Below, piece by piece: positions 1 through 34,432 of a stretch of DNA of 34,432 nt. The first letter of the stretch is position 1. Every line of letters starts with the position of its first letter. The position numbers were made by a program, and so were the translations under genes. The stretch is from Spirochaetia bacterium (GTDB lineage Bacteria; Spirochaetota; Spirochaetia; CADAEX01): positions 1 through 34,432 of the forward strand of contig JAFZIU010000128.1 of assembly GCA_017554185.1 (NCBI GenBank), given 5' to 3'. The notes under the pieces are model-generated. The model was not told where the DNA came from, ran no database searches, and was given only the letters and a program-made list of their open reading frames with translations.

Positions 1-543
1 CATCATGTCGTAGAAACCCTTAATGATGTAGCGGATTCCAAAGAAGAGCACAGCAAAGCTGAGAACTATGCCCATGAAACCGAGCCGTCCGGTGAACCGT
101 GCCAAGAGCACTGCAGCAACAAAGATAAGGACACCGCGGAACACTGAATTCCAGCCCACAACAGGAACCTTTTCCCTAGGCGCCCTAGGCTTGAAGCCAT
201 GAGCCCAGGCATTGCGCTGAGCCTGCTGGTACCTGTGGGCGTTGAAGAAATAGTTGAAGGCGCCGATAAAGTCGTCGGCAGTATAATTTTCGTAAGGATT
301 GTGCCATGTGCTGCTATACCCTTCCACGCGGCAGCGGAACATCTGCCCGTCGTACTCTGAACGCTGCTCTGCATCGCTTAAGACAGCGTAGGCACTGCTT
401 ATTTTCTTAAAGATATATTCAGCTTCCGGGTCCCCTGGATTGAAGTCGGGATGGTAGCGCATAGCAAGGTCATGATAAGCTTTCTTTATCTCATCCTGTG
501 TTGCGCTCCGGTTTACACCCAGAATCTTGTACAAATCTTCCAT
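1..543 (-). CDS. J-domain (DnaJ-like) membrane protein, partial
   Basis: The reading frame runs leftward from ATG at 543 and is still open at base 1, so the C-terminus lies outside the window (181 codons visible). Residues 1-65 form a J domain with the HPD tripeptide at 31-33, the motif that stimulates the Hsp70 (DnaK) ATPase. After a linker rich in Tyr, Asn and Gln come two hydrophobic stretches at the visible C-terminal end, probably membrane helices. No Gly/Phe-rich segment or CxxCxGxG zinc motifs are seen, so this is a short membrane-tethered J protein and not DnaJ itself. A GGAAGAG ribosome site precedes the ATG. It is divergent from the hisD-like gene. Its specific client is unknown. 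Confidence 0.85.
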
Positions 544-638
544 GACACTCTTCCTATATTAAAGATACCACAATCTGGAGCGAAAATATAGACGATTATC
601 CCTTTTTTATTGTAAAATGATTCCAAATGGAGAAAATA

Positions 639-1943
639 ATGGCAAAAATCAACTATAGAATCTGGGAAAAACTCTCTGACAAGCAGAAGGAGAAGATATT
701 TTCCAGAAGCGAGATAAATATCAACGAGATCCGCGAGACTGTGGAGAAAATAATTGAGCGGGTCAAGAAATATAAGGACAAGGCACTTAGGGAATATGCC
801 CTCAAGTTTGACAAGGCCGATCTTTCCAAGCTGCCCATAAGGGTGCAGAAGAAGGAGTTTGACAAGGCCGAGAAAAGCCTTTCGCCGGAGCTCAAGAAAG
901 CCCTTGAGTTCTGCATAGAGAATGTGCGCAAGTTCCATGTGGCAAACAAGCCTGCACCGGGCAAGATGGTTACTGTAAGGCCTGGAATCAAAGCTTACGA
1001 GAAGATGACACCGGTTGAGTCGGTGGGCCTTTATATACCGAGGGGCAGAGGAAGCTTCCCTTCCATGCTCTATATGCTGGGAGTGCCGGCAGTGGAAGCC
1101 GGAGTAAAGCGAGTGTGCGTAGTGACACCGCCCAATCCGGACGGCACCGTGGATGCAGCCTGCCTCTATGCTGCCAGGCTGTGCGGTATAGACGAAGTCT
1201 ACCGCACAGGGGGCGCCCAGGCAGTGGCCGCCCTGGCCTACGGGACAGAGAGCATAGCACCGGTAGTCAAGGTCGTAGGCCCTGGCAGCAAGTTTGTGTC
1301 GGCTGCCAAGCGCATCCTGTATGGCAAGATCGACGTGGGACTGCCGGCCGGGCCGTCTGAGTCCATCCTGCTGGCAGACGAAAGCGCAGATCCATACCTG
1401 GCAGCACTGGACCTTATGGTGGAGGCAGAGCACGGCTCAGACTCATCCGCACTCCTCATAACCCCGTCCAAGGCTGCAGCCGACGGCGTGCTGGCTTATC
1501 TTAAGAAGATGATCCCGCAGATCCCGGAGCCCCGCCGCACCTTCCTAAGCGACGTAATGTCAGGCTACGGCGGAATCATCCTTACCAAGGACATGGACGA
1601 AGCATGTGATATTGTGAACAACTTTGCCCCGGAGCACCTTGAGATAATGACCAAGGATCCTGCTGCAACAGCTGAAAAGATTGTGAACGCAGGGGAAATC
1701 CTCCTGGGAACCCACACTCCGTTCTCGGCAGCCAACTACTCCACCGGGCCCAATGCAGTGCTCCCCACAGGCGGTACAGCCAAGACATTCTCTGCTGTCT
1801 CCATCCGGGACTTTGTAAAATACACCTCTGTAATCCAGCTGGACGAAAAAGGATACAAGGCTGTGGAGCCTCATGTGAAAGCCCTTGCCGACTATGAAGG
1901 ATTCATAACCCATGGGAATGCATTCAAGCTCAGGCGCCTTTAA
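639..1943 (+). CDS. Histidinol dehydrogenase family protein (HisD-like, altered active site)
   Basis: HisD-family NAD-dependent dehydrogenases normally oxidise histidinol to histidine in two steps at a zinc site. Family motifs are clear: GGAQAVAALAYGT, GPGSKFV, GPSES, AEHG and FAPEHLE, with the catalytic Glu-His pair at 332-333. The start at 639 is preferred over ATG 627 because GGAG (629-632) sits 6 nt upstream; it gives 434 residues, the usual length. By-eye comparison with E. coli HisD puts Glu262 where zinc ligand Gln259 should be, Asn366 where ligand Asp360 should be, and Ala373 where substrate residue His367 should be, while His265 and His425 remain. No other his gene is nearby. A different substrate, as in HisD homologues such as sulfopropanediol dehydrogenase, is therefore plausible. 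It overlaps folC by 32 nt. Confidence 0.85.
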   Translation: MAKINYRIWEKLSDKQKEKIFSRSEININEIRETVEKIIERVKKYKDKALREYALKFDKADLSKLPIRVQKKEFDKAEKSLSPELKKALEFCIENVRKFHVANKPAPGKMVTVRPGIKAYEKMTPVESVGLYIPRGRGSFPSMLYMLGVPAVEAGVKRVCVVTPPNPDGTVDAACLYAARLCGIDEVYRTGGAQAVAALAYGTESIAPVVKVVGPGSKFVSAAKRILYGKIDVGLPAGPSESILLADESADPYLAALDLMVEAEHGSDSSALLITPSKAAADGVLAYLKKMIPQIPEPRRTFLSDVMSGYGGIILTKDMDEACDIVNNFAPEHLEIMTKDPAATAEKIVNAGEILLGTHTPFSAANYSTGPNAVLPTGGTAKTFSAVSIRDFVKYTSVIQLDEKGYKAVEPHVKALADYEGFITHGNAFKLRRL

Positions 1944-3237
1944 ATATATCGAAAGCTTCACCAACCTGGAGCGCAGCTTCACCAGCGCCCAGACCGAATA
2001 CAAGCTTGAGCGGATGGCATATATGCTGGAGGCCTCCGGTCATCCGGAGCGCTCTTTCAAAAGTGTGCACATAGCCGGGAGCAAGGGAAAGGGATCCACC
2101 GCAGCAATCACTGCACGGATCCTGGAAGAGCTGGGATTCAAGACAGGTCTCTTCACCTCCCCACATCTTGTCACCTACAAAGAGCGGATAACGCTGGCCG
2201 GTACATTCTTTTCCGATGATGTCTATGTCCGCAACACAGAGTACATAAAAGAGATGCTGGACAGCGGAAAGCTTACCGGGAAACTGGGGCAGCCCACCAC
2301 CTTCGAGCTTCTTACATTGCTGGCCTTTCTAATCTTCAAGGAACAGGGATGCCGATGGGCAGTGCTTGAGACAGGCATGGGAGGCAGGCTCGATTCCACC
2401 AACCTGGTTATGCCCGAGGTATCCATCATCACGCCGATAGAGCTGGAGCACTGTGATGTCTTGGGTGACACAATAGAGAAGATAGCTTTCGAGAAGGCCG
2501 GAATAATAAAGCCGGGGGTGCCGGCGGTGGTGCAGCATCAGAGGCAGGAAGCGCTGGCTGTGATCAGGCAGAAAGCTGATGAGATGAAAAGCCCCCTCCT
2601 CTATGCCGATGACCACATCAAGATAGAAGACCGCAGAATGGGGCCTGACGGCAGTTCATTCACTTTAGTTTGTGATGATGAAAAGTACAGAATAGTGACA
2701 AACCTGACCGGAGACTTCCAGTGCGACAACATAGCCTGTGCCCTGCTGGTTCTTAAGCAGGTTATGCCTGATATGGATATGACCAAAGTTCTTGATGCCC
2801 TTAAAGATGTACGCCTTGAGGGAAGGATGGAAATAATCGGAACAGAGCCCCCTGTCGTGATTGACGGTTCCCACACAGCCTACAGCATCAGGCGTCTCCT
2901 GGACTCATGCAAGGAGATCTTCGGCGAAGGCGGAGTGCTGGTGTTCGGCAGTGTCAAAGGGAAGAACTACCAGGCCATGCTGGATCTCCTTATCCCCTCT
3001 TTTGATGAAGTGATAATATCTGAACCACAGGGATTCAAGGAGACTGATGTGGATGCAGTCTATGCCTATGCAAAAGACTCGGGAAAAGCTGCACTTGAGA
3101 AATCCCCTGAAAAGGCCCTCGAGCTGGCTGTCTCGAAGGCAGCAGAGCTGGGCAGTAAAAAGCCTGTGGTGGTCACCGGATCCTTTTACCTGGCCGGGGC
3201 TGTGAAAAAGTATATTGCAGAAAGGAATAGAAAATGA
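1912..3237 (+). CDS. folC: Folylpolyglutamate synthase / dihydrofolate synthase
   Basis: FolC ligates glutamate to folates (and often to dihydropteroate) using ATP in the cytoplasm. The Mur-ligase-like fold is visible: P-loop AGSKGKGS at residues 55-62, TSPHL shortly after, ETGMGGRLDSTN in the middle of the ATPase domain, and a C-terminal domain with DGSHT (usually DGAHN) and a late TGSFYLAG. At 441 residues it has the normal length. ATG 1912 and ATG 1918 are both possible; AAGGA at 1897-1901 supports 1912. Its start lies inside the end of the hisD-like gene, and its TGA overlaps the next start as ATGA, so the three genes should be translationally coupled. Confidence 0.93.
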   Translation: MGMHSSSGAFKYIESFTNLERSFTSAQTEYKLERMAYMLEASGHPERSFKSVHIAGSKGKGSTAAITARILEELGFKTGLFTSPHLVTYKERITLAGTFFSDDVYVRNTEYIKEMLDSGKLTGKLGQPTTFELLTLLAFLIFKEQGCRWAVLETGMGGRLDSTNLVMPEVSIITPIELEHCDVLGDTIEKIAFEKAGIIKPGVPAVVQHQRQEALAVIRQKADEMKSPLLYADDHIKIEDRRMGPDGSSFTLVCDDEKYRIVTNLTGDFQCDNIACALLVLKQVMPDMDMTKVLDALKDVRLEGRMEIIGTEPPVVIDGSHTAYSIRRLLDSCKEIFGEGGVLVFGSVKGKNYQAMLDLLIPSFDEVIISEPQGFKETDVDAVYAYAKDSGKAALEKSPEKALELAVSKAAELGSKKPVVVTGSFYLAGAVKKYIAERNRK

Positions 3238-4634
3238 GCCTGAATGCCTCTGAGATAAACCTGATACTCGATGAGCTGGATATCGCCGGTTCCTACATAC
3301 AGAAGATCATACAGCCCGATTTCCACACCCTTATATTCTCAATTTTCTCACCGCGGGACAGGTTCAACCTCCTTATTTCAATGAAGCCCGGCACATCCCG
3401 GCTACACCGCCATACAGGCAGGATCGGGAAGGCCGAGAAGCTGCAGCGCTTTGCCCAGTTCCTGCGGGCCCGCATACTGGGCGGCAGAATAACAGAGTGC
3501 TCACAGCCCGGTAACGACAGAATCATAAGGATGTCGATACACAAGGGAGACGATATAACAACACTGTGGATAAGGCTCTGGGGAGGCAACTCCAACATAA
3601 TTGCAGTGGACAAAGACAACATAATACTGGACAGCTACTACCGCCGCCCTGCCAAGGGGGAAACCTCCGGGGCAAAGCTGGTGTACCAGGTGAAGGAGAA
3701 GGACATCTCGGCCTTCCCGGTGCGCCCCTACCCGGCTGGCGAAAGCTTCAACAGCTACATAGATTCATACTACACAGAGCTTGAGACCCAGGACCTGCGC
3801 AAGCAGCTCCACCAGCAGATAGAGGCCCTGGCAAACCGCTCGCTATCCAAGCTGGAATGCAGGCTTGCCAATGCAAAGGAGCTGGTGGAGAAGTACGAGA
3901 ACTTCGAGCAGTACAAGCAGTACGGCGAGCTTATACTGGCCAACACCCGGAGCATACAGCGGGGTGCCACATTCCTTGAGACAGCCAACTACTACAGCGA
4001 GAACGAGACTATACAGATTCCGCTGGATCCCAAGCTCTCTGCCTCCGAGAACAGCGAGAAATATTTCCACAAGTACAAGAAGGCAAAGAATGGCCTTGCC
4101 CTGCTCCAGGATGATGTGCGTAACCTTACTGCAAAGATTGCAGAGCTTACCGCCAGCCGGGACAGCCTTCTGGCTGAGCAGGATGTGTATGTCCTTGAGG
4201 AATGGTACGAGAAGGAGAAGCAGCATCAGAGCAAGGTGGTGGCAAGGGACATCCCGGGACTGCAGTTCACATCAGGGCCGTTCATGATCTATGTTGGGCG
4301 CACCGCCAAGGAGAACGACCAGCTCCTCCGCCGCCATGTGCGGGGTTCCGACTGGTGGCTCCATACCCGGGATTATGCCGGAGGCTATGTGTTCATCAAG
4401 GTGGAGAAAGGAAAGACAGTGCCCCTGGACACCCTACTGGATGCAGGCAACCTGGCGGTGCACTTCAGCAAAGGAAAGAACAGCCAGAAAGCTGATGTCT
4501 ACTACACCCAGGTAAAATATTTAAGGCGCGCAAAGGATGGTCCTCTTGGTCTTGTCCTCCCCACACAGGAGAAGAACCTGGCTGTAACTGCCGATCCTTC
4601 CCGCCTCAAGCGCCTGCTGGGAGAAGAGGAATAA
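3234..4634 (+). CDS. NFACT-family protein, RqcH-like (RNA-binding)
   Basis: NFACT proteins such as bacterial RqcH bind stalled 50S-peptidyl-tRNA complexes and add C-terminal alanine tails in ribosome quality control. The NFACT-N domain is seen at about residues 5-180, with QKIIQP and an Asp-Arg pair at 95-96 in NDRII, which appears to match the tRNA-contacting DR pair of RqcH. A helical central region follows (about 195-330). The NFACT-R domain is C-terminal (about 345-450), with the WWLHTRD and GGYVFIK motifs. At 466 residues it is clearly shorter than B. subtilis RqcH (about 570), mainly through a compact middle. The ATGA overlap with folC argues for co-translation. Older annotations call such genes fibronectin-binding proteins. 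Confidence 0.85.
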   Translation: MSLNASEINLILDELDIAGSYIQKIIQPDFHTLIFSIFSPRDRFNLLISMKPGTSRLHRHTGRIGKAEKLQRFAQFLRARILGGRITECSQPGNDRIIRMSIHKGDDITTLWIRLWGGNSNIIAVDKDNIILDSYYRRPAKGETSGAKLVYQVKEKDISAFPVRPYPAGESFNSYIDSYYTELETQDLRKQLHQQIEALANRSLSKLECRLANAKELVEKYENFEQYKQYGELILANTRSIQRGATFLETANYYSENETIQIPLDPKLSASENSEKYFHKYKKAKNGLALLQDDVRNLTAKIAELTASRDSLLAEQDVYVLEEWYEKEKQHQSKVVARDIPGLQFTSGPFMIYVGRTAKENDQLLRRHVRGSDWWLHTRDYAGGYVFIKVEKGKTVPLDTLLDAGNLAVHFSKGKNSQKADVYYTQVKYLRRAKDGPLGLVLPTQEKNLAVTADPSRLKRLLGEEE

Positions 4635-4635
4635 A

Positions 4636-4670
4636 TAATTAAAAACCCCAATCAAGGGGCTTTTCAATTA
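4636..4670. terminator. Bidirectional terminator between convergent genes
   Basis: CCCC (4646-4649), a 6-nt loop and GGGG (4656-4659) are extended by A/T pairs (AAAA with TTTT) and an outer TAATT/AATTA pairing, with one bulged C at 4660 and one mismatch. It lies between the NFACT stop (4634) and the stop of the minus-strand repeat gene (4684). T-rich tracts follow the stem in both directions. Confidence 0.7.
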
Positions 4671-4683
4671 TTTCATTTTAAAA

Positions 4684-5613
4684 TTAATCATACCGAATTT
4701 CTTTTCCACCTGGTTTGATTACACGAACTAGATTCCCATCTTCATCATACCAAACTTCTTCTCCATCTGGCTTTTTCTCATGGACAATATTTAAAGTGGA
4801 ACCAAACCAAGTTTCTGAACCATCTGGGTCTTTCTCGTGAATTAAATCTCCATTATCATTATACCAAGCTTCTAAACCATCAGACCTTTTCTCATATACT
4901 TTTATATTTTCAAAATTATATTTATACCAAATCTCTTTATAGGAAAACTTATGTGAATATTTTAAATATATTGTTCTTCCTTTTTCATCATATTCATACC
5001 AGTTTTCATCGCCATTCGAACAACGTTCAGAGATTAGGCGACCTTTATCATCATAGTCATACCACTTTTCTTTTCCATCAGAGTATATTAAATGGATTTC
5101 TCCTTCTTTTGTATCATAGTCATACCAACATTCTCTGCCATCCGAGTATTTTAAATGTATTTCTCTTCCTTGGTCATCATATCTATGCCAATACTCTTTT
5201 CCGTTAGACCATTTCTCATGGATTTTGTTTCCTTTATCATCATAGTCATACCAACATTCTCTGCCATCTGGCTTTTTTAAATAAATCTTATTTCCTTGGT
5301 CATCATACTTATACCAAAACTCTTTGCCATCAGACCATTTCTCGTGGATTTTATTTCCTTTAGTATCATAGTCATACCAATATTCAGCCCCATCTGAGTA
5401 TTTTTTATAGATTTCATTTCCTTTGGAATCATATTCATACCAACATTCTCCTTTCGACATAAAAATGGTTTCTTTAACAGGAATATCTTTTTCAATATAA
5501 AATATTTCTTCTCCAGCTGACCATCTTTTGTTAATTAACTTCCCTTGTTCATCGTATTTATACCAATACTCTTTCCCATATATATTTCTTTCATAGATTT
5601 TATTTCCTTTGGC
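4684..5613 (-). repeat. 63-bp coding tandem repeat array
   Basis: The DNA repeats with a 63-bp period, matching 21-residue protein units. For example, the 30-nt segments at 5113-5142 and 5239-5268 are identical and exactly two periods (126 bp) apart. Other units diverge mostly at third positions. This degree of DNA identity would allow unit gain or loss by slippage or recombination. Confidence 0.8.
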
Positions 5614-5922
5614 ATCGTATTCACAATTAAGATTAGTTAATTTTTTTTTAGTTGGCGTCTTTTTCCTTTTTTTATTATTACTAAAGACTATCAGATTAAA
5701 GATAACATCAGAAAGAACAAAAATCGGCCAACCAAAGAAAACAATAAGAAATGATGATAAATTAACTTTCATTAAAAGTGGTGGCAACTCTGTTCTATCA
5801 GGCGTAGCAATCCAAATAAATGATTTTAGAAAACCTGTAGTAAGATAGAATAGACAAATACTTAAAAGTATAGAATGACTTATAAACCAAGTAATAACCC
5901 CAACAATTATTCCAACAATCAT
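4684..5922 (-). CDS. Membrane-anchored YD-type tandem repeat protein (412 aa)
   Basis: Function unknown. Residues 2-37 and about 54-80 are strongly hydrophobic and are followed by KKRKK at 84-88 and TKKK, then from residue 101 a tandem array to the C-terminus. The repeat unit is 21 residues with consensus YDxKGNxIHxKxSDGxExW; the last three units shrink to 19 residues by losing the YD pair. The pattern resembles RHS/YD repeats, so a beta-rich solenoid is likely. By the positive-inside rule the basic stretch after the last helix places the repeats in the cytoplasm, unlike the two exported paralogues at 7586-9075. Codons are far more AT-rich than in flanking operons, suggesting acquisition. ATG 5922 has a weak GGAA site and a candidate promoter at 5943-5970. 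Confidence 0.8.
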   Translation of the reverse strand: MIVGIIVGVITWFISHSILLSICLFYLTTGFLKSFIWIATPDRTELPPLLMKVNLSSFLIVFFGWPIFVLSDVIFNLIVFSNNKKRKKTPTKKKLTNLNCEYDAKGNKIYERNIYGKEYWYKYDEQGKLINKRWSAGEEIFYIEKDIPVKETIFMSKGECWYEYDSKGNEIYKKYSDGAEYWYDYDTKGNKIHEKWSDGKEFWYKYDDQGNKIYLKKPDGRECWYDYDDKGNKIHEKWSNGKEYWHRYDDQGREIHLKYSDGRECWYDYDTKEGEIHLIYSDGKEKWYDYDDKGRLISERCSNGDENWYEYDEKGRTIYLKYSHKFSYKEIWYKYNFENIKVYEKRSDGLEAWYNDNGDLIHEKDPDGSETWFGSTLNIVHEKKPDGEEVWYDEDGNLVRVIKPGGKEIRYD

Positions 5923-5942
5923 ATAATTTCCATAAATAATAA

Positions 5943-5970
5943 AAAATACAATAATATTTTAATCTGTAAA
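5943..5970 (-). promoter_or_regulatory. Candidate promoter for the 412-aa repeat gene
   Basis: On the minus strand TTTACA (5970-5965), 16 nt, then TATTTT (5948-5943). It would start transcription about 14 nt before ATG 5922. The region is very AT-rich, so chance matches are easy. Confidence 0.35.
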
Positions 5971-6013
5971 AACAGTTTTAGCAATAAAAAACGAATAGCA
6001 TCTTTTATCAGAA

Positions 6014-6043
6014 TTGACAGTAAAGAAATGGGTATAATATTAT
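6014..6043 (+). promoter_or_regulatory. Sigma70-type promoter of the AT-rich tail-anchored protein gene
   Basis: A perfect TTGACA (6014-6019) is followed after 18 nt by TATTAT (6038-6043). Transcription would begin near 6050, just before the strong ribosome site GGGGAGG (6055-6061), which lies 8 nt before TTG 6070. This arrangement decides the start of the following gene. Confidence 0.6.
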
Positions 6044-6069
6044 ATTATTATCAAGGGGAGGAAGTTAGA

Positions 6070-6984
6070 TTGAGATTTCAAAATGCTATTACAATAAGTT
6101 ATAAAGAGAAACTTGATGAAGAACTTTTTTGGATTGTCCGTTTTAAATCTAAAATAGCAAGAATAGTTGTTTGGATTATTAAATGTGCCAATAATTTTTC
6201 GTTTTCCAACAAAAGAAAACGTGTAGAAATTATGACATTCCTTTTTTTCTATGCTTCTCGATTTTGTTTTCATCTCTTGTCCGAAGAAGAAAGAAGAAGA
6301 GTTGTTAATTTATTTTATGACCGTATTACTGTTATTATTAATGGTTATCCATCTTCTCCAAGTAACTCTATCAATGTCCCCTCTTATTTAAATCTTAGAT
6401 TTAATTCTTATATAAACATTTTTGAAAAAGTTCCTCCTAAAGAATATTTAAAAGTTTTAATTGATTTCCAAATTAGTCTATTCAACAATATTGATAATAA
6501 AAATTTTTCAACTCAAATCTTCCAAGACTATATTCCGTCTAGAACTGATTATCGGGTTTCTACAGAAATTGCGGAATACTATAAAGAAGTAATGCCAATC
6601 TTTATGAATGAATTAAAAAATCTAATTTGTGGGGTTGGTTATACTAATCGATGGGATGATGATAACTTTGACATACATAATCCTCCAATAGCTGATGAAG
6701 GAGAAGAAGATGAGGGTGATGAATGGGAAAAGGTTAATGTTGATAATTATAAAGTTGTAAATATTATGCCAGTTTACAAGAAAGAAAACATTTATGGCAA
6801 CTTCTATGATAATTCAAACATTGATAGTTATGATACAACAAGTGAATTTTCTTTTCACGACAAATTAGATAATTGTATAAATCCTCTTGATAAAATAGAG
6901 AAGAAAAGTATTTTAGAAGGGAAAATATTTATTCTTCTAGGTATAATCCTAATTGGAGTGATTATTTTCCTCTTTAATTTATAA
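6070..6984 (+). CDS. AT-rich orphan protein with C-terminal membrane anchor
   Basis: No family recognised. The frame is open from 5875, but that longer form would overlap the divergent gene and include the promoter. TTG 6070 is preferred because GGGGAGG lies 8 nt upstream; this gives 304 residues. Visible features (in this numbering) are a hydrophobic-basic N-terminal third rich in Phe, Ile and Arg; a middle rich in Asn, Tyr and Phe; a strongly acidic patch around residues 210-225; and a last segment of about 20 hydrophobic residues ending at the stop, typical of a tail anchor with the bulk in the cytoplasm. Codon use is extremely AT-rich, like the divergent repeat gene, which suggests the two arrived together. 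Being a real gene is supported by its length and its promoter and ribosome site. Confidence 0.65.
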   Translation: MRFQNAITISYKEKLDEELFWIVRFKSKIARIVVWIIKCANNFSFSNKRKRVEIMTFLFFYASRFCFHLLSEEERRRVVNLFYDRITVIINGYPSSPSNSINVPSYLNLRFNSYINIFEKVPPKEYLKVLIDFQISLFNNIDNKNFSTQIFQDYIPSRTDYRVSTEIAEYYKEVMPIFMNELKNLICGVGYTNRWDDDNFDIHNPPIADEGEEDEGDEWEKVNVDNYKVVNIMPVYKKENIYGNFYDNSNIDSYDTTSEFSFHDKLDNCINPLDKIEKKSILEGKIFILLGIILIGVIIFLFNL

Positions 6985-7082
6985 TAATGAATGTCTAAAA
7001 AATTCATCCAATAATTCTTCAAGACAATCTTTCTCTGCCTCCTTATCCACTATAACAACAAAAAAAAGCAAGCCCAATAAAA

Positions 7083-7102
7083 AAGCCCCTTAGCAGGGGC
7101 TT
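7083..7102 (-). terminator. Terminator of the lipoprotein/YD-repeat operon
   Basis: AAGCCCC (7083-7089), loop of 6, GGGGCTT (7096-7102). Read on the minus strand the stem is followed by six T residues, so it ends the minus-strand operon whose last stop is at 7127. It could also slow plus-strand readthrough from 6984. Confidence 0.8.
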
Positions 7103-7126
7103 AAAATTTGACTATATGTCATCCCA

Positions 7127-7570
7127 TTATTTTTCTGTGTCATATTCTGTGCCATTTATAATAATCTTCTTTACCTTGCTATCTTTTTGAACTGCATATA
7201 ATGAACAATTTGCCGACCCTTCAGCACTCTCTCGTAGAATATTAGAAAAATCAAAAATAATGCTGTCTCCACCTGTCAAAGTGCCGGTCAGGTTTACTTT
7301 ATAGTGTGTATTGTCCAAAACCACATCATCTATTTCAGCATTAGTAAAAACAAGGGCATTTTCACTTTCACTTACATTAGCGGGCAGAGTACCGGAAGAG
7401 TAATATTCATATAATATATCACTAATAGCCTGAATTGCGACAGCACATGTCAGCCGTTGAGCATATGGAGCCTCTGAAATTGGAGGGAGGTCATCATCAC
7501 TGCTACTGCCACTACAGGAAACAAAAAACACACAAAGTGTCATCAGAAAAAACAAAAGAATCTTTTTCAT
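7127..7570 (-). CDS. Small predicted lipoprotein (147 aa)
   Basis: Function unknown. The N-terminus MKKILLFF... is a lipoprotein signal peptide with lipobox FVSC and the acylated cysteine at residue 19, followed by a Ser/Asp-rich linker of about 10 residues that should tether it to a membrane. The remaining 115 residues are polar, with alternating beta-type segments and two further cysteines (in LTCAV and ANCSL) that could form a disulfide. It is the last gene of a three-gene minus-strand operon, starting 15 nt after the 232-residue YD-repeat gene. Co-expression with two exported repeat proteins suggests a shared role at the cell envelope; this is inference. Confidence 0.75.
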   Translation of the reverse strand: MKKILLFFLMTLCVFFVSCSGSSSDDDLPPISEAPYAQRLTCAVAIQAISDILYEYYSSGTLPANVSESENALVFTNAEIDDVVLDNTHYKVNLTGTLTGGDSIIFDFSNILRESAEGSANCSLYAVQKDSKVKKIIINGTEYDTEK

Positions 7571-7585
7571 ATCTATACCCTACCA

Positions 7586-8284
7586 TCACAATGGATAATA
7601 CTCAATACATCTTTTTATCTTGCCGTTGCTCCAGAAATCATATCCATACCAGTATTCATAGCCATCGGAGTTTGTCTCGTGGATAATGTTGCCATCAGCA
7701 TCACGCTCGTACCAGGTCTCTAATATGTCAGGGTTCTTTTCGCTTCCATCCGACCATTTTTCGTAAGTCATTTTCCCTTTGGCATCGTACTCATACCACC
7801 ATTCTTCGCCGTTCAAGGCTCTGGTGTGAATCTTGTTCCCGGCAGAATCGTATTCATCCCACCATTCACCGCCTTCATTATTCTTCTGATGAATCAGATT
7901 ACCCTTGGAATCATATTCATATTCATTACGATATTCATAGCCGTCTGACCATTTTGAACGGGTTCTGCTTCCATGTTCATCATACTCATGCCAGCCTTCA
8001 AGAGGGGCAGAGCCCTTTGTCTCCCCTTCTGACCATTTCTCGTGGATCATTTCCCCTTTGGAATTATATTCAAACCAATATTCTTTATCATTCAGAACTG
8101 TCTTATGAATCATGTTGCCCTTGGTATCATATTCCTTGACAACATTGACCTCGAACAGCTTATTGAACTTGTTTCCATCAAAGATGATTTCTTTGGTGAC
8201 CTTATCGCCCACCTGCTGGGCAAATGCCGCTGTTCCTAATACGATGCCTATTATGCAAATAAAAAGAATATTTTTTCTCATCAT
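7586..8284 (-). CDS. Exported YD-type repeat protein (232 aa)
   Basis: A signal peptide at residues 1-22 ends AFA-QQ, a type I peptidase site, so the protein should be periplasmic or released. From residue 51 come about six or seven imperfect YD-type units (YDxKGNxIHxKxSDG followed by an aromatic pair), some with insertions of 4-8 residues, and a tail RCIEYYPL that ends the array. No enzymatic motif is seen. The start is the first of two adjacent ATGs; the upstream gene's TGA overlaps it as ATGA, and AAAGGAA on the minus strand just upstream is the ribosome site. It is paralogous to its upstream neighbour and to the membrane protein at 4684-5922. Confidence 0.8.
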   Translation of the reverse strand: MMRKNILFICIIGIVLGTAAFAQQVGDKVTKEIIFDGNKFNKLFEVNVVKEYDTKGNMIHKTVLNDKEYWFEYNSKGEMIHEKWSEGETKGSAPLEGWHEYDEHGSRTRSKWSDGYEYRNEYEYDSKGNLIHQKNNEGGEWWDEYDSAGNKIHTRALNGEEWWYEYDAKGKMTYEKWSDGSEKNPDILETWYERDADGNIIHETNSDGYEYWYGYDFWSNGKIKRCIEYYPL

Positions 8285-8979
8285 GGGGTTCCTTTCTCAA
8301 TCACATTTCCGTTTTCATCAAACCACTCTTCCGAGCCGTCGGAATACTTTATATGGATCAGCTTACCGTTGTCGTCGAACCACTGCTCCTGGCCGCCGTC
8401 CCACTTTGCGTGGGTTACTTTTCCATAGATATCGTACCACTCTTCGTCGCCATTAGAATACCTGATATGCGCCAGATTTCCTTTGTCGTCATAATCAAGC
8501 CAGAACTCTATGTTGTCGGATCCTGTGCCGTGGGTGGCATCGCCTGCCTGATTGTATTCATCGTACCACTCTGAGTAGCCATCGGCCCACTTTATAAAGA
8601 TTATTCTTCCGCTGGAATCGAACCATTCCTCGGATCCGTCTGAGTTCTTCTCCCGGGTCTTGTTCCCTTTGCCGTCGTACCAGACTTCGTGGCCGTCGGT
8701 GGATCTTGAGTGATTCTTGTTCCTGTTGATGCCGTACCATTCCTCGTAACCATCTGGCCACTGTATATGGATAAGCCTGTCGCTGCCATCGTAGTTCCAC
8801 AGCTTTCCTTCCTTGTCCAGATATCTCTTGCTGACTATTTTTCCGGCATCATCATAGTCTGTCCAGGTCTCTAATCCGTCTGCATTCTTCTTGTGGGTTG
8901 TCCGCCCCTGGGCATCGTACCATAATTCAGTGCCATCAAGCTTTTTCTCGTGGATCTTATTTCCTCTGACATCATATTC
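7640..8979 (-). repeat. Degenerate 57/63-bp coding repeats in two adjacent genes
   Basis: Units of 57 bp (19 residues) and 63 bp (21 residues) continue through both exported YD-repeat genes with only the second gene's signal peptide and linker (about 8135-8284) interrupting. These are more diverged at DNA level and less AT-rich than the array at 4684-5613. Confidence 0.7.
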
Positions 8980-9075
8980 TACTAAAAGAACTCCAGAAGG
9001 CTCTGATGACTGTGCAAATAAATCTATATCTAAAAAAAGGAATAATAAACAAATTACAAGAGTAATCTTTCTCAT
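8281..9075 (-). CDS. Exported YD-type repeat protein (264 aa)
   Basis: The signal peptide at residues 1-21 ends LFA-QSS. The rest, from residue 33 to the end, is an uninterrupted array of about 11 units alternating between 19 residues (EWYDxxGxxxxxKxSDGxE) and 21 residues, where an extra YD is inserted. There is no toxin or catalytic domain and no RHS-core cleavage motif (DPxGL), so this is an array without the C-terminal payload of true RHS proteins. It is the first gene of a three-gene operon. The promoter at 9082-9110 would place the transcript start at or next to the ATG, and no ribosome site is visible, suggesting leaderless translation. Confidence 0.8.
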   Translation of the reverse strand: MRKITLVICLLFLFLDIDLFAQSSEPSGVLLVEYDVRGNKIHEKKLDGTELWYDAQGRTTHKKNADGLETWTDYDDAGKIVSKRYLDKEGKLWNYDGSDRLIHIQWPDGYEEWYGINRNKNHSRSTDGHEVWYDGKGNKTREKNSDGSEEWFDSSGRIIFIKWADGYSEWYDEYNQAGDATHGTGSDNIEFWLDYDDKGNLAHIRYSNGDEEWYDIYGKVTHAKWDGGQEQWFDDNGKLIHIKYSDGSEEWFDENGNVIEKGTP

Positions 9076-9081
9076 ATTTAT

Positions 9082-9110
9082 AATGTACTCAATAAAAGCT
9101 GATTTATCAA
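9082..9110 (-). promoter_or_regulatory. Promoter of the exported YD-repeat operon
   Basis: On the minus strand TTGATA (9110-9105), 17 nt, TACATT (9087-9082). The expected start of transcription, about 7 nt after the -10 box, coincides with the A of ATG 9075. No Shine-Dalgarno sequence precedes that ATG. Confidence 0.5.
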
Positions 9111-9114
9111 CAAA

Positions 9115-9140
9115 AAAAAGCCCCTCTGAAGGGGCTTTTT
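9115..9140. terminator. Terminator after the response regulator
   Basis: AAAAAGCCCC (9115-9124), loop of 6, GGGGCTTTTT (9131-9140): a 10-bp stem with T and A tracts that works in both directions. It follows the response regulator stop (9157) on the minus strand and insulates it from the repeat operon. Confidence 0.85.
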
Positions 9141-9156
9141 AGTAATAAGTTCAAAC

Positions 9157-9939
9157 TCATTTAGCCAGCGCTTTCTCCAGAACCTTAGGTGCCCAGTCAT
9201 ACTTGGTCATGAAGCCTCCCGGTATCTTGGAGATATCCCTGCCACCCTTCTTGAGCCACTCGTACAGGTCGCAGTCATAGACATCCACATTGGTCAGGTG
9301 ACCGCGCTTGGTGGAGATAAGCAGGTCCGAAATAACATCGTCTGCCAGTGCATCCTTGAGCCGCTTGATGGCGTTGTAGTACACCTTCATGTTAACGTTG
9401 TTGTACTCACGTCCTTCCCACAGCACGCTGTAGATCTCTTCGTTGGAGACTTCCTTGCCCTGCATGATGACGCAGTATGCCAGAATCTCCTTGGCCTTTC
9501 CTGTGACAGAGGTAGGCTTGCCGTTCTTGAGCACCTCGAACTCGCCGAATGTCTTGATGAAAAGCTCCTTCTGCTGCCTCTTCGCCAGAAGCCTCATACG
9601 ATCCATCATCATCTCCAGTGTCTCGTGTTTGTATGGCTTAAGGATGTAGTAGTCGGCTCCGATAGCGTTGGAATCCTTGATGTAGTCGCTGTAGGCAGAG
9701 ATGATTACAATAAGGATATCGGGTCTGATTGCCCTGAGCTCCTTGGCCAGCTGTATTCCGGACATGGTGGGCATCTCGATGTCAAGGAAGGCAATCTCCA
9801 CAGAATTGCTCTTTACAAATTCAATGGCATCCTCGGGACTCTCGAAAGTGCCTAATACCTGGAGATCCTCGATCCCGCTGCTCAGTCTTAAAAAGCTTTT
9901 CAGCATCAACGGCTCATCATCTACAACAATTGCTCTCAT
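9157..9939 (-). CDS. Response regulator, receiver plus winged-helix DNA-binding domain
   Basis: Residues 1-120 are a receiver domain: acidic pair at 7-8 (DDE), phosphorylatable Asp53 in LDIEMP, Ser81 at the switch position and Lys101 followed by Pro. After a helix at 105-122, residues 125-200 (LFIKTFGEFEVL...) look like the winged-helix DNA-binding domain of OmpR/SARP-type regulators, followed by a short acidic tail where SARP proteins would carry a longer BTAD region. It starts 23 nt after the sensor kinase stop with the strong site GGGAGGA, so it is the kinase's partner. LytS-type kinases more often pair with LytTR or AraC-type outputs. Target genes cannot be told from the window. Confidence 0.88.
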   Translation of the reverse strand: MRAIVVDDEPLMLKSFLRLSSGIEDLQVLGTFESPEDAIEFVKSNSVEIAFLDIEMPTMSGIQLAKELRAIRPDILIVIISAYSDYIKDSNAIGADYYILKPYKHETLEMMMDRMRLLAKRQQKELFIKTFGEFEVLKNGKPTSVTGKAKEILAYCVIMQGKEVSNEEIYSVLWEGREYNNVNMKVYYNAIKRLKDALADDVISDLLISTKRGHLTNVDVYDCDLYEWLKKGGRDISKIPGGFMTKYDWAPKVLEKALAK

Positions 9940-9962
9940 ATCTTCCTCCCATTATAATTTTA

Positions 9963-12764
9963 TCAATTGGCAGGGAACGTCACTGTGACAGTTGTCCCCA
10001 CCCCTATTGTGCTCTGTACATCAACCTTTGCCCCCATCATCTTTTCAAAACGGAAGATAAGGTTCATCATTCCTGTGGAATCACGCTTGCCGCTGGCAAT
10101 TTCGGCCTTAACCTGCTCGAAGTCGAAGCCCACGCCGTCGTCGGCCACCTGCACCACTATATTGCCTTTGTCATCGCCATAGCTGCGTACTGTTACTGTA
10201 CCGCCAGCCTTGCCCCGCCTGTAGACACCATGGCGGATCGAGTTCTCCACCAGCGGCTGGATACCCAGCGGAACTATCTTGAAATCCTTCTTCTGGATGT
10301 CGTAGACCATCTTGAGCCTGTCGCTGAACCGCATTTTCTCGATGTTCACGTATGCATTGATATTGGTAAGCTCCTGCTCGAAGGGGATAAGGTCGCTGTT
10401 TGACATAGCCTTTATGCATGCCCTGAGGTGTGTGGTGAAGTCGTATACCAGGTCTGATGCGTACTGCGGGTCGTCCAGGATTATCTCGCGGATGGAGCCC
10501 AGTGCGTTGTAGAGGAAGTGGGGCTGCATCTGGCTCATGGAGTTCTTGAACCTTGCCTCCTTGAGCTCTTCCTTGAGGGCCTCCACCTGTTTGGTCTTCT
10601 GGCTCATCTCGGTTATATCGTAAGCTACGAACAGAGCCATAATATTGCCGGTACCGGTGTTGCGGTTCACAAAGAATACAACACGCAGGGCACGCTCATC
10701 ATCGCCCGAGAGCTTGACGCGGCACTGGATCTCAAGGTATGGCATGCCAGAGTTGAAGGCAGAGATAAGATATGACGGGCTGCAGGATTCTATGAACTTG
10801 TCCTTTGCAGAGAGGATCTGCCCTTCGGTGCACCACTTGAGGAACCTGCTGTAGCTGTAAGGATGCTCCAGAGGGATTTCCACTTCCTTGGGGTTTGCCG
10901 AATTCACAGTGCTGTAGAAATCGATGAGTGTATCTTTGGAAAGATTTATATTGCCGTAGAGGACACAGCTAGAGGTTATGGCGTTGCGGTAGGCCTTCTC
11001 CTTCTGGAGCATATCGGCCTCGTGCCTGATGGAAGCATCGATATTTCTTATTCCCACATAGAGGATGTTGGAGTCGTTTGCATTGAGCATTCCGCGGAAC
11101 TGATAGTAGATAGGCTGGCCGTTGTGCACCACCCTGTAGTTGAAGATGTAGTTCTTTGATGTCTTGAGTTCGCTGATTATCTTCTCTTTATTCACCATGG
11201 AACAGACATATTCGTAGTCGTCGTGGTAGATATGGGTGCGGTAATCGTAGTTGTTCACATCGAAGAAGTTGTCTCCCTGGGTCAGGATTCCTATCTCGCC
11301 GAACTCGCCGCTTGAGTTGATGGTCTTGAATGCGTTGGTGGTAAGGTCCACCACATAGAGACATTCGAAGTCCTGGGCAAAGGCTTCGATTACGCTGGTC
11401 ATCTCGGCAGACTTGAGCATTGCCAGGTGCTCTCGTGTCCGGTCCAGTATGGAACCGAATACATAGGTTACCTTGCCGTCCCTGTCCTTGAAGGGAGAGA
11501 GGACAATGCGGTGCCAGATGTTGTCGCCCTTGCTGCCTACATCGAAAGTATAGGTGGTTCCTGTGGCCTTGACCTTGTCCAGCGCGTCACGGAATGTATT
11601 ATCGTCGAAACCTGCGAACAGGGTGTCTGAAAGCTGTCCCATAGTGTCCCGGGTGTAGACCTGCCCGCGGATCTTGAGCTCGTCGGTTGCTATGTTGTAG
11701 TCGAAGAAATCGCAGTTAAGCTTGTCCAGGAGGATGGCGTTCCGCTCCTGCTCGAACCTGATGTTCTCTATACCCTGGCGGCGGCGGTAGATGTTGAGGA
11801 ATATCACCATGGAAAGATAGACAAAGACAGCCCAGCTTATCACTACAGACAGGATTATGATGATGTTTGTGTTCTTCTGTCCCACCCCGTATGCCATGGC
11901 CAGAGCCTCCTTGTCGCCGGACACAATAAGGTGCCAGTCGTTGATCCCGATAGGATGCTGGACAACAAGCTGCTTGCCTATATTATCATATTGATACTGG
12001 ATGTTCTGATCCCCCTGCAGGCTTTTGGAAATGTAATCCCAGTCCACATCTTCCTTTAGTATATCCGGCAGATGCACACCTCTGGTATAACCGGGTCCGA
12101 GATATTCCCGGGCCGCTGCATTGGTTGCCAACACCTCAAGCTGTGAGTTGACGATAAGGATTCTTAAAGGTTCCGATTCCAAGCTGTGATGGAAAAGATA
12201 TTCCAGGTTGTCCAGCTGCTTTATGGCATAGAGGACACCCTTAAGCTCTTTGTTCTCGTAATATGGGATAGCATAGAAGAGGTAGATGTCGTGGCTTATG
12301 AAGGAGTCCCACCTCATGCGGAGCATCTGGGGCTTACCGTTCCTGGCAATCTCGTAGAAGAAAGGCATGTCGGAGACATTGCCCCGGTCCTGGCCATCCT
12401 GGTTTATGGAGTTTCCGTTAAGGTCGGCAAAGCGGAGGGCAGCCCACTGGTTTCCCTCTATCATGGCCTTGAAAAAGTCGCTGCCTATATTGTTCTCGAA
12501 CCCGCCGTGGAAAGAAAGGTAATCCGATATAAACATGAGTGGTATAAAGTTTCTATCCATGGAACGGTTGATCATAGCAACTTGTTCGGCGGCGATGAAA
12601 TCCATCTCTTCCATTACTTTCCTGGAGTTGTAATTCTGGATCAAAACGTCGGAAGACAGCTTTATTACGAGGATTCCGACACACACCACAATAATGAAGA
12701 TAGCATAAAAATGTGTCTGGAGTGATTTTGAGATGGCTGTGAAAAATTTAGAACCCTTGCCCAT
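9963..12764 (-). CDS. LytS-type sensor histidine kinase with extracellular sensor and PAS-like domains
   Basis: A 933-residue membrane kinase. TM1 at about residues 17-37; an extracellular domain of about 250 residues resembling dCACHE ligand-binding domains; TM2 at about 300-325, ending in basic RRR; then about 400 residues with probably three PAS-like domains; a coiled coil ending at the kinase core; His_kinase motif QPHFLYNAL with His749 as phosphoacceptor; and a HATPase domain with N box QPLVENSIRHG (about 836-846) and G box DDGVGFD. It precedes its response regulator by 23 nt. A TTTACA-N17-TATACT promoter would leave only about 4 nt of leader before the ATG. The extracellular ligand is unknown; CACHE domains commonly sense amino acids or organic acids. 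Confidence 0.9.
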   Translation of the reverse strand: MGKGSKFFTAISKSLQTHFYAIFIIVVCVGILVIKLSSDVLIQNYNSRKVMEEMDFIAAEQVAMINRSMDRNFIPLMFISDYLSFHGGFENNIGSDFFKAMIEGNQWAALRFADLNGNSINQDGQDRGNVSDMPFFYEIARNGKPQMLRMRWDSFISHDIYLFYAIPYYENKELKGVLYAIKQLDNLEYLFHHSLESEPLRILIVNSQLEVLATNAAAREYLGPGYTRGVHLPDILKEDVDWDYISKSLQGDQNIQYQYDNIGKQLVVQHPIGINDWHLIVSGDKEALAMAYGVGQKNTNIIIILSVVISWAVFVYLSMVIFLNIYRRRQGIENIRFEQERNAILLDKLNCDFFDYNIATDELKIRGQVYTRDTMGQLSDTLFAGFDDNTFRDALDKVKATGTTYTFDVGSKGDNIWHRIVLSPFKDRDGKVTYVFGSILDRTREHLAMLKSAEMTSVIEAFAQDFECLYVVDLTTNAFKTINSSGEFGEIGILTQGDNFFDVNNYDYRTHIYHDDYEYVCSMVNKEKIISELKTSKNYIFNYRVVHNGQPIYYQFRGMLNANDSNILYVGIRNIDASIRHEADMLQKEKAYRNAITSSCVLYGNINLSKDTLIDFYSTVNSANPKEVEIPLEHPYSYSRFLKWCTEGQILSAKDKFIESCSPSYLISAFNSGMPYLEIQCRVKLSGDDERALRVVFFVNRNTGTGNIMALFVAYDITEMSQKTKQVEALKEELKEARFKNSMSQMQPHFLYNALGSIREIILDDPQYASDLVYDFTTHLRACIKAMSNSDLIPFEQELTNINAYVNIEKMRFSDRLKMVYDIQKKDFKIVPLGIQPLVENSIRHGVYRRGKAGGTVTVRSYGDDKGNIVVQVADDGVGFDFEQVKAEIASGKRDSTGMMNLIFRFEKMMGAKVDVQSTIGVGTTVTVTFPAN

Positions 12765-12774
12765 TTCTAAGAAC

Positions 12775-12803
12775 AGTATACCAACTTTTTTGGATTTTGT
12801 AAA
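12775..12803 (-). promoter_or_regulatory. Promoter of the sensor kinase operon
   Basis: On the minus strand TTTACA (12803-12798), 17 nt, TATACT (12780-12775). The start of transcription should fall near 12768, about 4 nt before ATG 12764. No Shine-Dalgarno sequence is visible. Confidence 0.6.
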
Positions 12804-12818
12804 GATAGAAACTTAATA

Positions 12819-12838
12819 TAAACATAAATATGTGTTTA
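12819..12838. promoter_or_regulatory. Inverted repeat between divergent promoters
   Basis: TAAACA (12819-12824), 8 nt, TGTTTA (12833-12838), with an inner CATA/TATG pairing. It lies between the kinase and MEMO-like promoters and overlaps the MEMO -35 box, so it is a possible operator. Being AT-rich and short, it could be chance. Confidence 0.3.
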
Positions 12839-12863
12839 CACAGTTTTTCATGCCGGATATACT
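12835..12863 (+). promoter_or_regulatory. Promoter of the MEMO-like gene
   Basis: TTTACA (12835-12840), 17 nt, TATACT (12858-12863), with ATG at 12870. The predicted transcript start is at the ATG itself, so a leaderless mRNA is likely. It has the same hexamers and spacing as the divergent kinase promoter. Confidence 0.6.
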
Positions 12864-12869
12864 TAAAGT

Positions 12870-13673
12870 ATGAGAACACCGATAGTTGATGGAATATTCT
12901 ATCCTGCAGATAAAGAGGGCCTGGAAGCCAAAGTGGCGGAGTTGTTGGCCCAGGCCAAGGGAGTACCTGGCAAGGGAGGCGCCATTCTGGTGCCCCACGC
13001 CGGGTATGCATACACCGGGGCCCTGGCAGCCGCCGGTTTCAAGAGCGCCATGGAGCGTGATATACGCACTGTGGTGCTGCTGGCCCCGGTGACCCGGGAC
13101 GCCCAGGATGGGCTTTTCCTTTGCGACTACTCGGCTTTCCAGACCCCGCTGGGGGCTGTGCCTGTGGACACCGCATCCTGTGCTGCCCTGCTGGCACACA
13201 AAGGAAGGTTTGCCGTGAACCGGTTCCCGTTCCTGGAGGAGCACAGCATAGAGGTGCAGCTTCCATTTGTGCAGACCCTGTGGCCACAGGCGCAGATTGT
13301 GCCGGTGCACATGGGCAGGCAGAACCCGGGGACGGTGAAGCAGCTTAAGCGGGCGCTGCAGGAGGTGTTTGCGCCCCGTATGGAAAGTACCCTGTTTGTG
13401 GTAAGTGCAAACGCAAGCCCCTACCTGCAGCGGGCTCTGGCCCAGGAGTACGCCGATGCGTTCCTTTGCCTGGTCACAGCGGGAGACTGGGAGGCCATAC
13501 TGGCAGAGCTTCAGAAACGCAAGTCCCTGCCGGGGGGCACTGGCTGTGCCTCTGCGGTGCTGGGTCTTGGACTTGGGACGGGTGGCAAGAAACCGGCTGT
13601 GGAAGTACTGGAAACTTCCGACTCGGGGGGAGATAAGATAGTGTGCTACGCTTCCCTTGCTTTCAGCTTTTAG
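12870..13673 (+). CDS. MEMO-family protein (AmmeMemoRadiSam system protein B-like), metal site degenerate
   Basis: The MEMO fold is recognisable from VPHAGYAYTG (residues 41-50), EEHSIEVQLPF (about 123-133) and the 267-residue length. MEMO proteins are related to non-haem iron dioxygenases and carry three histidines at the metal site. Here the first, His43, is kept, but the second motif (usually GPxHH) reads LAPVTRD at 71-77 and the third (usually SSDFSHY) reads SANASPY at 179-185, so both other histidines are gone. No AMMECR1-like or radical SAM partner gene is next to it. It is therefore a diverged member of unknown role. It is divergent from the sensor kinase, and its end overlaps the convergent kinase-like gene by 11 nt. 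No ribosome site is seen. Confidence 0.8.
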   Translation: MRTPIVDGIFYPADKEGLEAKVAELLAQAKGVPGKGGAILVPHAGYAYTGALAAAGFKSAMERDIRTVVLLAPVTRDAQDGLFLCDYSAFQTPLGAVPVDTASCAALLAHKGRFAVNRFPFLEEHSIEVQLPFVQTLWPQAQIVPVHMGRQNPGTVKQLKRALQEVFAPRMESTLFVVSANASPYLQRALAQEYADAFLCLVTAGDWEAILAELQKRKSLPGGTGCASAVLGLGLGTGGKKPAVEVLETSDSGGDKIVCYASLAFSF

Positions 13674-14250
13674 CGATATCGCAGATTATATCCACGCACT
13701 TTTCTATGCCCAGGGATGATGAGCAGAGGCACAGGTCGTAGTTTTCGGCCAGGCCGAACTCCCGCTGAGTGTAGTAGTTGCAGTATTTACGTCTTCCCTT
13801 GTCCACGTCGTGGAGCAGAGCCTTAAGCTCGCTGTAGGACAGGTCGGGATAAAGATTATTCTTGATATATTCCAGACGCCAGGATTCAGCACCATAGATA
13901 AAGACATGGAGGGTGCTGTCAAACTCCGACAGGATTGCATCGGCATTGCGCCCTACAATTACGCATTTTCCATGGTTTCCGAACTGCTCAATCACCTTTT
14001 TCTGGGCTTCCATGAACCGGTCTTCCAGTGTGGTGCGGTATACTCCGAAAAGGCTCTGTGCAAAGCCGTATTCGTGGGGCACCTTTTCGTCCAGGTCTGA
14101 GCTCTGTGCCAGGGTCAGGTTGGCCTTCATCGCTGCATGCTCAACCAGGTCGTGATCCACATATTCATAACCAAGTCGGTCTGCCACTATGCGTCCTATC
14201 TTGCCGCCGGCTGCACCGAATTTTCTGTTTATAGTGATGATCTTTTTCAT
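13663..14250 (-). CDS. Cytidylate kinase-like family protein
   Basis: A 195-residue protein of the Cytidylate_kin2 type. The N-terminus has the modified phosphate-binding loop NRKFGAAGGKIG (residues 8-19), then VADRLGYEYVDHDLV, and VGRNADAIL near residue 100. The usual strict Walker A lysine context of true CMP kinases is replaced by the GGKIG form seen in this family, whose substrate is mostly unproven. A strong AAGGGGG site precedes the ATG, 9 nt after the transporter ATPase stop, so it is the last gene of the ABC-transporter operon. The link to amino-acid uptake is not understood. Confidence 0.85.
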   Translation of the reverse strand: MKKIITINRKFGAAGGKIGRIVADRLGYEYVDHDLVEHAAMKANLTLAQSSDLDEKVPHEYGFAQSLFGVYRTTLEDRFMEAQKKVIEQFGNHGKCVIVGRNADAILSEFDSTLHVFIYGAESWRLEYIKNNLYPDLSYSELKALLHDVDKGRRKYCNYYTQREFGLAENYDLCLCSSSLGIEKCVDIICDIAKS

Positions 14251-14259
14251 GGCGCCCCC

Positions 14260-14997
14260 TTACAGTACCTTGCTCAGGAAGCTCTGGGTCCGTTCCTGCT
14301 TAGGATTATTGAGGATCTCCTCAGGGGTCCCCTCTTCTATTATGTAGCCGCCGTCCATGAATACAATGCGGTCTGCAACCTCCCGGGCAAAGCCCATCTC
14401 GTGGGTTACAACCACCATGGTCATACCACCCTTGGCCAGATCCTTCATTACCTGCAGAACTTCTCCTACCATCTCAGGGTCCAGTGCCGATGTAGGCTCG
14501 TCGAAAAGCATTATGGAAGGGTTCATTGCCAGCGCCCTTGCTATTGCCACACGCTGCTTCTGACCGCCGGAAAGCTGCTGAGGATATGCCTCGGCCTTGT
14601 CCTTAAGCCCTACCCTGTTAAGCAGGTTCATACCTGTCTCGTGAGCCTGAGCCTCGGTCATCTTCTTGGTCTTGACCGGTGCCAGCATGATGTTCTTGAT
14701 AACGTTCATGTTGGGGAACAGGTTGAAGTGCTGGAACACCATTCCTATGTCTTCCCGCACCTTGTTGATATTTATATTTCTGTCGTTTATGTCGTTGCCG
14801 TCCACAATTATGGTGCCGCCGTTGGAATGCTCAAGCTTATTGAGGCACCGGAGGAATGTGGACTTGCCGCTTCCGGAAGGGCCGATGACAACCACAACCT
14901 CTCCCTTATGGATATCGATGCTTATGCTCTTGAGGACTTCCAGCTTGCCGAAATGCTTCTTTAAATCTTTTACATGGATTTTCACTGTATCTGTCAT
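14260..14997 (-). CDS. Polar amino-acid ABC transporter, ATP-binding protein
   Basis: The ATPase subunit powers uptake by the neighbouring permease. Walker [10 protein letters not shown] at 39-47, Q-loop FQHFNLFP (about 88-95), signature LSGGQ at 142-146, Walker B IMLFDEP at 162-168 and switch histidine in VVTHEMGFA. Length (245) and sequence style match GlnQ/ArtP-type ATPases. AGGAGG lies just upstream of the ATG and overlaps the permease stop region (gap 9 nt). The substrate cannot be named more closely than a polar amino acid. Confidence 0.95.
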
Positions 14998-15006
14998 AGC
15001 ATCCTC

Positions 15007-15711
15007 CTACTGGTCCCTGTGCCGCTTGCGGGGCATGCCCTCGCTGTCTGCTATCTTTATCTTACGCTCAAGCCGTTTTGAAGCCTTGCTGAGTGAGACA
15101 ATGACTATCATGTACAGGACACCGACAATTGCCCATGTCTGGAGGCTTAAGAAGGTGTTTCCTGCAATGGTGCGGCCCATGTTGGTAAGCTCTGGATAAC
15201 CGATTACAGAAAGGATTGATGTATCCTTAAGGGTTATGATGAACTGGTTGATGATGGAAGGAATCATCACCCTGAAAGCCTGAGGCAGGATTACGCATTT
15301 CATACTTGTGCCATATGTAAGGCCCAGGGAGCGGCTTGCCTCCATCTGCCCCTTGTCTATACTCTCGATTCCGGCACGGAAAATCTCGGCCATGTAGGCA
15401 CCGCAGTTCATAGCCAGTGCTATGGTACCAGCCTGCAGCGCAGGAAGACGGAACCGTGCAAACCCCATCATCTTGAATGCCTGGGGAACACCGAAATAGA
15501 TAAAGAATGCAAGTACAATCAAAGGAACACCACGGACAGCATCTACATAAATTGCTCCTATAATATTCAATATGCGGCTGTGGCTTACATTCATAAGGGC
15601 AAATATAAGACCTATGATCATGGCAAATATAAGTGCCAGGACTGTCAGCACCAGTGTATAGCCCAGGGATCTGAGCAGCATTGTAGAATAATTCTGTAGG
15701 ATAGATATCAT
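15007..15711 (-). CDS. Polar amino-acid ABC transporter, permease
   Basis: A HisM/GlnP-type membrane subunit of 234 residues with about five helices. It has the family EAA loop region (GQMEASRSLGLTYG), followed by LPQAFRVMIPSIINQFI, which contacts the ATPase. ATG 15711 is chosen because AAGGAGT sits about 8 nt upstream; an in-frame upstream ATG at 15753 lies inside the terminator hairpin and adds 14 atypical residues. It sits between the binding protein and the ATPase genes. The short basic C-terminal tail (KRHRDQ) is cytoplasmic. Confidence 0.92.
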   Translation of the reverse strand: MISILQNYSTMLLRSLGYTLVLTVLALIFAMIIGLIFALMNVSHSRILNIIGAIYVDAVRGVPLIVLAFFIYFGVPQAFKMMGFARFRLPALQAGTIALAMNCGAYMAEIFRAGIESIDKGQMEASRSLGLTYGTSMKCVILPQAFRVMIPSIINQFIITLKDTSILSVIGYPELTNMGRTIAGNTFLSLQTWAIVGVLYMIVIVSLSKASKRLERKIKIADSEGMPRKRHRDQ

Positions 15712-15738
15712 CCGCAGTACTCCTTTTAGAAAAAAAAA

Positions 15739-15768
15739 GCCAGAGCCCTCCACCTGGAAAGCTCTGGC
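15739..15768 (-). terminator. Intra-operon terminator after the binding-protein gene
   Basis: GCCAGAGC (15739-15746), 14-nt loop, GCTCTGGC (15761-15768); on the minus strand the stem is followed by a run of nine T. It lies between the binding protein stop (15784) and the permease start (15711), so partial termination should give more binding protein than permease and ATPase. Confidence 0.85.
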
Positions 15769-15783
15769 ACTATGTAATAATTA

Positions 15784-16548
15784 TTACTTAAGATATTTGT
15801 CCAGGATGGCCTGATACTTGCCGTTAGCCTTGATGTTCTTGAGGCCGGCGTTGAACATATCCAGAAGCTCCTGGTTAGCCTTGTTCATGATAGCAAAGCC
15901 GTAAGGTGCACCTTCGCTCTCCATTCCTGCAGGAATCTGAAGCTTGAGGCCTGCATCCTTGATGTTTGCAGCCATGATAGGTGTATCCTCTACACATGCA
16001 GCGCTGTTGCCCAGTACAACGTCGTTGTACATAGCTGGGGAATCGTCGAATACAGAGATTGTGTAGCCATACTTGCTCTGAAGTGCCTTTGCAAAGTCTG
16101 CACCAGCTGTTCCGTTCTTAACTGCTACGTTCTTGCCCTTGAGGTCTTCGAACTTAGCAATCTTGCTGTCTTTTGCAACTACGAATGTCTGTGTAGCAAG
16201 GAAGTAACCTTCGGAGAAGATCCAACCCTTGTCAATGCGCTCCTGCTTGATTGTTGCGCCTGCGATAAGACCGTCTGCCTGGCCAACCTGTACGGCTGCG
16301 ATACCAGCATCCCAGCCCAGTGACTGGAGGTCATACTTGAAGCCCTGATCAGCAGCAACTGCAGCCAGGATATCAACATCAATACCTACGAATTCGTTCT
16401 TCTCGTTGGTATACTCGAATGGTCTGAATACTGTATCAGTAGCAATAATCCAAACTTTCTCTCCAGATGCTTTCTCTTTCTTTCCACCAGCAAAGCAGAT
16501 GCCGGCAACAAGAAGAAGAATAAGAGCGATCATTAAAATCTTTTTCAT
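15784..16548 (-). CDS. Amino-acid ABC transporter, substrate-binding protein
   Basis: A type 3 solute-binding protein of 254 residues. The signal peptide at 1-20 ends in CFA-GGKKE; Cys18 might instead be lipidated, though the preceding residues (AGI) are a weak lipobox. The mature part shows the family pattern: FRPFEYTNEKNEFVGIDVDIL, SLGWDAGIAAVQVGQAD, then FLATQTFVVAK and GKNVAVKNGTAGA. It binds the ligand outside the inner membrane and delivers it to the permease encoded next. AGGAGA lies about 6 nt before the ATG. First gene of its operon, 61 nt after the GH57-like stop. Fold certain; exact ligand unknown. Confidence 0.93.
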   Translation of the reverse strand: MKKILMIALILLLVAGICFAGGKKEKASGEKVWIIATDTVFRPFEYTNEKNEFVGIDVDILAAVAADQGFKYDLQSLGWDAGIAAVQVGQADGLIAGATIKQERIDKGWIFSEGYFLATQTFVVAKDSKIAKFEDLKGKNVAVKNGTAGADFAKALQSKYGYTISVFDDSPAMYNDVVLGNSAACVEDTPIMAANIKDAGLKLQIPAGMESEGAPYGFAIMNKANQELLDMFNAGLKNIKANGKYQAILDKYLK

Positions 16549-16609
16549 TTTTCTCTCCTAATGTTTAGCCTTATATATTTATATACAATATGCAGAAAAG
16601 AAGTTTAAG

Positions 16610-18316
16610 TCAATGGCAGGAAAGCTCAAAGGAAATCTGGCAGCTCTTGCCCGGCTCCAGGGTCCCGGTCTGTCCGAATGCGTAGATAAGTGTGGAAAGA
16701 TACTGGCCGCTGTCATGGAATATGTTGCGGTATGTGAAATGGCTTACCCTGTCCGATGTTAAGGTTATGGTCCTGGACTTGTCCTCGAACTCGATCCCCT
16801 TCTCCAGCATCTTCGGCTGGAATATGTGCTCTGCACTTGAAAGAGATATGTTGAAGCTGACAGCGCCCCCTATGTTGATGGGCAGGCCGCCTATGTTTAT
16901 AAGCTCGTACTTGACTGCAGTAAGGAAGTTGAAGAACCGGTATGTCTTTATGATGCGTATAGGCCCTTCTGCCGTCTTATGCCTGAAAGAGAGGACCAGC
17001 TTCTTGTTCTCCCTGTCGTAGTCGTCCACATCATAGATTATGGAGGAGAAGTCCTCGAAGCCTGAGCTGGTAAGGGTCTCTACATCGCCACGGAACTGGT
17101 CCGGATTGTACATGCTGTCGCGGAAGAGCCCAGGATACTGGTTGTCGGGACAGTAGCTGGCGTAGTTCCATGCCGTAGGTATGTTGTCAAATTCAAATAT
17201 AAGGCCCCCTGCCCTCTGGATATAGGCGTTGCAGGTGTCGCCCTTATACATGTACTGCTTGTATCCCTTGAGCTTGAAGTCATATTTTACAAGAGATGAT
17301 ATGAATGATTCCTGGCTGCGGGACAGCTTCTCTGATGTTATGAAACAGCTGTAGGCCTTGCGGCTGGCCTGGCATGTGAAGGCCGAGAAATAGCCCTGTC
17401 CCTTCCAAAGCTCATCAAGAGCGCTCTTCTTCTTATATTTGTCTCCGCGGATGGAGTTGGCCAGTGTCTGGACATAGATCATCTTGGCATAGAGGTTGTC
17501 CAGCTCCTCCGACTTGAGCAGCACATTCTTGCATATATTCTTGCTTTGGAAATACTCCCTTCCTATTGCAGGATCATCCTTAAGATACTGTGAAGGAGAG
17601 ATAAGCTCTATCGCCTTGTTAGCGGTTATAAGCCTGAAGAATTCATCAAGCCATACCAGGTCCAATACCCTTATGCTCTTGAAATCAAAGAACAGGGAGA
17701 CCACAGGATCCTTTCCCTTGATCTGCAGAAGCTTCTGTATAAATTCTTCGGGAGTCATCTGCCTGCCCTTCTCCAGCAGCTTGTTTGCCAGCGGGAATAT
17801 GGTGATTATCTTGCCCTGGTCCTCGGTCATGGAGACATGGTAGTCGGGAACCCGGTATCCTTCCGGATAGAACAATGCAGATTTGTCAAGGAAAACGTAG
17901 TCTATTCCACAGCTCTTGAGACAGCTGATGAGGGAATTGTCCCAGCTGTTGCTGTCGATAAGGCACCCCTTTGGGCGCTTCATGAACCGCTGCCGTATTG
18001 CAGTGGTAAGGAAATCTATCTGGCCTGTCCTGTCATTGGTCTGGAGCAGCGGAAGATAAGGCTCGTAATATGCACCGCCCAGAATCTCTATCTGCCTGTT
18101 CTTCTTCATCATCTCGGAGATAAGGCTAAGCACCTCAGGATGCTCCTCGGCCAGCCATTCGTACCAGAGGCCGGAGAAATAGAGCACTATAGGGATTGAG
18201 GAATGTCCATAGAGAATCTGAAAGAATGGACGATAGAAAGAATTGTACTCGGACAGAAAAGAATTGCCGGAAATCTGACTAGGCAAATTTCCGGACAATC
18301 CAACAATAAGCTTCAA
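16610..18316 (-). CDS. GH57-fold protein lacking catalytic motifs (probable pseudoenzyme)
   Basis: The 568-residue chain follows the plan of GH57 4-alpha-glucanotransferases/amylases: N-terminal barrel (SFYRPF, VLYFSGLWYEWL, IEILGGAYYEP), a middle helical part and a C-terminal beta domain (from about 370). In the active enzymes motif 1 is HQP, the nucleophile lies in a WLTERVW-type motif and the acid/base in DDGEKFG. Here these read GNLPS (about 9-13), LIDSNSW (119-125, Ser122 replacing Glu) and FDFKSI (210-215). It thus appears unable to hydrolyse and may bind glycans or regulate a true GH57. The start is TTG 18316, with GAGG upstream. It begins 19 nt after rnfB, so it may be on the rnf transcript. 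Confidence 0.8.
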   Translation of the reverse strand: MKLIVGLSGNLPSQISGNSFLSEYNSFYRPFFQILYGHSSIPIVLYFSGLWYEWLAEEHPEVLSLISEMMKKNRQIEILGGAYYEPYLPLLQTNDRTGQIDFLTTAIRQRFMKRPKGCLIDSNSWDNSLISCLKSCGIDYVFLDKSALFYPEGYRVPDYHVSMTEDQGKIITIFPLANKLLEKGRQMTPEEFIQKLLQIKGKDPVVSLFFDFKSIRVLDLVWLDEFFRLITANKAIELISPSQYLKDDPAIGREYFQSKNICKNVLLKSEELDNLYAKMIYVQTLANSIRGDKYKKKSALDELWKGQGYFSAFTCQASRKAYSCFITSEKLSRSQESFISSLVKYDFKLKGYKQYMYKGDTCNAYIQRAGGLIFEFDNIPTAWNYASYCPDNQYPGLFRDSMYNPDQFRGDVETLTSSGFEDFSSIIYDVDDYDRENKKLVLSFRHKTAEGPIRIIKTYRFFNFLTAVKYELINIGGLPINIGGAVSFNISLSSAEHIFQPKMLEKGIEFEDKSRTITLTSDRVSHFTYRNIFHDSGQYLSTLIYAFGQTGTLEPGKSCQISFELSCH

Positions 18317-18326
18317 AAATGCCTCT

Positions 18327-18342
18327 TAAATAAATTTATTTA
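18327..18342. repeat. 16-bp A/T palindrome spanning the rnfB stop codon
   Basis: TAAATAAATTTATTTA is a perfect palindrome at the rnfB to GH57-like junction. It has no G or C, so an RNA hairpin would be weak; it might be a protein site or simply chance. Confidence 0.3.
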
Positions 18343-19148
18343 GAAGCCCTTAAATCAACAATACACTTGGAAGGACAGGATGCACATGCAGTATCCCGCT
18401 CTCCAGTCTTGGAGTAATCAATTGTAGCGAGGAAGTTGTCTACGACAAATCCTCCCTCAGGAGACTTCTTCTCACACATTTTACAACCAATACAGCCAAC
18501 TTTGCAAGCTTTTTTTACAGCAGGTCCTTTATCGTGGCTGTTGCAGTCTACAACATGGCTTGCAGAGATAGGAATCATCCGCATAGCATGGGTAGGACAT
18601 ACCTTGGTGCAGGCACCACAGGAGATACATTTCTCCTTGTCAACCTGAACCAGACCTGTGCCTGTCTTGGAGATAGCACCGGCCGGGCATACCTTGATAC
18701 AGCTTCCGAATCCAAGGCATCCGTATTTGCAGGCTTTGTAGCCCTGGAACATGGCAAATGCCGCGTTACAGTCTTCAATACCCTTGTAGTTCATAGCCTT
18801 TACAGCGTTCTCGTTGTCGCCGCGGCAGTGGCAGTGTGCAACCATCTTCTCTGCAGAAAGGTCGATGGCAACTCCCATGATCTCTGCAATCCGGGCAGCA
18901 GACTTGGCAGCACCTGGAGCACACTTTGTAAGCTCTGTGACAGAGCCGTTGAAGATAGCCTCGGCATAGCCGGAGCAGCCTGCGAATCCGCAGGAACCGC
19001 AGTTGTATCCAGGAAGAGCGGCCTCAAGAGCCTCCAGCTTCTCGTCCTTCTTTACAGCAAAGTGCTTGGCAGCAATGGAAAGGCCTGCTCCGAAGAGTGC
19101 TCCCAGTGCTGTTACGATAATACAAGCAAAAATTATATTCTGTACCAT
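18336..19148 (-). CDS. rnfB: Rnf complex iron-sulfur subunit RnfB
   Basis: RnfB takes electrons from reduced ferredoxin at the inner face of the membrane and feeds the Rnf pump. TM helix at residues 4-26; then the four-cysteine cluster domain with Cys50, 53, 58 and 76 (GYNCGSCGFAGC); then ferredoxin-type CxxCxxCxxxCP motifs (CIKVCP, CISCGACTKVCP), a further CIGCKMC group and a terminal CASC-C group near 255-262. Length 270 is typical of the longer clostridial/spirochaetal form. It is the last rnf gene in the order CDGEAB, 13 nt after rnfA. Confidence 0.95.
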   Translation of the reverse strand: MVQNIIFACIIVTALGALFGAGLSIAAKHFAVKKDEKLEALEAALPGYNCGSCGFAGCSGYAEAIFNGSVTELTKCAPGAAKSAARIAEIMGVAIDLSAEKMVAHCHCRGDNENAVKAMNYKGIEDCNAAFAMFQGYKACKYGCLGFGSCIKVCPAGAISKTGTGLVQVDKEKCISCGACTKVCPTHAMRMIPISASHVVDCNSHDKGPAVKKACKVGCIGCKMCEKKSPEGGFVVDNFLATIDYSKTGERDTACASCPSKCIVDLRASK

Positions 19149-19161
19149 ATCTCTACCCCGC

Positions 19162-19752
19162 TCAACCTATAAGATTGTTCAGCAATGCTGCATCGAATGC
19201 CATGAAAGCCAGAGCCATGAGGCTTGCTGTGATGAATGCGATAGGCACGCCCTTGAATGGCTTTGGAATATCGGTGTCTGCCAGCTTCTCGCGGATGCAG
19301 GACATAAGAACGATAGCCAGAAGGAATCCAAGACCTGCTGCCATACCGGCAACAAAGCTCTCGATTGCATTGTAATTCTTACCTACTGCGATGATTGCAA
19401 TACCAAGTACTGCACAGTTTGTGGTGATAAGCGGAAGGAAGATTCCCAGAGATTTGTACAGGGAAGGTGAAACCTTGCGCACTACCATCTCTACAAACTG
19501 AACCAGAGCAGCGATAACCAGGATGAAGGTGATGGTCTGGAGATAGGTAAGACCGAATGGAACCAGAAGGAAATGCTGGATGCACCATGTGGTCAGGGAA
19601 GCTACGCTGGTTACGAATGTAACGGCGAATCCCATTCCGATGGCAGACTCATAATCCTTGGATACTCCGATGAACGGACACATACCCATGAACTGGTTCA
19701 GAATGAAGTTGTTAATGAAAACATAAGTAATGATAATAGCAATTAATGACAT
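19162..19752 (-). CDS. rnfA: Rnf complex membrane subunit RnfA
   Basis: 196 residues, six predicted helices, with FILNQFMGMCPFIGVSKDYESAIGM near the N-terminus and NCAVLGIAI in the middle, both hallmarks of RnfA/NqrE. RnfA and RnfE together form the inverted membrane pair that carries a buried iron-sulfur cluster used for electron transfer across the membrane; the conserved Cys residues in MCPF and TNCAV fit this. It starts 11 nt after rnfE. Confidence 0.95.
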   Translation of the reverse strand: MSLIAIIITYVFINNFILNQFMGMCPFIGVSKDYESAIGMGFAVTFVTSVASLTTWCIQHFLLVPFGLTYLQTITFILVIAALVQFVEMVVRKVSPSLYKSLGIFLPLITTNCAVLGIAIIAVGKNYNAIESFVAGMAAGLGFLLAIVLMSCIREKLADTDIPKPFKGVPIAFITASLMALAFMAFDAALLNNLIG

Positions 19753-19763
19753 CTTCTACCCCC

Positions 19764-20360
19764 TTATTTCCTTCCTTCCCTGTACTGGAAGTAAGCCTTG
19801 AGCAGTCCAAGTACCAGAAGAGCTCCAGCAGGGAATGCAATGACTCTCATAGGAGCAATGGAGATTACAGGAACTGTGATGACACAGCCTGGAAGTGTGA
19901 TTGTACCGGATCCCAGCACCTCTCTGATCAGGGCTATGAGAGTAAGGGCCAGTGTGAAGCCGATACCCATTCCCAGACCGTCCAGGATGGATGGGAGAAC
20001 CTTGTTCTTGTTGGCGAAAGCCTCGGCACGACCAAGGATGATACAGTTTACTACAATCAGAGGTACGAATACACCCAGTGCGGCATAGAGTGCCGGAGCG
20101 TATGCCTCCATAACCATCTGCACGATAGTTACGAAAGATGCGATTACTACGATGTATGCAGGGATTCTCACGTTGTCTGGAATGAAATTCTTGAGCAGTG
20201 AGATAAAGATGTTGGAGCATACAAGTACGAAAATTACACCTGCGCCCATACCCAGAGCATTGATAACCATTGTGGAGGTTGCCAATGTAGGACAGAGACC
20301 AAGTGCGATGACAAATATCGGGTTTTCTTTGAAAAGACCCTTGGTGAATTCCTTAATCAC
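19764..20360 (-). CDS. rnfE: Rnf complex membrane subunit RnfE
   Basis: 198 residues, six helices, homologous to RnfA. Typical motifs are KENPIFVIALGLCPTLATS at the start and VNCIILGRAEAFA in the middle, each holding a cluster cysteine. The start codon is GTG at 20360, and the preceding rnfG stop overlaps it as GTGA, so translation is coupled. It works with RnfA in the membrane core. Confidence 0.95.
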   Translation of the reverse strand: MIKEFTKGLFKENPIFVIALGLCPTLATSTMVINALGMGAGVIFVLVCSNIFISLLKNFIPDNVRIPAYIVVIASFVTIVQMVMEAYAPALYAALGVFVPLIVVNCIILGRAEAFANKNKVLPSILDGLGMGIGFTLALTLIALIREVLGSGTITLPGCVITVPVISIAPMRVIAFPAGALLVLGLLKAYFQYREGRK

Positions 20361-20911
20361 TTCTGGCCTCCTAATTTCTTAGCAAATTCGCTGCCATACT
20401 CAAGTGCCTTCGATACTCCGGTGAATGTGATGGTTGCGCCGGTCACTGCATCGGCATCGGCAGACTCAAGCATAGTCTTCTTTACAGGAACCGGCTTGTC
20501 TGCACCGGTGCCCTTGAACTTATCCATATACCATGCGTTCTCGGCCTTCTTTCCAAGACCAGGGGTCTCGGAATCTTCCATAAGCTTGGCATCGATGATC
20601 TCGCCATTGGTCTTGAAGTTTGCAAGGATGACCAGGTTTCCGCCATAGCCCATGCTTGTAAGGCTCATGATATAGTTTGTTACCTTTCCGCCGTCAGAAA
20701 CAGGGAAATAGTAGTTTACGCCGGCTCCGTCCCCTTCAACTCTGTCGCCGATAGTTCCGGCCTTGTTGATTACAGAGAGGGCATCCAGCTCGGCCTGTGC
20801 CTTGGAAGCTGCAATCTGCGGTGCTGTGATTCCGTTTACGAATCCCAGAACAAATGCTGCAACCAGACAGATGACGGCAAGCTTGACTGCAATAGTTATA
20901 ATATTTTTCAT
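20357..20911 (-). CDS. rnfG: Rnf complex FMN-binding subunit RnfG
   Basis: A single N-terminal helix (about 7-27) followed by an extracytoplasmic FMN-binding domain. ETPGLG at 115-120 and the flavinylation motif TGATIT at 157-162 are visible; by family knowledge FMN is attached through a phosphoester to the Thr of the S/T-GAT sequence, here Thr160. This needs an ApbE transferase, which is not in the window. The start overlaps the rnfD stop as ATGA. At 184 residues it is of normal length. Confidence 0.95.
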   Translation of the reverse strand: MKNIITIAVKLAVICLVAAFVLGFVNGITAPQIAASKAQAELDALSVINKAGTIGDRVEGDGAGVNYYFPVSDGGKVTNYIMSLTSMGYGGNLVILANFKTNGEIIDAKLMEDSETPGLGKKAENAWYMDKFKGTGADKPVPVKKTMLESADADAVTGATITFTGVSKALEYGSEFAKKLGGQK

Positions 20912-21942
20912 TTCTTTGCCCCCTTCTTGACCGGCTCAACTCCGAACACTCTGGTCTTGCTGAATCTGTCGATCAGCGGAACAGCCATGTTCATAAGTAC
21001 GATAGCCAGGGAAACGCCTTCCGGGAAGGATCCGTAGAACCGGATAAGGAATGTGAGGAAACCGCATCCGATACCGAAGATTATCTGTCCCTTGGAGGAA
21101 AGAGGTGTGGTCACCATATCGGTTGCCATGTAGATGGCACCCAGCATAAGACCGCCGGAGAGCAGGTTGAACAGCACGTCGCCTGTAAAGAGGCTGTGTG
21201 TGAACTTAAGTCCTCCGAAGACCCATGTGAACACTGCGAATGTAAGAAGGTATGCACCCGGGATTTCCCATGTGATGACCTTGCGGTACAGCAGGTAGAT
21301 TCCGCCCAGGATAAGGAGCAGGGCAGAAACCTCGCCGATACATCCGGAGATGTTTCCAAGGAAGAGATCCAGGTAGCCCACATCATAGCCGGCCTGCTTC
21401 ATATATTCGATAGGACCGGATACAGAACCTGTGAAGTCCATCATTCCAGTCTTTACAAATCCCAACGGAGAAGCGCCACCTACGGCATCAATGGTGGCAA
21501 AGTTTGTGCATGGTGCACTCCATTTTGTCATGTAGCTTGTCCATGAGAAGAATACAAAGAGTCTTCCGCCAAGGGCAGGGTTCATCCAGTTGCATCCCAG
21601 ACCGCCGAATGCCCACTTTACTACGAGCATTGCGAAGAGAGAAGCAAGGAACGGCACAAACAGAGGAACTGCAGGAGGCATGTTGTAGCCCACCAGAAGT
21701 CCTGTAAGCACTGCAGAATAGTCTGTCAGGGTAAACTTCTTGAAGACCTTGCACATGATATATTCGCCAAGAACTGCGCCGATGATGGATACAGCGATGA
21801 CGATAAGAGCTTTGACTCCGAACACAAACACACCCCAGATACCGGCAGGGATCAGCGCGATGATAACATCAAGCATGATCCGTGAGGTTGAATCGGGATG
21901 ATGGAGATGCGGGGAGCTTTCAATTATAAAATTATTGTTCAT
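20908..21942 (-). CDS. rnfD: Rnf complex membrane subunit RnfD
   Basis: Multi-helix subunit of the NqrB/RnfD family, 344 residues from ATG 21942 (MNNNFIIESSPHLH). An upstream in-frame start at 22044 would lie deep inside rnfC and add residues unlike the family. Conserved parts seen: SSPHLHHPDSTSRIMLDV, GCNWMNPALGGRLF and MATDMVTTP, the region where family members carry a second covalently bound flavin on Thr. It probably forms part of the ion path. It begins 2 nt after the rnfC stop, with a modest AAGG-type ribosome site. Confidence 0.94.
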   Translation of the reverse strand: MNNNFIIESSPHLHHPDSTSRIMLDVIIALIPAGIWGVFVFGVKALIVIAVSIIGAVLGEYIMCKVFKKFTLTDYSAVLTGLLVGYNMPPAVPLFVPFLASLFAMLVVKWAFGGLGCNWMNPALGGRLFVFFSWTSYMTKWSAPCTNFATIDAVGGASPLGFVKTGMMDFTGSVSGPIEYMKQAGYDVGYLDLFLGNISGCIGEVSALLLILGGIYLLYRKVITWEIPGAYLLTFAVFTWVFGGLKFTHSLFTGDVLFNLLSGGLMLGAIYMATDMVTTPLSSKGQIIFGIGCGFLTFLIRFYGSFPEGVSLAIVLMNMAVPLIDRFSKTRVFGVEPVKKGAKK

Positions 21943-21944
21943 TT

Positions 21945-23279
21945 TCAACCCTTCTTTGGTGGCTTTGGTGCCATTCTCTTTCCAAGTCTGAAGCCCTGGA
22001 CAAGCGGAATATTTGCCGGGCAGACAAATGCACAGCAACCACACTCTTTACAATCCATCAAGTTCAGCTTAAGAGCCTCTGCATACTTTCCGGCATTGAT
22101 CTTCTTGAACAGCTTAGTAGGCTGAAGTCCGATAGGACATGCCTTGAGGCACCGTCCGCACTGGAGGCAGGCGGTCCGCTGGCCTTTCTTGGCCTCGGCT
22201 GCAGAGAGAACCAGGATTCCGGATGTTCCCTTGATTACAGGGGTATCCAGATCGCTGAATGTGAATCCCATCATAGGACCGCCCATGATCAGCTTTACGG
22301 CGTCGTCGGTGAATCCGCCGCACTGCTCAACAAGGTCGCCCACTTTGGTTCCCACCTTAACCAGGTAGTTGCCAGGATTCTTGATTCCGCCGCCTGTTAC
22401 GGTGACTACTCTCTCGTACAGCGGCTTGCCGAGGGCTACTGCCTCGTATACAGCATTCACTGTTCCAACGTTGGATACAACTGCGCCGATAGCGATAGGA
22501 AGCTTTCCGGAAGGAATCTCTTTATCGATAACAGCCTTGAGAAGCTGCTTCTCGTCTCCCTGAGGATATTTAAGCTGCAGCGGAACAATCTCGATGTCGC
22601 CGCCGTTCTTTGCAGCATATTCTTCCATCTTCTTGATTGCATCTGGCTTGTTTGCCTCGATTCCCACAAAGATCTTAGGAGCGTTGATAGCTTTTGCGAT
22701 AATCCGCATACCGATGAAAAGCTGTTCTGTCTTCTCCAGCATAAGTCTGTGGTCTGCAGTCAGGTAAGGCTCGCACTCAACACCGTTGATAACCAGGGCA
22801 TCTACCTTGGAATCTGGCGGAATGCTGTATTTTACATTCACAGGGAATGTAGCTCCACCAAGACCTACAATACCAGCAGCTGCAATCTTGTCCACGATTT
22901 CCTTAGGGGTAAGCTTTTCCCAGTCCGAACCTTCGAACTTGACTTCGCCCGGTTTGAAATCCTCAGCTGTCTCCACAACAACTGCCTTGGTCTTCATTCC
23001 GCTTGCCAGGTAGATATCCTTGATCTCCTTGACAACACCTTTTACTGAGCAGTAAATGTTAGCAGAAATAAAGCCGGCAGCCTTTCCGATAAGCATACCT
23101 TCGTTTACTTCGTCCCCCACCTGTACTAAACATTCAGCAGGAGCGCCGATATGCATGGACATAGGGAATATCAGTGTGCCCTTAACCTCCGCATTGCGGA
23201 TGGCTATAGCATTTGACAATTCCTTATGGCCCGCAGGATGTACACCACCTTTTGAAAAAGTTTTCATGCCGTTTACCAT
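21945..23279 (-). CDS. rnfC: Rnf complex NADH-linked subunit RnfC
   Basis: 444 residues. RnfC is the cytoplasmic subunit exchanging electrons with NAD(H). Visible are the GGVHP start region (FSKGGVHPAGHK), the Gly-rich FMN/NADH site GLGGATFPVNVK, NGVECEPYLTADHRLM, and two ferredoxin cluster motifs near the C-terminus (CLQCGRCLKACP and CKECGCCAFVCP, about 375-425). ATG 23279 is supported by AGGAG 5 nt upstream. First gene of the rnf operon, with its promoter at 23324-23352. Confidence 0.95.
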   Translation of the reverse strand: MVNGMKTFSKGGVHPAGHKELSNAIAIRNAEVKGTLIFPMSMHIGAPAECLVQVGDEVNEGMLIGKAAGFISANIYCSVKGVVKEIKDIYLASGMKTKAVVVETAEDFKPGEVKFEGSDWEKLTPKEIVDKIAAAGIVGLGGATFPVNVKYSIPPDSKVDALVINGVECEPYLTADHRLMLEKTEQLFIGMRIIAKAINAPKIFVGIEANKPDAIKKMEEYAAKNGGDIEIVPLQLKYPQGDEKQLLKAVIDKEIPSGKLPIAIGAVVSNVGTVNAVYEAVALGKPLYERVVTVTGGGIKNPGNYLVKVGTKVGDLVEQCGGFTDDAVKLIMGGPMMGFTFSDLDTPVIKGTSGILVLSAAEAKKGQRTACLQCGRCLKACPIGLQPTKLFKKINAGKYAEALKLNLMDCKECGCCAFVCPANIPLVQGFRLGKRMAPKPPKKG

Positions 23280-23323
23280 TTTCTCCTATTAAGAAGTATT
23301 ATTAATTTGTTTAGTTTCATAAC

Positions 23324-23352
23324 ATCATACCCATATTTGAAGAAAAGGTAAA
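23324..23352 (-). promoter_or_regulatory. Promoter of the rnfCDGEAB operon
   Basis: On the minus strand TTTACC (23352-23347), 17 nt, TATGAT (23329-23324). The transcript should start near 23317, giving a leader of about 37 nt with the AGGAG ribosome site of rnfC. Confidence 0.6.
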
Positions 23353-23378
23353 CTGGGTAACCGATTATTTTTGGGTAT
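23327..23378. promoter_or_regulatory. Three TGGGTA sites between rnfC and the Pr6Pr-like gene
   Basis: TGGGTAT occurs on the minus strand at 23333-23327, TGGGTAA on the plus strand at 23354-23360 and TGGGTAT on the plus strand at 23372-23378. The first overlaps the rnf -10 box. This could be a regulator's operator array; the motif is short and unproven. Confidence 0.3.
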
Positions 23379-23395
23379 CATAAAATAGAAAAAAG

Positions 23396-23404
23396 TGATA
23401 TAAT
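23396..23404 (+). promoter_or_regulatory. Extended -10 promoter of the Pr6Pr-like gene
   Basis: TGATATAAT, a perfect extended -10 element (TGnTATAAT), ends 7 nt before ATG 23412. No good -35 box lies at normal spacing. The start of transcription would be at or one base before the ATG. Confidence 0.55.
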
Positions 23405-23411
23405 CCGGGGT

Positions 23412-24014
23412 ATGTTAAAGAGAATATTCAGGCCGATAGCCTTTTCAATCTCGGTATGCTGTATAGTGCTGACAATGATAGACTGCCCACGCCACGTGGA
23501 GCTTTTCTCTTATTTCACCATCCAGAGCAACGTGTTCTGCCTTATAATGCTGCTGTGGGGGCTTAAGAAGGAGCCGCCTGCCCTGCTCCGGGGGCTGGCC
23601 ACAGTGTGCATCACCCTAACCTTCCTGGTGTTCCACTTCCTGCTGCATCCGGCAGACCTGACCTTGGACAACCTGTGGAACATAAAGAACATGGCCACCA
23701 CATTCGCCCACTATGTGGTGCCTGCCGTCGTATGGATCGACTACCTGTTCTTCACCCCCAAGGGGAACATGCGGCTTTCGTATCCACTTAAGTGGCTGGC
23801 CTACCCCCTGCTTTATCTGGCCTACCTGCATTTCTATAAGCTGGCAGGCGGCACCTTCATAGTGGACGGCCAGGTCTGCCGGGTGCCCTACTTCTTCCTG
23901 GACACTGCGGTGCTGGGTTCCGGTGGCGTGGCAGTCTGGTGCGTGATAATAGCGTCCGGTTTCTTTGCCCTCTCGTACCTGTTTTTACTCCTGGACAGGC
24001 TTCTGTCTCGTTGA
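23412..24014 (+). CDS. Pr6Pr family six-helix membrane protein
   Basis: 200 residues with six predicted membrane helices. Family-type motifs are YFTIQSNVFC (about 35-44), LVFHFLLHP (about 76-84), HYVVPAVVWIDYLFFTPKG (about 103-121) and a YPLLYLAY segment. This is the Pr6Pr/FAR-17a-like group found in many Firmicutes, Actinobacteria and spirochaetes; its biochemical role is unknown, though animal relatives of the wider fold hydrolyse fatty-acid esters of hydroxy fatty acids. It stands alone between divergent rnfC and the TPR-greA unit. No usable ribosome site precedes the ATG (GGGG ends one base before TATG), so leaderless translation is likely. Confidence 0.75.
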   Translation: MLKRIFRPIAFSISVCCIVLTMIDCPRHVELFSYFTIQSNVFCLIMLLWGLKKEPPALLRGLATVCITLTFLVFHFLLHPADLTLDNLWNIKNMATTFAHYVVPAVVWIDYLFFTPKGNMRLSYPLKWLAYPLLYLAYLHFYKLAGGTFIVDGQVCRVPYFFLDTAVLGSGGVAVWCVIIASGFFALSYLFLLLDRLLSR

Positions 24015-24039
24015 CTATATTTTCTAAATATATTATACT
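24011..24039 (+). promoter_or_regulatory. Promoter of the TPR-greA operon
   Basis: TTGACT (24011-24016) overlaps the stop codon region of the Pr6Pr-like gene and is followed after 17 nt by TATACT (24034-24039). Transcription should start near 24046, giving a very short leader. Confidence 0.65.
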
Positions 24040-24053
24040 AAAGTTTTAGAGAA

Positions 24054-24989
24054 GTGGAAATCATTGTGGAAAAGACACCCGAAATATTGCGTCAGGAAGC
24101 TGTAAATTACATAAATATCGGCGACCTGGAGAAGGCAGAGAAGAACTTCAGGTCCCTGCGTTCTGCAGACATATCTGACGAGCGGGTGAAGACCGACATC
24201 ATGTACACAGGCTTCTGGCTCTCCAGAAAGGCCAAGTACCATGAGATCGAGGACCACTACAAGAGAGGGATTTTCATACTCCGGCAATGGAAGGTGTTCC
24301 AGGACTTCATAAAGGAGCGGGAACGGGACGAGAAGGTCTATTCTGCCATCAAAGCCAGAGTCTTCAGCCAGGCGCTGTACAGCTTCTCCAGGTTTGCCAG
24401 CGAGTCCAGGATTTCGGATTCTGCCACCCTGTTCCACATCGGGGTGTGCTATAAAAATATAGGCAATTATCTGGAGGCCATACGGAACCTGGAGGCGGCC
24501 AACAACAAGAAGAACAGCGATGCTGCCGTTCTTGCAGAGCTTGCCGACTGCTACGAGATGGTGAACGAGACCAGGATGGCCAGGGTGTTCTTCCGGGAAG
24601 CCTTCTATATAGATCCCCAGAAGGTGGATCTGGACAACCTTGAGTCCGGGATGATACACCAGCTTGCGGATCTTCTGAGGAGTATGGGATACACCGGTGC
24701 GGCACTTAAGGAATGGATTCCTGTATATGGGGTGCTCAAGGGAGTGTTCGATATCAAGAGGGAGCTGAGGCCGCTGGAGACTGCACAGCTGAAGCAGTCC
24801 ATAGTGACCTTGGAGACAGCCCTGAACGACGGAGAGAACAACGAGCTTAACATCCCCAGGCTTATAAACCGGTACTTCTGGCTGATTGATTTCTACGACA
24901 TCATTGGGAATGACAGCGGTGCAAGAGAGAACACGCTGAAGAAAATAAGGGATTTAAACCCTGCGGTATATGAACTTTATACAAACTGA
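24054..24989 (+). CDS. Tetratricopeptide (TPR) repeat protein
   Basis: About 311 residues, all helical, with TPR-type units: residues 10-40 (EAVNYINIGDLEKAEKNF), about 120-165 (TLFHIGVCYKNIGNYLEAIRNLEAA) and about 168-195 (LAELADCYEMVNETRMARVFF). No signal peptide or membrane helix is seen, so it is cytoplasmic, probably a protein-protein adaptor. The start is GTG at 24054 or GTG at 24066; neither has a clear ribosome site, and the promoter leaves a leader of only 8-20 nt. Its stop lies 13 nt before the greA start, so a functional link with the GreA fusion, itself helical at its N-terminus, is likely. Confidence 0.8.
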   Translation: MEIIVEKTPEILRQEAVNYINIGDLEKAEKNFRSLRSADISDERVKTDIMYTGFWLSRKAKYHEIEDHYKRGIFILRQWKVFQDFIKERERDEKVYSAIKARVFSQALYSFSRFASESRISDSATLFHIGVCYKNIGNYLEAIRNLEAANNKKNSDAAVLAELADCYEMVNETRMARVFFREAFYIDPQKVDLDNLESGMIHQLADLLRSMGYTGAALKEWIPVYGVLKGVFDIKRELRPLETAQLKQSIVTLETALNDGENNELNIPRLINRYFWLIDFYDIIGNDSGARENTLKKIRDLNPAVYELYTN

Positions 24990-25002
24990 TGGAGAAACTG
25001 AA

Positions 25003-27738
25003 ATGGATTCAAACATTACTGAAAAAATAAGCCATCTCCTCAACGAGGAAAAATGGACCCGTGCTGCCATAAGCAGCTTTTCTGTATCAAACTTTGACGA
25101 ACTTGACAGCATTATCAAGGAGATTGCTGATGACGAGACCAAGGCTGCGGTGCTTGACGACTGCGAGGAACATCTTGCCCACAACAAGAACAGCATAATC
25201 GGTCTTTATATATCTGGAATCCTTACCCTCTCCAGGAACAGGCTGGACGACAGCGGAATGCTGCAGCTCCTGGCACTGTTCACCGAGGCTGGCAAATGGA
25301 ATGTGGCAGAAGCACTGTGCAACAAGATGCTTGCCCTGGGCGACAACAAATCTGCCCTCAAGATCCTTGCCGACTGCTACAAGGAACAGGGACAGGAAGA
25401 CAACAAGATCGCCACATGGGAAAAGATCATCAGGATCGACCACGAGGAGACCGAGATAACCAAGGCACTGGCCGAGAAGTACGAGGCCGACGGCGAGACC
25501 GAGAAGGCCATCAGCTACTATAAGAAGGCAATACTGCGGTATTCCCAGAAGAAGCTTTTCACAAACATCAAGGAAATCTGGACAAAGCTTCTGGAGATAG
25601 ATCCGGAAGACCTGGATTTCTTCCACTATTTCCTCAAGAAGATAGGAAGAACTATTCAGTCCGAAAAGATAGCCATGCTGATGGACGACCTGTACAGGCA
25701 CTATAAGGCCAACAAGGACTGGGACAACGCCATCGGAATGCTCAAGGATATCATTGCCCTCAACTTCAAGGGCGAGGAAGTGAGAAAAGAGATCATTGAG
25801 TGCTACACCGCAAAATATGGCGACCTGCCCCACTTCCAGAACGCACTTAACGATTCAAACCTCTCTCAGAGCTGGAGACCGCTTAACGATGCCATCAGCG
25901 ACTTCGAGAAATACATCGACTTCGCAAAGGGCAACTTCGTGTCCCACAACGACTGGGGAATCGGACGCATCAAGGCAGTCAACGACGAGATCATAACCAT
26001 CGACTTCTTCAACCTGGACACAGGGAAAACCCAGTTCGGACAGGAAATGAACATAAAGATGGCTGTAAGCACACTCTCAATCCTTCCAAAGGATCATATC
26101 TGGGTCATCAAGTGCACAAAGAAGCTCTCGGACCTCAAGCAGATGGTGCTTGGAGATGTCAAGGGAACACTCAAGACTATAATCAAGAGCTTCGACAACT
26201 GCGCCGACTTGAAGCTTATCAAGAAGGAACTTACCCAGAAGATAAGGAAAGAGGGAGTCCTGAACGACAAGGAATGGGCAGCCTGGAGCCAGGAGGCCAA
26301 GAAAGTGCTTATGTCCAGCCCTGAGTTCGGAAACATCCTGGACAAGAAAGGCTTCTTCGAGGTAAGGATAAAGCCTATAACCCAGGAGGAGAAACTGTTC
26401 AATGTATTCAAGAACAAGGGCAGCTTCTTCGACAAGTACTCAGCTTACGAGGACTATATAAAGGCAAAAGTAGAGAAGAACGAGTTCTACAACGATATGC
26501 TGGATTATTTCTACAATGCATATAAAACCACCGGAAACTTCGGCGAGAAGATAAGCAGCTGGCTTATACTGGAAGATACCGACAGCAGCGCTTCCGAGTC
26601 TTTCACAGAGTTCTACAGCCAGATTCCTGATGTCAAGGAGGCATTCAGCGCCATCCCCGAGAAACAGAAGGCCCTGAGGGAAAGCTTCCTGGCAAAGATC
26701 AAGGATAATTTACAGGATTGGCCCGACATCTACTGCAACCTGTTCCCATATCACCTTGAGTCCTACATTCCAGATGCACTTATCGCAGCAGGATATACAG
26801 ACAAGATCAAGGATGTCTTCAAGAAGGTTGTGGATGAGTTCAAGACTTACAGAAAGCCGTTTGTATGGGTATGCGAGAATGAGGAGAACTACTCATTCAT
26901 CAAGGAGATAATGCCACCGGAAGAGAAAATCCTTACCGAGATGATCCTTCTGCTTGACATCACCAACCGCGAGATTGCCGGCAAGAACAAGAAGAATTCC
27001 GAGGAAGACCAGAAGATAAGCAAGAAGATCGTCCAGTACCTCTTCATGCCTAAGGACAAGAAGAAGAAAGGCAGCTTAAGCCGCCTCGACGAATATATGC
27101 TGGATATGGACCAGAAGACTGCAAAGCAGATGCTGTTCCGGCTCGAGGGTGTTGCAGGCTTAAGCTATGAGATTGTCTCCGGCTTCAAGAATAAGATCAA
27201 GGAGAAATATCCTGACATCAAATTCGAGACAGAGCGGCCTCTGGAGGTTGTATACAGCGGCGGACTCCTGGTAACCCAGGCAGGCTTTGCCAAGAAGCAG
27301 GAAGAGCTTAAGTACATCCTTGAGGTGGAGATCCCTAAGAACTCCAAGGAGATCGGCGATGCAATCGCACTGGGAGACTTGAGCGAGAACGCCGAGTATA
27401 AATACGGAAAAGAGAAGCAGGCAATGCTTAACGCTGCCGCAGGCAAGCTGAACGAGGAGCTCAACAGCGCACAGGTGGTAGACAAGGCTAACATCAAGCT
27501 GAACAAGATCTCATTCGGAACAAAGGTGACCCTGCTCAACCTGGATTCAAACCAGAACGTAGTTTATAATATTCTTGGACCATGGGAGTCTGTTCCGGAG
27601 AAGAACATCATCTCTTATCAGGCACCGCTGGCCGACGAGATGCTGGAGGCAGAGGTAGGCGAAGAGCTGCACTTTGAGATAAACGGCACCAAGTACAACT
27701 TCAAGGTGCTTGCAATCGAGGTTTCTGATTTACTCTGA
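25003..27738 (+). CDS. greA: Transcription elongation factor GreA with a very long N-terminal extension
   Basis: The last 150 or so residues are a GreA domain: a coiled coil with tip motif IALGDLSENAEYKYGKEKQ, carrying the acidic pair that GreA inserts into the RNA polymerase secondary channel to stimulate cleavage of backtracked RNA, then an FKBP-like domain ending KVLAIEV. About 750 residues precede it (ordinary GreA is about 158 in total): helical TPR-like repeats at about 1-260, then a segment with DWGIGRIKAVND resembling a KOW/SH3-like fold, then more helices. ATG 25003 is chosen because GGAG lies 8 nt upstream; an in-frame ATG at 24970 is inside the previous gene. To my knowledge treponemal GreA proteins share such an extension. 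Confidence 0.88.
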   Translation: MDSNITEKISHLLNEEKWTRAAISSFSVSNFDELDSIIKEIADDETKAAVLDDCEEHLAHNKNSIIGLYISGILTLSRNRLDDSGMLQLLALFTEAGKWNVAEALCNKMLALGDNKSALKILADCYKEQGQEDNKIATWEKIIRIDHEETEITKALAEKYEADGETEKAISYYKKAILRYSQKKLFTNIKEIWTKLLEIDPEDLDFFHYFLKKIGRTIQSEKIAMLMDDLYRHYKANKDWDNAIGMLKDIIALNFKGEEVRKEIIECYTAKYGDLPHFQNALNDSNLSQSWRPLNDAISDFEKYIDFAKGNFVSHNDWGIGRIKAVNDEIITIDFFNLDTGKTQFGQEMNIKMAVSTLSILPKDHIWVIKCTKKLSDLKQMVLGDVKGTLKTIIKSFDNCADLKLIKKELTQKIRKEGVLNDKEWAAWSQEAKKVLMSSPEFGNILDKKGFFEVRIKPITQEEKLFNVFKNKGSFFDKYSAYEDYIKAKVEKNEFYNDMLDYFYNAYKTTGNFGEKISSWLILEDTDSSASESFTEFYSQIPDVKEAFSAIPEKQKALRESFLAKIKDNLQDWPDIYCNLFPYHLESYIPDALIAAGYTDKIKDVFKKVVDEFKTYRKPFVWVCENEENYSFIKEIMPPEEKILTEMILLLDITNREIAGKNKKNSEEDQKISKKIVQYLFMPKDKKKKGSLSRLDEYMLDMDQKTAKQMLFRLEGVAGLSYEIVSGFKNKIKEKYPDIKFETERPLEVVYSGGLLVTQAGFAKKQEELKYILEVEIPKNSKEIGDAIALGDLSENAEYKYGKEKQAMLNAAAGKLNEELNSAQVVDKANIKLNKISFGTKVTLLNLDSNQNVVYNILGPWESVPEKNIISYQAPLADEMLEAEVGEELHFEINGTKYNFKVLAIEVSDLL

Positions 27739-27748
27739 TAATCAATAC

Positions 27749-27779
27749 GTCATCCTGGCTTCAGTCAGGATGACTTTTT
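27749..27779 (+). terminator. greA terminator overlapping the murJ 3' end
   Basis: GTCATCCTG (27749-27757), 8-nt loop, CAGGATGAC (27766-27774), then TTTTT (27775-27779): a 9-bp stem with a T tract. The right arm encodes the last two serine codons and stop of murJ on the other strand. Confidence 0.9.
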
Positions 27780-29342
27780 CCTGCGGCTGAACCACAGCAT
27801 AAAGAGGGCGTTAAGACCCAGCACCTTGAACATAGCCAGGACTAATACGGCAAACACGCCGCAGACAGCCAGGAATGCACCCAGATATCCCAGGCTTGCA
27901 CCGTCATGCCACCAGCTGCTGCATGAACGGAGATAAACCAGGATCGGTATCATGCCCACAGCAACAGCAATAAGTATCCGCACAAGTTCCCGCCCCATTC
28001 CGGTCAGCGAAAGATTCTTGGAATGCAGCTTTATATCAGCCAGCATAAAGCAGGTCCCCAGCGTAAAGGAAATGGTGTTTGCCCAGGCAAGACCTGCAAC
28101 ACGCAGCGGGGTCTCCTTAAGCCACAGAGAAAGAAGCACATCCATGGTTGCACAAAGCACCGCAAAGAAGAATGGTTTCTTGTAATTGTTCAGCGAATAG
28201 TAGTATCTCTGGATAAAGTTGAAGGCACCTGTACCCAGGAGTCCCCAGGCATAGCCCTGGAGCACAAAGCCTGCCATGGCGGTGTTCTCCACAGTAAAGG
28301 AGCCCCGCTGCATTCCTATGGAGATTATGTCGTAGCCAAGGAAATACATTATGACAGATGAAGGTATAAGAAGCCCCATCAGTGAGACAATGCCGGTGGT
28401 AAGGGTGTCTGTAAGCTGGGCAATCTGTCCGGTGGCCCCCTCCTTGCTCATCTGAGGGAACAGCACTGTGGTGATCGATGCAGAGAAAATGCCGAAAGGC
28501 AGCTGCCAGAACACAAGAGCATAGCTTATAGCCGACGAACTTCCTGTCTCAAGGCCAGATGCAAACCGCATGGCTATCTGCTGATTTATGGCAAATATGC
28601 AGGAGGTAGCCAATACCGGGAACCAGTTGACCATAATCCTCTTGAACTTATCATTCTTAAAATCAAAAGAGAGCCTGAAGTCATATCCCAGCTTCTTGAA
28701 AAGCGGGCATTGGAACAGTATCTGCAGCACTCCTCCGGCAAGGACACCCACTGCCATGGAGTAGACGCCCATGCTCTTATGAAGACAGATTATGCTTATT
28801 ATGACAGCAATAGAGAAAAGAATCGGGGTAAGCGCCGGAACAGTGAAATAGTTATGCACATTAAGGACAGCAAGCAGAACTGCACTAATTGAAATAAGCA
28901 GGATATAGCTGATGAACCATCTGAAAAGCGATACAGCCAGCTCCTGCAGCTGCGGGTCGGCAAAATCAAGGAGCACCTTGTTCACCAGGAAGTCTGAGAA
29001 GATTATGGAAAGGACACAGACAGGAACAAGCACCACAACCTGGAAAGCCATGATGTTGCGTACAATCTTCCGTGTCACAGAATGGGGCTCCTTGTTTGCC
29101 AGGGAACCGGCAAGGACCGGGATAAAGGAAGAAGAAAGGGCTCCCTCTGCCATAAGTTTCCTAAGGTTGTTCGGAATGTTGAACACTGCGTTGAGGACAT
29201 CGGCCTTGCCGGAGCCTCCGAATACAGCACCTATAAGGACAATCTTGACAAAGCCCAGTATCCTGGAGAGCATTGTGCACAGCATAACAGAGATTGTGCT
29301 CAAGCTTCTGCGTCTTTTCTCGTTACTCTTCTCTGCTTCCAC
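27765..29342 (-). CDS. murJ: Lipid II flippase MurJ
   Basis: A 525-residue MVF-family protein with about 14 helices that moves lipid II across the inner membrane for peptidoglycan synthesis. The N-terminal signature SRILGFVKIVLIGAVFG, ADVLNAVFNIPNNLRKLMAEGALSSSFIPVL is clear. The arginine usual after the first motif (R24 of E. coli MurJ) appears as Lys here, while the first Arg and the Asp are kept. The start is GTG 29342, with AGG upstream, overlapping the tgt stop by 20 nt. Last gene of the pnp-dut-lptF-lptG-tgt-murJ cluster. The basic tail (SRRKKSS) overlaps the greA terminator. Confidence 0.93.
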   Translation of the reverse strand: MEAEKSNEKRRRSLSTISVMLCTMLSRILGFVKIVLIGAVFGGSGKADVLNAVFNIPNNLRKLMAEGALSSSFIPVLAGSLANKEPHSVTRKIVRNIMAFQVVVLVPVCVLSIIFSDFLVNKVLLDFADPQLQELAVSLFRWFISYILLISISAVLLAVLNVHNYFTVPALTPILFSIAVIISIICLHKSMGVYSMAVGVLAGGVLQILFQCPLFKKLGYDFRLSFDFKNDKFKRIMVNWFPVLATSCIFAINQQIAMRFASGLETGSSSAISYALVFWQLPFGIFSASITTVLFPQMSKEGATGQIAQLTDTLTTGIVSLMGLLIPSSVIMYFLGYDIISIGMQRGSFTVENTAMAGFVLQGYAWGLLGTGAFNFIQRYYYSLNNYKKPFFFAVLCATMDVLLSLWLKETPLRVAGLAWANTISFTLGTCFMLADIKLHSKNLSLTGMGRELVRILIAVAVGMIPILVYLRSCSSWWHDGASLGYLGAFLAVCGVFAVLVLAMFKVLGLNALFMLWFSRRKKSS

Positions 29343-30453
29343 TTGTGTACCTGCTTAAAAAATCTTTCTTGAAAGTCTCAAAACAATCATCATCTATGCT
29401 CTTTTTTATATCTTCAACCAAATTATACATAAACTGGAGGTTGTGGATGGTGGCCAGCATAGGCCCCATGATCTCGCCAGTCTTGAACATCTGCCGCAGG
29501 AATGCCCTGGTGTAATGGCGGCAGGTGTAGCAGTTGCAGCCCTCTTCTATAGGTATGAACTCGGTGGCAAACCTCTCCTTCTTCATGGCCAGGAGTCCGT
29601 CGTGGGTGAACACTGCGCCGTTTCTTGCAATGCGGGTGGCATAGACACAGTCCAGCATATCGATACCGTCCTCGAATGCCTCGAGAATATATTCAGGAGT
29701 ACCTACGCCCATAAGGTAATGGGGCTTGTTCTCATCCAGATATTCACAGGTATAGGCCAGGAAGTCCTTGAAAGCCGACGGCTCCTCCCCTACAGAAAGA
29801 CCGCCGATGGCAATACCGGGCAGATCCAGGGAATTGATGAACTGGGCACTCTCCTTACGTAGATTCTTAAAGAAGTTGCCTTGCACTATTCCGAAAAGAT
29901 TACCGCCCCACTGGTCGCGGCACTTCATCCATTCATCCTTGCACCGGGCCGCCCACCTGTGTGTTATCTCCATGGCCTTGACAGCCTCTTTTTCGGTTAT
30001 TCCAGGTGCTGTACACTGGTCCAGGGCCATGAGTATGTCGCTTCTGAAACCGCACTGCAACTGGACAGCCAGCTCCGGGGTAAGCATGTGGTAGGAGCCG
30101 TCGATATGGGAGCGGAAATACATCCCCTCCTCCTTTATCTTGCGGAACGGTGCAAGGGAGAATATCTGGAAACCGCCCGAATCGGTAAGGATATTGTGGG
30201 GCCAGGAGGTGAACTGGTGAAGGCCCCCTGCCTGCTTAATAACTTCTATTCCAGGCCGCAGATAGAGATGATAGGTGTTCCCCAATATAAGACGATACCC
30301 CATGTCCGACACATCCTGATGCTTTATAGCCTTGACACTGCCGTTGGTTCCCACCGGCATATATACCGGGGTCTCCACAGTGCCGTGGGGCAGAACTATG
30401 CGGGTGCGGCGGGCTTTGGATCTTGTACTTTTCTTAAGAATTGTAAATTCCAT
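29323..30453 (-). CDS. tgt: tRNA-guanine transglycosylase
   Basis: Tgt exchanges guanine at the wobble position of GUN-anticodon tRNAs for a queuosine precursor. 376 residues: LTDSGGFQIFSL (about 90-101) with the general acid Asp, MALDQC, GNLFGIVQG, IAIGGLSVGE, GVGTPEYILEAFEDGIDMLDCV with the nucleophile Asp region, and the zinc site CNCYTCRHYTRAF. The stretch after DCV reads YATRIARNG where PTRNARNG is usual, a mild difference. It sits 12 nt after lptG and overlaps murJ. Confidence 0.95.
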   Translation of the reverse strand: MEFTILKKSTRSKARRTRIVLPHGTVETPVYMPVGTNGSVKAIKHQDVSDMGYRLILGNTYHLYLRPGIEVIKQAGGLHQFTSWPHNILTDSGGFQIFSLAPFRKIKEEGMYFRSHIDGSYHMLTPELAVQLQCGFRSDILMALDQCTAPGITEKEAVKAMEITHRWAARCKDEWMKCRDQWGGNLFGIVQGNFFKNLRKESAQFINSLDLPGIAIGGLSVGEEPSAFKDFLAYTCEYLDENKPHYLMGVGTPEYILEAFEDGIDMLDCVYATRIARNGAVFTHDGLLAMKKERFATEFIPIEEGCNCYTCRHYTRAFLRQMFKTGEIMGPMLATIHNLQFMYNLVEDIKKSIDDDCFETFKKDFLSRYTSGSREE

Positions 30454-30465
30454 CTCTACCTTTCT

Positions 30466-31548
30466 TTATGTATCGGCATATTTAAGCATTATAAGACTTA
30501 AAATAATGAATGTTATAAGAGCTCCCCACGCTCCTGCCAGCGGCGGGATATAGCCCATCTTTGCAAAAAGCATAAGCACCATCTGCAGGATATAGTAGCC
30601 GGCGGCAATCATCATACTGGAGAGAAGGCTCATAAGGAGCACGTTCTTCCTGAACTTTCCGGTGAAAGATATGGAGATAAGGGCAACTATAAGGGGGGTA
30701 AAGGTAAAGGAGAACCGCTTGTAATATTCGGTAAGTGCCTCTCTGTACGGGAGTCCCGCCTTGCGCAGAGTCTCAATCCAGGCCTTTGCTGTCTCCTTCT
30801 CCATCTCCTCCACATTGCGGGAAATATTCCGGAACGAGTCGGGGCTCTGGTCATAGGACTCATCCGTAAGCATCTTCTGCTGGGTCATGGCATAGAGGTT
30901 TTTCTCGGGATCCCACTTGAACATCACCACATTGTGGAACACCCAGCAGTTGTCATCGCTGCTCCACTCCCCCACATTGGCATCCAGCCGCACCGGCCAG
31001 CCTGAACCGTCGTTCTCGGTTATCACCACATTGGAGAGAACCTTTTCTGTATCGTTATAGTAGTCGGCATGGTAAATGCGGTTATGTGCATGATCTATTA
31101 TGGTCACATTGGCGTTGTTGTAATTGCGCTGACTGTTCAGAAGATTGTAGGTAAGCTCACCTTTTTCCCTGTAAGTCCTTATCACCACCTTCTCTTCAAA
31201 ATAGAAGGAGCCGGTGCTGAGCAGCACACCGATTATTATGAAAGGAAATACAAATTTATAAAGAGAGACACCGCATCCGAATATAGCGATAAGCTCGTTG
31301 TTGGCATAGAAGTTTCCCAGTGTGTAGGCAATGGAGAAAAGGACAGAGATAGGAAGAGAGAACACCACGCACTTGGGGAAATAGAGCGCAGCCACATGAA
31401 GGATCTGGCTCAACGGCACACCGTTGTTTATATAGCGCCACAGGTTCGAGAAGATATCAAGGAGCTCAAGGATAAGGACAAAGAAGAGGATGGAAGAGAT
31501 AAGGTAGCGGAAGAAGTATCCCATGGACATCTTATAGAGCAGTCTCAT
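30466..31548 (-). CDS. lptG: LptG-like permease (YjgP/YjgQ family)
   Basis: 360 residues with the family plan: three helices at the N-terminus (about 12-120), a jellyroll-like periplasmic domain (about 130-260) and three helices at the C-terminus. In diderms LptF and LptG with the ATPase LptB extract LPS from the inner membrane and pass it to the LptC-LptA bridge. It overlaps lptF as ATGA, so the two are co-translated. LptF and LptG are hard to tell apart by sequence; the call as G rests on order. Treponemes are not thought to make classical LPS, so the substrate may be another glycolipid or lipoprotein. Confidence 0.8.
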   Translation of the reverse strand: MRLLYKMSMGYFFRYLISSILFFVLILELLDIFSNLWRYINNGVPLSQILHVAALYFPKCVVFSLPISVLFSIAYTLGNFYANNELIAIFGCGVSLYKFVFPFIIIGVLLSTGSFYFEEKVVIRTYREKGELTYNLLNSQRNYNNANVTIIDHAHNRIYHADYYNDTEKVLSNVVITENDGSGWPVRLDANVGEWSSDDNCWVFHNVVMFKWDPEKNLYAMTQQKMLTDESYDQSPDSFRNISRNVEEMEKETAKAWIETLRKAGLPYREALTEYYKRFSFTFTPLIVALISISFTGKFRKNVLLMSLLSSMMIAAGYYILQMVLMLFAKMGYIPPLAGAWGALITFIILSLIMLKYADT

Positions 31549-32819
31549 CTTCTTACAAACCTCACTATATAGAGCACCAGGGCTATGAAGAGGATTACAA
31601 AGTTAGGAATCCACATAGCCATGAAAGAGTTGATGTCGCTCTTGATTCCTATTGTATGACCTGCAAACATCATGCACCAGTAGAAAAGGGAGAATAAAAG
31701 CCCTATTCCAAAGCCTACAGTACGGCCGCTCCGCTTGGAGAAAAGGCCTGCGGGGAAAGCAAAGAGGACAAAGCAGAGGCAGGAGAACGGCAGGGAGAAT
31801 TTCTTGTAGAACTCCAGCTTGTGGATCTTGTAGTTCCGGTCTGTGTTCTTCTCGAAATAGACATCACCGTAAGCCTTAAGCTGGCTGCGGATATTGTTTA
31901 TCAATGCTGTCTTGTCTTCAGGACCGGTGGCCAGGAACCAGTCGGTCATAGCCTGGTTTATGTTGGGCCCCATATATGAAAGCTGGTTTGCATGTTCGGC
32001 CTGGAAATCGCTGTCCATTTTCTTAAGTCTTTCATACACATCCACAGTGCTCATCTCCCGTGGACCCAAGGTCCGCACAGAAGAGGACATGTTGGCAAGC
32101 AGTATGTTGTACTCCATCCGCTTGGCTGTGAAATAATCATAGTCGGAGCGCTTCTTCTGGTCGCTCACATGGCTGAACACATTGTGCAGCTCAAGAGAGA
32201 TCACGCCGGTGCTGGATCCTTTGGTATCGCTCAGGAACTGGGCTGTATCGGCAGTGATGACACGCCGGTTTCCATCCTTATCTTTATCCAGGATCATTAT
32301 ATCGTGGATCACATTGTCCTTGATATCACCTGTCACAATAACGGTATCCAGGTATTCCTTGACCGAATAAGGAACCAGCTCAAGGGCCGGGTTTGAATAG
32401 ATAAGCTCGCGGTAGAGCTTGGTATATTTAATAGTGCCGTAAGGCATCAGATAATCGTTTATATAGAAAGATGAAATCGAGAATATTATTCCCAGGACAA
32501 TAAGGGGATAGAAGATTTTTATATGGCGGATTCCCAGGGCCTGCATGGCCAGAATCTCGTTGTCGGATGAAAGCCGTCCTACTGTCATAAGGCAGGCAAC
32601 CAGGGCTGCAAACGGGAAAGAGAGGGATATCATGGATGGCATGAAGTAGACCAGCAGCATGACCACATCATTGAAAGGCACATGCTTTTCCAGTATTTTC
32701 TCGGCCAGGAACAGGATCTGGTTAACAAAGAAAATAAAGAAGAAGAAGATAAAGCAGACAAAGAAAGAGAAAAGAAATTCCCTGCCTATATATCGGTAAA
32801 TCCGTGAAGAAGAACCCAT
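31545..32819 (-). CDS. lptF: LptF-like permease (YjgP/YjgQ family)
   Basis: 424 residues, six predicted helices (three N-terminal at about 15-125, three C-terminal from about 345) around a periplasmic domain that is about 60 residues longer than in its lptG neighbour. N-terminal YIGREFLFSFF, and YFMPSMISLSFPFAALVACLMTVGRLSSDNEILAMQA, are characteristic of the family. It follows dut by only 6 nt and overlaps lptG by 4 nt. No lptB or lptC is in the window. Confidence 0.82.
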   Translation of the reverse strand: MGSSSRIYRYIGREFLFSFFVCFIFFFFIFFVNQILFLAEKILEKHVPFNDVVMLLVYFMPSMISLSFPFAALVACLMTVGRLSSDNEILAMQALGIRHIKIFYPLIVLGIIFSISSFYINDYLMPYGTIKYTKLYRELIYSNPALELVPYSVKEYLDTVIVTGDIKDNVIHDIMILDKDKDGNRRVITADTAQFLSDTKGSSTGVISLELHNVFSHVSDQKKRSDYDYFTAKRMEYNILLANMSSSVRTLGPREMSTVDVYERLKKMDSDFQAEHANQLSYMGPNINQAMTDWFLATGPEDKTALINNIRSQLKAYGDVYFEKNTDRNYKIHKLEFYKKFSLPFSCLCFVLFAFPAGLFSKRSGRTVGFGIGLLFSLFYWCMMFAGHTIGIKSDINSFMAMWIPNFVILFIALVLYIVRFVRR

Positions 32820-32825
32820 TATCCC

Positions 32826-33266
32826 CTATACTCCTGTGGAACCGAACCCCCCGGCACCACGGTCTGTGGCATCAAGCGAATCTGACATTACAAACATGCC
32901 ATGGGTCACCGGTGCTATAACCATCTGTGCTATCCTGTCGCCACGGTGGATCACAAAATCCTCCGAGCCGTGGTTTATCATAATTATCTTAACTTCGCCC
33001 CGGTAGTCGGAGTCGATGGTGCCGGGGGTGTTGACCAGGCTTATGCCGTGCTTTATGGCAAGGCCGGACCGGGGCCGTATCTGGGCCTCGTACCCCACTG
33101 GCAGCTGGATGGAAAGACCGGTTGGAACCAGATACCGCTGGCCAGGCTTGATCACTACATCTTCCTGGATATATGCCTTGAGGTCTGCCCCTGCAGCCTC
33201 TGCCGATGAATAGACAGGCAGAAACTCCTTATCTTCGGCCTTGCAGATAACTTTTACAATTTCCAT
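32826..33266 (-). CDS. dut: dUTP diphosphatase
   Basis: Trimeric dUTPase converting dUTP to dUMP and PPi, which keeps uracil out of DNA and supplies thymidylate synthesis. All five motifs are visible: [30 protein letters not shown] with the catalytic Asp, RGDRIAQMV, and the C-terminal [14 protein letters not shown] 33266 (MEIVKV, 146 residues) is preferred; an in-frame ATG at 33281 directly abuts the pnp terminator's T tract and has no ribosome site. It follows pnp and precedes lptF by 6 nt. Confidence 0.94.
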
Positions 33267-33284
33267 AGTCATCACATCCATTTT

Positions 33285-33312
33285 AAAAAAGGGATATGCA
33301 ACCGCATATCCC
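33285..33312 (-). terminator. Terminator after pnp
   Basis: GGGATATGC (33291-33299), loop AACC, GCATATCCC (33304-33312); on the minus strand the 9-bp stem is followed by TTTTTT (33290-33285). It separates pnp from dut, so dut and the envelope genes rely on readthrough or a promoter near the pnp end. Confidence 0.88.
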
Positions 33313-33338
33313 CTCAGTTTATTCCGTTATATACAGAA

Positions 33339-34432
<1,094 letters not shown>

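Follow-up and report, generated by a model that had tools for sequence, protein, structure and literature searches.

YD repeats are known in toxin shells that are exported, in surface proteins and in teneurins, and the known examples of the YD β-ribbon fold, apart from the case described here, belong to secreted proteins and to toxin shells. Long YD genes of treponemes have been suggested to bind carbohydrates (PMC3747143), RHS/YD repeats have been counted in a treponeme study (PMC8049484), and a microarray table includes TDE1558 and TDE1560 of Treponema denticola among the genes whose fold change is negative (PMC7586716); the YD genes that we found in the Treponema literature belong to T. denticola and T. 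pedis only (PMC3747143, PMC8049484, PMC7586716). Here we describe a small YD-repeat gene, designated YD_TM, and its divergent neighbour, designated the orphan, in a window of 34,432 nucleotides (the whole stretch of DNA that was analysed), whose contig is G000:C125 of a 1.61-Mb assembly in 131 contigs. The reading that we favour, and regard on balance as probable, is that the pair is accessory cargo: YD_TM would be a membrane-tethered β-ribbon binding scaffold facing the cytoplasm, and the orphan would be an independent ORFan membrane protein carried on the same AT-rich DNA. The features concerned are as follows.

4641-4664: hairpin T1, terminator-like, between the convergent NFACT-like gene and YD_TM; the hairpin next to the YD gene of genome G006 has the same 19-nt core, CCCCAATCAAGGGGCTTTT.
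4684-5922, minus strand: YD_TM, a 412-aa membrane-anchored YD-repeat protein with predicted helices at residues 2-39 and 49-81, a K-rich linker at 83-95 and a predicted β-ribbon array at about 99-412.
5923-6069: divergent intergenic region, with promoter-like TTGACA (6014)-18-TATTAT (6043) on the plus strand and the ribosome site AGGGGAGG at 6054-6061.
6070-6984, plus strand: orphan, a 304-aa ORFan; N-terminal two thirds helical in a low-confidence model, acidic low-complexity linker at about 195-260, C-terminal membrane anchor at 286-304.
7083-7102: hairpin T2, terminator-like, at the convergent ends of the orphan and lipoprotein genes; the same hairpin type follows the lipoprotein homologue in G004.
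7127-7570, minus strand: lipoprotein gene, 147 aa, AT-rich; G002 and G004 carry homologues (41%) at another site.
7586-8284, minus strand: YDsec1, a 232-aa YD-repeat protein with a signal-peptide-like N-terminus.
8281-9075, minus strand: YDsec2, a 264-aa YD-repeat protein that begins with a signal-peptide-like segment and is closest to the YD gene that G006 carries at this site.
9115-9140: hairpin T3, terminator-like, between the 3' end of the response regulator and YDsec2.

The first-pass annotation, made from the sequence without database searches, had described two genes facing away from each other over about 150 bp, and both genes stand as described, on opposite strands and 147 bp apart. 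The frame of the orphan holds 353 open codons against a maximum of 182 among 5000 sequences simulated under a dinucleotide model, and we therefore take it as real. Its best start is the TTG at 6070, with the ribosome site 8 nt upstream; an alternative start, ATG at 5875, was rejected, because it would run into YD_TM and the 195 bases that it adds do not show the codon-position GC pattern of the gene. Candidate promoters had been proposed on both strands, of which the plus-strand one is a strong match (11/12), while the minus strand offers weak matches alone (9/12).

The array of 21-residue repeats noted in YD_TM proved to consist of YD repeats, since TIGR01643 matches it in eight stretches (84.7 bits against a cut-off of 15.8; 2.6e-24) and PF05593 (RHS_repeat) reaches 45.9 bits against a cut-off of 22, so that the protein qualifies as a tandem YD/RHS repeat protein; the units are of 21 aa in the middle of the array and of 18-19 aa at the C-terminus. 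The difference between units is 0.30 at codon positions 1 and 2 versus 0.40 at position 3, a comparison that is not a formal test and is consistent with protein-level constraint on the YD units. A structure model based on an alignment of the three YD proteins of the window has pLDDT mostly of about 80-96 over the array, residues 139-156 excepted, and shows regular hairpins in addition to the two N-terminal helices; the array is thus predicted to fold as an open single-layer β-sheet ribbon. In Foldseek searches this model matched Rhs cores, teneurins, an engineered OspA single-layer sheet and viral MORN proteins, and because the TM-scores were low (about 0.15-0.37), local hairpin geometry alone is shared with these known structures. 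YD_TM was also considered as an Rhs toxin and rejected: it has no complete core (42.3 bits for NF041261, RHS_core, against a cut-off of 2000, in a protein of only 412 aa), and its translation ends in repeat units and contains neither a DPxGL-type cleavage motif nor a variable toxin domain. All YD_TM-like matches in its own genome are confined to the island described below, the N-terminal membrane part as sole query gave only chance matches containing stop codons, and a search of the species-genome and viral contig collections with exact peptide patterns, which were overly specific, gave no match.

The N-terminal membrane anchor assigned earlier to YD_TM is supported by hydropathy. This N-terminus is long and hydrophobic, with the two predicted helices followed by KKRKKTPTKKK, and, set beside the short signal-like segments at which its relatives begin, it does not appear to have the form of a Sec signal peptide with an exported array. 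Because the K-rich stretch NNKKRKKTPTKKK lies directly after the last helix, the positive-inside rule places the array in the cytoplasm; the same rule makes it plausible that the soluble parts of both proteins are cytoplasmic, as the first reading had proposed. A cytoplasmic array would be an unusual change of side, and nothing else in the finding is as distinctive as this prediction.

The orphan shows a basic N-terminal part, predicted as helical at low confidence, an acidic linker with 19 D/E versus 4 K/R in residues 195-260, and a confident hydrophobic C-terminal helix, where hydropathy supports an anchor at residues 286-304; the acidic patch and the C-terminal anchor noted at first sight are thus both present. 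Its structure model made without an alignment had a pLDDT of 39 and was unusable. The protein remains as unrecognised as it first appeared: there was no significant match in Pfam, PHROGs, NCBIfam or PADLOC, no convincing homologue in its own genome, in 60 relatives or in 395 genomes of the class and 393 of the phylum, none among phages and plasmids, and no solved relative among PDB sequences. No homologue was found in 84,980 species genomes or in viral contigs either, and since these scans detect close relatives only, more distant homologues may exist outside the phylum. Two candidate matches were discarded, one in G363 (7.5e-4 per genome, of which about 0.3 are expected over 395 genomes), which falls on an M16-peptidase-like gene and is attributable to chance, and one in G044 at 0.0089.

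Both genes have a foreign base composition, with GC of 0.31 for YD_TM and 0.27 for the orphan and GC3 of 0.23 and 0.19, whereas genes of the window outside the island have GC of 0.46-0.61 and GC3 of 0.49-0.74. In 1-kb windows GC falls to a minimum of 0.262 at the pair, compared with a mean of 0.49 (sd 0.039) in a sample of 371 kb from 40 other contigs of the genome, and only one other place in that sample is below 0.30; the low GC reported for the pair is thereby confirmed, and its composition differs from the mean of the genome sample. The claim that the pair is far more AT-rich than everything around it holds only in part. The pair is the AT-richest part of a five-gene island, with a sharp jump in composition at 4640, but the adjoining lipoprotein gene is likewise AT-rich (GC 0.37, GC3 0.28) and the two YD genes at 7586-9075 are intermediate (GC 0.41 and 0.46), so that GC rises stepwise to the background reached at the response regulator (0.50). 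Elsewhere in the genome, at L166 (G000:C129) 6605-7534, another gene of very low GC (0.28; 309 aa) adjoins a Fic/DOC-family gene; it contains an acidic/E-V-K stretch that is nuclease-like by eye.

The island is flanked by the NFACT-like gene on one side and, on the other, by a response-regulator gene that belongs to a two-component system; across the genus, the cargo at this junction varies. The range 4635-9156 of the window was compared with six related genomes (G001-G006). In two genomes of this genus, G002 and G004, the flanking genes were found back to back, with at most 3 bp between them; G003 and G005, also of this genus, carry a large amino-acid-permease gene between them, and G006, of this genus too, carries one secreted YD gene. 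G001 has a different neighbourhood, with a MEMO-like gene 3' of the NFACT-like gene. The contents of the site thus range from nothing through a permease or a single YD gene to the stack of five genes found here, so that the turnover of accessory genes in the small genomes of this lineage can be seen clearly on a small scale. The first-pass annotation had overlooked both this site and the YD neighbours of the pair. The acquired, accessory status proposed for the pair is well supported by the low GC and GC3, by the gene-free junction in two sister genomes and by the other cargo found in others. As judged from composition only, the genes may have been stacked stepwise, with YDsec2 being the oldest, the lipoprotein gene and YDsec1 following, and the AT-rich pair coming last; YDsec2, which has the most background-like composition, is the nearest of them to the YD protein of G006 (56% over 245 aa).

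Hairpins of the type GCCCC-N-GGGGC (T1-T3) stand at the ends of the cargo genes and are unique in this genome with the patterns searched; a further hairpin of the type was recorded at L048 4647-4670. Since all of them are at gene ends, and the lipoprotein homologue of G004, which is AT-rich (GC 0.32) and located at another site, ends in a hairpin of the same type, we read them as terminators that arrived with the genes; their interpretation as mobility signals was rejected on the same grounds. In G004 and G002 the AT-rich lipoprotein homologues (L174 6023-6508 and L175 6358-6870) lie at a second site that seems to be variable as well. A short open stretch on the minus strand at 6979-7080, which ends in VVIVDKEAEKDCLEELLDEFFRHSLL and may be a gene remnant, lies between the orphan and T2.

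These observations are best accommodated if the pair is the AT-richest, and probably the latest-arrived, part of a stack of accessory genes at this site. YD_TM would then be a membrane-tethered, cytoplasm-facing offshoot of a small stand-alone YD family that is otherwise Sec-secreted, its array most likely serving, at the inner face of the cytoplasmic membrane, as a scaffold for passive binding or as a sensor surface, and the orphan would be an independent, lineage-specific tail-anchored protein whose gene arrived on the same AT-rich DNA. Against this cargo reading are the divergent layout, the shared AT-rich interval and the prediction that both products are membrane proteins facing the cytoplasm; layout and shared topology together exceed the coincidence expected of unrelated neighbours. 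Because the orphan has no homologues, its independence from YD_TM is as hard to show as a partnership.

The same points lend themselves to a second explanation, that of a true two-gene membrane module as suggested in the first-pass annotation, in which the cytoplasmic YD array would hold the tail-anchored orphan or sense it; the two might be, for instance, the regulator and the effector in a response to stress or in defence, expressed from a shared divergent promoter region. The divergent arrangement with one good promoter match, the matched composition, the predicted anchoring of both proteins with their soluble parts in the cytoplasm and the location in a cargo site agree with such a module, as does the fact that the other very AT-rich gene sampled in the genome adjoins a Fic/Doc-type gene. 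It finds no comparative support, however: without an orphan homologue in the collections searched there is no co-occurrence, and the YD relatives elsewhere are never beside a similar gene. Neither YD_TM nor the orphan matched a PADLOC defence family up to E 1. We consider such a module, the main rival of the cargo reading, unlikely. Its more specific form appears quite improbable: a two-component membrane system not described before and acquired as one AT-rich unit, in which a YD β-ribbon facing the cytoplasm restrains a tail-anchored effector of unfamiliar fold. Roles in defence, competition or signalling are still speculation, since the orphan has no significant PADLOC, PHROG, NCBIfam or Pfam match, and the pair itself has little value as long as the orphan lacks known relatives.

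A third explanation, which we regard as very improbable, is a locus of toxin-immunity or antitoxin type, in which the YD/MORN-like array acts as a YwqK-type MORN_2 protein or is an Rhs remnant and the orphan is the toxin or the immunity partner. The array does resemble MORN and Rhs folds, and the annotation as YwqK-family antitoxin is given to some MORN proteins (it occurs once among the structure matches), but the MORN_2 profile gives YD_TM 11.5 bits (E 0.4), below the gathering cut-off of 29.6, the RHS_core score is 42 bits against 2000, no C-terminal toxin domain or DPxGL-type motif is present, and the orphan matches no toxin or immunity family. An artefact joining foreign AT-rich DNA into a contig of this metagenome-type assembly is hardly credible, in spite of the 131 contigs and the sharp jump at 4640, because the flanking gene order is that of the sister genomes, the cargo sits exactly in the junction that holds a YD gene in G006, the 19 nt of hairpin T1 recur in G006, and to the right the GC changes in steps.

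Returning to the reading as accessory cargo, YD_TM can be placed among the known repeat proteins as follows. It has the repeat sequence and the predicted β-hairpin array of YD repeat (TIGR01643)/RHS_repeat (PF05593) proteins, and differs from them in being a stand-alone array of 412 aa without an Rhs core shell, a toxin tip or a delivery domain. MORN_2/YwqK-family proteins likewise have short β-hairpin repeats, and the predicted fold of viral MORN proteins is similar to that of YD_TM, whose profile match is, however, not significant and which has no known partner toxin. The genes TDE1558/1560 and TDE2020/2022 of T. denticola are treponeme genes with YD repeats, but they encode 1126-3320 aa and are paired together, whereas here a small array stands beside an ORFan. 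Closest are the small secreted YD proteins of G006, G033, G371, G356, G360, G388 and others, which share with YD_TM the small single-gene array, the same repeat unit, the lack of an attached toxin and the lineage-specific copies. In the class-wide search, ten genomes of another family had close relatives of the array, and these were small stand-alone YD genes of this kind, solitary or tandem in unrelated contexts, almost all with a signal-peptide-like start and never beside a relative of the orphan. Some carry an SH3_3 domain; signal-peptide YD proteins fused to a bacterial SH3_3 domain are present at L117 1672-2931 and L127 6578-7714, of which one scores above the curated cut-off and the other slightly under it, a hint that the secreted relatives have a role in the envelope. 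YD_TM departs from these small secreted proteins in having two predicted membrane helices and a K-rich linker in place of the signal-like start, and a YD array that is anchored in the inner membrane and faces the cytoplasm would, if true, be a new use of the fold.
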